A stretch of DNA of 64,000 bases from Alienimonas californiensis (GTDB lineage Bacteria > Planctomycetota > Planctomycetia > Planctomycetales > Planctomycetaceae). Numbering within the stretch: the first letter of the stretch is position 1; each line of letters begins with the position of its first letter. Shown here in pieces: positions 1-64,000 of the stretch. The position numbers and the translations under genes were made by a program. The notes under the pieces were generated by a model that did not search any database, was not told where the DNA came from, and worked only from the letters and a program-made list of their open reading frames with translations. The DNA lies in contig NZ_CP036265.1 in the NCBI RefSeq assembly GCF_007743815.1, forward strand, positions 4,048,823 through 4,112,822, given 5' to 3'.

Positions 1-161
1 TTCGGCGTCCGCAATCAGGTGACGATCAAACGGCGATCCACGAATCCGTCCTGACGAACGACGGCGGCCGACGTCGCGGACGTCGGCGCATCGGGAATCC
101 GGCGATCCCTCGCCGCGAGAAACGGCCGACGCTCCCGTCGGCCCGACTTCCAACAGACGAA

Positions 162-186
162 CGTCCCCGCGACGGGCGCGGGGACG
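162..186 (-). terminator. Hairpin just downstream of rpsO
   Basis: There is a perfect 10-bp stem (162-171 with 177-186) and a 5-nt loop, ending 10 bases beyond the rpsO stop on the minus strand. The bases after the stem on that strand are only mildly T-rich, so this may be a weak terminator or an rpsO processing or attenuation hairpin. Bases 1-161 show no supportable gene. In many bacteria pnp follows rpsO, but it is not visible in the sequence given. Confidence 0.5.
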
Positions 187-196
187 CCTGCCGGAA

Positions 197-466
197 CTAC
201 TTCCGCAGGTTCAGCCGGGTCAGCAGTTCCCGATACGTGGCCGGCTTGGTCCGCTGCATGTAGCGGAGCAGGCGGCGGCGGGTCGACACCAGCGCCAGCA
301 GCCCGCGGCGGCTGGTGTGGTCCTGCTTGTGCTCACGGAGGTGCTCCGTGAGGTTGTTGATGCGCTCCGTCAGGACCGCGATCTGCACTTCGCTGGACCC
401 AGTGTCGGCGTCGGTGCGGCGAAAGTCGGTGATGACTTCGTCTTTACGGTCTCTCGTGATCGACAT
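197..466 (-). CDS. rpsO: Small ribosomal subunit protein uS15
   Basis: This is ribosomal protein S15 (89 residues), a primary 16S rRNA binder of the 30S platform. The start at MSITRDRK gives exactly the usual family length. An in-frame ATG 75 bases further upstream would add a low-complexity leader with no counterpart in the family, so I rejected it. The conserved core is visible: the [10 protein letters not shown] stretch, [19 protein letters not shown], and the basic C-terminal part RRRLLRYMQ. It is a single-gene unit on the minus strand, bounded by hairpins on both sides. Confidence 0.97.
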
Positions 467-553
467 ACGGGCCGGGGGCGGGGCGTCTGCAAGCGTGTTA
501 CGGGAAGCGAACGATGGTAGCGAGATGGTCTCGATCCGCAACCGAACGCGCCG

Positions 554-584
554 GTTCGCCGTCCTCTTGAAGAGGACGGCGAAC
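554..584 (-). terminator. Palindromic hairpin between the helicase gene and rpsO
   Basis: This is a 31-base palindrome with 15-bp perfect arms (554-568 and 570-584). It starts 12 bases past the helicase stop on the minus strand and lies about 90 bases upstream of the rpsO start. There is no T-run after the stem. It is probably a 3'-end hairpin or Rho-assisted terminator of the helicase transcript. Confidence 0.5.
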
Positions 585-595
585 GGACCTTTCGC

Positions 596-1996
596 TCAAC
601 TCCCGCCGAACAGCGGACTCGTCACCTTCTTGACGGGGATGATCGTCGCGTCGTGGTCCTGCACCGTCTTGCGGATCACCGGGCGGGCGGCCTCGAAGTC
701 CTTTAGCGGGTAGGTCGGCAGCACCTGGGAGACGCGGATCTCGATCTTCGTCAGCTGATCGCCCTGATCGCGGCAGACGAAGGTGATCGCCCGGCCGTTG
801 GTGTCGCTGCTCATCCGGCCGGTGCGGCCGATGCGGTGGACGTAGTCGTCCTGGAATTCCGGGACGTCGAAGTTGACGATGTGGCTGATCCCGGAGATGT
901 CGATCCCGCGGCCGACCACGTCGGTGGCGACGAGCATCCGGATCTTGCCCTCGCGGAAGGCCTGGAGCGTCTTCTCCCGCTTACGCTGCTGCAGGTCGCC
1001 GTGCATCATCGCGCAACTGGGCAGCTTGCGGCTGAACCGCTCGTACAGCTTCTCGGCGCCCCGTTTGGTGCGGGTGAACACGAGGCACTGCTTCGGCTTT
1101 TCCTGCTTCAAAACGTGCAGCAGGGCGCCGAACTTGCGGTCCGGGTCCACCGTGAGCACAAACTGCTCGATCATCTCCGTCGCCACAAGGGCGTCCTCGG
1201 ACATGTCGACCCGCTCGGGGTTCTTCATGAACTTGGCCGCCAACTCCTCCACCTCGGGGGGCATCGTGGCGGAGAGCAGCAGCGTTTGCCGATCCTTCGG
1301 GCACTTGCGGAGGATTTTCTCGATGTCCGGGCGGAACCCGTCGTCGAGCATCCGGTCGGCTTCGTCCAGGACGGCGAAGGCAACGTTCTCCAGACCCAGC
1401 TGACCGCGGCCCATCAGGTCCATCACCCGGCCGGGGGTACCGACGACGACCTGAGCGCCGCGTTTGATAGCGTCCACCTGCGGCCCCATCGGGCGGCCGC
1501 CGACGATCACGACGGTCTTCACGCGACCGCCGGAGAGCTTCCGCATTTCCTGGCTGACCTGCTCCGCCAACTCGCGGGTCGGCGCGAGAATCAGGCCTTG
1601 AATGACGGTGCGGTCGAGGTCCAGCTTTTCGAGCATCGGCAGCGTGAACGCCGCCGTCTTGCCGGTGCCGGTGCGGGCCTGACCGCTGCAGTCGCGGCCG
1701 GAGAGGGCGATCGGCAGGAAGGTCGCCTGAATCTTGCTGGGCCGCTCGAACCCGATTTCGTCCAGCGTGGCGAGCGTCTTTTTCGACAGGCCGAGGTCAG
1801 CGAAGGTCGGGCCGCTCTCGGCGGCTTCCTTTTCGTCCTTGGACCGGCTGCGGGTCCGCTTCGCGTTCGCCGGCGTCTTCGACGAAGACGCCCTGGGGGG
1901 CGGCGAATCGTCCGCGGAGCGGCGTTTGTCGGCGGCGGGGGAGGTTTGAGCGGTGCGGCGGGCCGCGGGCCGTTTGGCCCGGGTGGTGGTGGGCAT
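596..1996 (-). CDS. DEAD-box ATP-dependent RNA helicase
   Basis: This is a cytoplasmic superfamily 2 RNA helicase (466 residues) that would remodel RNA duplexes in ribosome assembly or mRNA turnover. The first ~65 residues are a basic, Ser/Pro-rich disordered tail. The Q motif region (FADLGLSKKTLATLDEIGF), Walker A (ARTGTGKT), PTRELAEQ, DEAD (VLDEADRML), SAT (LLSATMPPE) and the HRIGRTGR motif VI then follow in order. After the helicase core there is only a short C-terminal tail ending FGGS. It resembles the RhlE/CshA group, but the exact subgroup cannot be fixed by eye. The gene stands alone between ftsH and rpsO. Confidence 0.93.
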   Translation of the reverse strand: MPTTTRAKRPAARRTAQTSPAADKRRSADDSPPPRASSSKTPANAKRTRSRSKDEKEAAESGPTFADLGLSKKTLATLDEIGFERPSKIQATFLPIALSGRDCSGQARTGTGKTAAFTLPMLEKLDLDRTVIQGLILAPTRELAEQVSQEMRKLSGGRVKTVVIVGGRPMGPQVDAIKRGAQVVVGTPGRVMDLMGRGQLGLENVAFAVLDEADRMLDDGFRPDIEKILRKCPKDRQTLLLSATMPPEVEELAAKFMKNPERVDMSEDALVATEMIEQFVLTVDPDRKFGALLHVLKQEKPKQCLVFTRTKRGAEKLYERFSRKLPSCAMMHGDLQQRKREKTLQAFREGKIRMLVATDVVGRGIDISGISHIVNFDVPEFQDDYVHRIGRTGRMSSDTNGRAITFVCRDQGDQLTKIEIRVSQVLPTYPLKDFEAARPVIRKTVQDHDATIIPVKKVTSPLFGGS

Positions 1997-2200
1997 GTAG
2001 TCCGAAGTGAGATGCGGCCGGTACGGCGATCTAGGGGCCGTGGCGGCCGAAGTGGGGGCGGGGGGAAAACGGGCGCCGGGCTACTCCACCGGCTGCAATG
2101 GGGACGACGTGCGGTTGACGCAGGGTTGAAAGTGCGGTCCGCGGCGTCGTCGAACGCCCCCCGCGGGGCGCGTCAAGGGTAGGTGCCGCCCCCAACTGCG

Positions 2201-4309
2201 TCAATCCGCGACGCTCGCCGGCTCCGGCTTCGAGGGCTCCGCGGCGCCGTCGGCGTCGTCGTTCGGGCCGTCCAACCCAGCGTCCACGGCGTCGACGCCG
2301 GGCTGGCCGTTCATGCGGTGGCGGTCCTCCGCTTCCTGGCGGGCGGCCTCGGCGGCGTCGTCCGGATGCACCTCGCGTTCGCCCAGCAGATCGCCCATAT
2401 CCTCCCGGCTGATCGATTCCCGCTCGAGCAGCAGTTGGCTGATCCGGTCCAGGTCCTCGCGGCGTTCGGAGAGGATCTGCGTCGCCCGGTCGGACGCGCC
2501 CATCAGCACGGCCCGGATTTCGTCGTCGATCTGCCGGGCCGTCTCGTCGCTGAAGTGGCGACCGGTCTGCATCTCCTTGCCGAGGAACGGGTGCGTTTCG
2601 CCCTGACGAAACGCCACCGGGCCGACCTTCTCGCTCATGCCCCAGTGGGCGACCATCTTGCGGGCCAGCTGCGTGCTGCGGTTGAGGTCGTCCTCCGCGC
2701 CGGCACTGAACTCGTCGAACACCAGTTTCTCCGCGGCCCGGCCGCCCATCGCCATGGCGAGGTGGTCCCGCATGCGGCGCTCGCCGAAGTGGTGCCGCTC
2801 CTCGTCCGGCAGCAACTGGGTGACGCCCAGCGCCCGGCCGCGGGGGATGATCGTGACCTTGTGCACCGGGTCGAGCGTCGGCAGCACCCAGGCGATCAGG
2901 GCGTGGCCGGCTTCGTGGTAGGCGGTCATGCGGCGTTCGTGGCCGGACATTACCTCTTCGCGGGTGGCGCCCATCAGGACGCGATCGCGGGCTTCCTCGA
3001 AGTCATTCATCGTCACCGCTTTCCGCTCCGCCCGGGTGGCGTGCAGGGCGGCTTCGTTGACCAAGTTCTTCAACTCCGCCCCGCTGAAGCCGATGCTGCC
3101 GGCGGCGACGTCTTCGAGGTCCACCTCGGCGGCCAGCGGCACCTTGCGGGTGTGCACCTTCAAGATGCCCACCCGGCCGGCCTTGTTGGGCTTGTCCACC
3201 TGGATGTGCCGGTCGAACCGCCCCGGGCGGAGCAGGGCCGGATCCAGCACGTCCGGCCGGTTGGTGGCGGCGATCACGATGACCGCCTCGGACGGACTGA
3301 ACCCGTCCATTTCGCCGAGGATCTGGTTGAGCGTCTGCTCCCGCTCGTCGTGGCCGCCGCCCAGACCGCTGCCGCGTTCGCGGCCGACGGCGTCGATCTC
3401 GTCGACGAAGATGATGCAGGGGCTCGTTTCGCGGGCCGTCTTGAACAGGTCGCGGACGCGGCTGGCGCCGACGCCGACGAACATCTGAATGAACTCGGAC
3501 CCGTTGATGCTGTAGAACGGCACCTTGGCCTCGCCGGCGGTGGCCTTCGCCAGCAGCGTTTTACCGGTGCCGGGGGAGCCCATCAGCAGCACGCCCTTGG
3601 GGATCTCCGCCCCCAGCCGGGTGAACTTCTCCGGCGCCTTGAGGAATTCGACGACCTCCATCAGTTCGCCCTTGGCCTGCTCCATGCCGGCGACGTCGTC
3701 GAAGGTGACGCGCTTGTCGTCCTCGCGGAACTCCTTGGCGCCGCTCTTGATGAAGGAGCCGATCATCCCCCCGCCGCCCATCGGGTCCGCGGAGCGTCGC
3801 AGGATGAGGATCATCACGAGCAGCGCGGCGCCCCCCATGCCGAGATACAGCAGGATATAGGTGCTGGTCTCGATCTGCGTCGGTTCGCCGTTGATCTCCA
3901 CGCCGTGCTCTTCCAGCAGGGCGGTGAGGACGCTGTCGCCCAGTGCCGGCAGCGGGATCACAGTGGTGAACGTGTTCTCGAACTCGGCCTTCGGTTCGGG
4001 CCGGCGTTCCCACTCCCCGGAGATGCGTTCGCCCTTCAACGTCACCTTGGCGACGTTGTTCTCCCGCACCTCCTGGAGGAACCGGCTGTAGGAGACGGAC
4101 TTGCCCGTGGCGTTACTGCGTTCGAACAGGAACAGCCCGACGCCGATCGCGATGACCACGGCGAAGAACAGCGACGCCGAGGACCGCGGCCGTCCGCCGC
4201 CGGACTCGCGGCGACCGCCGCCCTTCTTGCCGCGGCCCCGGACAGGCCCGGAGTGGCGTGGCGAATCGGACGGGTCCGGGGTCGGCAGTTTGGGGGACGG
4301 GTCGGGCAT
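2201..4309 (-). CDS. ftsH: ATP-dependent zinc metalloprotease FtsH
   Basis: This is a membrane-anchored AAA+ protease (702 residues) that degrades misfolded membrane proteins and short-lived regulators. The start at MPDPSPKLP gives a normal FtsH length. Longer in-frame starts add ~114 Arg/Gly-rich residues that look non-coding. Visible elements are a basic N-terminus, TM1 ([18 protein letters not shown]), a small extracytoplasmic domain and TM2 ([18 protein letters not shown]). These are followed by Walker A (GSPGTGKT), Walker B ([11 protein letters not shown]), the second region of homology ([20 protein letters not shown]) and the zinc-binding HEAGH motif. The C-terminus is acidic and Ala/Pro-rich. 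Confidence 0.97.
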
Positions 4310-4389
4310 CAACCGGGCGTACGCGGGGCGGCCCGTCGCGGGGCCACGGTTGCCGAGCCGGAGTGTCGGAACGGCGGGAACGGGGAACC

Positions 4390-5979
4390 CTATTGCACCC
4401 CGCCGGACCCGGCAACGCGGACAAGGTCCCGCAGCGCGTCGATCACGCGTTCGGCCAGCGTTTCCACGGGGGCGTCGGTGTCCAGCCGGAGCAGGGCGGC
4501 AGAGGGCTGATCCGCGAACTCCGCCTCCGTCGGCGGCTCCGTCTCCGCGACCTGTTTCCGCCGCACCTCGACCGTCGCGTCGCTGGCGTCCCCGCCCGCC
4601 GCGGCCCGTTCGGCGATGCGACGCTCGGCGACGGCGTCGTCGCACTCGCACCAGACGAACAGGACGGACGGCGTCCGAACCTCCATCGCGGCGACCGCAT
4701 CAACGACGTTCGCCCTCGTCTCGGTCCGGAGAAACGTGGCGTCGGCGACGACGTGCTGACGCCAATCGACGCAGTTCTGCACCTGCTCGCCCAGTTCGCG
4801 GTACACCCTCTCGCTCACTGCGGGCGAGTAAGCAGTCTGGGGGGCAGCCTGCTGCGGCGCAAGCTTGAGCAGGCGCTTCCGAATGACGTCGGACCGCAGG
4901 TGCGTGGCTCCGAGACGTTCCGCCACCATCGCGGCGACAGTCGACTTTCCGCTACCGCTGCAACCGCCGAACAGCAGCACGCATTCTGGCCAGCCGTGCT
5001 CCCCTGATGCGTACACCTGTCGTGCGTCCGCCATGCGGGCCAGCGCTTCCCGCAGGTCGCTCGCCTCGTTCGGCGCCTTCCCGAAAGCCCGCAGCGCCGC
5101 CACCTTTCCGCGAACCGCATGTCGGTAGGACTCATACAGCGCCAGGACCGAATCGCTGACCGGATCGTCCGTCCGCTCTCGGTACCGACGGACGATCTCC
5201 CGGCTCCACTCCGACCCGCCGCCCGGGCGGTTCTCGTCACACCGGAGCAGGTCGGTGAACAGGAACGCAATCTCGTCGGCCACGTCGATACAGCGTAGTC
5301 GGTCGGAGAACGCGATCCCGTCCAACACTCTTACGCCCTGCGGCGTGAGGTAAATGTGCTCCGCCCGGAGGTCGCCGTGTCCGTCGCGGACGTACCCCGC
5401 CGCGGCCCGCACCCGGAGTTCGGCTTCGACAGCGAGAAGATGCGATAACTGGCGGGATCGCAGCCATCTGGCGAATTGAACTGCGTTGAACCGGTCCGCC
5501 GCCTGTTCGAGAACGTCCAGATTCTCCGTCAGGTTCTGCCGGATCACCGCCGGGTCGCCCCACTTCGCGACCTCCGGGCCGCGGTCACTTCGCTCGAACA
5601 GGGGGAGCAGGTGGTCGAGAACGGCGTCGAGGTCCGCCGTCGTCGCGTCGCCGCGTTTTACCTTCGCTTCGAGGGTGTCCGCCTCGTCCAGACGGAGCAT
5701 TTCGAGGACCGGCTCGCCGTCGGGCAGTTCTCGACCGCCGCGGTAGACGCCGGGGGCGAAGCGGTCGTTGACGGCGTGTTCCTTCTCCAACGCCGCCCGG
5801 CGCTGCTCCCGGGTGCGCAGGTCCACGAAGCCGAAGTCGACCGGCTTGCACTGCTTCAACACGACGCCGGACCCCGGCGGCCCGGCGAGGGCCACGCGGG
5901 AGATGTGCGTTTCCTTCAACTCCGCCGGCGCGCCGGCGAGTTTCTCGGCGAGGGCGAGGAGCGGATCGGGTGACGACAT
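4390..5979 (-). CDS. Fused APH-like kinase / AAA P-loop kinase
   Basis: This two-domain protein (529 residues) matches the layout annotated as bifunctional aminoglycoside phosphotransferase/ATP-binding protein. The N-terminal half carries a protein-kinase-like phosphotransferase core with the catalytic loop [13 protein letters not shown] and a following DGIAF metal-binding segment. The C-terminal half has a Walker A motif ([10 protein letters not shown]) of the shikimate/gluconate-kinase type and a downstream Arg-rich lid region. The natural substrate is unknown, and antibiotic resistance should not be assumed. I chose the start at [10 protein letters not shown] because the open frame upstream is the palindromic repeat at 5980-6055, which adds a spurious leader of 26 residues. 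Confidence 0.8.
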
Positions 5980-6055
5980 GGAACCGCGACCGTCAGGGAG
6001 CCGGCTCTGGGTGGTCGCGACCGTACGGGGCCGGCTCCCTGACGGTCGCGGTTCC
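5980..6055. repeat. Palindromic dispersed-repeat candidate (REP-like)
   Basis: Two perfect 26-bp inverted arms (5980-6005 and 6030-6055) flank a 24-nt spacer between the kinase fusion and the GT2 gene. The element touches the kinase start codon. It is open in several frames and would encode EPRPSGS and LPDGRGS peptides. From memory, such strings are common as spurious N-terminal leaders in planctomycete annotations, which suggests a mobile REP-like family. The structure is directly visible; family membership is inferred. Confidence 0.7.
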
Positions 6056-6063
6056 AACGGAGG

Positions 6064-6924
6064 TTAATCCGCCAGCCCGTAGCGGACGATGCACCAGAGG
6101 GCGCTGACGCCGTCCTTCCAGCCGATCTTCTTGCCCTCCGCGTAGGTCCGGCCGCTGTAGGAGACGCTCACCTCGTAGACGCGGGCCTTGCGGCGGGCGA
6201 TCTTCGCCGTCACCTCGGGCTCGAAGCCGAAGCGGTTGCTCTTCAGCGTCGGCACGATCTCCTGAATCAGCTCCCGGCGGAAGACCTTGTAGCAGGTCTC
6301 CATGTCAGTCAGGTTCAGGTCCGTGAACATGTTGCTCAGCAGGGTGAGGAACTTGTTCCCCAGACTGTGCCAGAAGTAGAGCACCCGGTGCGGGCGGTCG
6401 CCGAGGAACCGCGACCCGAACACGGCGTCGGCCCGGCCGTTGACGATCGGTTCGAGCAGCTTGGGGTACTCCGCCGGGTCGTATTCGAGGTCCGCGTCCT
6501 GCACGACGACGCAGTCGCCGGTGGCCTCCGCGAAGCCCCGCCGGACCGCCGCCCCCTTGCCCATGTTGTGCGGCTGGGCGAAGGCCCGCACGGTGTTGAA
6601 CGCGTCCGCCGGGGCCGCGGCGAGCTGTTCCGTGAGCGCCCTGGAACCGTCGCGGGAGCCGTCGTCGACCAGCAAAATTTCCTTCCGCACCGGCACGTCC
6701 CGCACCCGCTGGACGAGGGCTTGGAGGGTCGCCTCCTCGTTGTAGACGGGGATGACGACCGATAGCGTGAAGCCCTCCGGGATCGCGTAGAACCCCAGTT
6801 GCCGGCAGGCGGTCGGGCCGAGGGATGCTTCGAGCCGCTCGTACCACGCCGGGCTGAACGCGGCGCCGCCGACGTCGGTGGCGCGGCGCCGCGGCGTCGC
6901 TTCGGTGGCGGTCGGGGCGGGCAT
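6064..6924 (-). CDS. Family 2 glycosyltransferase, polyprenyl-phosphate hexose synthase type
   Basis: This is a GT-A fold glycosyltransferase (286 residues) of the dolichol/undecaprenyl-phosphate mannosyl- or glucosyltransferase type, acting at the cytoplasmic face of the membrane. Key motifs are [12 protein letters not shown] near residue 55, the [11 protein letters not shown] turn, QDADLEYDP (metal-binding DxD) and the GSRF segment. The C-terminal part ([30 protein letters not shown]) is characteristic of the DPM1/GtrB-like branch. There are no transmembrane segments. I chose MPAPTATEA as the start; the longer frame upstream overlaps the divergent DUF4432 gene. Confidence 0.88.
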
Positions 6925-6975
6925 TGGGCGAAGGTTAGCAGCCACCACATCCACCGTCCCGCCTAGTTTGGCATC

Positions 6976-8142
6976 ATGTCTGACGATCCGCTCCGCATCG
7001 CCTCGAAGAGCCTGGAAAAGGCGGCTAAACCGCAAGTCATCGGCGATTCTGGGCGCCGAATTAGCCACAAGCGTCTCAGTCAAGGCCCTGCCGCGGGCGT
7101 GGACGGAATTGCGGTGGAGAACGGGCGGTTCGCCGCCACTCTGTTGCCCACACGCGGCATGGGGCTGCTGAACGCTCAAGCCTCCCACGCGAGGTTCGGC
7201 TTCGGCTGGAAATCCCCTTCCGGCTCAATGCCGGTCCATCCGTCCGTAGTGAATCTCGCCGCCCGTAGCGGCCTTGGTTGGCTGGATGGCTTCACGGAAC
7301 TGCTCACCCGCTGCGGCCTCTCATGGATGGGCCCCCCGGGCAATGACCCCGGCGGCAACCCCGCCGAGAATCCGCTGACCTTACACGGCCGCATTGCCAA
7401 CTCGATCGCAGACGACTGGGCGGTTCGGCAAGCCGGCCACCGGTTGACTGCGACGGGAACTGTCAGCGAACGCACGCTATTCGGGTCGAACCTCACGCTG
7501 CACGCCCGGTACGAGGCGGAGGTCGGTTCGCCGGAGCTGCACCTGACGGACACCGTCACGAACGCCGGGGACACGCCGGCGGAGATGATGCTGCTCTATC
7601 ACATCAACCAGACGCCGCTGGGCTCGCGGGTGATCGTGCCCTGCGAGGAGGTGATCCCCCGCGACGCCCGGGCCGCGGCGGGCGGGGAGGACTGGGAGGG
7701 GCCGCAGAACTGGGCGACGCTCGGCCCGCCGACGCCGGGGTTCGCGGAGCAGGCCTACTTCATCAAGCCCCGCCCCGACGCCGACGGCCGCGGGCGGATG
7801 CTGATGCCGGCGGACGACGACAGTGCCGCGTTGGAGGTGCGGTTCGACGTGGACACGCTGCCGTGGTGCGTGCTGTGGAAGCAGCTCGGCGGCAAGCGGG
7901 ACGGGTACGTCGTCGGCATGGAGCCGGCGACCTGCCTACCGAACCACCGCACCTTCGAACGCACCCAGGGCCGCGTGATCGTGTTGCAGCCGGACGAAAT
8001 GCGGGTGATGGGGCTCACGCTGCGGTTCCTGACGGAGCCGGGCGAGGTGCGGGCCGCGGTGGAGGAGGCCGAGGCGCTGGCCGCGGAGCCGCCGACGGTG
8101 CACCCGAACCCGCTGCCGGAGTTTTGTGCGTCGGTCGCGTAA
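6976..8142 (+). CDS. DUF4432 / aldose-1-epimerase-like protein
   Basis: This 388-residue protein has the galactose-mutarotase-like beta-sandwich layout of the DUF4432 family, which probably binds or epimerises a sugar. Visible conserved stretches are the [10 protein letters not shown] segment near residue 57, TLHGRI, the TDTVTNAGD strand pair, [11 protein letters not shown], and [14 protein letters not shown], which holds likely active-site residues. It is divergent from the GT2 gene with only 51 bases between the start codons. No signal peptide is seen. The reaction and substrate are not known. Confidence 0.82.
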
Positions 8143-8169
8143 CGCCGAGGCCCCGCGAGGCCTCGGCGT
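8142..8169 (+). terminator. GC-rich hairpin after the DUF4432 gene
   Basis: An 11-bp perfect stem (8142-8152 with 8159-8169) and a 6-nt loop begin on the last base of the stop codon. No T-run follows. The arms and loop are almost identical to the hairpin after asd at 13956-13987, so this is a reused terminator-like element. Confidence 0.6.
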
Positions 8170-8391
8170 GACCGCGGGATTCCCCGCAGAATCCTCTTGA
8201 TCCGGCCTAGCCGACTGCGCTGTCGTTCACTATTGTTCTGCTCGCGTCGCGGCCCCCGCGTGCGCGGTTCCCCATCCCGTTTCACCCCCAACCCCCGCGG
8301 TCTGCTCCCCGTGCCGTTCGTGCCTGATGGCCGAGGCGGGTGACGCGACCGCCGTCCGGCGCCGCTCCGGACACGAAAGCATTCATCTCTT

Positions 8392-10122
<1,731 letters not shown>

Positions 10123-10187
10123 CTGCGGAACGAGGCCCGTTCCCCCTTCGCTTTGAGCGGAGGGCGAACGAATCGAACTTCACCGTG

Positions 10188-10218
10188 CGGCCCCGGTTTT
10201 CGAACCGGGGCCGTTTTT
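10188..10218 (+). terminator. Intrinsic terminator of rpsA
   Basis: An 11-bp perfect GC stem (10188-10198 with 10203-10213) capped by a TTCG tetraloop is followed directly by TTTTT. This is the clearest Rho-independent terminator in the window. The remaining bases up to 10430 show no gene. Confidence 0.92.
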
Positions 10219-10430
10219 CGTGCGCGGACCTCCCCGGCGACCGTCATCACCGGCGCCGCCCTCAGGGGGAGCGGGGATCACGGGGCGATCCGGGCCGTCG
10301 GGTGAGGGATTCCGGCCCGGGGGGTCGATGTGTACGGAGCGGGGCGAACGCCGCCCCGGCCGTCGTCAAGGATGACGCGGCACAGTAGGTCCGACGGAGC
10401 GGAGGTTCCTCCCCGCCCCCGGTCCGCACC

Positions 10431-11315
10431 TTGCCCGCCCTCGCCGCTCGCCCCCGCCGCTCCTCCCTCGAATCCGGGACCCGCACCCGCGTCCCCGGCC
10501 GTCGGGTCGGGCACGTCCAGAGCCCGTTGGAAACCTACCTGCGGGAGATCAACGCGACCCCGTTGCTGAGCGCCGACGAAGAGAAGTCCCTCGCCCGTCG
10601 CATCGCCACCGGCGATATGGGCGCCCGGGACCACATGGTGCGGGCGAACCTGCGGCTGGTCGTGAACATCAGCCGGTCTTACACCAACCGCGGATTGCCG
10701 CTGCCGGACCTGATCGAGGAGGGCAACCTCGGCCTGATGCGGGCCGTCGAGGGCTTCGATCCGGACATGGGCACCCGGTTCAGCACCTATGCCAGCTACT
10801 GGATCAAGCAGTCCGTGAAGCGGGCGCTGGTCAACACGGCGAAGACCGTGCGGGTGCCGGCCTACATGGTCGAACTGTTGGGCAAGTGGCGGAAGATGTC
10901 CGCCCAGCTCTCCGACGCCCTCGGCCGCACCGCGACCCCGGAGGAGATCGCCAAGGAACTGGAGATCCCCAAGCGGAAGCTGGAGATCGTTAAAAAGGCC
11001 CTCGCCCTCTACCAGACCAGCCCGCAGAGCTCCTCGGACGACGGCGGCTGGAGCCTCGGCGAGATGCTGACGGACGACAAGACGCCCGCCCCGGAGGACG
11101 ACCTCACCGAGGCCGACAGCATCGCCCGCGCCCTCGACCTGATGGACGAACTGGACGAGCGCGAAGCCACGATCCTGCGGCTGCGGTTCGGCCTCGACGG
11201 CGACGAACCCAAGACGCTCAAGGAGATCGGCGAGGTCCTCGGCCTGACCCGGGAACGCGTTCGCCAGATCGAAACCGACGCCCTCCGCCGCCTCAACCGC
11301 GGCCTCGGCGGCTGA
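10431..11315 (+). CDS. RNA polymerase sigma-70 family factor, RpoD-like
   Basis: This sigma factor (294 residues from a TTG start) directs RNA polymerase to promoters. Region 1.2 begins at SPLETYLREI. Region 2 is seen at DLIEEGNLGLMRAVEGFDP and FSTYASYWIKQSVKRAL. Region 3 follows (TPEEIAKELEI). The region 4.2 helix-turn-helix is TLKEIGEVLGLTRERVRQIE. It lacks the acidic region 1.1 and the non-conserved insert of a long primary sigma, so it could be a short primary sigma or a group 2 factor. The start is uncertain: no ATG exists upstream of the conserved region, and the first ~30 residues are low-complexity. It follows the rpsA terminator, so it is separately transcribed. Confidence 0.88.
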   Translation: MPALAARPRRSSLESGTRTRVPGRRVGHVQSPLETYLREINATPLLSADEEKSLARRIATGDMGARDHMVRANLRLVVNISRSYTNRGLPLPDLIEEGNLGLMRAVEGFDPDMGTRFSTYASYWIKQSVKRALVNTAKTVRVPAYMVELLGKWRKMSAQLSDALGRTATPEEIAKELEIPKRKLEIVKKALALYQTSPQSSSDDGGWSLGEMLTDDKTPAPEDDLTEADSIARALDLMDELDEREATILRLRFGLDGDEPKTLKEIGEVLGLTRERVRQIETDALRRLNRGLGG

Positions 11316-11366
11316 ATCAACTCCCGGACCGAAGCCGGACGCACGCGTCCGACTTAAGTCCTGTCG

Positions 11367-12677
11367 TCAGCGGCCCTTGTCCGCGATGTCGGTGCGGCAC
11401 CAGGCGCCTTCCCAGCGGATGCGGCGGACCGCTTCGTAGGCCCGGCGCTTGGCGTCGGTGACGTCCTCGCCCAGCGCCGTCACGCCGAGCACGCGTCCGC
11501 CGGCGGTGACGACCTGCTCCCGGCCGTCGGCGTCCGGCGTGCCGAACTTCGTGCCGGCGTGGAACACCTCGGTGTCCGGCAGGTCGGCCGCTTCGGGCAG
11601 TCCGCGGATCGTCTTGCCGGTTTCGTAGTCGCCCGGGTAGCCCTCGCTGGCCATCACCACGCAGACCGCGGCCCGGTCGTCCCAGGTGGGGGGGGCGGCG
11701 TCCTCCAGCTTGCCGGCGGCGGCGGCCTTGAGCAGCGGGTAGAGGTCCGAGGACATCCGCATCAGCAGCGGTTGCACCTCGGGATCGCCGAAGCGGGCGT
11801 TGAACTCCAGCACCATCGGCCCCCGCCGGGTGAACATCAGCCCGGCGTAGAGGATGCCGCGGAACGGGCGGCCGTCACGCTGCATCCGGTGGACGGTCGG
11901 GATGAGGACCTGCTCGACGACCTGCTGCATGCGGCGTTCGTGGACCAGCCGGGCGGGGCTGTAGGCCCCCATCCCGCCGGTGTTCGGGCCGCGGTCGCCG
12001 TCGTGGGCGGCCTTGTGATCCTGGGCGGCGGGCAGGGGGACGATCGTGGCGCCGTCGACGATCGCCAGCACGCTGGCCTCCTCGCCGACCAGCTTCTCCT
12101 CCACGACGGCCCGAGCGCCGGCCTCGCCGAACTCCCGGTCGGCCAGCACGCGGCGGACGGCATCCATCGCTTCGTCGCGGGTGTCGCAGACGATCACGCC
12201 CTTGCCGGCCGCCAGCCCGTCCGCCTTCACGACGAGGGCCTGCTCGCTGCGGCCGCTGATCCAGTCCGCGGCGGCGTGAGCGTTGGTGAAGGTCTCGAAG
12301 GCGGCGGTCGGCACGCCGGCCCGCTTCATCAGGCCTTTACTGTAGGCCTTGCTGCCTTCCAGCTCCGCGGCGGCCTTGGACGGTCCGAACACGGCGATGC
12401 CGGCCTTCTCCAGTTCGTCGGTCAGGCCCATCACCAGCGGCCTCTCCGGGCCGATCACGACCAGATCGACCTTCCGGTCCCTGGCGAGGGCGACGAGCCC
12501 CGGCAGGTCGTCGTCCTGCACGGGCACGTTTTCCACCCCCGGTTCCGTGCCGGTGCCGGCGTTGCCGGGGGCGCAGAGCACCGTCCCGACCTCCGGGCTC
12601 TGGGCCAGCTTCCAGCAGAGCGCGTGCTCCCGCCCGCCGCCGCCCACGACCAGTACCGTCTCGCCGCCCGCGTTCAT
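11367..12677 (-). CDS. purD: Phosphoribosylamine--glycine ligase (GARS)
   Basis: This enzyme catalyses step 2 of purine synthesis, the ATP-dependent joining of glycine to 5-phosphoribosylamine. The 436-residue length is normal. It has the N-terminal GGGGREHA loop, the IGPERPLVMGL segment, an ATP-grasp domain with KADGLAAGKGV, and the GDRGPNTGGMGAYSP signature. The metal-site motif EFNARFGDPE lies near residue 290. It ends convergently 51 bases from the sigma factor and is divergent from asd. Confidence 0.97.
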   Translation of the reverse strand: MNAGGETVLVVGGGGREHALCWKLAQSPEVGTVLCAPGNAGTGTEPGVENVPVQDDDLPGLVALARDRKVDLVVIGPERPLVMGLTDELEKAGIAVFGPSKAAAELEGSKAYSKGLMKRAGVPTAAFETFTNAHAAADWISGRSEQALVVKADGLAAGKGVIVCDTRDEAMDAVRRVLADREFGEAGARAVVEEKLVGEEASVLAIVDGATIVPLPAAQDHKAAHDGDRGPNTGGMGAYSPARLVHERRMQQVVEQVLIPTVHRMQRDGRPFRGILYAGLMFTRRGPMVLEFNARFGDPEVQPLLMRMSSDLYPLLKAAAAGKLEDAAPPTWDDRAAVCVVMASEGYPGDYETGKTIRGLPEAADLPDTEVFHAGTKFGTPDADGREQVVTAGGRVLGVTALGEDVTDAKRRAYEAVRRIRWEGAWCRTDIADKGR

Positions 12678-12911
12678 CTGTCCTGCCGTCCGCCGGGCCG
12701 CTGCCGGTCGTTTTGAGAAAGAAGTCCGGCGGGGAGTCTAGCCGGCACATCCCCCCGGGGAAGGCGGGGGCGGGGCGAACTTCGGGCCGGGGGCGTTGTC
12801 AGCCGGGGCGACCCGCGCCACCATCCCCGGCGAACCCGCTCTCCCCGCCCTCCCCGCACGGGGGGCGGACGCCCCGCCGCTCGCCACTTTCCGCCGCACC
12901 GAGAGTCTTCG

Positions 12912-13940
12912 ATGAAGTTTGGAACCGTCGCCGTCGTGGGGGCCACCGGGGCCGTCGGACGGATCATCCGCGAACGGCTCGAAGCGCGGGAGTTCCCCGC
13001 CGATCGGTTCCGCTTTCTCGCCACCAAACGCAGCGCCGGCTCCACGATTACCTTCCGCGGACAGGAGATCACCGTCGAGGAGGTCAGTCCGGAGGCGTTC
13101 GAGGGCTGTGACCTGGTCATCGCCAGCACCCCGGACGAGGCCGCCCGCGATCTATTGCCGCACGCCCTGAAGGCCGGGGCGGTGGTGATCGACGAGTCCG
13201 GCTATTGGCGGATGAACGACGAGGTCGCGCTGGTCGTGCCGGAGATCAACCCGGACGCCGCCCGCACCGCCGCGGCGGAGGGGCGTCTGATCGCCTCGCC
13301 GAACTGCTCGACCACGCAGATGGTGCAGTGCCTCAAGCCCCTGCACGATGCGGCCGGTCTGACCCGCGTGACGGTCTCCACCTATCAGGCCGTCAGTGGC
13401 GCCGGCCTCTCCGGCACGGCGGAACTGCTCGAGTCGACGAAGGCGGCGCTGGAGAACGGTTCGTTCGTCGCCACCACCTTCCAACGGCCGATCGGCTTCA
13501 ACCTGATCCCGCAGATCGGCTCCTTCAAGGAGCAGGGCGGGGAGGGGGACGGCTACACCTCCGAGGAGATGAAGATGGTCCGCGAGACCCGCAAAATCCT
13601 CGGGTTGCCGGGTTTGCGGGTGAACCCGACCTGCGTGCGGGTGCCGGTCGCGGACTGCCACAGCGAAACGATCGCCTGCGAGTTCGACCGCCCGCTCTCC
13701 GTCGCCGAGGCCCGCGAGGCGCTGGCCGCATTCCCGGGGATCGCCGTGATCGACGACCCGCTCGCCGGCAAATACCCGACGCCCCGCGACTGCGCCGGCG
13801 ACGACCGCACCTTCGTCGGCCGCCTCCGCAAGGACCTCTCCTGCGAGAACGGCGTCACCTTCTGGTGCGTCTCCGACAACCTCCGCAAAGGCGCCGCGAC
13901 CAACGCGGTCCAGATCGCAGAACTGCTCGCGAACGACTGA
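12912..13940 (+). CDS. asd: Aspartate-semialdehyde dehydrogenase
   Basis: This enzyme reduces aspartyl phosphate to aspartate semialdehyde with NADPH, the branch point to diaminopimelate, lysine, threonine and methionine. The 342-residue protein has the nucleotide-binding loop VVGATGAVGR at the N-terminus, the catalytic Cys132 in SPNCSTTQM, the YQAVSGAG segment and the substrate-binding RVPVADCHSE. A GAGAG run precedes the ATG. It is divergent from purD across 234 bases that should hold both promoters. It is linked by pathway to lysA at 16285. Confidence 0.97.
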   Translation: MKFGTVAVVGATGAVGRIIRERLEAREFPADRFRFLATKRSAGSTITFRGQEITVEEVSPEAFEGCDLVIASTPDEAARDLLPHALKAGAVVIDESGYWRMNDEVALVVPEINPDAARTAAAEGRLIASPNCSTTQMVQCLKPLHDAAGLTRVTVSTYQAVSGAGLSGTAELLESTKAALENGSFVATTFQRPIGFNLIPQIGSFKEQGGEGDGYTSEEMKMVRETRKILGLPGLRVNPTCVRVPVADCHSETIACEFDRPLSVAEAREALAAFPGIAVIDDPLAGKYPTPRDCAGDDRTFVGRLRKDLSCENGVTFWCVSDNLRKGAATNAVQIAELLAND

Positions 13941-13955
13941 ATCCCTCAAAGCAAT

Positions 13956-13987
13956 AACGCCGAGGCCCCGCGGGGCCTCGGCGTTAC
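13956..13987. terminator. Bidirectional palindromic hairpin between asd and the phosphofructokinase gene
   Basis: A 15-bp perfect stem (13956-13970 with 13973-13987) lies between two convergent genes and can serve both. The core is a near copy of the hairpin at 8142-8169. No strong T-run is present on either strand. Confidence 0.7.
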
Positions 13988-14011
13988 TGTGTTCGTCGAA
14001 GGGAACCGGGT

Positions 14012-15337
14012 TCAGCGGTTCGTCATCGGGTCTTCGGGAGACTGATCCGCGAGGATGTGGGTCTCCAGGAACCGGGCGAGGGTGTGGAAGTCGCTGCCGG
14101 TCTCGATATAGCGGACCTTGGTGACGAGGTTGCCCGGGTCGACCAGCTCTTCGAACGGCACGTAGTGCAGGTCGAACTGGCGTTCGACGGAGATCATCAC
14201 GCCGGTCTTTTGCTCCTCGACCAGCGCCCGGTAGGCGCCGACGCCGAGCTGGCTGCCGAGGATCACGTCAAACGCCGTCGGCCGGGCGCAGCGGCTCTCA
14301 TAACCAAGCTGGAGCGGTTTGACCTTCCGCTCGCCGCCGGTCTTTTTGGCGTAGGCCGCTTCGACCCGCTCGGCGAGCAGCCGACCGAGCTGAACGTCGG
14401 CGACGGCGATGTGGCCGTGGTCGTCCCGCTCGACGCCCTCCAGGGCGCTGGCGGGCAGCAGTTCGGCGAGGCCCTCGGCGACGCAGATGATGCCGTACTG
14501 CCGGCCGTCCTCACGTTCGCGGGTGAGGATCGTGTCGACCATCCGGTCGACGACGGCCTCGAGGTTCATCATCTGGCGTTCCTTGCCGTCGACGGTCTCC
14601 GTTTGGGCGTACTTGCCGACGATGTCCTCCACGGAGATCACCAGCGAGGCGCCCCCGCTGATCGCCGTGCCGTAGGCCAGCCAGCCGGCGCTGCGGCCCA
14701 TGCACTCGCAGAGGAAGTAGCTCCGCTGGGCGCGGGCGTCTTCCAGCAGGTTGCGGACCTCCTGGGCCAGCACCTCGACGGCGGTGAAGAAGCCGAAGGT
14801 GAAGTCGATCCCGTTGTAGTCGTTGTCGATCGTCTTCGGGACGTGCACCACCTTGATCTTCGGCGAGCCCTCCGGGAGGGTCTCCTGGAACAGGGCGAAC
14901 TTATTCGCCGTCTTGAGCGTGTCGTCTCCGCCGATGCTGATCAGGGCGTCGACCTCCAACGACCGCAGGGCGTCGTAGACCGTCTTGAGGGGGGCGGTCT
15001 TTTCCGGGTCCTTCAGGTCGGCCGGGCACTTCACGAACTTGCCCGGGTTGGCCCGGGCGGTGCCGATCGTGATGCCGCCGGAGGTGCGGGAGCGTTCCAG
15101 CTCCTTGGTGTCGAACCGCAGGTAGGCTTCGCCCTCCTTCAGCTCCGTGCCGTCGTACTTCATCAGCTCCGAGTAGCCGTGGCGGATGCCGATGGCGTCC
15201 AGACCGCTGCGGAGGAAGGCGTCGGCGGCGGTGCTGATGACCGCGTTGGCGGCCGGGGCGGGGCCGCCGGAGAACAGCATCGCCGCCCGCTTCACGTCGG
15301 TGGTGGGAACGGGCGGACGGGCGAGGGGCGAGGGCAT
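14012..15337 (-). CDS. Pyrophosphate--fructose 6-phosphate 1-phosphotransferase
   Basis: This 441-residue phosphofructokinase interconverts fructose 6-phosphate and fructose 1,6-bisphosphate. The ISIGGDDTLK motif has Asp where ATP-dependent enzymes have Gly, which is the accepted mark of PPi-dependent members. PKTIDNDYNG (catalytic loop) and ECMGRSAGWLAYG are also present. The reaction is reversible, so it can serve both glycolysis and gluconeogenesis. The protein starts with a short Pro-rich leader (MPSPLARPPVPTTDVKR) before the first beta strand AAMLFSGG. It is a single-gene unit. Confidence 0.92.
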   Translation of the reverse strand: MPSPLARPPVPTTDVKRAAMLFSGGPAPAANAVISTAADAFLRSGLDAIGIRHGYSELMKYDGTELKEGEAYLRFDTKELERSRTSGGITIGTARANPGKFVKCPADLKDPEKTAPLKTVYDALRSLEVDALISIGGDDTLKTANKFALFQETLPEGSPKIKVVHVPKTIDNDYNGIDFTFGFFTAVEVLAQEVRNLLEDARAQRSYFLCECMGRSAGWLAYGTAISGGASLVISVEDIVGKYAQTETVDGKERQMMNLEAVVDRMVDTILTREREDGRQYGIICVAEGLAELLPASALEGVERDDHGHIAVADVQLGRLLAERVEAAYAKKTGGERKVKPLQLGYESRCARPTAFDVILGSQLGVGAYRALVEEQKTGVMISVERQFDLHYVPFEELVDPGNLVTKVRYIETGSDFHTLARFLETHILADQSPEDPMTNR

Positions 15338-15417
15338 TCGCGGTTCGTGCGGGGAAGGGGGAACGTCCGCGGCAGCTTATCGCCCGGGCCCGCACGCGCC
15401 GAACGCCCCGGCGGGGT

Positions 15418-15735
15418 TCAGTCGTCGCTCGTCGCCGGCTCCGTGATCTCCGGGTCCGTGATCTCCGGCTCGGTGATCTCCGGCTCCGTGATCTCCGGGT
15501 CCGTGGAGGGCACCGGCTCGGCGTCGGCGTCCGGGTCGTCGACGGGGGCGCTCTCGCCCGGCGTCTGTTCCACCATGCCGTCCTTCGGCATCTCCGGGGG
15601 AACGAAGACCGAGTAAGCGTAGACGCCGCCGGCGATCAGCAGGGCCGCCAGCCCGATCCAGACCACGGGGCTGACGCCTCGGGCGTCCTGCTCCGTGGGG
15701 CCCGGCGTGCCGGGAGGGGGTTCGGGGTCGGACAT
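15418..15735 (-). CDS. Small single-pass membrane protein with PEITEP repeats
   Basis: This 105-residue hypothetical protein has a short Pro/Glu-rich N-terminus and one transmembrane helix (VVWIGLAALLIAGGVYAYSVF, residues ~24-44). A long acidic tail follows, ending in four PEIT(E/D) units. The topology suggests an N-in, C-out anchor with a disordered acidic extension. It does not match any family I recognise. It lies 80 bases downstream of the phosphofructokinase start on the same strand, so it is transcribed separately or after the small gene at 15938. Confidence 0.6.
   Translation of the reverse strand: MSDPEPPPGTPGPTEQDARGVSPVVWIGLAALLIAGGVYAYSVFVPPEMPKDGMVEQTPGESAPVDDPDADAEPVPSTDPEITEPEITEPEITDPEITEPATSDD
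15437..15496. repeat. Tandem 15-bp repeat in the acidic tail
   Basis: Four head-to-tail 15-bp units of the form ggctccgtgatctcc lie here with one or two changes per unit, and a partial fifth follows. On the minus strand they encode PEITE or PEITD. The number of units is likely to vary between strains through slippage. Confidence 0.85.
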
Positions 15736-15846
15736 GAGCGGTCTTCGTCGTTGTTGGGCGGGGCCGCCAAACCTAACGGCGAACCCGCTCAGCGAGCAAC
15801 AGGCATGGATGCGTTCGCCCCGGGGGAACGGCCCCGCGGGCGGCGT

Positions 15847-15942
15847 TCAGCGGGGCAGGGTGGCGAACAGGTCGTCGTAGGCCTCCGCCCGGCGAATCTG
15901 CTCGGCGAACCGAGTTGCACCCTCGGTCCCGTCGGCACTACT
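15847..15942 (-). pseudogene. Remnant of a second lysA 3' end
   Basis: Bases 15859-15904 match 16297-16342 inside lysA at 44 of 46 positions on the same strand. Translated in frame, the fragment reads EQIRRAEAYDDLFATLPR and then a stop, against EQIRRAETYDDLFATLNV and a stop in lysA. The codons upstream still give a DGT where lysA has DGS, and then similarity ends. It is therefore the last ~30 codons of a lysA-like gene without the body. It is probably left from a tandem duplication followed by deletion. Confidence 0.8.
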
Positions 15943-16180
15943 TCCGTGCGGCCGCCGGGTTCGCCGTGGTGTCCGGGACCACGCCGTGATCCGTGATTAC
16001 GGGCGTGTCCGTGGACACCGGGGCGCTCGCCCGGGCGTCGTGGTCGGCCGGCGGGCCGTCGGCCGGTTCCGGCGCTCCCTTGGGCCGGTCGGTCGCCCGG
16101 CTCGTCGGGCCGGACGGGTCGAGGTCGGGGACCTCGCGGTTGTCCTTCGGGGTTTGGCGAGCGTCTTGGGGGTCGGCCAT
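15938..16180 (-). CDS. Hypothetical hydrophilic small protein
   Basis: An 80-residue open frame starts MADPQDARQTPKDNREV. It is Pro/Asp/Ala-rich with no hydrophobic segment, so if real it would be a disordered cytoplasmic protein. Its C-terminus (TPVITDHGVVPDT) faintly echoes the PEIT tail of the neighbour at 15418. It lies between lysA and the lysA remnant, so it may be scrambled duplication debris instead of a gene. Confidence 0.3.
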   Translation of the reverse strand: MADPQDARQTPKDNREVPDLDPSGPTSRATDRPKGAPEPADGPPADHDARASAPVSTDTPVITDHGVVPDTTANPAAARK

Positions 16181-16284
16181 CGGAAGGGGCGAGATCAAAG
16201 GGGGCAGTGGTCTGTCGGACTATACGCGGCGGGACCGGACCGACAGCGGTCGGTGACGCGACGGAAGTCCCAGCTCGCGGATTC

Positions 16285-17604
16285 TCAGACGTTGAGCGTG
16301 GCGAACAGGTCGTCGTAGGTCTCCGCCCGGCGAATCTGCTCGACGGAGCCGTCTTCCTTCAACAGGTACTCCGCGCTGCGGAGCTTACCGTTGTACTGGA
16401 AGCCCATGCTGTGCCCGTGGGCGCCGGCGTCGTGGATCGCCAGCACGTCCCCGCGCTCGACGGCGGGCAGTTCGCGGTCGATGGCGAACTTGTCGTTGTT
16501 CTCACACAGGGAGCCGACCACGTCGACCGGCCCGGCGCTGGGGGCGTTGACCTTCTCCCCGCCACGGCCCAGCACGCTGACGTGGTGGTAGGCGCCGTAC
16601 ATGCCGGGCCGCATCAGGTTCGCCATGCAGGCGTCCACGCCGACGTACCGCTTGTAGATCTCCTTGCGGTGCACCGCCTTGGTGACCAGCACGCCGTACG
16701 GGCCGGTCATGCAGCGGCCGTTCTCCATATACACCGCCAGCGGATCGAGCCCGGCGGGGAGGACGATCTCGTCGTAGGCGGCCTTCGTCCCCTCGGAGAC
16801 CTGTTCGTAGCTCACCGCCTCCTGCCCGGGCCGGTAGGGGATGCCGATGCCGCCGCCGAGGTTCACGAACTCAATCCGCACGCCCGTCGCCTCGTGCACC
16901 TCGACGGCGAGGGCGAACAGCATGCGGGCGGTGTCGACGAAGAACTGCGGGTCGAGTTCGTTGCTGGCGACCATCGCGTGCAGCCCGAACCGCTTCACCC
17001 CGCCGGCCTGCGCCTGTCGGTAGCCGTCGAACAGTTGCTCGCGGGTGAAGCCGTACTTGGCGTCCTCCGGCTTGCCGATAATCGCATTTCCGCCCCGCAG
17101 GGGGCCGGGGTTGAACCGGAAACAAAGCGTCTCCGGCAGCCCGCCCGCCTCTTCGGCGACGTAGGGCAGGTGGGTCAGATCGTCCAGGTTGAGGATCGCC
17201 CCCAGCTCCTTCGCCCGACGAAACTCCACGGCGGGGGTGTTGTTGGAGGTGAACATGATCCGTTCGCCCGTCACGCCGATGCGATCGCAGAGCATCAGTT
17301 CCGCGGCGCTGGAGCAGTCCATCCCGCAGTTCTCGTCGCGGAATAGTTCCAGGATGCCCGGCGTGGGCGTCGCTTTGACCGCGAAGTATTCGCGGAAGCC
17401 CGGGTTCCAGGCGAAGGCGGCGTTCAGCCGGCGGGCGTTCGCGCGGATACCGGCCTCGTCGTAGATGTGGAACGGCGTGGGCAGTTCGTCCGCCAGTTCG
17501 CACAGCTTCGCCGCGTCGATCGGCAGCGGCTTGACCGGGGCGCCGGTTCCCTCCGCGGAGGAGGGGGCGGAGGACGAGGCGGGGGGATCGAGGACGGCGG
17601 ACAT
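16285..17604 (-). CDS. lysA: Diaminopimelate decarboxylase
   Basis: This is a fold-type III PLP enzyme (439 residues) making lysine from meso-diaminopimelate. It has the PLP-lysine motif YFAVKATPTP near residue 75, the glycine-rich phosphate loop FVNLGGGIGIPY, and ENGRCMTGPYG. The C-terminal active-site segment DAGAHGHSMGFQYNG is also present. The usual GxHxHxGS motif appears as GLHAMVASNE, a variant also seen in ornithine/arginine decarboxylase relatives, so the substrate call is good but not certain. I chose the start MSAVLDPPAS. The frame runs open for a further ~2.8 kb upstream only as an antisense artefact of the gene at 17896. Confidence 0.88.
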   Translation of the reverse strand: MSAVLDPPASSSAPSSAEGTGAPVKPLPIDAAKLCELADELPTPFHIYDEAGIRANARRLNAAFAWNPGFREYFAVKATPTPGILELFRDENCGMDCSSAAELMLCDRIGVTGERIMFTSNNTPAVEFRRAKELGAILNLDDLTHLPYVAEEAGGLPETLCFRFNPGPLRGGNAIIGKPEDAKYGFTREQLFDGYRQAQAGGVKRFGLHAMVASNELDPQFFVDTARMLFALAVEVHEATGVRIEFVNLGGGIGIPYRPGQEAVSYEQVSEGTKAAYDEIVLPAGLDPLAVYMENGRCMTGPYGVLVTKAVHRKEIYKRYVGVDACMANLMRPGMYGAYHHVSVLGRGGEKVNAPSAGPVDVVGSLCENNDKFAIDRELPAVERGDVLAIHDAGAHGHSMGFQYNGKLRSAEYLLKEDGSVEQIRRAETYDDLFATLNV

Positions 17605-17895
17605 CGGCACGGGCGGGGGGGACGGGGGGCGGGAGTTTAGGACCGCGAGGCCCGTCCGACAGCCGCCCGGGGGCCGGGGAGCGGCGAAGCGGCGCCCGAC
17701 CGGGGTTTGCGGGTCGATACGGCCGCGACGACCGGCGTCACCGCGCATTCGGCGGCTCGGCTCCACTTCGGAGCGGGTCGCGGTCGATGTCGAACGGTGC
17801 GGGCCGGTGCGCACCCCGCATAGAGTGCCCCCGCGGGGATCGCTCGCCGGTCCCGCGTCGCTCGCCCGTTCCGTCGCCCCCGTTCGGCTCCGCCC

Positions 17896-20220
17896 ATGCC
17901 CCGCCGCCCCGCCGAACGCCCCGCTGCCCGTACGCTGTTCGGCCGGCGTTCCACGGCGCGACGCTTCCTGACGGCGGCGCCGCTGGCCGGGGCGTTGCTC
18001 TGCCCGCTCTCCGCCCCCGCCCAGGACGAGCCGGTCGCTGATCCTTCCGCCGCAGGGCAGCCCGCCGCGGCCGCCACGGGAGCGGCGGAGATCGACGCCC
18101 CCAACCCGCTGGCCGCCGAACCGGGCACGGTGGAGGAGTTCGTCAGCGCCGCCGCCCGTCTGCGTCGCGTCGCCCGCCCCGGGCTGGCCCGGCGCTACCT
18201 GCGGACGCTGCTCGATTCGCAGCCGTCCGACGACGCCCTGCTGGAAGCCCGCGACGCCCTCGGCCCGGCGATTTTCTTCGAACTGGCCGCCGACCCGCAA
18301 CTGCGTCCGGAGGGGCAGACCCTCCAGGATCGGGTGCGCGAAGCCGTGCTCGCCCGCGGCGCCGACCCGGCCCGGTTGGACGGGCTGATCGACGCCCTCA
18401 TCGCGAATCAGCGGGAGCGCGAGGCCGCCACCGAGGCCCTGACCGGGTTGGGCGCCGCCGCCACGCCGCGGCTGACCGAACGGCTGGTCGCCTCGGTGGA
18501 CGCCGTGACCGGCGATGCGGACCTCACGGAGGCGATCACCCGCCTGCTGGGCCGGCTGCGGGGCCTCTCCGTCCCGCCGCTGACCGCCGTGCTGCGGTCG
18601 CCGCAGGCGCCCGCCGCCGCCCGCGCCGCCGTCGCCGCCGCCCTGGGGACGACCGGGTCGCAGGAGGCGCTGGACGCCCTGCTGACCCCGGCGTTCGCCC
18701 CCGACGAAACGCCCTCCGTGCAGCTCGCGGCCCAGGCCGGCCTGCTCCGGCTGACGGACGGCGATTCGCTCCGCGGACTGGCCGACGCCGCTGCCGATCG
18801 CCTGAAGCAGCGGGCGGAGACGCTGCTGTCCGACCCGCCGGCGATCGATTCCGGCGCCGCCGACGTTCCGCTGTATCGCTACGACGCGGCTGAGAACCGC
18901 CTGATCCCGGCGCCGCTCGCCCCGGCCGTCGCGGGTCGGTATCGCGCCGCGACCGCCGCCGCCGGCGCCGCCCGGATCGCTCCCCACCGGGAGAATCTGC
19001 ACGTGCTGGAACTCACCGCGGCCCTCGCCTACGAGGCGTCGCTGGCCGGTCGCGGGCAGTTCCTGCCGCGGGGCGAAGGCACGGTGCACCGGGCGGCGCT
19101 GTCGGCAGGTTCGACGCGCCTGCTGAAGGCGTTGCAGACCGCGTTGGACCTCGGGGCCTCGGACGCCGCCGCCGCCGCGTTGCAGGTGTTGCTCGACGTG
19201 CCGACGCCGGACCTTCTGCGGCCGGTCGGCGGGGGCGGTTCGCCGGTCGTGCAGGCGCTGCGGAGCCCGGCGGCGGAGGTGCGGTTCCTCGCCGCCCTGC
19301 TGGCCGCCCGCGCCAACCCGGGTCCCTCGTTCACCGAGGGCGCCGAGGTGGTCGCCGTGTTCGCCGGCGCCCTCACCGACGCCCCCGGCGGGCAGGCGGT
19401 GGTGATCGATCCCAATCCGGAGCGCGGCTCCCGCATGGCCGGCCTGCTGCAGGGCTTCGGCTATCGGGTCGATTTGTCGACCTCCGCCCGCGACGGCTTC
19501 CAGCGGGCCGCCTCGGGGTCGGGGGCGGACCTCGTGGCGATTCAGGCGAACGTGCCGGACTTTCCCGTCTCCTCCCTCGTGGCCAACCTGCGGGCGGACG
19601 CCCGCACCCGGGCCGTGCCGCTGGTGCTGTACGGCTCCGAGCGGCTCGAGCCGCCGCTGTCGGCCATCGCGAATCGGGCGGGCGAGGCCGTCTACACGGA
19701 GTTCCCCGTCGCCGCCGAAACGCTGGAGCGGCGGATCGCCCCGCTGCGTCAGGTCGCGGAGCCGCTGCCGGACGATCTGAAGGCGGAGCAGAAGCGGGCC
19801 GCCGCCTACGCCCTGTCGCGGCTGGCCGCGGGCGACGGGCGGACCTTCCCGCTGGGCGGAGCGGTTCAGGAACTGTCCGCCGCGGTCTCCGACCCGACGG
19901 TTTCGGCGAACGTCTCCGTCGCCCTCGCCGCGATTCCGGACGCGGCGGCCCAGGGTTCCCTGGCGGAAACGCTCACCGTCGTCCGTCCCGGTCCCGACGC
20001 CGAACTGGCCGCGGCGGACGCCCTCACGCAGTCGGTACGACGCTACGGCTCGCTGCTGAGCGACGACGTCGTGGACGCCCTGCGCCGTCAGGCGGCCGCC
20101 GCGCAGGATCCGCAGGTTCGGGACGCACTGCTGACGCTTTCCGCAGCGCTGCCCGACGCGGAACCGCCGCTGCCGCCGGATGTGACGCTTCCTGTTCAGG
20201 CAGCCGTGCCGCCTCAGTAA
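17896..20220 (+). CDS. Exported HEAT-like repeat protein with a degenerate receiver domain
   Basis: This 774-residue protein has a long N-region with paired arginines (FGRRSTARRFL), then a hydrophobic stretch and a cleavage-like APAQDEP, which suggests Tat or Sec export. Residues ~50-300 are Ala-rich helical repeats of HEAT/armadillo type (LGRLRGLSVPPLTAVLRSP, AAVAAALGTTGSQEALDALL). Residues ~510-620 look like a response-regulator receiver: VVIDPNPERGSRMAGLLQGFGYRV, then DLVAIQANVPDFP and PLVLYG. The phosphoacceptor position after strand 3 carries no Asp, so phosphorylation is unlikely. The C-terminus returns to Ala-rich helices. It is divergent from lysA and 83 bases before the sigma-54 activator. 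The function is unknown. Confidence 0.65.
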   Translation: MPRRPAERPAARTLFGRRSTARRFLTAAPLAGALLCPLSAPAQDEPVADPSAAGQPAAAATGAAEIDAPNPLAAEPGTVEEFVSAAARLRRVARPGLARRYLRTLLDSQPSDDALLEARDALGPAIFFELAADPQLRPEGQTLQDRVREAVLARGADPARLDGLIDALIANQREREAATEALTGLGAAATPRLTERLVASVDAVTGDADLTEAITRLLGRLRGLSVPPLTAVLRSPQAPAAARAAVAAALGTTGSQEALDALLTPAFAPDETPSVQLAAQAGLLRLTDGDSLRGLADAAADRLKQRAETLLSDPPAIDSGAADVPLYRYDAAENRLIPAPLAPAVAGRYRAATAAAGAARIAPHRENLHVLELTAALAYEASLAGRGQFLPRGEGTVHRAALSAGSTRLLKALQTALDLGASDAAAAALQVLLDVPTPDLLRPVGGGGSPVVQALRSPAAEVRFLAALLAARANPGPSFTEGAEVVAVFAGALTDAPGGQAVVIDPNPERGSRMAGLLQGFGYRVDLSTSARDGFQRAASGSGADLVAIQANVPDFPVSSLVANLRADARTRAVPLVLYGSERLEPPLSAIANRAGEAVYTEFPVAAETLERRIAPLRQVAEPLPDDLKAEQKRAAAYALSRLAAGDGRTFPLGGAVQELSAAVSDPTVSANVSVALAAIPDAAAQGSLAETLTVVRPGPDAELAAADALTQSVRRYGSLLSDDVVDALRRQAAAAQDPQVRDALLTLSAALPDAEPPLPPDVTLPVQAAVPPQ

Positions 20221-20303
20221 GCAGGTTGCAGCGTCAGTCAGGCGGAATGGAGCGAATTTCCGCCGGGGTTTGCTCGGATTTCGATCAGGGCGAGCGGGCG
20301 TGA

Positions 20304-21464
20304 TTGGGGCACGGGCGGCGGGGCGATATTCTTCAGCGACCCCGCCCGTCCCGACAGCAGCCGCTCGCGTTGTCCCCGTATTTTCCTCCGGCCACGGACC
20401 GCCTTCCGGACCCAATCGATCCCGGTGCGGACCTCCATGCCCCCGTGCGCGGCATGGTGGGGGACTCCGACGCCATGCGAGAGGTCTACGCCCTCTCCCG
20501 GCGGTTCGCCCGCTCCAACTCCACCGTGCTGCTGACCGGCGAAACCGGCACCGGCAAGGAGTTGGTCGCCCGGGCGATCCATGACAACAGCCATCGGGCG
20601 GACGGGCCGTACGTCCGGGTGAACTGCGGCGCCCTCGCGGAGAGCCTGCTGGAGAGCGAACTGTTCGGTCACGCCCGCGGGGCCTTCACCAGCGCCATCG
20701 AGAACCGCACCGGCCGCTTCGAGGCGGCCCACGGCGGCACGATCTTCCTCGACGAGATCAACTCGATCTCCAAGCACCTGCAGGTCAAACTGCTCCGGGT
20801 CTTGCAGGAACAGGAGTTCGAACGCGTCGGCGACACCCGCACCATCCGCGTGAACACCCGGGTCATCGCCGCCACAAACCGGGAACTGTTGGAGGAGGTC
20901 GCCGAGGATCGCTTCCGGGAAGACCTCTACTTCCGCCTGAACGTGCTGAGCATCGACCTGCCCCCGCTGCGGGACCGCAGCGAGGATATCCCCGGCCTCG
21001 CGGAGCACTTCACCGCCGTCTACGCCGCCCGGGACAACAAGACGCCGCCGAAACTCGCGCCGGAAGTCCTGCGGCTGCTGAGTAAGTACGCCTTCCCGGG
21101 TAACGTCCGGGAGTTGCAGAACTATATCGAACGGGCGTTGGCCCTGTCCGAAGGCGGCGCCCTCACCAGCGAACTGCTGCCGGACCACGTCCGCGGCGTG
21201 CGGCCGCCGCTCAAGCTGGTCCGCAGCGGCGAAGAGGACACCGACGACCTTCGCCGCAAACTGGTGCGGCGGGAGCTGTCCGAACTGCCCGGCAGCACCG
21301 ACGTGCACCCGGAGATCCTCGGTCGGCTGGAGCGGGAAGTGATGTTGCAGGTCCTCCGCGCCTGCCAGGGCGTGCAGACGAAGGCCGCGGCCCGGTTGGG
21401 CATCAATCGCAATACCCTGCACAAGAAAATCGAAGAACACGGTTTGACCGCCGAGGTCCGCTAG
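20304..21464 (+). CDS. Sigma-54-dependent transcriptional activator without a receiver domain
   Basis: This is a bacterial enhancer-binding protein (386 residues from a TTG). After a ~50-residue variable leader comes an AAA+ domain with Walker A (GETGTGKE), the sigma-54 contact loop ARGAFTSA, Walker B (GGTIFLDEI) and the arginine-finger region [12 protein letters not shown]. The C-terminus holds a Fis-type helix-turn-helix ([18 protein letters not shown]). No receiver, GAF or PAS input domain precedes the AAA+ module, so it may act constitutively or be controlled by partners. The start is uncertain: TTG at 20370 or ATG at 20455 are alternatives. Confidence 0.9.
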
Positions 21465-21527
21465 ATTGCCCCGCCGGCGCCGCTCCGCAGGGGCGGCGCG
21501 CGAGGGCGGGGCGCCTAGAATGCGGCC

Positions 21528-22412
21528 GTGTCTCACGTCACCGTCTTCTGCTTCCTCGCCAGCTACGCGGTCGCCCTGACCGCGGACGCGTTGCGTCTGT
21601 GGGGCCGCACGGTCGCGCTGCGGTGGATCGCCTGGATTGCCGCGGCGGCCGGGCTGCTGGCTCACACCTGGTATCTGGCGCTCCGCTATACCGGCGAATG
21701 GGGCGAGGCCGCGGCGGCGGAGCCTTGGGGCGGCCGGGCTTGGATTTTGGCCCTGGCCTGGCTCGGGGCGGCGTACTACGTCGTCGCGACCGGCGTGGAG
21801 CGTCGGAGCGCCCTGGGCGTGTTCCTCTGGCCGCTGGTGCTGGGCCTCGTGGCCTGTAGCTACGCGGTGCCGGCGGGGCCGGTCTCCCTGTTCGGGGAGG
21901 CCGGGGGCGCCGGCGGGGCCGTGCGGGCCTGGGCGATTTTGCACGCCGCCCTGCTGTTGGGCGGGCTGCTGGGCGTGCTGGCCGGGGTGGTGACCAGCGC
22001 GATGTACCTCGTGCACCATCGCCGCCTGCGGGCCGGGAAGTTTGACCCGGACGCCGTCCCGCTGTTCAGTCTCGAACGGCTTGACCGCTGGAACCGCGGG
22101 GCGGTGGCCGTCGCGGTGCCGCTGCTGGTCCTGGGGGTGACGATCGGTCTCGGGCTGGTCGTCGCCGGGGGGGAAGGAGCCGTCGGCGGGTTGTGGGACC
22201 CGGTGGTGATCGGCACCACGCTGGGCGTCTTCGCCGCGGGGCTGGCGGTGGGCGGGTTCGTGCGGCGGAAAGGGCAGGCGGGCCGCGGCGTGGCCCTCCG
22301 CACGCTGCTGGCCTTCGGGTTCCTGCTGGTGACGGTCGTCGGTTTACAGGTGCTCGCCGGGGACGGCGGCCTGCTGGAAAGCTGGCACGCCGGCGGGGGG
22401 GCGACTCCGTGA
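21528..22412 (+). CDS. HemX/CcsA-like integral membrane protein
   Basis: This 294-residue protein has about eight hydrophobic helices, beginning SHVTVFCFLASYAVAL. It resembles the cytochrome c assembly (CcsA/HemX) superfamily, with a His in AHTWYLALRY and another in AWAILHAALLLGG at positions where such proteins bind haem. Its stop overlaps the hemA start (GTGA), so the two are translationally coupled. hemX-hemA pairing is known in other bacteria, where HemX affects glutamyl-tRNA reductase levels. It starts with GTG; a tagaat box at about 21515 is very close to it, so its role is unclear. Confidence 0.75.
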   Translation: MSHVTVFCFLASYAVALTADALRLWGRTVALRWIAWIAAAAGLLAHTWYLALRYTGEWGEAAAAEPWGGRAWILALAWLGAAYYVVATGVERRSALGVFLWPLVLGLVACSYAVPAGPVSLFGEAGGAGGAVRAWAILHAALLLGGLLGVLAGVVTSAMYLVHHRRLRAGKFDPDAVPLFSLERLDRWNRGAVAVAVPLLVLGVTIGLGLVVAGGEGAVGGLWDPVVIGTTLGVFAAGLAVGGFVRRKGQAGRGVALRTLLAFGFLLVTVVGLQVLAGDGGLLESWHAGGGATP

Positions 22413-23731
22413 ACTCCGCCGTGCCCGCCCCGGATCTCGGGGTCGTGTTCTGTTCGCATCACACCGCGGACGTGAGTCTGCGGGAGCGCCTCGGCTTCTC
22501 CGCCGAGGCGCTGGGCGACGCCTACGCCAAACTCCGCGAACGCTTCCCGGCTTCCGAACTGGTTGTGCTCTCCACCTGCAACCGGGTTGAGGTCTATTCC
22601 GCCGTGCCGCCGCCCGCGGCCGGGGGGCAGGCCGGGCTGGCCCCGCGACTGTCGGATCTCGCCGGCTTCCTCTCGGAGTTCCACGCGATCCCGGAGGACG
22701 CCTTCGCCTCCCACCTGCTGGAACGTCGCGGCCCGGACGCGGTGCGGCACCTGTTCGAGGTCTCCGCCAGCCTCGACAGCCTTGTACTGGGCGAATCGCA
22801 GATCGTCGGCCAGGTGCGGGACGCCTACGACCTCGCCCAACGCTACGAGGCCTGCGGCCCGCTCACGCACGCCCTGTTCCAGGCCGCCTTCCGCACCGCC
22901 AGTCGGGTGCGGCGGGAGACGAAGTTGTCCGACGGCCGCACGAGCATCGCCAGCGTCGCCGTCGGCCAGTTCGGGCGGAACATCTTCGAGCGGTTCACCG
23001 ACAAAACCGTGCTGGTGATCGGCTCCGGCGAGATGGCGGACGAAACCCTCCGCTACCTGCACGACGAGGGCACCGGCCGGGTGGTCATCGTGAACCGCTC
23101 CCCGGAGCGGGCCCTCGCCCTCGCCGAGGCCCGCGGCGGGGAGGTGCGGCCGTGGGACGAACTGGACCGCTGGCTGGGCGAGGCGGACGTGATCGTCTCC
23201 GCCACCGGCGCGACGACGCCGGTCGTGAGCCGCGAACGCTTCGCCGCCGCCCGGGCCGCGGCGAAGGGGCGGCGCTCTGGCAAACCGGTCTTCATTTTGG
23301 ACCTCGGCCTGCCGCGGGACTTCGACCCGGCCGTCTCCCGCGTGGACTCCAACGTCTTCCGGTACGACATCGACGACCTGGAGGCGACCTGCGACGCCAA
23401 CCGCCGCCGGCGGGAAAAGGAGATCGGCCGGGCGAAGGGGATCGTCGAGGAAGAGACGCAGGCGTTCCTCCGCGGCCTCGTGCACCGGGCGACCGGGCCG
23501 GTGATCCGCCGACTGCGGGACGAATGGACCGCCGTCCGCGACGCCGAGTTGCAGCAGCTCTACGCCCGCCGCCCCGACTGGACCGACGACGACCGGGCCG
23601 CGGTGGAACGCAGCGTCGACCGGATCGTCAACAAACTGCTCCACCCGCCGTTGGAGGCGTTGAAGGACGAAGCCCGCCGCGGCGAACACGCCACGCTGCT
23701 GGACAGTTTTCGCAGGCTCTTCGGCATCTGA
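22409..23731 (+). CDS. hemA: Glutamyl-tRNA reductase
   Basis: This enzyme reduces Glu-tRNA(Glu) to glutamate-1-semialdehyde, the first committed step of C5-pathway tetrapyrrole synthesis. The 440-residue protein starts at a GTG overlapping the previous stop codon. It has the catalytic Cys in VVLSTCNRVEVY, the signature SLVLGESQIVGQVRDAY, and the NADPH-binding VLVIGSGEMADETLRYL. The RIVNKLLHPPLEALK segment of the C-terminal dimerisation domain is also present. Longer frames upstream lie over the membrane protein gene and are rejected. Confidence 0.96.
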   Translation: MNSAVPAPDLGVVFCSHHTADVSLRERLGFSAEALGDAYAKLRERFPASELVVLSTCNRVEVYSAVPPPAAGGQAGLAPRLSDLAGFLSEFHAIPEDAFASHLLERRGPDAVRHLFEVSASLDSLVLGESQIVGQVRDAYDLAQRYEACGPLTHALFQAAFRTASRVRRETKLSDGRTSIASVAVGQFGRNIFERFTDKTVLVIGSGEMADETLRYLHDEGTGRVVIVNRSPERALALAEARGGEVRPWDELDRWLGEADVIVSATGATTPVVSRERFAAARAAAKGRRSGKPVFILDLGLPRDFDPAVSRVDSNVFRYDIDDLEATCDANRRRREKEIGRAKGIVEEETQAFLRGLVHRATGPVIRRLRDEWTAVRDAELQQLYARRPDWTDDDRAAVERSVDRIVNKLLHPPLEALKDEARRGEHATLLDSFRRLFGI

Positions 23732-23741
23732 GGCGAACCAA

Positions 23742-23817
23742 GGCGAGCGGTGGGCGTCAGCCCTCCGTGTCATCGGGCTGTTGCGAACACACGGAGGGCT
23801 GACACCCCCCGCTCGCC
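23742..23817. repeat. Long imperfect inverted repeat between hemA and queA
   Basis: Arms of 29 bp (23742-23770 and 23789-23817) match at 27 positions around an 18-nt spacer. It lies between the ends of two convergent genes, so it may act as a bidirectional terminator. Its length and sequence differ from the simple GC hairpins elsewhere in the window and suggest a dispersed palindromic element. Confidence 0.75.
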
Positions 23818-23827
23818 CCTGACGCGC

Positions 23828-24931
23828 CTACAGAATCAGCATGGCGTCGCCGTAGCTGAAGAAGCGGTAGCCTTCCGTGACGGCCTCCCGGTACGCCGCC
23901 AACACTCGCTCCCGGCCTGCGAGGGCCGAGACCAGCACGAGGAGCGTGCTTTTCGGCAGGTGGAAGTTCGTCAGCAGGCCGTCGATCCCCGCGAAGCGGT
24001 ACGGGGGATGGATGAAGATCTCCGTCTGCCCGCAGAACGGCCCGACGGCGCCGCCGTTCGCCTGCGCCGCGGCCTCGAGCGTGCGGCAGGCGGTCGTGCC
24101 GACCGCGACGACCCGCCCGCCGGCCTCCCGCGTCGCCCGCACCTCGGCCGCCGTCGCGGGGGAGAGTTCGCAGAACTCCGCGTGCATCCGGTGCTCGACG
24201 AGCGAATCGCCGGACATCGGCCGGAACGTGCCGACTCCCACATGGAGAGTCACCCGGGAGACATTGACTCCCGTTGACTCACACGCCGCGATTAGCTCTG
24301 GCGTGAAGTGCAGTCCCGCGGTCGGGGCCGCGACCGAGCCGGGGCGGTCGGCGAAGACGGTCTGATAGTCGGTGCGGTCCTGCTCGTCCGGGTCGTCCCG
24401 GCCGATGTAGGGCGGCAGCGGGATGGAGCCGACCGCCTCCAACGCCGCGAACGGGGAGGCCGCCGCCGCGTCGTCCAGCGGGAGGGCGGTCCAGACGCCG
24501 CCGGGTTCCCGCCGCTCCATCCGCAGCCGGAGCGTCGCCCCGTCCGCCCCCTCGGCCCGCACCGTTTCGCCGGGCGTCAGCGTGCCGCGGGTCTTCGACA
24601 TCACCCGCCAGGCCCCGCCGCCGTCCGCTTCGACCGACAGAAACAGCCCCTCCCACTTCCCCCCGGTCGCCTCCCGCACCCCGCGGAGCCGGGCGGGGAC
24701 GACCCGGGAATCGTTCAGCACCAGCCGATCGCCAGGCGCCAAGAGGCTCGGCAGGTCCGCGATGGAGCGGTGGCCGACGGCGCCGGTCTCGCGGTCGAGG
24801 GTCAGTAAACGGGCCGTCCCGCGAGGCGCCGGGCGGGCGGCGATCTGCTCCGGCGGCAGGTGGTAGTCGTACGCGGCGACGGACAGGTCCGCGGGGTCTT
24901 CCGGCGACGAATCGGGCGGGGGCGTGGGCAT
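23828..24931 (-). CDS. queA: S-adenosylmethionine:tRNA ribosyltransferase-isomerase
   Basis: This enzyme transfers and isomerises the ribosyl moiety of SAM onto preQ1-tRNA to give epoxyqueuosine. The 367-residue protein shows DYHLPPEQIAARPAPRGTAR at the N-terminus, LVLNDSRVVPARLRG, the GSVAAPTAGLHFT signature and the GTTACRTLEAAA segment. The C-terminal end is YRFFSYGDAMLI. All are diagnostic for QueA. It is divergent from the GT4 gene with only 23 bases between the starts, so their promoters must overlap the coding ends. Confidence 0.97.
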   Translation of the reverse strand: MPTPPPDSSPEDPADLSVAAYDYHLPPEQIAARPAPRGTARLLTLDRETGAVGHRSIADLPSLLAPGDRLVLNDSRVVPARLRGVREATGGKWEGLFLSVEADGGGAWRVMSKTRGTLTPGETVRAEGADGATLRLRMERREPGGVWTALPLDDAAAASPFAALEAVGSIPLPPYIGRDDPDEQDRTDYQTVFADRPGSVAAPTAGLHFTPELIAACESTGVNVSRVTLHVGVGTFRPMSGDSLVEHRMHAEFCELSPATAAEVRATREAGGRVVAVGTTACRTLEAAAQANGGAVGPFCGQTEIFIHPPYRFAGIDGLLTNFHLPKSTLLVLVSALAGRERVLAAYREAVTEGYRFFSYGDAMLIL

Positions 24932-24954
24932 GCGGGTACCCTATCGCCGAACCG

Positions 24955-26109
24955 ATGCCCGTCTCGCCCCCGGACCCCCCCGCCGCTCCGCTCCCGTTGG
25001 CGGCGGTGATTACCGAACTCGACCCCGGCGGGGCGGAGCAGGCCTTCGTGCGGGTGGTTCTCGGCCTGAAAGGACGGGGCTGGGCACCGCACATGTTTGC
25101 CCTGCGGGGTGGGAGTCTGCGGGAGTCATTTATCTCCGCGGGTGTCCCGGTGACGCTGATGGACTCTCTGCCCGGCGTCGACCCGCGACCGCTGCGGCGT
25201 TACCTCCGGCAGGAACGCCCGCCGGCGGTGCTGTCGTTCCTCTTCCACGCCAACCTGCTCACCCGCCTGACCGCGGCTTCCGCGGGACGGCCGGCGGTGG
25301 TATGCGGGGTGCGGGTCGCGGAGCGGCGCCGCAACGGCCATCGCCTGCTGGACCGCCTGACGGCCCCGCTGGTCGATCGCTGGGTCTGCGTCGGCGAGAG
25401 CGTCCGCCGGTTCTGCGTCGCCTCCCCGCTGGCCGGCGGGGGCGGGCTGCCGGTAGCCCGCGTCGTGACGATCCCGAACGGCGTGGACGCCGAACGCTGG
25501 GCCGACGCCGCCCCGGCCGACCGGGCGGCGCTGCGACTGCCGCCGCACGGGCCGGTGTTGCTGTTCGCGGGACGGCTCGACGTGCAGAAGGACCCGGACA
25601 CGCTGCTGGAGGCCTTCGCCCGGCTCGACCGTCGTGACGCTCACCTGTTGATCGCCGGCGACGGACCGCTCGCGGAGCGGGTGCGGCTGTGGGCCGCGAC
25701 GAACCTGGCCGGGGAGCGGGTGCGGACGCTCGGCCGGCGGGACGACCTGCCGGCGCTGATGCGGCTGGCGGACGCGTTCGTCCTGCCCAGTCGGTGGGAG
25801 GGCACGCCGAACGTGCTGCTGGAGGCCGCCGCGGCCGGCGTGCCGATCGTCGCCACGGCCGTCGACGGGACTGCGGAGGTGTTCACGCACAAGGAGACCG
25901 CCCGGCTGGTCCCCGTCGGAGACACGGCGGCCCTCGCGGAGGAGCTGCGTTGGACGCTCGATCATCCCGCCGACGCCGCGGCCATGGCGGAGCGGGCGCG
26001 GGCCGTCGTCCTCCAGAACCACTGCTGGGAGGCGGTCGTCGCCGCCTACGACGCCCTGCTGCGGGAGGCGATCAGCGAACGGGCCGCCGGTCGGCGTCCC
26101 GGGCGGTGA
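24955..26109 (+). CDS. Family 4 glycosyltransferase
   Basis: This is a GT-B fold retaining glycosyltransferase (384 residues). It has the N-terminal donor-independent motif ELDPGGAEQAFVRVV, where the GGAE turn is typical of GT4. The C-terminal donor domain has LFAGRLDVQKDPDTLLEAF, LLIAGDGPL and the EG-TPNVLLEAAAAGVPIVAT loop. No transmembrane segment is seen. It probably builds a cell-envelope glycan, but donor and acceptor are unknown. Its last 38 bases overlap the convergent ftsI-like gene. Confidence 0.9.
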   Translation: MPVSPPDPPAAPLPLAAVITELDPGGAEQAFVRVVLGLKGRGWAPHMFALRGGSLRESFISAGVPVTLMDSLPGVDPRPLRRYLRQERPPAVLSFLFHANLLTRLTAASAGRPAVVCGVRVAERRRNGHRLLDRLTAPLVDRWVCVGESVRRFCVASPLAGGGGLPVARVVTIPNGVDAERWADAAPADRAALRLPPHGPVLLFAGRLDVQKDPDTLLEAFARLDRRDAHLLIAGDGPLAERVRLWAATNLAGERVRTLGRRDDLPALMRLADAFVLPSRWEGTPNVLLEAAAAGVPIVATAVDGTAEVFTHKETARLVPVGDTAALAEELRWTLDHPADAAAMAERARAVVLQNHCWEAVVAAYDALLREAISERAAGRRPGR

Positions 26110-27805
26110 CTGGACTGGGGAGCGGGGCCGCGTCGCCCGCCACCCGCAGGCGGCGGAGGCCGAATCGCAGCACATTCGCCGCGGCCGGGGCGGCGACGGA
26201 GCCGCCGCCGCGCGTCTCCCCCTGCGGATCGTGCACCACGCAGACGGCCAGCAGCCGCGGCGCCCGCACCGGCCCGCCGATCACGGCGGAGGCGGTCGTG
26301 CGGTCCTCGGCGTAGCGGCCGGCCTCGGCGTCCCAGAGTTGGGCGGTGCCCGTCTTGCCGAACAGGCGGTAGTCGTCGCCCCGGGTCCGGCGGGCGGTGC
26401 CTTCCTCCACGACGGCGGCCAGCGGACCGGCGACCAGCCAGTCGGCCCATTCCCGCGGCAACACCCGCGAGGCCACCGGCGGCCGGCCCCCCCGCACCAG
26501 CGTGAGCGGCAACAGGGTGCCGCCGTTCGCCAGCGCCCCGTGGGCCGCGGCGAGGTGGGCCGCGGTCACGGTCAGTTCGTGGCCGATCGGCACCGATTGC
26601 GTGCTGTAGTCGTCCCATCCCTCCAGCGGACGGAGCGAGCCGGCGGCCGGCCCCGGCAGATTCGCCCCGACCGGCCGGCCGAAGCCGTACGTCGCCGCGA
26701 TGCGGTGCAGCGTGGCATTGCCCATCCGCCCGGCCAGTTTGGCGACGCCGATGTTGCTGGAGTGAATGAGGATCTCCCCCGGCGTGAGCGCCCCCCGGCG
26801 GGCGACGTCCCGCAGCAGACGGCCGGTGCCGGGCACCTGCCAGCGGCCGTTTTCGCAGTCGATCGTCTCGTCGACGGTGGCGAACCCCTCCGCCAGGGCG
26901 GCGCCGACGAACAGCGGTTTGACGGTGGAGCCGGGCTCGAACGGCGTGCCGAAGGCGTGATGCGTCCAGGCGGCGGGGGGCAGGCCGGCGAGGTTCTCCG
27001 GGTCGAACGCCGGGCGGCTGGCGGCGGCGAGGGTCTCGCCGGTGTGTGGATCAGTGATCAGCAGGCAGGACCAGACCGGGGCGAACTCCGCCTGCACGTG
27101 GTCCAGCTCCGCCTCGGCGAAGCGCTGGATCGCGGCGTCGATCGTCAGGGCCACGTCCTCCCCGGGCACCGGCGGGCGGGAGCGGTTTTCCAGCACCGCC
27201 CGCGAGGCGCCGCGGGCGTCCCGCACGCTCGTCCGCACCCCCGGCACGCCGCGGAGCCGGGCGTCGAGAACCCGCTCCATCCCGTTCACCCCCCGGCCGT
27301 CCAGGTTCCGCAGGCCCACGACCGAGCCGCCCACCCGTCCCAGCGGCGTGCGGCGGCGGTATTCGGCACGAAAGCCCCACCATTCGTCGGGCAGGGCGAG
27401 GTCGCGGACCCGCCCGGCGGTGTCTTCGTCGAGCCGGCGCCGAACCCAGAGGAACCAGCCGTCCGGCCGCTCGCGGATCTTCTGCTCCAGGTCCGCGGCG
27501 TCGGCGTCGATCGCCTCCGCGAGCGTGGCGCAGCAGGCGGCGATCTCCTCCGCGGGAATGGCCCGCGGGACGAGGTAGAGGCTGTCGGCCGTCACCGTGG
27601 TGGCGAGCAGGCGGCCGTGGCGATCGAGCAAGTCGCCGGGGCGGGCGGGGAGGGTCGTTTCGACCTGCCGCTGCCGGACGGCCGTCGCGGCGAGGCTCTC
27701 GCCCCCGCCGATCGCCAACACGGCCAACCGCACCGCGATCGCCGCGGCGAATGCGGCGAGTCCGAGGAACGCCGCCGTTTCACGCAGTCGGGGCGGCGCG
27801 GGCAT
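26072..27805 (-). CDS. Class B penicillin-binding protein (FtsI/PBP2-like transpeptidase)
   Basis: This is a D,D-transpeptidase (577 residues) cross-linking septal or lateral peptidoglycan. It has one N-terminal transmembrane helix (residues ~11-32), the class B dimerisation domain (RPGDLLDRHGRLLA), and the transpeptidase domain. All three active-site motifs are intact: STVK (Ser ~293), SSN (~349-351) and KTGTAQ (~484). It is last in a minus-strand set rsmH, LysM protein, ftsL-like, ftsI-like, which points to the FtsI branch. The ATG lies 24 bases after the ftsL-like stop. Confidence 0.92.
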   Translation of the reverse strand: MPAPPRLRETAAFLGLAAFAAAIAVRLAVLAIGGGESLAATAVRQRQVETTLPARPGDLLDRHGRLLATTVTADSLYLVPRAIPAEEIAACCATLAEAIDADAADLEQKIRERPDGWFLWVRRRLDEDTAGRVRDLALPDEWWGFRAEYRRRTPLGRVGGSVVGLRNLDGRGVNGMERVLDARLRGVPGVRTSVRDARGASRAVLENRSRPPVPGEDVALTIDAAIQRFAEAELDHVQAEFAPVWSCLLITDPHTGETLAAASRPAFDPENLAGLPPAAWTHHAFGTPFEPGSTVKPLFVGAALAEGFATVDETIDCENGRWQVPGTGRLLRDVARRGALTPGEILIHSSNIGVAKLAGRMGNATLHRIAATYGFGRPVGANLPGPAAGSLRPLEGWDDYSTQSVPIGHELTVTAAHLAAAHGALANGGTLLPLTLVRGGRPPVASRVLPREWADWLVAGPLAAVVEEGTARRTRGDDYRLFGKTGTAQLWDAEAGRYAEDRTTASAVIGGPVRAPRLLAVCVVHDPQGETRGGGSVAAPAAANVLRFGLRRLRVAGDAAPLPSPVTARDADRRPVR

Positions 27806-27829
27806 GGGGGAGGGTGCAGGCTGCGGGCG

Positions 27830-28111
27830 TCAGTGCCACCAGAGCAGCGGGGGATCGACGGGGGCCGCGGCGTCCGGCGGGGCGGTCGCGGCCCGCTCCA
27901 GCAGACCGCGGCCGACGGGGGCGTCGGCGACGGCCTCGGCGGCGAGGCCGGTGTCCAGTCGCAGCCTGGCCCGGCGTTCACGGAGGTCGTCGGCCGCGGC
28001 GGCCTGCGTCGCTAACCGGGCGTGCAGGGCGTTCGTGCGACGACGCAGGGCGACGTCCACCTGGGCGACGGCGAAGATCAACACCGCCGCAGCCGCGAAC
28101 CGGATCGTCAT
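27830..28111 (-). CDS. FtsL-like division protein
   Basis: This 93-residue protein has an N-terminal membrane helix (IRFAAAAVLIFAVAQVDVAL) followed by a short heptad-like coiled coil (ALHARLATQAAAADDLRER) and a variable tail. That is the layout of FtsL, a bitopic protein that recruits FtsI to the septum. Sequence similarity in this family is weak, so the call rests mainly on topology and on its place directly before ftsI. Its ATG overlaps the stop of the LysM gene (ATGA), indicating translational coupling. Confidence 0.7.
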   Translation of the reverse strand: MTIRFAAAAVLIFAVAQVDVALRRRTNALHARLATQAAAADDLRERRARLRLDTGLAAEAVADAPVGRGLLERAATAPPDAAAPVDPPLLWWH

Positions 28112-30396
28112 CGCATCGCGTCTTCAACCCGACGCCGCACCCCGGCGGCGTCCGGCGGAAGGTTCAGCAGCACGCCGATCTTGAGCCGCCTCGGATCACG
28201 GATCTTGTCGCGGTTCAGCGCGAGGATCTCCTCCTGACGACTGAACCGGCCGAGGTGTTTGTGGGCGATGTCGCCCAGCGTGTCGCCGGGGCCGACCATG
28301 TAGACCGGGCGGCCTTTGTCGTCGACGCCGTACCCGCTCCAGCCGGGGTTCGAACCGGGCGATTCGGAGGCCCGCTCCGCGTCGGCGAGGTCGGTGTCGT
28401 AGGCCAGCAGCACGCTCGGCGGCGGGCAGATCACCTTCATGCCGGGCTTGAGGTTCCGCGGGTCGCGGATCCGCAGGGCGTTGTAGCGGGCCAGGGCTTT
28501 GAAGTACTTCGCCGCCCCGTAGGCCCGCTTGCTGATGGTCCAGTAGCTTTCGCCGTCCTGCACTTCCACGACCTGCCGATCGTCCGGGCCGGAGAAGCGG
28601 AGGGGCGAGGGCGTCTGGGCGTCCGCATTGTGGACCGGACGGGTCGGCGGCAGGTTCGGGTTCCGGGTGTTGATCTCCGGGGCGAAGTTGACGGGCGTCA
28701 GGCCGTCATCCGGCTCGTCCGCCGCCAGATTCGCGGCCGGGTTCGGTTTGGGCGCGGCCTCGGCGGCCGGGGGCGAGTTGAGGTCGGGCCACTCGTTCAT
28801 CGGGGCCGCGGCCGGCACGTCGGCGGGCGGGGTCGCGGGGGGAGCGTCCGCGAGTTCAACCGGCGCCATGTTCGTGGCCGGCGCCGCGGCGGGCTCGTTC
28901 GCGTCGAGGAAGAAGTCCGCGTCGGGGTTCGCGTCGAGGGCCGGCGTCGGGGCGGCCGGCTTCGGCGACGCGGCCGCCACGCTCGCCGCGGGCGCGGGGT
29001 CGTCCAGATTCCAGAGCAGGGCGGCCTCCTCCGCAGCCGGGGCCGGCTTCGGGGCGACCGGGGCGGCGGGGGTCTCCGCCGCCATGAAGATGTCGGCGTC
29101 GGCGGCCGGCTTGTCGGCGAGCAGCGGTTCCTCCGCCGCGAACATGTCGGCGTCCTCGAACGTCTCGGCGTCGGCGAAGGCGTCGGCGGCGACCGGGGCG
29201 GCGGTCTTCGGGGCCGGAGACTTCGGAGCCGGGTTCTTCGGAGCCGGGCTCTTCGGAGCGGCGGCGGCCGGTTCCTCAGCAGCGAGGAAGAACTCGCCCT
29301 CGTCCGCCATCGCCGGAGCGGCGTTGGCGTCGAAGGCCACGGCGCCCTCGGTCGCGGCGGGCTCGTCGAGCGTCGCAGGTTCATCCAGCGGGGCCGGCTC
29401 GTCGAACGAGAGCATGACCGGCTCCGCCGCCTCGAGCGCGGGGGCCGGATCGTTGGCGGCGTCCGCCAGGCTCGCCTCGGCGGCGACGGCCGAGTCGTCC
29501 GGGAACAGCGGGTCGGCGGCGGCCGGGGTCGGCGTCGCGGCGACGGCGGCCGGCTCGTCGGCGGCGCCCCAGAGTTCCATCGCCGCGTCCTCCGGCGAGG
29601 GCGGGTCGGCGGGCGGGGCCTGATCGGCGGTGTTTGCGGCGAGCGTCGCGGCCGCGGGGGCCATGTCGGCCGGCCAGTCGTCGTCCGCGGCGGCGGACGC
29701 CGGGGCCGGTTCCATCGCGTCCAGTTCAAACCCGTCCGTGTCCGCCAGCGTCGTCGGCTCCGCGGCGGGCTCTTCGGCGACGAACTCCACCGTGGCGGCG
29801 GCGGTCGCGGCGGACTTCGGAGCGGTCGGTTCGGTCGTCGCGGGGGCGGCGTCGAAGCTGTCCAGTTCCGCGGCGAACGGGTCGTCGGCCGCCGCCATCG
29901 CGACCGGCTTGGCGGGCGGGGCGGCCGGCTTGGGATCCGCCGCGGCGAAGCTGCCGGTGGACCAGTCCACGGCCACGGCAGAGTCGGCCGGCTGTTTCGG
30001 GGCGGGTTCTTCCAGGGCGACGAACTCGACCGCGGCGCCCGATTCGGCGCCCGGCTCGGCTCCCCAGAGGTCGACGTCGGTCGGCGCCGCCGCGGGGGAC
30101 GCCGCATCGGCGAGCGGCACCCCGCCGGTCGGCTCGGCGCCCGGCTCCGGCCCGAAGGCGTCGCTGAAGTCAGCCAGGTCGCCCGTGTTGCCGGCGTCCG
30201 TTACGGCGCCCAGACCGGCGTCGGGCTTCTCCGCGAGGGGATCGTCCGCGGCGTCTTTGGGTTCGGCCGGGTCGTTCGCTTCGTGCAGGGCGGCGAGGGC
30301 CGTCAGCTTGTCCTCGTACTTGTCGTGCAGGACGAAGCCGAACACGCCCACGAGGGCCGCGAACACCGCGACGCCGACTTTGGTTTCGTTCGCCAT
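28108..30396 (-). CDS. Membrane-anchored protein with a long Ala/Pro/Glu linker and two LysM domains
   Basis: This 762-residue protein begins with a short cytoplasmic part and one hydrophobic segment (VGVAVFAALVGVFGFVLH). About 500 residues of Ala/Pro/Glu/Asp low-complexity sequence with recurring AAEEP-type phrases follow. Two LysM peptidoglycan-binding modules lie at the C-terminus: ESYWTISKRAYGAAKYFKAL and DTLGDIAHKHLGRFSRQEEI, each closing with a PR(N/R)LK...P segment. It is therefore an inner-membrane anchor reaching out to the wall. It sits between rsmH and ftsL, an unusual insertion in a dcw cluster. The linker DNA is repetitive, so assembly errors are possible. Confidence 0.8.
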   Translation of the reverse strand: MANETKVGVAVFAALVGVFGFVLHDKYEDKLTALAALHEANDPAEPKDAADDPLAEKPDAGLGAVTDAGNTGDLADFSDAFGPEPGAEPTGGVPLADAASPAAAPTDVDLWGAEPGAESGAAVEFVALEEPAPKQPADSAVAVDWSTGSFAAADPKPAAPPAKPVAMAAADDPFAAELDSFDAAPATTEPTAPKSAATAAATVEFVAEEPAAEPTTLADTDGFELDAMEPAPASAAADDDWPADMAPAAATLAANTADQAPPADPPSPEDAAMELWGAADEPAAVAATPTPAAADPLFPDDSAVAAEASLADAANDPAPALEAAEPVMLSFDEPAPLDEPATLDEPAATEGAVAFDANAAPAMADEGEFFLAAEEPAAAAPKSPAPKNPAPKSPAPKTAAPVAADAFADAETFEDADMFAAEEPLLADKPAADADIFMAAETPAAPVAPKPAPAAEEAALLWNLDDPAPAASVAAASPKPAAPTPALDANPDADFFLDANEPAAAPATNMAPVELADAPPATPPADVPAAAPMNEWPDLNSPPAAEAAPKPNPAANLAADEPDDGLTPVNFAPEINTRNPNLPPTRPVHNADAQTPSPLRFSGPDDRQVVEVQDGESYWTISKRAYGAAKYFKALARYNALRIRDPRNLKPGMKVICPPPSVLLAYDTDLADAERASESPGSNPGWSGYGVDDKGRPVYMVGPGDTLGDIAHKHLGRFSRQEEILALNRDKIRDPRRLKIGVLLNLPPDAAGVRRRVEDAMR

Positions 30397-30490
30397 GACG
30401 AATCTCCCGCGTCCGTGCGGATCGAAAAGGGGTGTGTCGAGGTGGTCGCCGCGGCGCCGTCCGGAGAGACGAACCGCAGCGGGGCGGCCG

Positions 30491-31426
30491 TCAGGCCGTC
30501 GTTCGGAGCGCCGCCCGCAACTTGGCGGAGCGGGCCCGGGGGTTCAGTCGCGTCTCGCTGGGCGTGGCGGTCACCGGCTTCTTCGCCAGCGGCCGCCAGC
30601 CGTTCGCCTCGACGAACGCCCGTTTGACGAGGCGGTCTTCGAGGGAGTGGAAGGTGAGGATCGCCGCCCGACCGCCCGGCTTCAGCACGGCCGGCAGCAC
30701 GTCGGCGAGGGTCCGTTCGACGTGGCCGAGTTCGTCGTTCACCGCGATGCGGAGGGCCTGGAAGATGCGGGTGGCCGGGTGGGAGCCGCCGCCGGCCGGG
30801 GCGACGGCCTCCACCAGCGCGGCCAGTTCGTCGGCGAAGCGGATCGGGGCGACGTCGCGGCGCCGGACGATCTCCGCGGCGATTGCCGCGGCCCGCGGGT
30901 GCTCGCCGTACTCGGTGAACAGGCGGGTCAGTTCGGCTTCGTCCGCTTCGACCAGCAGGTCGGCGGCGGGGCGGCCGTGGCGGACATCGAACCGGAGGTC
31001 GAGCGGCCCGCCGCCCCGGCCGTCGCCGAGTTGGAAGGCGAACCCGCGGGTTTCGTCAGCGAGTTGGTCGCTGGAGAGGCCCAAATCCAGCAGGACGGCG
31101 TCGGCCCGGTCGACGCCGGCGTCGTCCAGCGCCGTGCGGAGTTCGCTGTGGGAGGCCTGATGCACCGTCGCCCAGGGGTAGGAGGCGAGGGCCTCGGCGG
31201 CGTGGCGGAGCATCAGCGAGTCGCGGTCCACGCCGACCACGCGGCCGGAGGGGCCGACGGCGGCGGCGATTTTCGCAGCGTGCCCGCCGGCTCCGACGGT
31301 GCCGTCGATCACCGTCACCCCCGGCTTTAAGGCCAGTGCAGCCAGGACCTCCCGCACCAACACCGGGCGATGCACCGGCCGCGTCGCGGCGGACGGGGAG
31401 GGCGGCGGGGGCGAGGAAGCGGACAC
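30491..31426 (-). CDS. rsmH: 16S rRNA (cytosine1402-N4)-methyltransferase
   Basis: This is RsmH/MraW (311 residues), which methylates C1402 of 16S rRNA. It has HRPVLVREVL at the N-terminus, the SAM motif VIDGTVGAGGHA, LLDLGLSSDQLAD, and the signature RIFQALRIAVNDELGHVE. The closing ILTFHSLEDRLVKR segment is also present. In most bacteria it is the second gene of the dcw cluster. Here no mraZ precedes it: the 192 bases upstream (31427-31618) hold only the shared promoter region with the divergent sulfotransferase gene. Confidence 0.97.
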   Translation of the reverse strand: MSASSPPPPSPSAATRPVHRPVLVREVLAALALKPGVTVIDGTVGAGGHAAKIAAAVGPSGRVVGVDRDSLMLRHAAEALASYPWATVHQASHSELRTALDDAGVDRADAVLLDLGLSSDQLADETRGFAFQLGDGRGGGPLDLRFDVRHGRPAADLLVEADEAELTRLFTEYGEHPRAAAIAAEIVRRRDVAPIRFADELAALVEAVAPAGGGSHPATRIFQALRIAVNDELGHVERTLADVLPAVLKPGGRAAILTFHSLEDRLVKRAFVEANGWRPLAKKPVTATPSETRLNPRARSAKLRAALRTTA

Positions 31427-31618
31427 GAGGCCCGGGGTCTAGTCGAATCCCCTTCGGGCGCGAAGACCAGCCGCCGCGCCCCCTTCAATCCGCGCGATCG
31501 GCCGCCGCCTCAACGGTCCGGACGTCGGCGAGCGATCAGAAAGATGGCACGGCTTCCACGCCTCCGCTTATCGTAGATTGCCCAAGCGGCCCGCCCCGCC
31601 CGAACCGCGCAGAGATCG

Positions 31619-32767
31619 ATGTCCTCGGTCCAGAACCATCCCCTGACGAACGCCGTGGGAACCCCTCGCCGCAGCGCGGCGCCGCCCCCGGTCCCGCCGC
31701 CCTATTTTCTGCGGGCCCGCTCGCCGCTGCTGCGGGGCGTCGCGAGGAATACCGTCGGTCTGGCGCTCGCCGGCCTCATCGGCGCCTGGGAACGCATCGG
31801 GCGGTTTCCGCACCTGCACCGTTTGATGATGCGCACCTCCGAGAGCCTGAAGGGGCTCGGCGGCGGGGGCTTCGGGGAGTACGAACCGACCGGGCGGGAC
31901 GCGTTCGTGGTGACGTTCCCCAAGAGCGGCACGAATCTCACCCTGCAAATGCTCCAGCAGATCGCCCACGGCGGTCGCAGCGAGTTTCGACACATCCATG
32001 ACGTCTGCCCCTGGCCGGAGTCGTTCGCACTCGGCTCCGCCTCGCTGGGGGAGGACCCGGGCGACGGGCTGTTCCGCGTGATCAAGACGCACCTTCCGGC
32101 GTCGCAGTTGCCCGTACCGGAGGAGCCCGGGCCGGCGAAGTGGGTGTACGTGGCCCGCGACCCGCGGGACGTGTTCGTCAGCGCCTACCACTTCTACCGC
32201 GGCATCGCCTTCGGAAGGGCGATGCCGTCGGTGGAGGCGTGGCTCGGCACCTTCCTACGGAACGAATATCACTTCGGCAGTTGGGCGGAGCACGTCGCCG
32301 GCTTCTGGGCGCTGCGGGACCGGCCGGACGTGCTGTGGCTCACCTTTCGCGAGCTGACCGCCGATCCCGGCGGAGCCGTCGATCGGCTGGCGCACTTCGT
32401 CGGCGCCGAGCTGACCGACGAGGAACGCGCGGAGGTGGTGCGGCTGTCGTCCCGGGACTGGATGAAGGCCCACGACGAACGCTTCCGGCCGAACATCGCC
32501 AGCCTGTGGGCGGATCTGGAGGCCCCGATGGTCCGACGCGGCGTCGCCGGCGGGAGCGGGGAACTGCTCACCCCGGAGCAGCAGCGCCGGATCGCGGAGT
32601 TCTGCAAGGCGGAATTGCACCGCCTCGGCAGCGACCTCTGCTTTGACGAGACGTTCGGGGCTGCGTCGGCGCCGCAGCGGGTGGAGCCGCGGCGGCTCGA
32701 ACCGCAGCGGTTGGGTCCGCAGCATTCAGACCCGCAGCATTCGGGGCCGCGGCGGGCGGCCGCCTAG
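31619..32767 (+). CDS. Sulfotransferase-domain protein
   Basis: This is a PAPS-dependent sulfotransferase (382 residues) that would sulfate a carbohydrate or small molecule. The 5'-phosphosulfate loop is FVVTFPKSGTNLTLQML (residues ~98-114). The 3'-phosphate segment is VYVARDPRDVFVSAYHFYRG. A C-terminal RDWMKAHDERFRPN region is family-like. The last ~30 residues are a Pro/Gln/Arg repeat tail encoded by degenerate 15-bp units and probably dispensable. No signal peptide is evident. The stop overlaps the convergent HAD gene by 4 bases. Confidence 0.85.
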   Translation: MSSVQNHPLTNAVGTPRRSAAPPPVPPPYFLRARSPLLRGVARNTVGLALAGLIGAWERIGRFPHLHRLMMRTSESLKGLGGGGFGEYEPTGRDAFVVTFPKSGTNLTLQMLQQIAHGGRSEFRHIHDVCPWPESFALGSASLGEDPGDGLFRVIKTHLPASQLPVPEEPGPAKWVYVARDPRDVFVSAYHFYRGIAFGRAMPSVEAWLGTFLRNEYHFGSWAEHVAGFWALRDRPDVLWLTFRELTADPGGAVDRLAHFVGAELTDEERAEVVRLSSRDWMKAHDERFRPNIASLWADLEAPMVRRGVAGGSGELLTPEQQRRIAEFCKAELHRLGSDLCFDETFGAASAPQRVEPRRLEPQRLGPQHSDPQHSGPRRAAA

Positions 32768-33486
32768 GTTGAACGGCTGGCGGAGATGTCGTCGAACAGG
32801 TCCGCGATGCGGTCGTCGGTCAGGCCGTCCGCGACGAACGCCGCCCCGGTGAAGTCCATGGCGGCGGTGTGCCGGTTGGGAACCGCCACCGTGACGGCGC
32901 CGCTGGCGACGCCCGCGGCGCAGCCGGTTTCGCTGTCCTCCAGCACCAGCATCTCGGCGATCGGCACGCCCAGCCGCTCGGCGGCGGCGAGATAGATCTC
33001 CGGGTTCGGCTTGCCGCGGGTCACGTCCTCTGCCCCGAGCAGCACGTCGAACCGCTCCAGCAGATCGAAGCGGGTCAGCGTCTCCCGCAGGTAGGCCCGG
33101 TCCGAAGACGTGCAGACCGCGGTCGGCAGGCCCTCGGCGGCCACGCGGTCCAGCAGCGGCAGGGCGCCGGGCATCAGGCCGAGCAGGCCCTCGGCGTGAC
33201 CGCGAAACAGGTCGCCCAGTTCCACGATCAGTTCGTCCGCGGTCTCGGTCAGACCGAGGTGGTTGATCAGGGCCGTGAACGCCTCGTCCGCGCGCTTACC
33301 CAGCATCAGGCCCCGGACTTCCGGGGTGTGTTCGTGGCCGCGGCGGGCCAGCAGGTCGTTCCCGGCTTTCTCGAAGACGTCCTCGCTGTTGATCAGCGTT
33401 CCGTCCAGATCGAAGGCGACGGCTCGGAGGGGCACGGCGATACGGGGATCGAGGGGGGAAACGGCGGGGGGGCGGGGCGGGACCAT
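32764..33486 (-). CDS. HAD-superfamily hydrolase, phosphoglucomutase-like subgroup
   Basis: This 240-residue HAD phosphatase or mutase has motif I FDLDGTLINSE, a helical cap, motif II (TAVCTSSDRAYL), motif III (RGKPNPEIYLAAAERLG) and motif IV (LVLEDSETGCAAG). This layout fits the beta-phosphoglucomutase/GPP family acting on small phosphorylated sugars. The exact substrate cannot be read from the sequence. A GTG at 33435, four codons before the core, is a plausible alternative start, since the first 17 residues are Pro-rich and unlike the family. Confidence 0.85.
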   Translation of the reverse strand: MVPPRPPAVSPLDPRIAVPLRAVAFDLDGTLINSEDVFEKAGNDLLARRGHEHTPEVRGLMLGKRADEAFTALINHLGLTETADELIVELGDLFRGHAEGLLGLMPGALPLLDRVAAEGLPTAVCTSSDRAYLRETLTRFDLLERFDVLLGAEDVTRGKPNPEIYLAAAERLGVPIAEMLVLEDSETGCAAGVASGAVTVAVPNRHTAAMDFTGAAFVADGLTDDRIADLFDDISASRST

Positions 33487-33532
33487 AGCCCCCTCCGCCG
33501 CCGGCGTCTCATGCCGAATCGAAACTCAATCC

Positions 33533-33925
33533 TCAGCCCGCGGTGAGCCAGCGGCGGGCCGCGGCGCGGTGGGCGACGTCGAAACAGCGGACCTCCCCGC
33601 CGATCAGCGGTTCCAGAATCTCCGCCCGGCGCCGCAGGACCGTCGGCTCTCCCACCAGCGCCAGACGGCCGATCTGCTGCCCGTAGCGGGCAGCGAACTT
33701 GGCCACGTGGCGCTGGGCGGCGGAGTCGAACGTCGCCGCCCCGCGGACTTCCTGCAACACGTGGGCGGCGCCGCGGCGGGTCAGGGCGTCCTGCATCCGG
33801 CCGGCGGTCCACTCGGCGTGGCAGCGCTCGTCCGCCGGCGTGCGGCCGGAGGGGCGGTCGTCCACGAGAATCTCCAGCAACGCCGGCCCGGAGGGCAGGG
33901 CGGGGCCTTCGAGAAACGCAATCAT
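33533..33925 (-). CDS. SpoIIAA-like (STAS-related) protein
   Basis: This 130-residue protein resembles the SpoIIAA-like (DUF3478) family. The best parts are the C-terminal RLALVGEPTVLRRRAEIL and EVRCFDVAHRAAARRWL, which match the family's VAVVGD...EVRYFDLDE...ARAWL pattern. Members are small lipid-binding or regulatory proteins of unclear function. I chose MIAFLEGP as the start because the upstream frame is low-complexity. It has no close partner; the bases up to 34086 hold no gene. Confidence 0.65.
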   Translation of the reverse strand: MIAFLEGPALPSGPALLEILVDDRPSGRTPADERCHAEWTAGRMQDALTRRGAAHVLQEVRGAATFDSAAQRHVAKFAARYGQQIGRLALVGEPTVLRRRAEILEPLIGGEVRCFDVAHRAAARRWLTAG

Positions 33926-34086
33926 CTGGCATCCATGCGGGGGAAGGCGACCGGCCAGGGGGCCGCGGCCGGTCGATCGAACGCTCCCCGGGGGGAGACG
34001 TCCGACGGGGCGAGGTCTACCAAACCGCGCGACTCGCCGGGAAGGGCCAGCCCGCGTCATCGGACCTCACGCCGCGTCATCGGTTC

Positions 34087-34656
34087 TCACGCCGCGTCGC
34101 GCGCGGCGTCCAGCAGTTCGAGCCACGGCCGCACGTAGTGGCCGCTGTCGTGGTAGGTCCGCCCGCTGCACAGGTTGCCGTCCACCACGCTGGGGGCGTC
34201 CACGTACACGCCGCCGCAGACCTCCAGATCGAACCGGCATTTCGCCACCGTCGCCATCCGCCGCCCCTCCACGCAGCCGGCCCGGGCCGGGATCTCCACG
34301 CCGTGGCAGACTGACAAGATCGGCTTGTTCGCCGCGAAAAACGCCCGGGTGATCCGAATCAGGTCCGGGTCGTCCCGCAGATACTCCGGCGCCCTCCCGC
34401 CGGAGTAGAACACGCCGAGATACCGATCCGGGTCCACCTCCGCGAAGGTCACGTCGGCGTCGATGCGGTAGCCCTCCCACTCCTTGGTGATGGTCCAACC
34501 CTCGCGGACCTCGTGCAGCACCATCTGATAGGTGCGGCGCTCCGGGGCGGCGACGACCGGCTGGTATCCGGCCTCGATCAGCCGGTGGTAGGGGTAGAGG
34601 GTGTCCATCATCTCCGAGGCGTCGCCGACGACGATCAGTACGGGCGGGGAGGACAT
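34087..34656 (-). CDS. DJ-1/PfpI family protein
   Basis: This 189-residue protein has a class I glutamine-amidotransferase-like fold. The nucleophile elbow is ILSVCHGVEIPARAG, with Cys at the expected place. The upstream acidic partner is in DRYLGVFYSGGRAPEYLRDD. Members act as glyoxalase/deglycase, protease or chaperone, and which applies here is unknown. It lies 31 bases downstream of the Gfo/Idh/MocA gene on the same strand, so the two are probably co-transcribed. Confidence 0.88.
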   Translation of the reverse strand: MSSPPVLIVVGDASEMMDTLYPYHRLIEAGYQPVVAAPERRTYQMVLHEVREGWTITKEWEGYRIDADVTFAEVDPDRYLGVFYSGGRAPEYLRDDPDLIRITRAFFAANKPILSVCHGVEIPARAGCVEGRRMATVAKCRFDLEVCGGVYVDAPSVVDGNLCSGRTYHDSGHYVRPWLELLDAARDAA

Positions 34657-34687
34657 GGGCAGTCAGCGGTTCGGGGGAGAGAGCGGA

Positions 34688-35782
34688 TTAATGCAGCCGG
34701 ACCGAGCGGCCGGTGCGGTTCGATTCGTAGATCGCCTGGAACATCGCCACGACGGTGCGGCCCTCCGCCCCCGTGACCGGCGGCTGGGCGCCGTCGCGGA
34801 CGGCCCGCAGAAAGTCGGCGATGTTCAACTCGTGATAGTGCGTAGTCCCGTCGACGGCGGCGAAGGCGGCGGCGTCCTGCCGTCGGAACGCCTCCAGTTC
34901 GCCCTGTTCGCCGGCGATCGTCCAGACGTCGTTCAACGGCGGGTCGGCGATGCCGCTGACGCCGGCGACGAAGGAGGCCCCGGTGTCCGTCTGCACGCCG
35001 ACGGACGCACCGTTCGACCCGTGCACGTGCACCTTCGTGTAGATGCCCGGGTCCTGCGACAGGCTCGTCAGGATCGACCCCAGCCCGCCGCCGCGGAACC
35101 GCAGGGCGGCGACGGCGCTGTCCTCCACCTCGACGGTCGGGTGGTTCAGGTTCGCCCAGTAGCCGGTGACCTCCTCCGGTTCGCCGAGGAACCACTGGAG
35201 CAGATCGAGCTGGTGCGGGCTCTGATTGACCAGCACCCCGCCGCCCTCGCCGGCCCCGTCCTTCGTCGCCCACCGGCCCCGCCACGGATCGCTGCGGTAG
35301 TAGGCGGGGTCGCGCCAGGAATACATCAGAAACAGACCGAGAACCGGCCGCCCGATCTTGCCGGCGTCGATCGCCCGCCGCATGCGGACCACCGGTTCGT
35401 AATACCGCCGCTGGCTGACGACCCCCAGCGTCGCCCCGCCGCGGTCCGCGGCGTCTAGCATCGCGTCGCAGTCTTCGACGGTCGCCGCGAGCGGTTTCTC
35501 GACCAGCACATGCACGCCCGCCTCCAGCGCCGCGACCGCCGGGGCCGCGTGCAGCGGGTGGGGCGTGGCGATCAGCAGAGCCTCCGGCCGGGCGGACCGC
35601 AGCAGATCGTCGACCGAGGCGTGGGCGGTCCCGCCGAACTCCGCGGCGAACGCGGCGGACCGGGCGGCGTCGGCGTCGCAGCAGCCGACGAACTGCGACT
35701 CCGGCAGCCGCGTCAGGGCCAGCGCGTGCGTCCGCCCGATCTTCCCGCAGCCGACCAGCGCGGTACGCAGCGGAGCGGACAT
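34688..35782 (-). CDS. Gfo/Idh/MocA family oxidoreductase
   Basis: This NAD(P)-dependent sugar or inositol dehydrogenase has 364 residues. The Rossmann segment ALVGCGKIGRTHALAL opens the protein. LIATPHPLHAAPAVAALEAG and VLVEKPLAATVEDCDAML form the catalytic EKP region. The C-terminal domain is an open alpha/beta sheet. It stands between a DJ-1-like gene and a sugar isomerase gene, 73 bases away, all on the minus strand. That set suggests catabolism of a modified sugar, a common planctomycete theme. Confidence 0.92.
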   Translation of the reverse strand: MSAPLRTALVGCGKIGRTHALALTRLPESQFVGCCDADAARSAAFAAEFGGTAHASVDDLLRSARPEALLIATPHPLHAAPAVAALEAGVHVLVEKPLAATVEDCDAMLDAADRGGATLGVVSQRRYYEPVVRMRRAIDAGKIGRPVLGLFLMYSWRDPAYYRSDPWRGRWATKDGAGEGGGVLVNQSPHQLDLLQWFLGEPEEVTGYWANLNHPTVEVEDSAVAALRFRGGGLGSILTSLSQDPGIYTKVHVHGSNGASVGVQTDTGASFVAGVSGIADPPLNDVWTIAGEQGELEAFRRQDAAAFAAVDGTTHYHELNIADFLRAVRDGAQPPVTGAEGRTVVAMFQAIYESNRTGRSVRLH

Positions 35783-35855
35783 GACGAAGCGAACGGCGAA
35801 ACAGGCGAGCGGGGGACGCCCGCCCCCTGAGTTGGGCCACGGACGCGACCGCAGG

Positions 35856-36782
35856 CTAATCCCCCCAGTGTTTCGCCACCATCCGCCGCAGGAAGGACAG
35901 CGATTCGGCCATCTCGCCGAGGCCGTTCATGCCGTCCTCAATGCTGATCCAGCCGTCGTAGCCGCTTGCCGAGAGCCGGGAGAACAGGGCGTCGTAGTCG
36001 TTCAGCCCTTTCCCCGTCACGCCGTGCATCAGGTCGGGCGAGTACCCCAGCGTGCCGTCCGCCTGCCGCAGGTCGTCCAGCGAGGCCCCCGGCACCAGGT
36101 ATCGATCGCTGGCGTGCATGCTGACGACCCGGTCCACGACCCGGTCCAGCAGCGCCACCGGGTCGTCCCCGGCGACGAGGGCGTTCGACGGGTCGAACTG
36201 CACGCCGAAGTAGTCCCGCTCCGGGACGCGGTCCAGCAGTTCGAGAAACACGTCGGCCTTCTGGGCAAACTCCGGGAACCGCCAGAAGCCGTCCTTGTAG
36301 TGGTTCTCGAGGCCCAGCGTGACGCCCTCCCCCCGGGCCGTCGGCATGCAGGCGGCGAGGCACTCCGTGACCCAGTCGAGTCCCTCCTCCCGCCCCACCT
36401 CCGGCCGCCGTTGCCCGCTGAGGACGCGGCACACCGGCCGACCGCCGTGGTCGAAGTCCGCCCCGGCGAGGTGTCGGGTGACGCGAATCATGTCGCATTG
36501 CCGATCGACGGCCCGCCGCCGGTCGTCCGGGTCCGGCTGGGTGAAGTCCGGCGAGCAGCAGAGCATCGGCATCGCGAACCCGGCCTCGGCGATGGCGTCC
36601 CGCAGGCGGTCCAGCGAAGCGTCATCGGTCCCCGGCAGAAAGCCCTCGTACATCTCCAGCCCGTCGGCGTCGAGCTGCTTCGCCTCCGTGATCCAGTCGA
36701 AGACGGTCATCCCGCCGTCGCCGCTGATCTCCTCCAGATAGCACTTCGGAAAGGCGGAGAGACGCGGCCGGGCGGCGGACAT
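35856..36782 (-). CDS. Sugar phosphate isomerase/epimerase, AP-endonuclease-2-type TIM barrel
   Basis: This 308-residue protein folds as the xylose-isomerase-like TIM barrel. Metal-site candidates are Glu in LGLENHYKDG, Asp/Asn in FGVQFDPSNALVAG, His in VVSMHASDRYLV and Glu in GWISIEDGMNG. No signal peptide is seen. It probably isomerises or epimerises a keto sugar or inositol derivative with the neighbouring dehydrogenase. It follows the DUF1501 gene by 24 bases on the same strand, so it may belong to that operon. Confidence 0.9.
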   Translation of the reverse strand: MSAARPRLSAFPKCYLEEISGDGGMTVFDWITEAKQLDADGLEMYEGFLPGTDDASLDRLRDAIAEAGFAMPMLCCSPDFTQPDPDDRRRAVDRQCDMIRVTRHLAGADFDHGGRPVCRVLSGQRRPEVGREEGLDWVTECLAACMPTARGEGVTLGLENHYKDGFWRFPEFAQKADVFLELLDRVPERDYFGVQFDPSNALVAGDDPVALLDRVVDRVVSMHASDRYLVPGASLDDLRQADGTLGYSPDLMHGVTGKGLNDYDALFSRLSASGYDGWISIEDGMNGLGEMAESLSFLRRMVAKHWGD

Positions 36783-36806
36783 GGGCGGGCGTTCCGGGGG
36801 GGCGGT

Positions 36807-38234
36807 TCAGGCGAGCGCCTCCTGAACGACGCGCCCGTGCACGTCGGTCAGCCGGAAGCGACGGCCCTGATAGCGATAGGTGAGGCGCTCGTGGTCGAGG
36901 CCGAGCAGATGCAGCAGGGTGGCGTGCAGGTCGTGCACATGCACGCCGCCCTCGGTCACGTTGTAGCTGAACTCGTCCGTGGCGCCGTGGACGTGGCCGG
37001 GCTTCACCCCGCCGCCGGCCAGCCACATCGTGAAGCAGCGGGGGTGATGGTCCCGGCCGAAGCCTTCCGGCGTCAGTTTGCCCTGCGAATAGCAGGTCCG
37101 GCCGAACTCGCCGCCCCAGACGACCAGCGTGTCCTCGAGCAGGCCCCGCTGCTTGAGGTCCGTCAGCAGACCGGCGGTCGGTTGGTCGGTCTTGCGGCAG
37201 GAGGCGCGAATCTGGCCCGGCAAACTGCCGTGATGGTCCCAGCCGGGCTGGTAGAGCTGAATGAACCGCACGCCCCGCTCCGCCAGCCGCCGGGCCCGCA
37301 GGCAGTTGGCGGCGTAGGTGCCGGGGACGTGCACCTCGTCCCCGTACAGGGCCAACGTGGCGGCGGTCTCCTGCGAGACGTCCGTCGCCTCCGGGATGGA
37401 GGTCTGCATGCGGAAGGCCATCTCGTACTGGGCGATGTGCGTCTCCAGCGTCGGGTCCGCGGTCCGTTCCAGCCGCAGCCGGTTCAGGTCCTGCACATGA
37501 TCCAGCACGTTCCGCCGGGCGGCGCGATCGACGCCGGGCGGGCTGTTCAGATAGAGCACGGCGTCCTTGGAGGACTCCAACTGCACGCCGTCGTATTTGC
37601 CGGGGAGAAAGCCGCTGCCCCACAACCCGGAGGCCAGCGGCTGCCCGCTGCGGTCCTTCGAGACCATCACCACGAACGCCGGCAAATCCTCGTTCGTGCT
37701 GCCGAGGCCGTACCACAGCCACGCCCCGGCGCTGGGGCGGCCGGGGAACTGCGAGCCGGTCTGCATCAGGGTCACGCCGGGGCCGTGGTTGATGGCCTCC
37801 GTGTGCACCGCCTTGAGCACGCAGAGTTCGTCCGCCAGCTTGGCCGTGTGGGGGAGCAGTTCGCTCATCCACTGGCCGCTCTCGCCGTGGCGGGCGAAGG
37901 CAAAGGGAGAGCCGACCATCGGCAGGCTCGCCTGGTGGGCGCTCATCCCGGTCAGTCGCTGCCCGGCCCGCACGGACGCCGGCAGTTCCTCCCCGTGCCG
38001 GGCGGCGAGCGCCGGTTTCGGGTCGAACAGGTCGATCTGCGACGGCGCCCCGGACTGGAACAGAAAGATCACCCGCTTCGCCCGCGGTGCGAAGTGAGCC
38101 GCGGCCGACTCCGCCGCGGCGGCCTGCGGGTTCAGCAGCGTGCCCAGCGCCATCCCGCCGAGGCCGAAGCCGAAGCGGTTCAACACGTCCCGCCGGCTGG
38201 GTCGAAACGAGGGAGAGGGGGCGTCGATCGTCAC
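36807..38234 (-). CDS. DUF1501 family protein with Tat signal
   Basis: This 475-residue protein belongs to a family expanded in Planctomycetes and related to alkaline phosphatase/sulfatase folds. The N-terminus has a twin-arginine signal (SRRDVLNRFGFGLGGMALG), so it is exported folded. Then come IFLFQSGAPSQIDLFDPKP, MQTGSQFPGRPSAGAWL, RFIQLYQPGWDHHG and VWGGEFGRTCYSQG with GRDHHPRCFTMWLAGGG. The start is a GTG that overlaps the stop of the PSD1 gene (GTGA), so the two are translationally coupled. They are usually found as a pair. Their biochemical role is unknown; polysaccharide degradation at the cell surface is the usual suggestion. Confidence 0.93.
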   Translation of the reverse strand: MTIDAPSPSFRPSRRDVLNRFGFGLGGMALGTLLNPQAAAAESAAAHFAPRAKRVIFLFQSGAPSQIDLFDPKPALAARHGEELPASVRAGQRLTGMSAHQASLPMVGSPFAFARHGESGQWMSELLPHTAKLADELCVLKAVHTEAINHGPGVTLMQTGSQFPGRPSAGAWLWYGLGSTNEDLPAFVVMVSKDRSGQPLASGLWGSGFLPGKYDGVQLESSKDAVLYLNSPPGVDRAARRNVLDHVQDLNRLRLERTADPTLETHIAQYEMAFRMQTSIPEATDVSQETAATLALYGDEVHVPGTYAANCLRARRLAERGVRFIQLYQPGWDHHGSLPGQIRASCRKTDQPTAGLLTDLKQRGLLEDTLVVWGGEFGRTCYSQGKLTPEGFGRDHHPRCFTMWLAGGGVKPGHVHGATDEFSYNVTEGGVHVHDLHATLLHLLGLDHERLTYRYQGRRFRLTDVHGRVVQEALA

Positions 38235-41200
38235 GGTCGCCTCGCGCTTTCGTCCAGGTTGAGCAGGCCGTTGACCAGCGCCGTCAGCGCCGCGTGCCGG
38301 GCCGGCGGCAGATCCGCCGACCGCGGAGCGGCACCGACGTTCAGCAGTTCCTCCGCCGCGGCCGGGTCGGCGGCGTAGCGGGCCTGTTGGTCCTCGAACA
38401 GATCGTGCAGCACCGTGGCCTCCGCGTCGGTCGGCACGCGGCTGGTGAGCGTGCGGAACGCCGCGGCCGCGGCGGCGTCCGTGTCGTCGCCGTGCTCCCG
38501 CAGCAACCGCCCGGCGAATACGCGGGAGGCCTCGACGAACTGCGTGCCGTTCAGCAGGACGAGCGCCTGCAACGGGGATTGGACCACGTCCCGCCGCAGT
38601 CGGCAGACCTCCCGCCGGCCGGAGTTCATCGCCAGCATCACCGGGGCCGGGGCGGTGCGTTTCCAGAAGGTGTACAGGCTGCGGCGGTAGAGCCCGGGGC
38701 CGTCGTCGGGTTGGAGCGGCGTGTAGGCCAGGGCCAGGTCGTAGGGCTTCGCGGGCGGCCCGCCGACGCGGCGCTCCAGCAGCCCGCTGACGGCGAGGGC
38801 GTTGTCGCGGATCATTTCCGCCGACAGCCGGTCCCCGCTCGCTCGGGTTAGCCAGACGTTCTCCGGGTCGCGGTCGCGGCTCTCGGGGGAGACGACGCTG
38901 TCCTGGGCGTAGGTCGCCGAGAGGGCCATCGTCCGCAGTAACCGCCGCACGTCCCAGCCGTGTTCCACGAAGTCGCGGGCCAGCCAATCCAGCAGTTCCG
39001 GGTGCGAGGGCGGCTCGCCCTGATTGCCGAAGTCCTCCGGCGTGCTGACCAGCCCGCGGCCGAACATCAGTTGCCAATACCGATTGACCGCCACCCGGGC
39101 CGTCAGCGGGTGGTCCGGCTCGGTCAGCCAGCGGGCCAGCCCGAGCCGGTTCCGCGGGGCGTCCGCCGGGAAGGGGGGCAGGGCGGAGGGGGTGTCCGCC
39201 GCGATCGCCTCCCCCGGTTGGTCGTAGGCCCCGCGGTTCAACAGGAACGCCGACGCCGGCCCCTCCTGCTCCCGCATCACCGTGATCGCCGGCGTGGCGT
39301 CGACCGCCGCCCCCAATCGCTGCCGGGCCGCGGTCAGGGCCGTCTGGGCTTCGCGGCTCGGTTCGTGGGCCGTGGCGAGGAAGAACTCTCGCAGGGCGGA
39401 CCGCTGGTCGTCGCTCAGTTCTTCCGTCGGCGTGGCGAACAGCGGCTCGACCGCCGCCGGGTCAAACAGCCCCCGCACCTCGAGCGGCGACAGCGTGCGG
39501 TCGTACAGGCGGAACTCGTCCACCGCCCCGTCCTTGAAGCCGCGGTCGCGGTAGCGGGAGCCGATCGCCAGATCGGGATAGCCGCCGCTCCATTGCGTGA
39601 TCGTGCGGGTCAGGCGGTCGGCCGTGACGACGGTCTCCGCAGGCTCGCCGTTGAGGAACAACCGCAGCCCGGCGGCCCGGCTGGAGCCGTCGTAGGTCAC
39701 GGCGACGTGCGTCCAACGATCGACCGTCAGCGGCTTGGTCGTCTCTAGGCCGATCGCGTCGCCGGGCCAGAAGTGGGCCAGCCGCACGGCGAGTCGATCG
39801 CCCCGCTTCGTCAGCTCGTAGCCGATCGACCCCGCGTCGTCCCAGCCGCGGGAGCGGCGGACGATCACCGCCCGCTCCGTCAGTTCCGTCGGCCTGATCC
39901 AGAGAGCGAAGGAGAACGGCTGGTGCCGCTCGAAATGTCCGGCGCCCGGCAGCACGACGGCGTCGTCGCCGGTCAGTTCCAGCGCCCGGCCGACGCGGCC
40001 GTCGACCAGTCGATTCGCCCGGGGCGTCACCGCCGGCTGGCCCGCCGGGTTCGACAGCCCGGCCGCTTCTGCGGGGTTGAGCTTCCCACCGGAGTCGCTC
40101 ACGGCCTGCTCGGCGGCCACCTCTGCGAACGCTTCGAACGACAGGCTGGCGGCGGGTTCGACGGTCGGCAGCCGGTCCGGACGCGCGGCGAGCCACGCCG
40201 CGAACTCACCGTCGGCGTCGGCCCAAACTCGGTCCAGTCTGGTTTCCAGATCCGCGACGGCGGCCCGGGCGGCGTGAATCTCCGCGGCCTGCTCCGCCGT
40301 CGTCCAGTTCATCGCCGGGGTGGGGACGGCGGCGGTGAAGAACGAAATCAGCCCCCGCTCCGCCACGTTGCCGAAGTACGCCGACAGGGCGTAGTAGTCC
40401 CGCTGCGTGATCGGGTCGTACTTGTGGTCGTGACAGCGGGCGCACTCCATCGTCAGCCCGAGGAACGCCGCGGCGGCGGTGTGCGTGCGGTCGGCGACGT
40501 TCTCAACGCGGAACTCCTCCGGCGGCGAGCCGCCCTCCTTCTTGTGCGAGTGCAGCCGGTTGAACGCCGTCGCGAGCTGCTGGTCGGGCGTCGCGTCCGG
40601 CAGCAGGTCCCCGGCGAGCTGCTCCGTGAGGAATCGGTCGTAGGGCGAGTTGTCGCGGAACGACCGCAGGACCCAGTCGCGGTAGGGCCAGACGAACCGC
40701 TCGTCGTCCCGCTGATAGCCATAGGAATCGGAGTAGCGAGCCACGTCCAGCCACTCCGCCGTCAGCCGTTCGGCGTGGGCGTCGCTGGCGAGCAGTCGAT
40801 CGACCGCCGCGGTCCTGGCGGCGTCCGGTTCTTCAGCGAAGGCGGCGAGAAACGCGTCCAGCTCCGCCAACGTCGGCGGCAGCCCGGTCAGATCGAACGT
40901 GACCCGTCGCAGCCACGCCTCCGGCGGCGCGGGCGGCGTCGGCGTCAGCCCCCGGGACGAGTGTTCCTCGGCGACGAAGCGATCCAGCGGCGAAACCGCC
41001 CATCCGGCGCCCGCCTCGGGCGCTGCCACGGCGGCGGGCAGCGGTTTGAAGGACCAGTGGGCGTCGAACGGGGCACCGGCTTCGATCCAGCGGTCCAGCA
41101 CGGCCCGCTCCGCGTCCGTCAGCGTGCGGTTCGAGTCCGGCGGCGGCATCTTCGACCAGTCGTCGGCGTGAATGCGGGCGTGCAGTTCGCTGCCGGCGAG

Positions 41201-41431
41201 GTCGCCCGGGGCGACGCCGACGTACCCGCCGAGGTCGGCGAGGGCGTTCTCCCGGGTGTCGAGCCGAAACGGCGACGCCTGATTCGCGGCGTCCGGGCCG
41301 TGACAGTGGAAGCACCGATCCGACAGGATCGGCCGCACGTCCCGGTTGAAGGAGATCGGCCGCTCCCCCGCTCCCGCGGCGGAGACGAACAGCGTCAGAG
41401 CGGCCACGATGGCGGACGGCGCCTGCGGCAT
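38231..41431 (-). CDS. PSD1-type protein: planctomycete cytochrome C, DUF1549, LamG-like, DUF1553
   Basis: This very large exported protein has 1066 residues. After a signal peptide (SAIVAALTLFVSAAGAGE) comes the planctomycete cytochrome C (PSCyt1) domain, with the haem motif CFHCH. DUF1549 follows (LDRFVAEEHSSRGLTPTP and the SYGYQRDDERFVWPYRDWV stretch). Residues ~450-670 look like a LamG/concanavalin-type sugar-binding sandwich. DUF1553 closes the protein (RLGLARWLTEPDHPLTARVAVNRYWQ, GLVSTPEDFGNQGEPPSHPELLDWLA). It probably binds glycans and takes part in electron transfer with its DUF1501 partner. I chose MPQAPSAIV as the start because it places the signal at the N-terminus. Confidence 0.93.
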   Translation of the reverse strand: MPQAPSAIVAALTLFVSAAGAGERPISFNRDVRPILSDRCFHCHGPDAANQASPFRLDTRENALADLGGYVGVAPGDLAGSELHARIHADDWSKMPPPDSNRTLTDAERAVLDRWIEAGAPFDAHWSFKPLPAAVAAPEAGAGWAVSPLDRFVAEEHSSRGLTPTPPAPPEAWLRRVTFDLTGLPPTLAELDAFLAAFAEEPDAARTAAVDRLLASDAHAERLTAEWLDVARYSDSYGYQRDDERFVWPYRDWVLRSFRDNSPYDRFLTEQLAGDLLPDATPDQQLATAFNRLHSHKKEGGSPPEEFRVENVADRTHTAAAAFLGLTMECARCHDHKYDPITQRDYYALSAYFGNVAERGLISFFTAAVPTPAMNWTTAEQAAEIHAARAAVADLETRLDRVWADADGEFAAWLAARPDRLPTVEPAASLSFEAFAEVAAEQAVSDSGGKLNPAEAAGLSNPAGQPAVTPRANRLVDGRVGRALELTGDDAVVLPGAGHFERHQPFSFALWIRPTELTERAVIVRRSRGWDDAGSIGYELTKRGDRLAVRLAHFWPGDAIGLETTKPLTVDRWTHVAVTYDGSSRAAGLRLFLNGEPAETVVTADRLTRTITQWSGGYPDLAIGSRYRDRGFKDGAVDEFRLYDRTLSPLEVRGLFDPAAVEPLFATPTEELSDDQRSALREFFLATAHEPSREAQTALTAARQRLGAAVDATPAITVMREQEGPASAFLLNRGAYDQPGEAIAADTPSALPPFPADAPRNRLGLARWLTEPDHPLTARVAVNRYWQLMFGRGLVSTPEDFGNQGEPPSHPELLDWLARDFVEHGWDVRRLLRTMALSATYAQDSVVSPESRDRDPENVWLTRASGDRLSAEMIRDNALAVSGLLERRVGGPPAKPYDLALAYTPLQPDDGPGLYRRSLYTFWKRTAPAPVMLAMNSGRREVCRLRRDVVQSPLQALVLLNGTQFVEASRVFAGRLLREHGDDTDAAAAAAFRTLTSRVPTDAEATVLHDLFEDQQARYAADPAAAEELLNVGAAPRSADLPPARHAALTALVNGLLNLDESARRP

Positions 41432-41564
41432 GACGGTGTTTCGCTGAGAGAAACGGGACCCGGCGGCGACTCCGCCGCGTCCCATCCTATTCGGGATCGG
41501 ACCTGATCGGCGAACGCATCGGGCGAGGCCGGTCGATCGCCGCGCCGTCGGCGGACCGGTTGCC

Positions 41565-43280
41565 TCAGGGATCGAGGGAGACGGCGCCCGGTTCGATGTC
41601 GCCCGTGGGCGGCTCCGGCTCCGCCGCTGCCGCGGATCGTCGGGCGTTCCGTTTCCGCATCCAGAGCCGCAGGTGGACCGCCAGGCGCTGGCCGACGGCC
41701 TTCTCGTCCCCGGCGATCGAGTCGACGCCGGCGGCGGTGAAGGCGTCTTCGTGCACCTGATAACGGCTGCGGACGATGATGTGAGCCTGCGGGGCCGCGG
41801 CCCGGACCCGCTGAATAATCATCAGCGCGTCGGTGTGGTGCGGGATCGTGATGACGACCGCCTCGCAGTTGTGCAGCCCGGCGTGGTCGAAGACCTCCGC
41901 CTGCGTCGCGTCGCCCAGATCCGCCGCGAACCCCAGCCGCCGGGCGTCCCAGACGCTGTGCTGGTTCAGGTCGAGAACCGTCGTTCGCACGCCGCGGTCG
42001 ATCAGCGGCCCGGCGGCAATGCGGCCGGCGGGGCCGAAGCCGATAATCGCCACCTCCGGCGGCAGAGGCTCGTCCGCCGAGGCGTCGAAGTCTGGAGAGC
42101 GGTCGCCCAGCAGCCCGGCGACGAAGTTTCCGAACTGCGGGGCGGCGGGCGCCAGAAAGGCGCTGGCGAAGAACGAGACGATCGCCGCCGAGACCACCAG
42201 CGAATACATCTCCGCCGAAACCACCCCGCCGCTCCGGCCGACGCTGCCGAGCACGAAGGCGAACTCGCCCACCTGGGCCAGCGCCAGCCCGGTCGCGGCC
42301 GCGGTGCGGTTCGTTTGGCCGAAGGCCCGGAAGATCGCCCAGACAATTGCCAGTTTGCCGACCGTCAACGCCGCCACGACCGCGGCGACGACGTACCAGT
42401 TCGACAGAATCCAGATCGGGTCGGCGACCATCCCGGCCGAGCCGAAGAACAGCGTCAGCAGAATGACCTGCAACGGCGAGATGTCCGCACGGATCTGCGT
42501 GGCGAAGTCGCTGCTGCCCAGCATCATCCCCGCGACGAAGGCCCCCAACGCCGGGGAGATGCCCGCGGCGTGGGAGATCCAGGCGGCCCCGAGCCCCGCG
42601 ACGGCGGCGAAGCCGACGGTCAGTTCCCGGTTCTGCCGCAGCGTGAGCTGGCCGAGCGCCCAGACGGCCACCGACGTCAGCACGTACAGGGTCGCCGTCA
42701 GACCGCCCGCGACGAGGAACAGGCGCCCCACCTCCTCGCCAATCTCCCGGAGGCTCCCGCCGGCGCCGAGGACGGTCATCAGCAGGGCGAGCGGCACCAC
42801 GGCCATGTCCTGCGTCAGCAACACGCCCAACGAGTTACGGCCGTGCGGCATATCGATCTGGCCGCGTTCCATCAGGATCCGCAGCACCACCGCCGTGCTG
42901 CTGGGAGCGACCATCGCTCCGAAGGCGACCGCCGCCGCGACCGACGGACTGAAGGCGTACGCGGCCGCGGCGGTGACGAGGACCGTCACGACCACCTGGA
43001 CCGCCCCGCCCAATAGCGGCTTCGGCCCGAGCTTCCGCAGCCGGGCGACGGAGAACTCCAGTCCCAGGCTGAACAGCAGCAGCGCGACGCCCAACTCGGC
43101 GACCGCTTCGATCTCATGCTGCGAGGTGACGGCCCCGACGCTGCCCGGCCCGCCCAGCAGCATGCCGGCGAGCAGGTAGCCGACGATCGGGCTCTGTCCA
43201 AACCGTGCGAAGATCCCGCCGACCAGCAGCGAGCCCGCCAGCAGCACGACGATATCCCTCAGCAGCAACCAGAGGTCCAC
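41565..43280 (-). CDS. KefB-type cation:proton antiporter with RCK (TrkA-N) domain
   Basis: This CPA2-family integral membrane antiporter has 571 residues. About 12 membrane helices (starting LLLRDIVVLLAGSLLVGGIF) make up the Na/H-exchanger domain, with GLEFSVARLRKLGPK and the MVAPSSTAVVL segment. From residue ~405 a cytoplasmic NAD-binding TrkA-N domain follows (AIIGFGPAGRIAAGPLIDRG). It likely exchanges K+ or Na+ for protons under redox or ligand control. It is a single gene bounded upstream by the terminator at 43398. Confidence 0.92.
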   Translation of the reverse strand: MDLWLLLRDIVVLLAGSLLVGGIFARFGQSPIVGYLLAGMLLGGPGSVGAVTSQHEIEAVAELGVALLLFSLGLEFSVARLRKLGPKPLLGGAVQVVVTVLVTAAAAYAFSPSVAAAVAFGAMVAPSSTAVVLRILMERGQIDMPHGRNSLGVLLTQDMAVVPLALLMTVLGAGGSLREIGEEVGRLFLVAGGLTATLYVLTSVAVWALGQLTLRQNRELTVGFAAVAGLGAAWISHAAGISPALGAFVAGMMLGSSDFATQIRADISPLQVILLTLFFGSAGMVADPIWILSNWYVVAAVVAALTVGKLAIVWAIFRAFGQTNRTAAATGLALAQVGEFAFVLGSVGRSGGVVSAEMYSLVVSAAIVSFFASAFLAPAAPQFGNFVAGLLGDRSPDFDASADEPLPPEVAIIGFGPAGRIAAGPLIDRGVRTTVLDLNQHSVWDARRLGFAADLGDATQAEVFDHAGLHNCEAVVITIPHHTDALMIIQRVRAAAPQAHIIVRSRYQVHEDAFTAAGVDSIAGDEKAVGQRLAVHLRLWMRKRNARRSAAAAEPEPPTGDIEPGAVSLDP

Positions 43281-43397
43281 ACACGTCTTTCGCGAGTCGC
43301 GCGGCGAAGCCGCAGGGCGTTCCGGGGGAGTCTAAGCCCCGGACGCCGCGTCCGCCGTTTGCCGCGGCGTCGCATCCCGCGTCTCTTCAGAAATCCA

Positions 43398-43434
43398 AAA
43401 ACCCGCCCCCGCCGGGTCGGCGGGGGCGGGTTTT
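43398..43434 (-). terminator. Intrinsic terminator of the GGYS-rich protein gene
   Basis: A 16-bp perfect stem (43398-43413 with 43419-43434) with a 5-nt loop lies just past the stop at 43464. The stem ends in A/T pairs and the strand continues T-rich, so it should stop minus-strand transcription before the antiporter gene. It may also act weakly in the other direction. Confidence 0.85.
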
Positions 43435-43463
43435 AGGCGGGGCCGTGGGAGGCGGCGGACGGC

Positions 43464-43931
43464 TCAGTGATCGTCGTGGCGGTCGCGGCGGTCGCTGTGC
43501 CAGTCGTAGTGGCCCGGGATCACGTCGAGGTGATTGCCGTGCGGCACGACCATCGTGGGGTGGTAATCATAGTGCCCACTGCCGTGCCCGGAGCCGTGGT
43601 GCGAGTTCCCGAGGCCGTAGCCCGACTGCCCGTAGCCGCGGCCGAACTGGCTGCTCGAGCCGTAGCCGTAGCCGTTGTTGAAGCGGGACCGGCTGAAGCT
43701 CGACCCGTACCGCCCGGAGTTCCCGTAGAGGTTGGAGCGGCCGTAATTGCCGTAGTTCGATCCGTAGCTCGAGTTATAGCCGCCGCCGTAGCCGTTGCCG
43801 TACGTCGCGGCGACGCCGTTGCCGAGCGAGAGCTGGAAGGAGACCCGCGAACGATCGCCCGCGTCCGCCTGGGAGGAGCCGGCGACCAGTAGAGCGGCGG
43901 TCGCGGCGAGAGTGAGGGTCGAGCGGAGCAT
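43464..43931 (-). CDS. Exported Gly/Tyr/Ser/Asn-rich protein with a His-rich C-terminus
   Basis: This 155-residue protein has a clear signal peptide ([24 protein letters not shown], with the cleavage site near residue 24). A ~75-residue low-complexity region of GYG, NYG and SSYG units follows. The C-terminal segment YHPTMVVPHGNHLDVIPGHY is followed by alternating His/Asp/Arg to the end. The centre resembles structural or adhesive proteins, and the His-rich tail could bind metal. No catalytic family is recognised. I chose the start MLRSTLTL; the frame upstream covers the promoter region. Confidence 0.75.
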   Translation of the reverse strand: MLRSTLTLAATAALLVAGSSQADAGDRSRVSFQLSLGNGVAATYGNGYGGGYNSSYGSNYGNYGRSNLYGNSGRYGSSFSRSRFNNGYGYGSSSQFGRGYGQSGYGLGNSHHGSGHGSGHYDYHPTMVVPHGNHLDVIPGHYDWHSDRRDRHDDH

Positions 43932-44136
43932 TGTCGCGGTCCTGAAACGTTGGGAGTGGATCAACGCTCTATTGGGGTGCATTCGCTGTGCCATACGTCG
44001 CGCGCCAAGTTTCAGTCTGCGAACCCTGTCATCGCAGATGGGACGACGATCCACGATGTCGACGCAGAGTGTCGCGGATGGGATTGGATGTTGTCAGAGT
44101 GAGGTCATTATCACGGCGTATGTCTAGCCGAACCCC

Positions 44137-45279
44137 CTATGCCGTATTCAATGCGGAGACAATGTTCGTCCGGGCCGCGTGCCACGCGGGGATGACCCCG
44201 GCCAGCAGTCCCACCGCGGCGGAGACCCCCGCGGCGGTCAGCGCCAGCGACAGCGACGGGCGGAAGGCGATCGTCACCCCCTCCGCGCCTACGGCCAGCC
44301 CGCCGAACGCCAGGATTGCCGTCGCCGCGGCCGTGCCGACCAGACCGCCGAGCAGGCAAATCAGGAGGCTCTCGCAGACGACCAACCCGAACACCCGCGT
44401 CGGCCGCACGCCGAGGGTTTGCAGCACCGCGTGTTCCTTCACCCGGTCCTGCACGGCCATCACGGTCGTCGTGGCGACGAGCGCCAGCACCAGGCCCACG
44501 CAGGCGAAGCCGAGCCAGTGGGCGAAGCCGATCAGGTCCACCAGATCCGACAGCGTGCTCGCCTGGAAGGCCCCCTTGCGGCGGGTTGTCGTGGCGACGG
44601 GGCCGGCGGCGAGGGCAATGTCGATCTCGCGGGCCGTGGCGTCCGCGTCGGCATCCGGGGCGAGGGCGACCTCGTGCATCGTCACCAGCCCGGCGGCGTC
44701 GAGGCCGCGGGTGTACTGGAGGAACTCCAGGCTGGTGAACGCCACGTTCTCCTCCGCTGCGACCGGCGAGGCGAAGACCCCGGCCACCTGCACGCTGAGG
44801 TCGCCGATCGAAAACGTGTCCCCCACCGCCAGCCCCCGCCGCCGGGCCAGCGACCGGCCGACGATCGCCGCATCCCGCCGGCTCTCGAAGCTCGCCCAGT
44901 CGCCGGAGAGCAGCGTCAGTCCGCGGTTCTCCCGCAGTTGCTTCGGCGCCGCCCCGTTGAAAACGACGATGTCCAGGCTCGCCCGGCAGTTATTCGTCCA
45001 GACCTGCACCGGCATCACGTCCCGCACCCCGGACACCGCGCGAATCGTGCGGGCGTAGTCCTCCGGCAGCCGGCTGCTGGTCGGGCAGAAGCGGTTCTCC
45101 TGAAAGACGATCAGCGTGCGGTCGGCGTCCCCGCCGGCGGTCAGGCGGTTCAGACCCTCCTGCACGGAGGCGACGAAGCAGAACACGAACAACGCCACCG
45201 CCGCCCCGCCAGCAGTCAGAAAGGTGCGCATCCCGTGCCGCCACAGGCCTTTGAAGACGTAGGGGAGGAACTTGAACAT
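44137..45279 (-). CDS. FtsX-like ABC transporter permease (second of two)
   Basis: This 380-residue MacB/FtsX-type permease has an N-terminal membrane helix ([20 protein letters not shown]), a large extracytoplasmic domain (residues ~45-240) and three C-terminal helices starting near [19 protein letters not shown]. It is last in the transporter operon and pairs with the ATPase gene 60 bases upstream. Such permeases transmit mechanical force across the membrane and need not have a transport channel. Confidence 0.88.
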
Positions 45280-45339
45280 GGATTCGCAGGAGGGGGAGTT
45301 CGGTTCGCCGTCGCCGCTAGGCGGCGCGTGCTCGGGGGG

Positions 45340-46074
45340 TCACGCAGCGAGCGCGCCGCCTGCCGGCGACGGCGATGCGGGGCGGGCGTTGGATTTGGCG
45401 GGCAGTTCGACGATCTGCCCGCCGTCCAGCCGCAGCCGGCGGCCGGCGAGGTTCGCCACGGCGGCGTCGTGGGTCACCATCAGCAGCGTCATGCCCAGTT
45501 CCTCGTTCAACCGGACGAGCAGGGTCTGAATCTGTTCGCTGGTTGCGGCGTCGAGGCTGCCGGTGGGTTCGTCGGCGACGACGAGGGTGGGGTTCATCAC
45601 GATCGCCCGGGCGATGCCGACCCGCTGTTCCTGCCCGCCGGAGAGCTGTTTGGGCAGGTGATCCGCCCGGTCGGTCAGGCCGACCGCTTCCAGGGCCAAC
45701 TCGACCCGCTCCCGCCGCTGCGTCCGCGACAGCGAGGCCAGCAGGGTGGGCAGTTCGACGTTCTCGTAGGCCGTCAGCACCGGCACCAGGTTATGCGTCT
45801 GAAAAATGTAGCCGAGGTGGGCCGCCCGCCAGTCGGCCAGCTTGGTGCGGGACATCGCGGTGATCTCCGTCCCGGCGACGGTGATCGTGCCGGCGTCCGG
45901 CGGGTCGATGCCGGCGACGGCGTTCAGCAGCGTGCTCTTGCCGGTGCCGCTGGGACCCATCATGGAGACGAAGTCCCCCTGATGAATGTCCAGATCGACG
46001 CCGGCCAGCGGGGTGACGGTCTCGCCGCCCTTCTTGAAGGCCTTCTTCAGGCCGCGCACTTCGACTAACGCCAT
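45340..46074 (-). CDS. ABC transporter ATP-binding protein, LolD/MacB type
   Basis: This is a nucleotide-binding subunit of 244 residues. It has Walker A (GPSGTGKST), the Q loop ([19 protein letters not shown]), the signature [15 protein letters not shown], Walker B ([12 protein letters not shown]) and the H-loop (MTHDAAVA). The sequence after Walker B and its size fit the LolD/MacB group that works with FtsX-like permeases. Only one ATPase serves two permease genes in this operon, so a heterodimeric permease is plausible. Confidence 0.93.
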
Positions 46075-46115
46075 GGACCTGCCTCGTGTGTGAATGGGGT
46101 GGGGGAACCGGCCGG

Positions 46116-47678
46116 TCAGCCGGCGTCCTCGCCGGTGATCTCGATGCGGTCGCCGTCCTCCAGCCCCTCGCGGCCGGCGACGAGCAGTTTGTCGGTGGGG
46201 CGGAGGCCGTCGCTCACCTCGATCAGCTCCTCCGTCCCGGCCTCGCCAAGCGTGACCGGCTGCCGACGGGCGACGTTCCCCGCCGCGGCGAGCCAGACGC
46301 TGCGGGCGTCGCCCTCGCCCTCGACCAGTCGGCGGGGGACGAGCAGACGTTCCCGCTGCTCCTCGCCGACGGATTCCTCGTCGCTGGGCGGGGCGAGGAA
46401 GGTCGCTTTGACGAGCATCTCCGGCCGTACGGCCGGCGGCGGGTTTTCGAGGGCGACCTTTACTTCCAGGGTGTTCTTCTGCACGTTCGCGGCGGAGGTC
46501 GTCTCCAGCACGCGGCCGGCGATCGGTTCGTCGGCGGCGGCGGTCTCCACCGTCACCGGCTGGCCGCGGACGACCCGGGGGACGTCCTCCAAACGCACGT
46601 CGGCCCGCACCTGCAACATCGCAGGGTCGTAAAGGCTCACCACGGCGGAGCCTTCCGCGTTGGACTGGGCCTCCTGTCCGGTGACGAACGAACCGGGCGG
46701 GGCCAGCACGGCCAGCACGCGGCCGTCGGCCGGGGACCTCAACGTCATCCGGTCCAGCCGCAGCCGGGCGATCTCCAGGGCCACCTCCGCCTGCCCGCGG
46801 CGGGCCTCGGCGGCCCGCACCGCGGCGGCGGCGGCGGCGAGCCGGTTCGATTCCTCAATCCGCAATTCCGTCTGCTCCGCGAGCGCGTCGCGGCGCCGAC
46901 GGAGAGCCTCCGCCCGCTTCGGCAGGGAGGTTTGCAGGCTGCGAAGTTCCGCCAGCGCCGCGGCGGCCCGGTCGGCCTCGCTCTCGGCTTCCTGCAGCAG
47001 GCGGCCGGAGACCGATCCCCGGGCGGCCTGACGGCCGTCGCGGTTCTGCTCCGCGAACCGCAGCCGGGCCTCGGCGGCAGCGAGTCGGGCCGGCAGGGCG
47101 TCCTGCTCTCCCTCCACCTCGGCGAGCGTGGCGTCGGCCTCCGCCAACGCGGCCCGGCGGGCGAACGGCTGCTGGTACAACTGCTCCGCCGCCGCGCGTT
47201 CCGCCTCGGCGCCGGCGAGGTCCGCCTCGGCAAGGCTCAGGTCCGCCTCCGCCTGACGCACGGCGAGTTCGCTGTCTGCGGACACCAGCCGCGCGACCAC
47301 CTCCCCGGCGTCCACCTCTTGCCCGGCGACGACCAGCAACTCCTCCACGACCCCGCTGCTCAGGGCGGAGACGTAGGTCGGCGTCGGCCGCGGTTCGACC
47401 CAGCCCGCCGCCTGAAACAGCGGCGTGCCCGCCCGACGCACCTCCGCCTGTCGCACGACCACCGGGACGATCGTCACCGGCTTCGCCGTCCGCCACAGAT
47501 CGCGGGCGGCCCAGCCGATCATCGCCAGGAACCCGCCGAGTACCACCGCCGGCAGCACGACGCGGGCCAGCAGACGACCGCGGCTCTGCCGCCGCTTCGG
47601 CTTCGCCGCGGCCCCCTGGGGGGCGCGGTCGAAGGCCAGGCGGCTCAAGTCCAGCGGCGGTTCGGCGAGGTCGCTCAT
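46116..47678 (-). CDS. HlyD-family periplasmic adaptor protein
   Basis: This is a membrane-fusion protein of 520 residues. After a cytoplasmic basic segment it has one membrane helix ([22 protein letters not shown]). The lipoyl-like half-motif ([23 protein letters not shown]) comes next, then a ~250-residue Ala/Glu/Arg-rich coiled coil. The second lipoyl half ([20 protein letters not shown]) and beta-barrel domains follow. It bridges the inner-membrane ABC proteins towards the cell exterior. The hairpin is longer than in MacA. Confidence 0.9.
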
Positions 47679-47718
47679 CGGGCGGTTCGGGGGAGGAACG
47701 GGACGGGAACGGCAGCGG

Positions 47719-48252
47719 TTACTTCCGCACGTACACCTGCCGGGCCAGCACGCTGAGGTTGCCGGCGTCGTCCTTCTCCGCGGTGCCGCGGACGACGACC
47801 TCGGTTAATTCGTCGATCCCCAGCAGGTCCCGGGCGTTCTCCGCGACCAACTTGCCGTCGGCGTCGATCAGCTTCACCGTGGCGGAGTTCGCCGGCACCT
47901 TGTCCTGCTGGCAGCAGTAGTCCCACGGCGTCGGGCAGCCCTCGTCGGCGGCGCAGTACGGCACCTTGGGATCGACGATCGTGAACGCGGCCAGCCCGTC
48001 CACGAACGGGGCCCGGTCCCCGCCGATCAGACCGACGACGGTCACCTCGTCGCCGTCTTCGACGCTCTCCTTGACGGCGCCGACGCCTTTCGCGCCTTCG
48101 GGTTCGGTCGGGGCGAGGTAGGCGGCGTTCTGCACCGTGGGGGCGGCGGCGTCGGTGACGGGCGCGTCCCCGTCCGGGGCGCCGCAGCCGACGGCGAGCA
48201 GAGCGACGGACAGGGCGCCGACCGCGGCGGCGTGGTGGGTGAGGTTCAGCAT
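47719..48252 (-). CDS. Putative lipoprotein with a CPTPWDYCC motif
   Basis: This 177-residue protein has a type II signal with lipobox LAVGC (lipidation at Cys23). The mature part has two beta-rich halves: [20 protein letters not shown] and [20 protein letters not shown]. These look like an OB-fold, as in small exported nucleic-acid- or metal-related proteins. Between them lies a Cys cluster, [16 protein letters not shown], with four Cys that could bind metal or form disulfides. It sits between the HlyD adaptor and the first permease on the same strand. The function is unknown; its place suggests an accessory subunit. Confidence 0.75.
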
Positions 48253-48349
48253 CGAAGGTTCTCCTGGAGGGAGGGGAGGGAAGCCGCCAGCGGCGGCGGG
48301 AAGCGGGTCGGCCTCCGGGCCGAGCCGTGAAGGTCAGTAAAAAGTGAGG

Positions 48350-49510
48350 TCAAATCGCTTTGAGGCTCTCCGCGATCGGGCGACGCAGGGCCTTGAGGGC
48401 CGGCGGGACGGCCCCCGCGGCGCCGAGCAGTAATCCGACGCCGCAGCCGATCAGCAGCGTCGTTCCGTCCACCCGCAGGGCGAAGGCGCCCATCGTGAAC
48501 CGGACCGACAGCCCGTTGATCAGCAGCAGCGCCGCAGTCCCCGCCAGCAGCGAGGCGGCGGCGGCCAGCACGAGCCCCTCCTGGATGAGGCTCAGCAGCA
48601 CGGCCCGGCGGCGGAAGCCGATCGCTCGCAGGGCGGCGATCTCCCGCGTCCGCCCGGCGACGGCGCCGTACATCATATTCAACCCGGCGAACGCCCCGGC
48701 GCCGGCGACCAGCGCCACCACCGCCCAGGCGAGAATCCGCACCGGCTTGTAGTGCGTCTGCATCGCGCCGTAGTAGGCGGTCTCCGGCGTGGCGGTGATC
48801 TCGAGGTCCTTCCGCTGCTTGGAGAACAGATCGATCTCCCCGGCGGAGCCGTCGGGGGCGAGGGTGAGGGCGACCAGCCCGAGGTCCTGCCGATTGAGGG
48901 CGGACTGCAGGTCCGGCAGCCGGCACCAGAGTTCCGATTCGAACGCCGATCCGCCCGCGGAAAACGTGCCGCTGACCGTCCAATCGCGGTTTTCGAACGT
49001 CACCGTTGAGCCGGGCCTCAGGGCGTTCGCGGGCACGCCGAGCTTGGCGTGGGCCAGCCGCCCGGCGAGGATTTCGCCCGGCCCCGGCCAGGCGCCGGAG
49101 GTGATCCGCACGGACCGGCGAACAAGCGATGCAGTGGGCGTCACCCCGCGGACCAGCCCCAGCGACGTGACGTCTCCGCCGCCGACGCGGGTGCCGAAGT
49201 ACAACTCTGGAGACACGTAGGCGACGCCCGACCGCTGCCGGATGCCGCTCAGGCTGGCTTCAAGGACGCCGGCGGTGCGGGCCGGGACGGCGGAGTTCTC
49301 GATGTTCTCCTCCGCCCCCAGCGAATAGACGAGCATCACGTCGGGATCGCCGCTGACGGCCAGCGACGTCTCCAAGCCGCGGATGAAGCCCACGACCACG
49401 AGCATCAACAACACCACCGTGGCCAGCGCCGCCAGCGTCAGCAGGCTGCGCACCGGCCGCCGGGCCAGGTTGCGAATGCCGTAATCCCACGGGAGCAGGC
49501 GGAGCGTCAT
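48350..49510 (-). CDS. FtsX-like ABC transporter permease (first of two)
   Basis: This 386-residue permease has the same plan as the one at 44137: an N-terminal helix ([22 protein letters not shown]), a large external domain and three C-terminal helices. The [20 protein letters not shown] coupling segment contacts the ATPase. Two separate permeases, one ATPase and one adaptor make up the core of the operon. About 80 bases separate it from the HMA gene upstream. Confidence 0.9.
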
Positions 49511-49590
49511 GCGGCGGTGACTTCGTGGACGGGAGAGGGGAGGCCGAAACGGGGCGACGTAGACGTGCGTCGCCCCGGGAGCGGAACCGA

Positions 49591-49947
49591 TCAGGATTTG
49601 GGCTTCTCAGTGAAGGTGCCGCTCGGGCCGACCAGCTTCTCCGGGGTCTTGCCGATCGACTCCATCGCCTCCCACAACCACTTGGGCGAGAGCTTCACCT
49701 GCGGATCGGGCCACACCGTGACAGTCTTCTTCTGGATGTCGCACCGCACCTTGGCGATGCCGTCGACGGGGTTCAGCGTCGCTTCGATCCGCTTCACGCA
49801 TCCGCCGCACATCTCGCCGACGGTGATAACGGTCGCGGCGGGGGCGGCGGTCGTCGCCGGGCTCTCGGGCGCCGCGGACGCCGTCGTCGCGGCGGTCAGC
49901 AAGAAGACGCCGCAGAGGGCGCGCAGGGTGGGGAGGGCGGCGTTCAT
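49591..49947 (-). CDS. Exported heavy-metal-associated (HMA-like) protein
   Basis: This 118-residue protein has a signal peptide ([21 protein letters not shown]) and one ferredoxin-like HMA domain. The metal-binding loop is [11 protein letters not shown], with Cys47 and Cys50 in the CxxC arrangement that normally holds Cu(I), Zn or Cd. The rest follows the HMA pattern ([20 protein letters not shown]). As an exported HMA protein it would act outside the cytoplasm. It is the first clear gene upstream of the ABC genes and gives the operon its probable metal link. Confidence 0.85.
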
Positions 49948-50149
49948 GGGAACTCCTTTTCAGGGGCGAAAGATAGATCTCGACGCGCAACACGCATCGT
50001 CGAGCGGGGGGCGGGACAGAGCGTCCCGCGGGAACGACGACCGCACACGGGCCGCCGAAGTGGGGAACCGACCGCAGCAGCGGACCGGAGAAAGAAGGTG
50101 CGGGCGAACCCCCGCCCTCACGGGGGCGGAACGGTACGCCCCGGGGCCG

Positions 50150-50536
50150 CTAGTTCAGCAGCGACGACAACAGGACGCGCAGCGCCGCTCCGCTGACAAA
50201 CCCGGGCGGGCTCTCAGAGACCGCGTACGTCACCGGCCGGCAAGCGCCAAGCTTCGGCAACGATTCTTCGAAGAAGGCCGTGCTCAGACCGACGTGCGCC
50301 GCGACCCCGTCGAGGTCCGGCGAATCCGACAGCACGGCGCCGCCGCAGATTCCCTGGCAGCCGCAATCGTCGCCGTTCGGTTGCGGCCCGTCGTCGCCGC
50401 AGTCAGCGGGAGAGACCGGGCAGCAGGGGCAGTGCGTCGCTTCGCTCCCCGCATCGCCGCAGGCGCCCGCCGCACAGCGGAACGGGCACGCCAACAGGGC
50501 GCAGAGGGTGGCGGCGGCGACCAGCGACCGAAACAT
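50150..50536 (-). CDS. Exported Cys-rich small protein
   Basis: This 128-residue protein starts MFRSLVAAATLCALLACPFRC, a signal-like segment. A cluster of about ten Cys follows (ACGDAGSEATHCPCCPVSPA, then DCGCQGICGG), with a plain helical C-terminus. A lipobox-like LLAC is present, so lipidation at that Cys is possible. The spacing of the cysteines suggests metal or redox binding. It is 202 bases upstream of the HMA gene on the same strand and may belong with it. The family is not recognised. Confidence 0.6.
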   Translation of the reverse strand: MFRSLVAAATLCALLACPFRCAAGACGDAGSEATHCPCCPVSPADCGDDGPQPNGDDCGCQGICGGAVLSDSPDLDGVAAHVGLSTAFFEESLPKLGACRPVTYAVSESPPGFVSGAALRVLLSSLLN

Positions 50537-50655
50537 TCCGTCCAAAACGCGGGGAAGGGAACCGCCCGAGCTTACGCCGCCGACACCGACGCGGGCAAGG
50601 GCGCAATCGTCCGGCCCGTCCGCCTGCCGCCGCATTGACCACTGCGGGAGCCCAA

Positions 50656-50687
50656 GAAAAAACCCGCCCCGGCGAACCGGGGCGGGT
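50656..50687 (-). terminator. Intrinsic terminator on the minus strand with no gene feeding it
   Basis: An 11-bp perfect GC stem (50662-50672 with 50677-50687) has a TTCG loop on the minus strand, followed by TTTTTT. No protein gene lies within 800 bases to its right on that strand. It directly follows the RNA-3'-end-like repeat at 50684-50708, so it is best read as the terminator of a lost structural RNA gene. Confidence 0.8.
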
Positions 50688-50708
50688 CAGTAGAGGCGTG
50701 GGGACTCC
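50684..50708 (-). repeat. Direct repeat A, tmRNA/tRNA 3'-end-like (attachment-site candidate)
   Basis: This 25-bp sequence matches repeat B at 61978-62002 at 22 positions in the same orientation. On the minus strand it reads GGAGTCCCCACGCCTCTAC, shaped like the T-loop end plus acceptor strand of a tRNA or tmRNA. The rest of such an RNA is missing. Together with B it brackets the glycan cluster. Confidence 0.55.
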
Positions 50709-51511
50709 GCCCGATGAGCTCTCTCGTCGATGAAAATGGGTCTTCGTTCGCTGCGTCCGGACGAACTGCCCCGGTCGAATCGCACCGGCGTAAAGTTCGA
50801 ATTTCGCAGGCGTTCGGTCGCTGGTCTGGAGACCCAGTCCGACAGCCCCGCAGCCGCCGACACACAGCGGGCCCCTCGATATGAAATTGCCCCGCACACT
50901 GCCGGAACCTAGCGGATCTGTTTCTTGCCCTAATCGGTCGCCCCGAAGCCTTCGGCTGGGGGCCTGCAGGTCGTGGCGGAGAACCCACGGCGGCCGAGTG
51001 CGTCGATGTCTGCAGCGGGTAGACAAAATTGATCTATCTGACGGTCCCGAGCAGGGCTTCGTCGCCGCACCCGCGAAAGGCGGCTCAGGTCCGCTGCACT
51101 CGGATGAGCCCACGATCGCGGGTCACGCCCGCGTTAAACCGCACGCTCCGGACTGGATGCCGGACCGCGGATTGAAGGGGATGTGCCGGTTGGCGAGAGA
51201 GTCACAGCAGCACTGGCATCGATCTCGGACGACGAACCCGATCTCTCCCGCGCGGCTGCTTCCTTCGGCAGTTAGGATTTTCTGAGTCCACTGCCAACGC
51301 CGTGCGCGGTGCGGGCTCCGACCTGAATCCTCTGGCTTTTGATGACCGCGGACCGTCAATTTTCACACGGCGGCGACCGTCTGCGTCAGGTACGTTCGCC
51401 GGCTCCGGCGGCGGCGAAATTCCCCTTTTCTCTACGACGGGGCGTCGTAACTGAAAATCGCTCCCTCGGCTCCGGCGCCGCGGTTCCCGTCGGCCGGCTG
51501 GCGGGAATCGC
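50709..51511. other. Gene-poor stretch upstream of the glycan cluster
   Basis: No convincing gene is seen in these ~800 bases. Open frames on both strands lack start signals and show Arg/Ser-rich translations typical of non-coding GC-rich DNA. It is somewhat less GC-biased than the neighbours and probably holds the promoter of the 51512 operon plus decayed island DNA. Confidence 0.5.
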
Positions 51512-52528
51512 ATGAGCGTCGCCCCGCCCGTGGTCGTCGGGATGCCGGTCCGCAACGCAGAACGTTATCTCCCCGAGGCGCTGGACTCCCTGCTGGGGCA
51601 GACGTTCGGGGATTTTGAGCTGGTGATCTCCGATAACGCCTCGACCGACGGCACGGAGGCCCTCTGCCGCGCCGCGGCCGCCCGCGACGACCGCGTGCGC
51701 TACGAGCGACTGTCGGAAAACGTGGGGGCTATCGAGAACTTTAACCGTCTGGCCCGTGCCGCCCGCGGGTGCTACTTCAAGTGGGCCGCCTCCGACGACC
51801 TGTGCTCGCCCACGTTTCTTGAGCGCTGCGTGGAACGGCTGGACGGCGACGGCGCCCTCGCCTGGTGCCACCCGCTGACCCGTCACATTGACGGCGACGG
51901 CGACCCGATCGCGGCCCAGGACGACCCCGCCATCCCCGCCGGCGAGCCGAACCATAGCCTGACCCGCGTCGGCGCCACCGGCATGCGGTTCGACCGCACC
52001 GCGGCGGCGGCGTGGCGGCGATTTCGGGCGGTCGTGCTGGGGACGACCTGGTGTTCGGACAGCTACGGCCTGATTCGCCTCGACGCCCTCCGGAGAACCG
52101 CGCTGCTGCCGCCGTTCTTCGGGGCGGAGAAAGTGCTCATGGCCGATCTCGCCCTGCACGGCCGGTTCGCGGAGATTCCGGAGGTGCTCTTTTCGCAGCG
52201 GATCCACGCTGACGCCGCGAGCAACCTCGGCGGGGCGGACGCCGAACGCACCTTCGCCCGCGCGGCGGCGGGAGCCGGGAAGTTCTCGTCCACCCGTCTG
52301 GCCCTGCTGCGGGGGTACGCCTCCGCGGTGCGGCGGGCGGACCTGTCCGCCGCCGACCGATTCCACTGCTTCACCACATTGGGGCTCTACGTCGGGCAGG
52401 TGGGCAAGTGGGGCCGGGTATTGAAGTCCGCGGCGGCCGGCCGGGGCGTCGGCGACGACACCTTCCGCAAGGTGGCCGCCCGCCGAACGGCCTCTCGCAC
52501 GCGCTCCGTCGAGGAGTCCGATCGATGA
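51512..52528 (+). CDS. Family 2 glycosyltransferase
   Basis: This GT-A glycosyltransferase (338 residues) is the first gene of the cluster. It has VVVGMPVRNAERYLPEALDS, VISDNASTDGTEALC, NVGAIENFNRLAR and the metal site WAASDDLCSPTFLE, where the DD replaces the classic DxD. There are no membrane helices. It would add a sugar to a lipid-linked glycan. The stop overlaps the next start (ATGA), and the cluster continues without gaps. Confidence 0.9.
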   Translation: MSVAPPVVVGMPVRNAERYLPEALDSLLGQTFGDFELVISDNASTDGTEALCRAAAARDDRVRYERLSENVGAIENFNRLARAARGCYFKWAASDDLCSPTFLERCVERLDGDGALAWCHPLTRHIDGDGDPIAAQDDPAIPAGEPNHSLTRVGATGMRFDRTAAAAWRRFRAVVLGTTWCSDSYGLIRLDALRRTALLPPFFGAEKVLMADLALHGRFAEIPEVLFSQRIHADAASNLGGADAERTFARAAAGAGKFSSTRLALLRGYASAVRRADLSAADRFHCFTTLGLYVGQVGKWGRVLKSAAAGRGVGDDTFRKVAARRTASRTRSVEESDR

Positions 52529-53316
52529 ACTTCACCGCTCCGCCGTCTGATCGGCCGGTCGCGGCCGCCCCGCCGGAATCGGTCGTTCTGATCGTCGATC
52601 CCCGACGGATTGTTCGGTGGCTGCTGGCGGTCGTCGTCGTCGTCGCGGCGGTGGGGACGGCCGCGGACTGGATCATCTATCAGGTCGCCGATCATCCGGA
52701 CGACGGCCTCGCGAGGGTGGCCCGGCGGTTCGACCTGGGGCACGAACCGAGCTTGCCGGCGTGGTACTCGTCGCTGGCCCTGCTGGCCTGCGGGGCATTG
52801 GCGGCGCTGATCGCCCGGGTCGTACGGGAGGATCGACTCTGGTGGGGGCTGCTCGCGGCGCTGTTCGCTGGCCTGGCGCTGGACGAGGCGGTGATGATCC
52901 ATGAGATGGCCGACGGCGTGACGCACGAGGCGCTCGACGGCGGCGGGGTCCTTTACTTCACCTGGGTCGTGCCGGGGCTGATCTTCGTGGCGGGCGTTTG
53001 CGCTCTCTTCGCCCGCTTCCTCTGGCGATTGCCGGCCCGCACGCGGTGGCGATTTATCTTGGCCGGCGGGACGTTTGTGGCGGGAGCGGTCGGGATGGAG
53101 ATGGCCGCCGGCGCCGTGGTCGATTCCTACCCCACCGAGGCCGAAGGCATTGCCTCGCCGGCTCATATCGCGGTGCAAGCGGTGGAAGAGTCGCTGGAAA
53201 TGCTCGGCGTCTTGCTGTTCCTGGCGGCGGAACTGGATTATCTCGCCATGGCCGCCGGTTCAATTGTCCTCCGGTTCGCCCGGACCGGCCCCGCTGACGA
53301 ACTCCTGACCGAATGA
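52525..53316 (+). CDS. Polytopic membrane protein of unknown function
   Basis: This 263-residue protein has about six hydrophobic helices (the first is RWLLAVVVVVAAVGTAADWI). The helix-end motifs AGLALDEAVMIHEMADGVTH and VEESLEMLGVLLFLAAELD carry conserved-looking Asp, Glu and His inside or next to the membrane. Such acidic/His sets can hold metal for intramembrane chemistry, but no named family is recognised. GAGGAG just upstream of the ATG is a good ribosome site. Both ends overlap neighbouring genes by 4 bases (ATGA), so it is firmly part of the operon. Confidence 0.75.
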   Translation: MNFTAPPSDRPVAAAPPESVVLIVDPRRIVRWLLAVVVVVAAVGTAADWIIYQVADHPDDGLARVARRFDLGHEPSLPAWYSSLALLACGALAALIARVVREDRLWWGLLAALFAGLALDEAVMIHEMADGVTHEALDGGGVLYFTWVVPGLIFVAGVCALFARFLWRLPARTRWRFILAGGTFVAGAVGMEMAAGAVVDSYPTEAEGIASPAHIAVQAVEESLEMLGVLLFLAAELDYLAMAAGSIVLRFARTGPADELLTE

Positions 53317-54512
53317 CCAATGCCCGCTGCTGTCCCGGGTGCGGCTCGGACCGGCTGACCGACCTGTTCGAGGCGACCGGCCAGCCGGTGCACGTCGGCA
53401 TTTTCGGCGAGACCGCCGAACAGGCCCGTGCCCTGCCGACCGGCGAAATCACGCTCGCCCACTGCGGGCGCTGCGGGCTGGTGCACAACCGATCGTTCGA
53501 ACCGGCGAAACTCGGGTATCGGCCGGGGTACGAGGTCGCGCTGCACCATTCCGCGACCTTCCGCGATTATCTCGACGGACTGATCGACGGGCTCATCGAC
53601 CGGTTCGACCTGCGCGGCAAAAGGGCGCTGGAGATCGGCTGCGGCGACGGCTACTTCCTGACCCGTCTGGCGGAGCGGGCCGGGCTGCACGGGGTCGGCG
53701 TCGACCCGACCGCCCCCCGCGAGGGCCGCGAGCTGGCCGGGGACGGTACGGTCGAGCTGATCCGGGCTTACTTCGACGAGGGAACTGCCCGCCGCGTGAA
53801 TGATCCGCCGGTCGAGTTCGTCGCCTGCCTGTCGGCGTTCGAACACGTCCCCCAGCCGGCGGGGTTGTTGAAGACCGTGCGGGAGATGGCGGGCGGGCGG
53901 GCGGGCGGGCTGTATTTCGAAACCTTCGACGCCCGCCGGGCGCTCGGTCGCGGGGAGATTTGGAGCGTCCACTACGAGCAGTGCAACCTGTTTGGGGCCG
54001 CGTCCCTGGCCGCGTTGTTCCAACATGCGGGACTGACGGTGACGGACGCCGGCAACTGCTACGCCGGCGACCAATACGCCTACGTCGACGCGGTCGCCGG
54101 TCCCGCCCCCGCGGACCCGCCGCAGGACCTGGAGCCGGACGGCCTGCCGCCGGAACTGGCGAAGTTCCGCGAGACTTACCGGGCCAGGCACGCCGAATGG
54201 ACCGCCCGGCTGGCCGAATGGCGGGCGACGGGCAAGACGGCGGCGTTCTGGGGGGCGGCGGGTAAAGGGGTGACGTTCCTGAACTCCCTGCCGCTCGCGG
54301 GACCGGGGGACGGCGTGGTCGAAGCGGTCGTCGATTCCAACCCGGACAAGCACGGCAAGTTTCTGCCCGGAACCGGGCACCCGATCGTCCCGCCCGAAGC
54401 CCTCGCGGCGAACCCGCCGGACGCGATCGTCCTCTCCAACGCCCTGTACGAGCGGGAGATCCGCGCCCGGGCGGAAGAACTGGGCGTGACCTGCGAGTTC
54501 CACGTCGCCTGA
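53313..54512 (+). CDS. SAM-dependent methyltransferase with zinc N-domain and C-terminal domain (sugar C-methyltransferase type)
   Basis: This 399-residue protein has three parts. Residues 1-60 hold two Cys pairs (CCPGCGSD and HCGRCGLVHN) forming a zinc-binding domain (Methyltransf_13). Residues ~90-250 are a class I methyltransferase (RALEIGCGDGYFLTRLAE). The C-terminal part is a Rossmann-like domain (AAFWGAAGKGVTFLNSLPL). This three-part layout is that of the TylC3/NovU deoxysugar C-methyltransferases. It suggests that the glycan contains a branched or C-methylated sugar. Confidence 0.88.
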   Translation: MTNARCCPGCGSDRLTDLFEATGQPVHVGIFGETAEQARALPTGEITLAHCGRCGLVHNRSFEPAKLGYRPGYEVALHHSATFRDYLDGLIDGLIDRFDLRGKRALEIGCGDGYFLTRLAERAGLHGVGVDPTAPREGRELAGDGTVELIRAYFDEGTARRVNDPPVEFVACLSAFEHVPQPAGLLKTVREMAGGRAGGLYFETFDARRALGRGEIWSVHYEQCNLFGAASLAALFQHAGLTVTDAGNCYAGDQYAYVDAVAGPAPADPPQDLEPDGLPPELAKFRETYRARHAEWTARLAEWRATGKTAAFWGAAGKGVTFLNSLPLAGPGDGVVEAVVDSNPDKHGKFLPGTGHPIVPPEALAANPPDAIVLSNALYEREIRARAEELGVTCEFHVA

Positions 54513-54554
54513 CCGTCGCCTGAACCCACGCCCCCGCTCCCCGCACGCCCCGGC

Positions 54555-55490
54555 ATGGCGACGCTCGAACCGATCACTCCGGAGCTGTTCCCGAAGCTCT
54601 ACACGGCGTTTCTCCACGACGACGACCCGCTGTCCGGGGAGTCGGAGTGGCGGCGGGTGTTCGACTACGCCTGGGAGAAGCCGGAGGGCCACGCCGGGTA
54701 CGCCCTGCTGGAGGGGGACGAGGCGATCGGCTTTTTGGGGATGATCTTTAGCAGACGGATCGTGAACGGGCGGGAGGAACGGTTCTGCAACCTCCACACC
54801 TGGTGGGTTCGGAAGGATCGCCGCGGGCATAGCCTGATGTTATTGCGGCCGATCACACGACTCCGCGGGTACACAATCACCCACTTCACACCGGGCGATC
54901 GGGTGCGAGCGGTGCTGCGGCGGCTGGGATTTCGCGACCTCAGTTCGCAGTTGACGATCCTTGCGCCGCCGGGACGTCACGGGAGACTGCCGGCGGGGGC
55001 GACCCTGTCGTTTGATGCGGACGAGATGGTCGACCGGCTCCCCGAAACGGAACGTCGCCTGCTGACGGACCACAGGCCTTACCCGGTCGAGCCGCTGCTC
55101 GTCGAGGTGGGCGGGGAACGATGCCTCGTGTTGCACAGCCACGTGGTACGGCACCGGCTGCCCTACGTTCACGTCCACCACGTCAGCGACCGGGAGCTGT
55201 TCCTGAAGCGGGAGCCGGCGGTTCGGGCGGCTCTGCTGGAGCGCTACCAGGCCCGCTTTGCGGCGATCGACACGCGGCTGTTCCCAGGGACGCGGTTCCG
55301 GCGAGGCGTTCGGTTCTGGGCGCCGGCGAACGCCCTTTATAAATCGGACGACGTTCCGCCGGAGCGGATCGACAACCTTTATTCGGACGTGACGCTGCTG
55401 GCCCTGACCACCCTGCCGGACCTGACGCACGAGGTGACCGAGCGGGGCCGCCGCCTGCTCGGCCTGTCCTCCAACGCCGAACCGGCCTGA
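54555..55490 (+). CDS. GNAT-like acyltransferase or related protein
   Basis: This 311-residue protein begins with a GNAT-like half (ITPELFPKLYTAFLHDDDPL; LHTWWVRKDRRGHSLMLLRP resembles the acetyl-CoA strand and pyrophosphate loop). The second half has no clear family, with repeated His/Arg segments (SHVVRHRLPYVHVHHVSDRE). It may acylate an amino sugar in the glycan. It starts 42 bases after the methyltransferase. Confidence in the function is low. Confidence 0.6.
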   Translation: MATLEPITPELFPKLYTAFLHDDDPLSGESEWRRVFDYAWEKPEGHAGYALLEGDEAIGFLGMIFSRRIVNGREERFCNLHTWWVRKDRRGHSLMLLRPITRLRGYTITHFTPGDRVRAVLRRLGFRDLSSQLTILAPPGRHGRLPAGATLSFDADEMVDRLPETERRLLTDHRPYPVEPLLVEVGGERCLVLHSHVVRHRLPYVHVHHVSDRELFLKREPAVRAALLERYQARFAAIDTRLFPGTRFRRGVRFWAPANALYKSDDVPPERIDNLYSDVTLLALTTLPDLTHEVTERGRRLLGLSSNAEPA

Positions 55491-55895
55491 CGCAGCGGCC
55501 CGGGCAGACGTCGCTCCGCCCCGCTTCGCGAAAATCGAAACGGTGCGACCGGCTTCGTCGGCGTCGTTCGTCCAGGGAACCGGTTTTCCTTCCGCCGTGC
55601 CGGGGGGCGTGTTCTAGGTTGTCCGGCCCCCTCGTCTGTCCGTGCCGTCCGTCTGTCCGTGCCCCCCGTTATCGCCGCCCCGCCGCTGACCGCCGCTGCA
55701 ACGCCTGAGGGGGGCGCCGCCGCTCCACGGGCGGTGCAATGGATGTCCGCGTTCTTGGACCGTCGGCGATCGCGGCCGGCGAGTGCGGCGCGATAAAATC
55801 CGTCGTTCCCCCCGCCGTGAGGCTGCGGCGGGCCGGCTCGAGCACAATCTCCTTGCGGAACGGCTTTCCGCGAACCCATAAATGACAGTTCCCCG
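55491..55895. other. 405-base intergenic gap inside the glycan cluster
   Basis: No gene is seen. A 14-base unit (cgtctgtccgtgcc) occurs twice in a row near 55634-55663. Just before the next start is an A/T-richer stretch (cccataaatgacag). A separate promoter for the second half of the cluster is likely here. Confidence 0.5.
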
Positions 55896-56807
55896 ATGAC
55901 GGACGTCTACTTCAACGCCGACCACCCCGACGAGCGCCGCCGGGAGAACCTGTACGCCGGGGCGATCTACGTCGACGGCGCCAACGACGCGACGCGGGCG
56001 CTCTGCGATTTTGCGCGGGCGCTGTCGGAGGAAGCGTTCGCCCCGCACGACCCGCGGGACGCCCAACACGCGCTGTCGGTGGAAGAGTACAACGCCGTCT
56101 TGAAGGACCTCAAACCGAGTTTTATTCACCACCCGGACAGCAAGACCCTCATTCGGGACGTCCTGCGGGCAGCGGGCTGCGATCTCGACCGCACCTACAC
56201 GGACGTGCCCCGACTGCGGACGGCGACCTCGCACGGCTACCTGACCAGCGGGTTGGCCTACGCGTTCAAGCCGCACCGAGACACCTGGTACTCCCCGCCG
56301 CAGTGCCAACTGAACTGGTGGCTGCCCGTGTACCCGATGGAAGCCGGCAACGGGATGGCTTTCCACCCGCACTACTGGGACCGGGCGATCCGCAACTCGT
56401 CCGCGGAGTTTAATTATCAGGACTGGCAGACCGGCGGGCGGAAGGCGGCCCACGACCAGGGAAAAAGTGACACCCGGGTGCAATCCGAGGCGCTGGAGGA
56501 ACTCGAACTGGAGCCGGCCCTGCGGCTGGTCCCGGAGGCGGGCGGACTGATCGTGTTTAGCGCGGCCCACCTGCATTCGACGGTCCCCAACGAGACCGGT
56601 CGCACGCGACTGAGCATCGATTTCCGCACCGTCAACCGGGACGACCTGGAAGCCGGTCGCGGGGCGCCGAACGTAGACAGCGCCTGCGGGGGCACCACGA
56701 CGATGGACTATCTGCGAGCCGCAGACTTTTCGCACCTGCCCGACGAGCTGATCGCCCGTTACGCGCAGGATCGGCCGGATTGGGCCGCCCCCGCGACCGC
56801 CGCCTGA
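55896..56807 (+). CDS. Phytanoyl-CoA dioxygenase-like Fe(II)/2-oxoglutarate oxygenase
   Basis: This 303-residue protein has a double-stranded beta-helix oxygenase fold. The first metal pair is HRD (His127, Asp129), then WWLPVYPMEAGNGMAFHPHY. The distal His lies in FSAAHLHSTVPNETGRTRLS, with Arg236 or Arg238 for 2-oxoglutarate. Such enzymes hydroxylate lipids, amino acids or sugars. In this cluster the substrate is probably the acyl or aminoacyl part, or the sugar. It is followed by 186 non-coding bases. Confidence 0.8.
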   Translation: MTDVYFNADHPDERRRENLYAGAIYVDGANDATRALCDFARALSEEAFAPHDPRDAQHALSVEEYNAVLKDLKPSFIHHPDSKTLIRDVLRAAGCDLDRTYTDVPRLRTATSHGYLTSGLAYAFKPHRDTWYSPPQCQLNWWLPVYPMEAGNGMAFHPHYWDRAIRNSSAEFNYQDWQTGGRKAAHDQGKSDTRVQSEALEELELEPALRLVPEAGGLIVFSAAHLHSTVPNETGRTRLSIDFRTVNRDDLEAGRGAPNVDSACGGTTTMDYLRAADFSHLPDELIARYAQDRPDWAAPATAA

Positions 56808-56993
56808 CCGATCGTCCCGTCGCGTTCCCGTTCCCCGCAGTGCCGCCGCCATGCCCGACGCCCCGACCGGCCCGCCGACCGCTCGCCCTCGCGGTTCCCG
56901 CCGCGCCTGCGACGCTGCGCTGCGGTTGGGCAGCGTGAAGGCGCAGGCCGACCGCGGCTTCGCCCGGGCAGATTGCGGCCGGGACACGGCGTC

Positions 56994-58316
56994 GTGACAG
57001 CAAGGCTCTCCGAATCGGCGACCGAAGCGATTCATGACGCGCCCTCGCTCCGCCGCGGGGCGGCACGGTCGCTGCTGGCGCGTGCCGTCTCCGATCCGGT
57101 GTTGGCGATCCTGGATCAGGGGGTGGTGAGCGGGACGCGGTTCGTCACCACGGTGGCCGTGGGGCGGGCGGCCGGAGAGGCGGAGTTGGGCGTCTACGCT
57201 TTGGCGGCGGCAGGACTGATTTTCGCCGGGGTGGCGCAGGAGGCGATCGTGACCAAGCCCTACACCGTGCTGCGGGAGGGCGACGCCGATCCCGGCTACG
57301 CCGGCAGCGCCCTGCTGCAACACGTCGGGCTGGGCGGGGGATTGGCGGCCGCGTTGCTGATCGCCGCCGCCGCGGCCGCGGCGGCGGGGGCGACGGCCGC
57401 CGCGGCCGTGCTGGCGGCGCTGGCGGTCGTCACGCCGCTCTCCCTGCTCTGGGAGTTCGCCCGCCGGATGAGTTTCGCTCACCTGCACCTCCGCACTGCC
57501 CTGGCGGTGGACTGCGGTCTGGCGGCGATGCAACTGGGGGCGTTGGCGGGGCTGTGGGCGACCGGGCGGCTCACCGCCCTCACCGCCTTGGCGGCGACCG
57601 GGGCGGGGGCGGCCGTCGCGGGGGCGATCTGGCTGGCGCGGGCGCGGGCCTCGCTCCGGTTCGCAAGGGGGCGGGCCGGCGAGGACTGGCGGCGGAGCTG
57701 GCGGTTCGGCCGCTGGATCCTCGCCGCTCAACTGTGCGGACAGGCCTGTGGCAACGCCCCGCACTGGATCCTCGCGGCAGCGGTCGGAATGGCGGCGACC
57801 GGCCGGTTCGCGGCGGCGCAGAACGTCGTGCTGCTCTGCAATCCGCTGATCCTCGCCGTGGGCAGCCTGTTGGTCGCCCAAACCGCCGCCGCTCGACGGT
57901 CCGGCGGTCCGGCGGCGGTCCGCGGGGTGACGGTGCAGACCGCGATCGCGTTGACGGGGCTCACGGGGCTGTTCTGGTTCGGACTGCTGTTCGCCGCCGA
58001 ACCGTTGCTGGGCCTGGTGTACGGGTCGAGCTTCACCTCGGCGGCGCCCGTCATCCTGCTGCTGGGCTTGGCTCCGCTGGCGTGGTCCCTGAGTACCGCC
58101 TTCGAGGCGGGACTCTCCGCAATCGACCGGCCGGAACTCGGGTTTCGGGCAATGCTCGCCGGGCTGCTGGCGACGGTCGTCGCCGCCGTTCCGCTCACCA
58201 TCTTCTACGGAGCGGCGGGAGCGGCGGCGACCGTCGCGATCGGCAGCGCCGTCTCCGCCGCCGCCCTCGCCGTTCCGTTCCTCCGTCTCACCGCCCCCCC
58301 GGCCCCGCACGCATGA
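56994..58316 (+). CDS. Polysaccharide flippase (Wzx/MATE-type)
   Basis: This 440-residue integral membrane protein has about 12 helices, Ala/Leu-rich, starting SLLARAVSDPVLAILDQGVV. The pattern matches the oligosaccharide flippase family, which turns lipid-linked glycan units to the outer face. A GTG start (56994) is chosen; a TTG at 56973 would add seven residues. It overlaps the acyl carrier protein start by 4 bases. Between the oxygenase and this gene lies a partially complementary hairpin at about 56905-56955. Confidence 0.85.
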   Translation: MTARLSESATEAIHDAPSLRRGAARSLLARAVSDPVLAILDQGVVSGTRFVTTVAVGRAAGEAELGVYALAAAGLIFAGVAQEAIVTKPYTVLREGDADPGYAGSALLQHVGLGGGLAAALLIAAAAAAAAGATAAAAVLAALAVVTPLSLLWEFARRMSFAHLHLRTALAVDCGLAAMQLGALAGLWATGRLTALTALAATGAGAAVAGAIWLARARASLRFARGRAGEDWRRSWRFGRWILAAQLCGQACGNAPHWILAAAVGMAATGRFAAAQNVVLLCNPLILAVGSLLVAQTAAARRSGGPAAVRGVTVQTAIALTGLTGLFWFGLLFAAEPLLGLVYGSSFTSAAPVILLLGLAPLAWSLSTAFEAGLSAIDRPELGFRAMLAGLLATVVAAVPLTIFYGAAGAAATVAIGSAVSAAALAVPFLRLTAPPAPHA

Positions 58317-58591
58317 CCGCTTCTCAGGCAAGTCCCGACGCCGCGCATCCCGCCCCCGCGATCCGCGCGTTCGTTCACGAGCAGTTCCCGCTCGCCGCCC
58401 AGCGGGATCTCAGCGACGACGATTCCCTGCTGGACAGCGGAGCCGTCGACTCGCTCGGGATTCTCGATCTCGTCGGCTTTCTGGAGAGTCGATTTGAAAT
58501 TCAGATCGCGGACGAGGACGTGGTCGGCGAGCACTTCGACTCGGTCGCCGCGATGGCCGAATTTGTGGAATCCAAGCGGGCAGGGATCTGA
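58313..58591 (+). CDS. Acyl carrier protein
   Basis: This 92-residue protein has the four-helix carrier layout. The phosphopantetheine attachment site is Ser47 in GAVDSLGILDL, and the rest follows the acidic helix pattern (LESRFEIQIADEDVVGEHFD). It is a dedicated carrier, not the fatty-acid ACP. It lies directly before an AMP-forming ligase and a PLP decarboxylase, so it likely carries an acyl or aminoacyl group activated by the ligase. The ATG overlaps the flippase stop. Confidence 0.9.
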   Translation: MTASQASPDAAHPAPAIRAFVHEQFPLAAQRDLSDDDSLLDSGAVDSLGILDLVGFLESRFEIQIADEDVVGEHFDSVAAMAEFVESKRAGI

Positions 58592-58599
58592 CCGACGCG

Positions 58600-60210
58600 A
58601 TGGACTTCCTCCTGCATCACACGCTGTTCTCCTCCGCCGCCCGTGACGCGGACGCGGAGGCGCTGGTCTTCAAAGACCGACGGCTGTCGTTCGCTCGGTT
58701 CGCCGCGGCGGCCGCTCGGCTGGCGCACGCCCTGCGAAAGTTGGACGTACGACGCGGCGATCGCGTGGCGATCCTGCTGGGGCCGTCGATCGAACTGCCG
58801 ATCGCAATTTACGGCGTCTCCGCGGCGGGGGCGGCGTTCGTGCCGGTGCACCATTCGCTCCGCCCGCCGCAGGTGCGGCATATCCTGCGGGACTGCGGCG
58901 TGCGGGTCCTCATCACCGCCGCCGACCGGGTGGGCGAACTGGCCGAGGTCGCCGCGGAGTGTCCCGACCTGGAGCACGTCGTCGCCGTCGGGGAGACGAA
59001 CCGGGAGACGGACGGGGGGGGCGGCTGCCCCGTGCCAGTTCACGACTGGGGCGTCCTGTGCGACGCCGCGGACGAGACGCCGCCGACGGACCTCGGGATC
59101 GACCGCGATCTCGGAGCGGTGCTCTACACCTCCGGTTCGACCGGGGCGCCGAAGGGCGTAATGCTTTCGCACGCCAACCTGCTGGCCGGGGCGTCGATCG
59201 TCTCGCAGTACCTGTCGATCACCGCCGCGGACCGGCTGCTGGCGGCGCTGCCGTTCAGCTTCGACGCCGGGTTGAACCAACTGACCACCGCGGTGCAACA
59301 GGGGGCGGCCTGTGTGCCGGTTCGGTTCGTCCTGCCGCGGGATCTGGTCCGGGCGCTCGAGGCCGAGCGGATCACCGGCCTGGCGGGCGTGCCGCCGCTG
59401 TGGGCGCGGCTGACGGCGCCGGGATCCGGGCTGGCCGACGCGGACCTGACGGCGCTGCGATACGTGACGAACACCGGCGGAGCGGTCTCCCGGTCGCTAC
59501 TGGATCGGCTGCGGACCGCAGCGCCGAAGGCCGACGTCGTGCTGATGTACGGGCTGACCGAGGCGTTCCGCTCCACCTACCTGCCGCCGGAGGAACTCGA
59601 CCGTCGGCCGGATTCAATGGGGAAAGCGATCCCCAACACGGAGATTCTCGTGGTCTCCGAAGACGGCCGCCGCTGCGAGCCGGGCGAGGTCGGCGAACTG
59701 GTGCACCACGGGCCGACGGTCTCGCGGGGCTATTGGGGCCGGCCGGAGCAGACCGCGGCGGTCCTCCGTCCGCACCCGTTCCCGCCGCCGGGCGGGGCGG
59801 AGCCGGACCGGGTCTGTTACTCCGGCGATCTGGTGCGGATGGACGAGGACGGCTTCCTGTATTTTGTCGGCCGGCGGGACGGCCTGATCAAGACGAGCGG
59901 TTTTCGCGTCAGCCCGACCGAGATTGAGGAAGCGATTAGCGCCGCCGATGGCGTGCGGGAGGCGGCCGTGGTGGGCGTGCCGGACGAGACCCTCGGCCAG
60001 AAGGTGATCGCGTTCGTCGCCCCGGCCGGCGTTGATCCCGCCGCTGTGCGGGCGAGCTGCGCCGCACGGCTGCCGGCCCATATGGTGCCGGCGGCGATCG
60101 AGCCCCGCGACGCCCTGCCGCGAACCGCCAGCGGCAAAACGGACTATCCCGCTCTCCGGGCGGAGGCCGCCGCCGCCCACGCCGCGCCCCAGGCCGCCGC
60201 CCATGACTGA
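58600..60210 (+). CDS. AMP-forming acyl-(acyl carrier) ligase, exosortase-A-associated type
   Basis: This 536-residue adenylate-forming enzyme has the phosphate loop LYTSGSTGAPKGVMLSHANL (residues ~175-194) and GLTEAFRSTYLPPEEL as the A5-like region. It also has YSGDLVRMDEDGFLYFVGR (A7/A8) and the C-terminal DALPRTASGKTDYPAL with the catalytic Lys. It resembles the ligase found next to a PLP decarboxylase in exosortase-A loci. It starts 8 bases after the ACP stop and overlaps the decarboxylase start by 8 bases. Confidence 0.9.
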   Translation: MDFLLHHTLFSSAARDADAEALVFKDRRLSFARFAAAAARLAHALRKLDVRRGDRVAILLGPSIELPIAIYGVSAAGAAFVPVHHSLRPPQVRHILRDCGVRVLITAADRVGELAEVAAECPDLEHVVAVGETNRETDGGGGCPVPVHDWGVLCDAADETPPTDLGIDRDLGAVLYTSGSTGAPKGVMLSHANLLAGASIVSQYLSITAADRLLAALPFSFDAGLNQLTTAVQQGAACVPVRFVLPRDLVRALEAERITGLAGVPPLWARLTAPGSGLADADLTALRYVTNTGGAVSRSLLDRLRTAAPKADVVLMYGLTEAFRSTYLPPEELDRRPDSMGKAIPNTEILVVSEDGRRCEPGEVGELVHHGPTVSRGYWGRPEQTAAVLRPHPFPPPGGAEPDRVCYSGDLVRMDEDGFLYFVGRRDGLIKTSGFRVSPTEIEEAISAADGVREAAVVGVPDETLGQKVIAFVAPAGVDPAAVRASCAARLPAHMVPAAIEPRDALPRTASGKTDYPALRAEAAAAHAAPQAAAHD

Positions 60211-61576
60211 TCCCCCGCAAACCGACCCGCTGCCGCCGCACGTTGCGGCGCTGATCGCCCGGCGGTTCCCGCACTCCGGCGACGAGCTGGTCGTCGGCGG
60301 CGTCGCCGTCGGCGAGTTGGCGGAGCGATTCGGGACGCCGCTGTTCGTCTATGACGGCGGGGCGTTCGCCGCGGCGGAGCGGGCCGTACGGAACGCGCTG
60401 CCGGCCGGGTGGGAGTTGTTTTATTCGATGAAGGCGAACCCAGCGGCCGCTCTGCTGCAATTCTTCATGGGCCGCGGGTGCGGGATTGAGGTGGCCTCCG
60501 CCGGCGAACTGCGGCAGGCGCTCGCCGCCGGCTGTCCCGCCGACCGCGTGATCTTCGCCGGGCCGGGCAAGACCGACGTGGAACTCGCCCTTGCAGTCGA
60601 GGCCGGCGTGGGCGAACTGCACCTCGAATCGGTCGGCGAGGCTCGCCGGCTGGCGAACCTCGCTGCCGGCGGTTCGCTCAGCGCCCGCTTAGCGATTCGC
60701 GTGAATCCGAACGCCGCCGTGCAGGGCGGGGCGATGCGGATGGGCGGGCGACCCAGTCCGTTCGGCGTCGACGAGGAGCGGTTCGAAGAAGCCGTCGATG
60801 AGATCGCCTCCGCCGGTCTGTCGATCGACGGCCTGCACTTGTTCACCGGCACGCAGATTCTTGACGCCGATGTCCTGCTCGCCCAGTACCGGCACGGATT
60901 CGAGCTGGCCCGCCGGCTCGCCGATCGCACCGGCCGGCCGGTGCGCACCGTCGATCTGGGCGGCGGGTGGGGCGTGCCTTATTTCCCCAACGAGGCCCCG
61001 CTCGATCTCGCCGCCCTCGCCGACGGGCTGGTCGAATTGGAAGCGGAACGTACCGCCGACCCGCGGCTGGCCGACGCTCGAGTGGTGCTCGAACCGGGCC
61101 GGTTTCTGACGGCCGAAGCGGGGGTGTATCTCGCCCGGGTGACGGACGTGAAAATTTCCCGGGGCAAGACGTTCGCCGTGCTGGACGGCGGCATGCACCA
61201 CCACCTTGCCGCCTCCGGCAACCTCGGTCAGACGATCAAGCGCAACTACCCGTTAGCGATCGTGAACCGGCTGCGGGCCCCGGCGGGCGAGCCGATTGAG
61301 TTGGTCGGCCCACTCTGCACACCGTTGGACGCCCTCGGCCGGTCGGCGGCGATCCCGACACCGCGGGTCGGCGATCTGGCGGGGGTGTTCCAGTCTGGGG
61401 CCTATGCCCGCGCGGCGAGCCCGCTGGGGTTCCTGAGCCATCCCGCCCCGCCGGAGGTCTGGGTCGATTCCGGAGTCGCCCGCCTAATCCGCCGCCGCGG
61501 CAACCCGGCCGATTTCTTGCACGACCAACTTCCCGCGGCGGGGATTGCGGCATCAGGACGACCGGACGCCGATTGA
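60203..61576 (+). CDS. PLP-dependent decarboxylase, exosortase-A-associated type
   Basis: This 457-residue fold-type III PLP decarboxylase has the PLP lysine in FYSMKANPAAALL (Lys77), VEVASAGEL-like EVASAGELRQAL, DLGGGWGVPYFPNEA and LEPGRFLTAEAG. It is related to lysA at 16285 but is not its duplicate, and the C-terminal Cys region reads VGPLCTPLD. The type is the decarboxylase that pairs with the ligase above. It probably acts on an amino acid before or after carrier loading. It is the last gene of the operon. Confidence 0.9.
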   Translation: MTDPPQTDPLPPHVAALIARRFPHSGDELVVGGVAVGELAERFGTPLFVYDGGAFAAAERAVRNALPAGWELFYSMKANPAAALLQFFMGRGCGIEVASAGELRQALAAGCPADRVIFAGPGKTDVELALAVEAGVGELHLESVGEARRLANLAAGGSLSARLAIRVNPNAAVQGGAMRMGGRPSPFGVDEERFEEAVDEIASAGLSIDGLHLFTGTQILDADVLLAQYRHGFELARRLADRTGRPVRTVDLGGGWGVPYFPNEAPLDLAALADGLVELEAERTADPRLADARVVLEPGRFLTAEAGVYLARVTDVKISRGKTFAVLDGGMHHHLAASGNLGQTIKRNYPLAIVNRLRAPAGEPIELVGPLCTPLDALGRSAAIPTPRVGDLAGVFQSGAYARAASPLGFLSHPAPPEVWVDSGVARLIRRRGNPADFLHDQLPAAGIAASGRPDAD

Positions 61577-61935
61577 ACACTTCCGGGACGGCGGCGCCAC
61601 CCTGTCGGGCGGGATGTCCGGGCCGAGCCGCACCACGGCTGGATGCTGCACGACCTCGACCGGCGGGAACGGATGCGAGCAAGGTCCGCCGCAGCCCCGA
61701 CTGCAACAAGGCGTCCCGCCCGGAGGCCGATAGAGATCGTGTCGCAACGGCGAGGCAGAGCACCATTCGGCGGAGCCGTCTGGTGGGTGGTCCGGTCGGA
61801 GCCGAACTGCGTCGGCATCGCAGGTGATAGTGAGGGATACAAGCTGCGCCAGCCTCGCTAGACGTCCCCCCCAAAGACAGCCCTGCGCCACCCACTGTGG
61901 CGTAAGAGCCAGTGCGATAGAAAAGGGAAATGAAA
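61577..61935. other. Stretch without a supportable gene after the glycan cluster
   Basis: These ~360 bases hold short open frames on both strands with Arg/Pro/Ser-rich translations and no motifs. Together with 62003-62531 they form the largest gene-free zone of the window and look like decayed or boundary DNA of mobile elements. Confidence 0.5.
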
Positions 61936-61981
61936 AACCCCCGACCCTGCAACGACTTGCGTCACTTGCGGGGCCGGGGGT
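61930..61981 (-). terminator. Minus-strand terminator next to repeat B
   Basis: A 16-bp stem with two wobble or mismatch positions (61937-61952 with 61966-61981) and a 13-nt loop is followed on the minus strand by TTTTT and more T-rich DNA. No minus-strand protein gene feeds it. As at 50656, it follows the RNA-3'-end-like repeat. Confidence 0.75.
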
Positions 61982-62002
61982 CAGTGGAGGCGGGGGGAAT
62001 CC
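61978..62002 (-). repeat. Direct repeat B, tmRNA/tRNA 3'-end-like (attachment-site candidate)
   Basis: This 25-bp sequence matches repeat A at 22 positions. On the minus strand it reads GGATTCCCCCCGCCTCCAC. That fits the second half of a T-loop and T-stem (GATT CCCCC) plus a 7-base acceptor strand and discriminator, as in tmRNA 3' ends. Identity to an RNA gene stops inside the T-loop position, which is where tyrosine recombinases usually cross over. Confidence 0.6.
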
Positions 62003-62140
62003 TCAGAAAGTGCACAGATCACTACCATTACAGTGATTAACGAGTCGGCCGGAATGCTATGCCACCCGTTATGCCATCCACGGCCGGCGGCAGGGAATCC
62101 TCGCGGAGTTCGGACCAGCCCGATCCGTTCAGGTCGAATC
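62003..62140. repeat. Short repeats beside repeat B (integrase-arm candidate)
   Basis: An inverted repeat (62018-62023 with 62032-62037, atcact/agtgat) and a direct repeat of tatgcca (62058-62064 and 62070-62076) lie within 75 bases of repeat B, in DNA that is A/T-richer than the rest. This is the pattern of recombinase arm sites, though no integrase gene is inside the window. Confidence 0.4.
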
Positions 62141-62531
62141 CATAGACGATCCGAGGGGCAGGGGGGCGGTCGTCACGCGGTTACGTGTACTCCCGCGATG
62201 AGCGAGTGGCTCGTCCCCCCTGACACCCCTGACAGAGCGTTGGCGGCGGGGGGCAATCGTCGACGCCGTCGGCAAGTGCAGGACGAACCCTTCTGCATCG
62301 ACGCGCTCAGCAGGTCAGCCCTCGAAGCGACGCCCAAGCGCCTCGGAGTCGGGCGGGGCGGATCGGCGAGCGCCGCACGTCAGCCGGGTGCGGCGCAGGT
62401 GATCCGTGATCGTCGGTCCCGCTGTTTCGATTCGAGCGGCGGTTCTGCTGGCGGTCGCGAGCGGAAACGCGATACCTGACGCTCCACGAGCGCCCCCGCG
62501 GGGGCGACGGATACCACTTGGAGCTGTGACG

Positions 62532-63836
62532 ATGTTGCCGCCACTACCGCAAAGCCTTCCGATCGTCCGACTCACCGGGTTGCCCCCGCGGTGGAAGTGG
62601 GAGGCGGTGCGTCGTCACCCGTTTTTCGTTTGGGGCTGGCCGCGCGCTCGGCGTTTTCGAAAGACGGCGTCGGGCCCAAGCTCTGCCAGCCCCTTCGACG
62701 TCTTGCTCGGGGGGCCGGAGGCCCTGGAGGAGCTGCACGCGCACACCGGCATCAACCTTCTGGCCGTTTCGGGCCTTCCGCCGTCTCCCGCCACCGAGTT
62801 CGATGAGGTGGAACCCGGACTGATCGTCCCTACGGCGGAGCAACCGGCGTATCAGCCGCCCGTGAGGGATCTCATTTCGCTGCTCCTACGCGAGCTACCC
62901 TCGCAGGAGTTGAACGCGCTCGCGCTCATTGCGGCTCAGGCCGGCGGGATGATCGGGACGGGGTCGGAACCCGTCGACCCGATCCTGGACGAAGACGGCG
63001 TTCCGATCGCGCCGGGTCGGGTCGTCGCAGCAGACACTCTCCGCCGCGTCCCCAGCGAGGCGTTCGACCGGCCGCTCGACATCCCGCTGTTTTTTATCAA
63101 CCCGTTTGAGCGGAAGGCGCCGGTCGTGGACGCCGTCGAGAAAAGCCGCGCCCGTTTCCGAGACGATCTTCCGGAACTCGCGAAGATCGTCCGCGAACGG
63201 GCTTCCTCCGAGAAGAAGTTGGAGGCTCAGTTCGCCGCGTGGGACGCGCGGGAGGGCTGGGCGGCAGGACGCTACGACGAGGCGTTGGAGATCAGCAACA
63301 AGAGGGCCGCCGTGCGGAATCAGGCCGGCTCCGAGTCGTCGGCCACGGATGCCTACAAAGCCGCGTTCTTCTACATCTTCGGGACCGCATACACCCCCGA
63401 CATGCGTCTCAAGCTGCATGCGGAGGTCCGTGCGTGGCTACTGCCCGCAGCCGAGCGCGACGGGTACCTGAGCCGCAACGGCAAGAAGGCGACGTCGGAC
63501 TCCAATCGCGCCAGGCGGCCCCGCGGCGGTCAAGACGCCGCCGCAAAGTGGGTTACCGACGCTGGTGGGTTAGGAGGCGATTCACTGTCCGAGGATCGGG
63601 CGTCCCAGGATCGGTTCACCCCCCGAGAAGATCCGGTCGAGACCGCCAAGCTCGCAGAACTGGAAAAGCGGGTGAGGGCGGCGCTCTCGGAATGCGGCAG
63701 CGACGCGGCGACGGCCGATCGGCTGTCGGCGTTGCTAAACCGGGCGATCTCGCCCGACGAACTCGAATCGGTGCGAGACCATTTCGGACTAGGCCGAACG
63801 GGGGAAGACGCAGGGTCGCCGAGCGATCCGGATTAG
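62532..63836 (+). CDS. Unrecognised 434-residue protein
   Basis: The start MLPPLPQSL is supported by GGAG eight bases upstream. The protein has no signal peptide and no membrane helix. Residues ~55-75 have PFDVLLGGPEALEELHAHTGI; ~100-220 are mixed, with LLRELPSQELNALALIAAQA; ~220-290 form a long charged helix (KSRARFRDDLPELAKIVRER). The C-terminal third is low in hydrophobic residues and ends in an acidic tail. I do not recognise a family. Its place beside attachment-like repeat B suggests an accessory gene of a mobile element. Bases 63837-64000 show no gene. Confidence 0.65.
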   Translation: MLPPLPQSLPIVRLTGLPPRWKWEAVRRHPFFVWGWPRARRFRKTASGPSSASPFDVLLGGPEALEELHAHTGINLLAVSGLPPSPATEFDEVEPGLIVPTAEQPAYQPPVRDLISLLLRELPSQELNALALIAAQAGGMIGTGSEPVDPILDEDGVPIAPGRVVAADTLRRVPSEAFDRPLDIPLFFINPFERKAPVVDAVEKSRARFRDDLPELAKIVRERASSEKKLEAQFAAWDAREGWAAGRYDEALEISNKRAAVRNQAGSESSATDAYKAAFFYIFGTAYTPDMRLKLHAEVRAWLLPAAERDGYLSRNGKKATSDSNRARRPRGGQDAAAKWVTDAGGLGGDSLSEDRASQDRFTPREDPVETAKLAELEKRVRAALSECGSDAATADRLSALLNRAISPDELESVRDHFGLGRTGEDAGSPSDPD

Positions 63837-64000
63837 CGTGAGGCTAAACCCGGAGTGCGGGAATCCTGGAGCACCTTCTCCGAGCCGTGTCCTTCCCGCC
63901 CCCTCCCTGGGACGGGCGACTGTCGGGTGAAAGCCGGTGGATAAGGGTCGGAGCGGTGCTCGATTCCGACGGCGTCTGGCGCCGTCTTTCGCGCACCAAA

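Follow-up and report, generated by a model that had tools for sequence, protein, structure and literature searches.

What a glycan-type gene cluster does with its own carrier protein, AMP-forming ligase and PLP-dependent decarboxylase is the question raised by positions 51512-61576 of the window, the 64,000-nucleotide stretch of the Alienimonas californiensis genome analysed here. As the original prediction stated, nine co-directional genes lie there, all on the + strand (window coordinates):

51512..52528, +, family-2 glycosyltransferase (PF00535, 94.5 bits, over the Pfam cut-off)
52525..53316, +, membrane protein without a known family (no Pfam family over cut-off)
53313..54512, +, sugar C-methyltransferase-like protein (PF13489, 67.8 bits, and PF08484, 63 bits, both over cut-off)
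54555..55490, +, tandem-GNAT acyltransferase, assigned to the module core (relatives beside ACP-LIG-DEC; predicted fold)
55896..56807, +, PhyH-type 2OG-Fe(II) oxygenase (PF05721, 25.4 vs 22 bits)
56994..58316, +, MOP/Wzx-like flippase with a GTG start (weak NCBIfam MOP flippase match)
58313..58591, +, acyl/aminoacyl carrier protein (ACP) with a DSL serine (PF00550, 30.2 vs 20.8 bits)
58600..60210, +, AMP-forming ligase (LIG) with a VinN-like beta-amino-dicarboxylate pocket (TIGR03098; PF00501 and PF13193 over cut-off)
60203..61576, +, PLP decarboxylase (DEC) of the BtrK type with GPLCTPLD (TIGR03099 best match; PF02784 and PF00278 over cut-off)

ATGA overlaps had been described as frequent in this cluster. 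They are present, but only three are true ones (52525, 53313 and 58313), and the ligase and decarboxylase genes overlap by 8 bases. With the starts chosen here, 405 bases separate the GNAT and oxygenase genes and 186 bases the oxygenase and flippase genes, so that by spacing the nine genes do not form one tight operon. A promoter and terminator scan found no promoter-like site, and its 10 terminator-like sites against 6.6 expected were uninformative. The flippase call rests on an NCBIfam MOP flippase match of 22.7 bits (cut-off 273) with zero Pfam matches; a 30% identical relative directly precedes the ACP in locus L080. The N-terminal zinc domain of the C-methyltransferase-like protein (PF08421) falls under the Pfam cut-off, and the membrane protein matched no NCBIfam family (longer frame as query) and no PHROGs entry. 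The GT2 is the sole glycosyltransferase among the nine genes, and Pfam finds among them no initiating transferase or polymerase family, so they do not amount to a complete Wzx/Wzy glycan cluster. The cluster product is probably a surface sugar polymer.

The conserved core is smaller than nine genes and consists of GNAT, ACP, LIG and DEC. The ACP-LIG-DEC order is kept in relatives from several phyla, which bears out the expected synteny; the oxygenase and C-methyltransferase, which had been paired with these three genes, lie outside the conserved module. GNAT-ACP-LIG-DEC is free-standing in L114 and L084, and the four-gene core occurs by itself in some members of the Rhizobiales and in one relative that lacks an exosortase, indicating that exosortase and glycan genes are both non-obligatory. 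A tool-supported GNAT-superfamily neighbour accompanies 14 of the 22 ACP-adjacent sets and is missing from seven; in L082, FemAB/GNAT genes lie three and four genes away. No GNAT is visible in the Methylobacterium set. ACPs were recovered by a pattern search of the loci in L079, L081, L083 and L089, and by BLAST, at distances of 2-3 kb or less, in L103, L105, L125 and L151, where the pattern search had missed them. "Pair-type" accordingly denotes loci with no adjacent ACP match and implies nothing further on ACPs there; L134, with a weak ACP match on the opposite strand, is counted among the pairs. We propose, with moderate confidence, that the four-gene module produces an omega-aminoacyl group and passes it on, in a cluster whose other genes resemble those for glycan assembly.

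The ligase gives this proposal its substrate class. LIG scores 636.8 bits against TIGR03098 (cut-off 592.35), the only one of the best 25 of 108 matching NCBIfam models to exceed its cut-off; the ligase of L084 falls just under (579.2 vs 592.35). Over the 152-residue pocket segment the best solved relative is VinN (3wv4, 3wvn). Over 300 residues VinN ranks behind two-domain LgrA chains only, and at full length it is seventh, after five LgrA rows and 8xjz. The specificity loop aligns without gaps (there is one single-residue gap elsewhere), placing LIG Asp222, Thr292 and Arg324 on VinN Asp230, Ser299 and Arg331. The numbering is supported by the five residues named in the excerpted text of PMC11253843, all of which fit the VinN chain with a single offset of 16. 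Pocket Asp and Arg are present in 82/82 ligases that have a DEC in the same locus (75 named and 7 planctomycete, with LIG adjacent to DEC in 78), and the residue set is absent from three ligase paralogues of the same genome. LIG thus carries the VinN/FlvN-type code and short loop, with Thr for Ser. The bulky residue at position 231 is not shared: VinN has Phe there, reported as important, about half of the homologues have Tyr, and the window LIG has Ala. Judged from this pocket, LIG most likely loads an acidic amino acid onto the ACP, with L-aspartate via its beta-carboxyl favoured.

The decarboxylase is predicted from its sequence relatives to act on the loaded carrier. Its top solved relative is BtrK (293 and 292 bits), followed by a diaminopimelate (DAP) decarboxylase at 168. 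Its best NCBIfam model is TIGR03099, narrowly missed at 452.1 against 478.45 bits; the pair-type enzyme of L100 reaches 608.8. The CExxD motif is characteristic of the LysA diaminopimelate decarboxylase, and where it would stand the window DEC has GPLCTPLD. A C-terminal Gx-x-CT motif is found in 84 of 87 DEC rows (VGPLCTPLD in 71) and has no match in the other three. With neither CExxD nor a sufficient score against the lysA model TIGR01048 (261.4 vs 297.9), DEC does not qualify as LysA. The genome has a lysA-like gene apart from DEC, in which CENND and RPxxYGAYHH are present; it too is under that cut-off (270.5 vs 297.9), so its identity is based on motif and best match only.

In the mechanism that we envisage, LIG would adenylate the side-chain carboxyl of an acidic amino acid (L-aspartate being the likeliest) and load that amino acid onto the ACP, as the pocket suggests. 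DEC would then remove the alpha-carboxyl on the carrier, a step suggested by BtrK kinship and by VinO, which, according to excerpts of PMC11284099, decarboxylates 3-methylaspartyl-VinL, loading coming first, while FlvN takes Asp. The product would be beta-alanyl-ACP, or GABA-ACP if glutamate were the substrate. A decarboxylated aminoacyl group, as originally predicted, remains the best reading.

Glutamate is the strongest competing substrate, although we consider it unlikely: loaded through its gamma-carboxyl and decarboxylated on the carrier, it would give GABA-ACP as in butirosin, perhaps hydroxylated later by the oxygenase. BtrK, the closest solved decarboxylase, works on glutamyl-ACP (BtrI-S-glutamate; PMC7857480), and the Ala that replaces VinN Phe231 points to a larger pocket that could admit Glu or a substituted Asp. 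On the other hand, the best alignment of the pocket is to VinN, whose ligand is a derivative of aspartate. The butirosin ligase is an ATP-grasp enzyme, a type unlike LIG. The cluster does contain a 2OG oxygenase, and L082 has a JmjC/Cupin_8 oxygenase directly before the ACP, but the closest relative of the window oxygenase (65% identical, on a different contig of genome G315) sits among sugar genes: a weak C-methyltransferase match (25%), an aminotransferase and nucleotide-sugar dehydratases. An action of the oxygenase on aminoacyl-ACP is weakened by this setting, and its role is probably sugar tailoring. Since the oxygenase and C-methyltransferase both look like sugar-tailoring enzymes outside the conserved module, the hydroxylated aminoacyl group that had been suggested is not favoured.

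For the aspartate-based route that we prefer, the tandem GNAT is the candidate transferase. The GNAT-like call failed at the level of Pfam (16.7 vs a cut-off of 20.7) and held in the predicted structure, an AlphaFold model (pLDDT 76.3) with a tandem GNAT fold. The best VIA match is Eis (3r1k; Z 15.1, rmsd 3.8, 258 aligned), and the best 50 rows each from Foldseek and VIA-align are GNAT-superfamily or N-myristoyltransferase proteins. In sequence searches, the GNAT had no PHROGs match, neither it nor the oxygenase had a credible sequence relative among solved structures (full-length and segment), and NCBIfam at E 0.001 gave no family for the window GNAT or three relatives. Identity as an N-acyl amino acid synthase, for which excerpts of PMC11631085 and PMC7293339 had provided the lead, or as an exosortase acyltransferase was rejected, no NCBIfam model having matched. 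Window-type GNATs occur in 3/392 genomes of the phylum and are strong in only two, both triad carriers, G315 being the sole other sampled genome with a strong one; a 29% identical relative belongs to L157, a pair-type locus, where about 4.7 kb separate it from the ligase gene of that locus. Synteny and fold suggest that the GNAT would hand the group to an acceptor bearing an amine or a hydroxyl. The most tentative step is the last: here the acceptor may be an intermediate of glycan assembly that the C-methyltransferase and oxygenase modify and the flippase exports, and the polymer would thereby acquire a free amine. Attachment to a surface glycan, as originally suggested, is indicated by this cluster and a few others only, since the four-gene set also occurs outside glycan clusters.

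The module has its nearest counterparts in antibiotic biosynthesis. VinN-VinL-VinO (vicenistatin) and FlvN-FlvO (fluvirucin B2) are beta-amino acid starter modules that combine an AMP ligase with the Asp230, Ser/Thr299 and Arg331 pocket and a stand-alone ACP; in vicenistatin the PLP decarboxylase acts after loading (VinO; excerpts of PMC11284099). The likeness rests on sequence for LIG and VinN and on description for VinO and FlvO. The window differs in having, among its nine genes, no polyketide synthase partner (by Pfam), second ligase or VinK-type acyltransferase, and in having instead a tandem GNAT, glycan-type neighbours and Ala in place of Phe231. BtrK-BtrI (butirosin) shares the closest solved decarboxylase, carrier-bound decarboxylation and the GPLCTP motif. 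In butirosin, however, glutamate is loaded by a different ligase type and the group is attached to an aminoglycoside. The group II polar-flagella glycosylation islands of Aeromonas also carry their own ACP and AMP-dependent synthetase, but these are described as fatty-acid type genes, together with luxC, luxE and a ketoreductase, and no decarboxylase is named in the excerpts of PMC7874193.

The other counterpart is the exosortase-A-associated pair TIGR03098/TIGR03099, to which the core had been likened. This resemblance holds for LIG, which passes its model and has the Asp and Arg code, and extends to DEC as a best match under its cut-off. It is nevertheless very doubtful that the core is a diverged accessory set of the exosortase system, with a product used in PEP-CTERM protein sorting by two distant exosortases. 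The cluster contains no exosortase, as noted originally, but two (PF09721) are encoded elsewhere in the genome, at distances of 1.35 Mb and 1.68 Mb (the latter assuming that the single contig is a circle); five PEP-CTERM matches of this genome exceed the cut-off, compared with none in 14 control genomes. Both exosortases, of which one has an XrtU domain and the other is unclassified, fall under the exosortase A cut-off (TIGR03109, 208) at 123.7 and 81.8 bits. Exosortases were present in 13/13 tested genomes having the LIG-DEC pair without an adjacent ACP (Proteobacteria) and in 4/15 with the ACP-adjacent set (L079-L082, the nearest relatives of the window DEC), but were not found in 11/15, nor in G315 and G050. 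Four exosortases that a motif-based search located within 10 kb were left out of these counts. In a quick tree the window DEC falls outside the 64-row clade of pair-type enzymes, on a separate branch; the LysA branch is drawn very long there, and the placement of L045, L049 and L055, all on long branches, is unsure. Together with an ACP that adjoins LIG, these results speak against an exosortase-A set.

That an ordinary fatty-acyl ligase and a lysine-pathway decarboxylase came together by chance in a glycan cluster is extremely improbable: both superfamilies are large, the NCBIfam matches of LIG are, among those listed, mostly lower-scoring acyl-CoA ligases, and the related DEC of L080 exceeds the lysA cut-off, but the cut-offs, the missing CExxD motif, the separate LysA-like gene and the synteny all point the other way.

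In NCBIfam the LIG-DEC pair models are 'hypoth_equivalog' only, and the pocket residues now allow a specific substrate class and reaction to be predicted for the pair. Among the matches listed in open-licence PMC literature (subscription papers being mostly outside its scope), no proposal of such chemistry was found, nor any paper mentioning TIGR03098, or PEP-CTERM with both annotation names; exosortase and beta-alanine came together in a Geobacter transcriptome paper. A broader reading, which we hold to be rather improbable, is that the entire TIGR03098/TIGR03099 clan makes beta-alanyl-ACP or GABA-ACP to equip a glycan or lipid of the envelope with a free primary amine. In exosortase bacteria this amine would be the nucleophile joining PEP-CTERM proteins, and in exosortase-free bacteria the module and GNAT would serve a cationic surface only. 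If the main proposal for LIG and DEC is true, macrolactam and aminoglycoside antibiotic chemistry also decorates bacterial surfaces. The exosortase-free four-gene form, found alone in other bacteria, makes the predicted chemistry directly testable in a simple system.

The predicted carrier-bound, decarboxylated aminoacyl group held up as the best reading, on the pocket code of the cluster's AMP-forming ligase and the kinship of its PLP decarboxylase with BtrK, a carrier-bound decarboxylase. The nine co-directional genes (51512-61576) are present, all on the + strand, with three real ATGA overlaps and one real 8-base overlap, and long stretches without an evident gene flank them on both sides. 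A 405-base gap 3′ of the gene for the tandem-GNAT-like protein (GNAT) and a 186-base gap 3′ of the oxygenase gene divide the cluster into two closely spaced blocks, GT2-membrane protein-C-methyltransferase-GNAT and flippase-carrier protein (ACP)-ligase-decarboxylase, with the oxygenase in between. GT2, C-methyltransferase, PhyH, ACP, ligase and decarboxylase exceed Pfam cut-offs, the GNAT and flippase family assignments are weak, and no family matched the membrane protein. A strong terminator-like hairpin is predicted upstream on the - strand (50661-50688).

Against solved structures, VinN, a beta-amino acid adenylating enzyme, was the top match to the 152-residue pocket segment of the ligase, above other beta-amino acid enzymes; only two-domain LgrA chains outranked it for a 300-residue segment, and it ranked seventh at full length. 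The specificity loop aligns ungapped, with one single-residue gap elsewhere. With one chain offset of 16 for all five positions, ligase Asp222, Ala223, Thr292, Phe323 and Arg324 align with VinN Asp230, Phe231, Ser299, Lys330 and Arg331, the residues named in a review (PMC11253843). Species genomes were scanned with the decarboxylase alignment, and the best 80 of at least 562 encoded relatives served as named loci (L numbers); Asp and Arg are kept in 82/82 ligases sharing a locus with such a decarboxylase (75 from these named loci, 7 planctomycete; 78 adjacent to it), with the codes D-Y-S-F-R or D-A-T-F-R, and D-Y-S-H-R in one. Three ligase paralogues of the same genome read ITVGG, DVALP and SFGSV. 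We take VinN Arg331 to bind the free carboxylate, and the pocket pattern fits an amino-dicarboxylic acid whose amine would be held by Asp and whose carboxylate by Arg. Planctomycete ligases without the decarboxylase in the fetched stretch (n=25) comprise 5 whose code is like that of the decarboxylase-linked ones, 4 with Ser/Ile at the Asp position and 16 with D-Y-T-K-R (L052-L054, L056-L060, L063, L065, L067, L070, L072, L074-L076). The last share the Lys-Arg loop with VinN, 14/16 have an ACP match but no decarboxylase match in the fetched stretch, and with the ACP they may form a second, candidate ACP-ligase system.

The two nearest solved structures to the decarboxylase, at 293 and 292 bits, both belong to BtrK, the third being a diaminopimelate decarboxylase (168 bits). 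BtrK is reported to decarboxylate BtrI-S-glutamate (PMC7857480), VinO acts on 3-methylaspartyl-VinL, for which carrier loading must precede, and in fluvirucin B2 FlvN recognises Asp and the starter is beta-alanine (PMC11284099); ciromicin-type clusters follow the logic of the VinO/FlvN systems (PMC10662134). The cluster decarboxylase is probably not needed for lysine, because the genome's other fold-III decarboxylase, encoded in the window, has LysA motifs:

16300-17595, - strand, LysA-like decarboxylase (motifs CENND and RPxxYGAYHH), part of an open frame of 1376 codons

Both motifs are presumably those expected of LysA; the gene scores 270.5, under the lysA cut-off of 297.9. In a Blastopirellula locus (L080:9629-10957), the module decarboxylase scores 326, above the same cut-off of 297.9, and might be taken for a lysine-biosynthesis enzyme in annotation.

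The proposed exosortase kinship fared less well. The ligase exceeds the TIGR03098 cut-off (636.8 vs 592.35), but the decarboxylase falls short of TIGR03099 (452.1 vs 478.45) and is also below the lysA cut-off (261.4 vs 297.9). Ligase matches at E 1e-100 or better occur in 31/392 sampled phylum genomes (8 above the TIGR03098 cut-off) and decarboxylase-type enzymes of at least 329 bits in 12/392, the next scores dropping to 272 and lower; 0/12 reach the TIGR03099 cut-off. The genome has five PEP-CTERM matches above cut-off and two exosortases, distant from the cluster:

about 5.46 Mb (L006), exosortase
about 0.317 Mb (L005), exosortase

One carries an XrtU C-terminal domain, the other is unclassified, over general exosortase models only, and both fall short of the exosortase A cut-off.

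Among the best 80 of at least 562 decarboxylase relatives, two kinds of locus occur: ligase-decarboxylase pairs without an adjacent ACP match, nearly all in Proteobacteria, and ACP-adjacent sets in Planctomycetota, Acidobacteriota, Nitrospirota, Actinomycetota and Rhizobiales/Hyphomicrobiales (L079 and L081, with one gene between ACP and ligase, are counted here; four ACPs were recognised by frame and motif, not BLAST). The exosortase family PF09721 was searched in genomes of 28/80 named loci and found in 13/13 hand-picked pair-type genomes and in 4 (L079-L082) of all 15 ACP-adjacent ones. It was not found in 11/15 (L083-L089, L096, L097, L099, L114), whose completeness is not given and 6 of which are not labelled MAGs (L083, L086-L089, L114). 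Overall, 158/392 phylum genomes match PF09721, including the planctomycete triad genomes G000 (apparently the present one), G042, G044, G063 and G212, and G374, whose ligase and decarboxylase lie 2 kb apart; triad genomes G315 and G050 have no match. In a quick tree of 89 decarboxylases (the named ones from the same best 80), the cluster enzyme falls in starred, wholly ACP-adjacent sets of 6 rows (95) and 17 rows (96), and 64 pair-type rows form a starred clade (97); the 21-row join with 20/22 ACP-adjacent decarboxylases (93) is not starred. Just downstream of the Blastopirellula module, a protein (L080:13006-13752) has a PEP-CTERM-like tail that scores only 16.8 bits (cut-off 20.7).

Synteny extends to relatives: the ACP-ligase-decarboxylase order recurs around planctomycete ligases (L045, L046, L047, L050, L051, L055) and in other phyla. 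A glycan context occurs and is not obligatory, because some sets stand apart, namely GNAT-ACP-ligase-decarboxylase between alcohol dehydrogenase and queA genes in Agrobacterium (L114), a Phreatobacter set (L084) whose surroundings appear unrelated by eye, and clustered GNAT, ACP, ligase and decarboxylase in G315, of the same family as the present genome, where the other five cluster proteins have no BLAST match in the surrounding 20 kb, while others have flippase or glycan-type neighbours (flippase-ACP-ligase-decarboxylase-GNAT in L080; flippase (PF13440), polysaccharide deacetylase, two GNAT-type proteins and DegT aminotransferase in L081).

Relatives of the cluster GNAT adjoin the set in L050, L080, L084, L085, L087, L089 and L114, and other GNAT/FemAB proteins lie close to the ACP in L051, L079, L081, L082 (three and four genes away), L096 and L099. 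Tools thus support a GNAT-superfamily neighbour in 14/22 ACP-adjacent sets, the window included (named loci from the best 80 of at least 562); L097 has one by eye alone, without a Pfam match, and none was seen in 7/22 (L045, L046, L047, L055, L083, L086, L088), L045 and L047 being short contigs. Across 392 phylum genomes, the window type is strong only in G000 and G315, both with the triad, a third match being weak; a 29% match in pair-type locus L157 argues against exclusivity to ACP-adjacent sets. The AlphaFold model (pLDDT 76.3, seven sequences) resembles tandem GNAT enzymes; Eis 3r1k heads the matches (258 residues at rmsd 3.8, Z 15.1), with other GNAT structures within 1 of that Z; the modelled fold suggests an acyltransferase and leaves the donor unspecified. 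Asp (or Glu) would be loaded onto the ACP and decarboxylated on the carrier, and the GNAT would transfer the resulting aminoacyl group; in the window cluster the acceptor would most likely be a glycan, the weakest step.

Hydroxylation of the aminoacyl group, raised as a possibility, fits less well. Oxygenase relatives at E 1e-15 or better occur in 9/384 genomes, including the present one, and the surroundings of two favour sugar tailoring: the closest (65%, G315) shares its contig with a C-methyltransferase-like match (25%), an aminotransferase and nucleotide-sugar dehydratases, and L178 has a 37% C-methyltransferase relative about 8 kb off on the opposite strand. That the 65% relative lies in the sole other strong-GNAT genome hints at a single pathway. 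In L082 (2124-6280), two FemAB/GNAT-type proteins come first and then, immediately 5′ of the ACP, a JmjC/Cupin_8 oxygenase, an arrangement that parallels the window's own oxygenase and GNAT.
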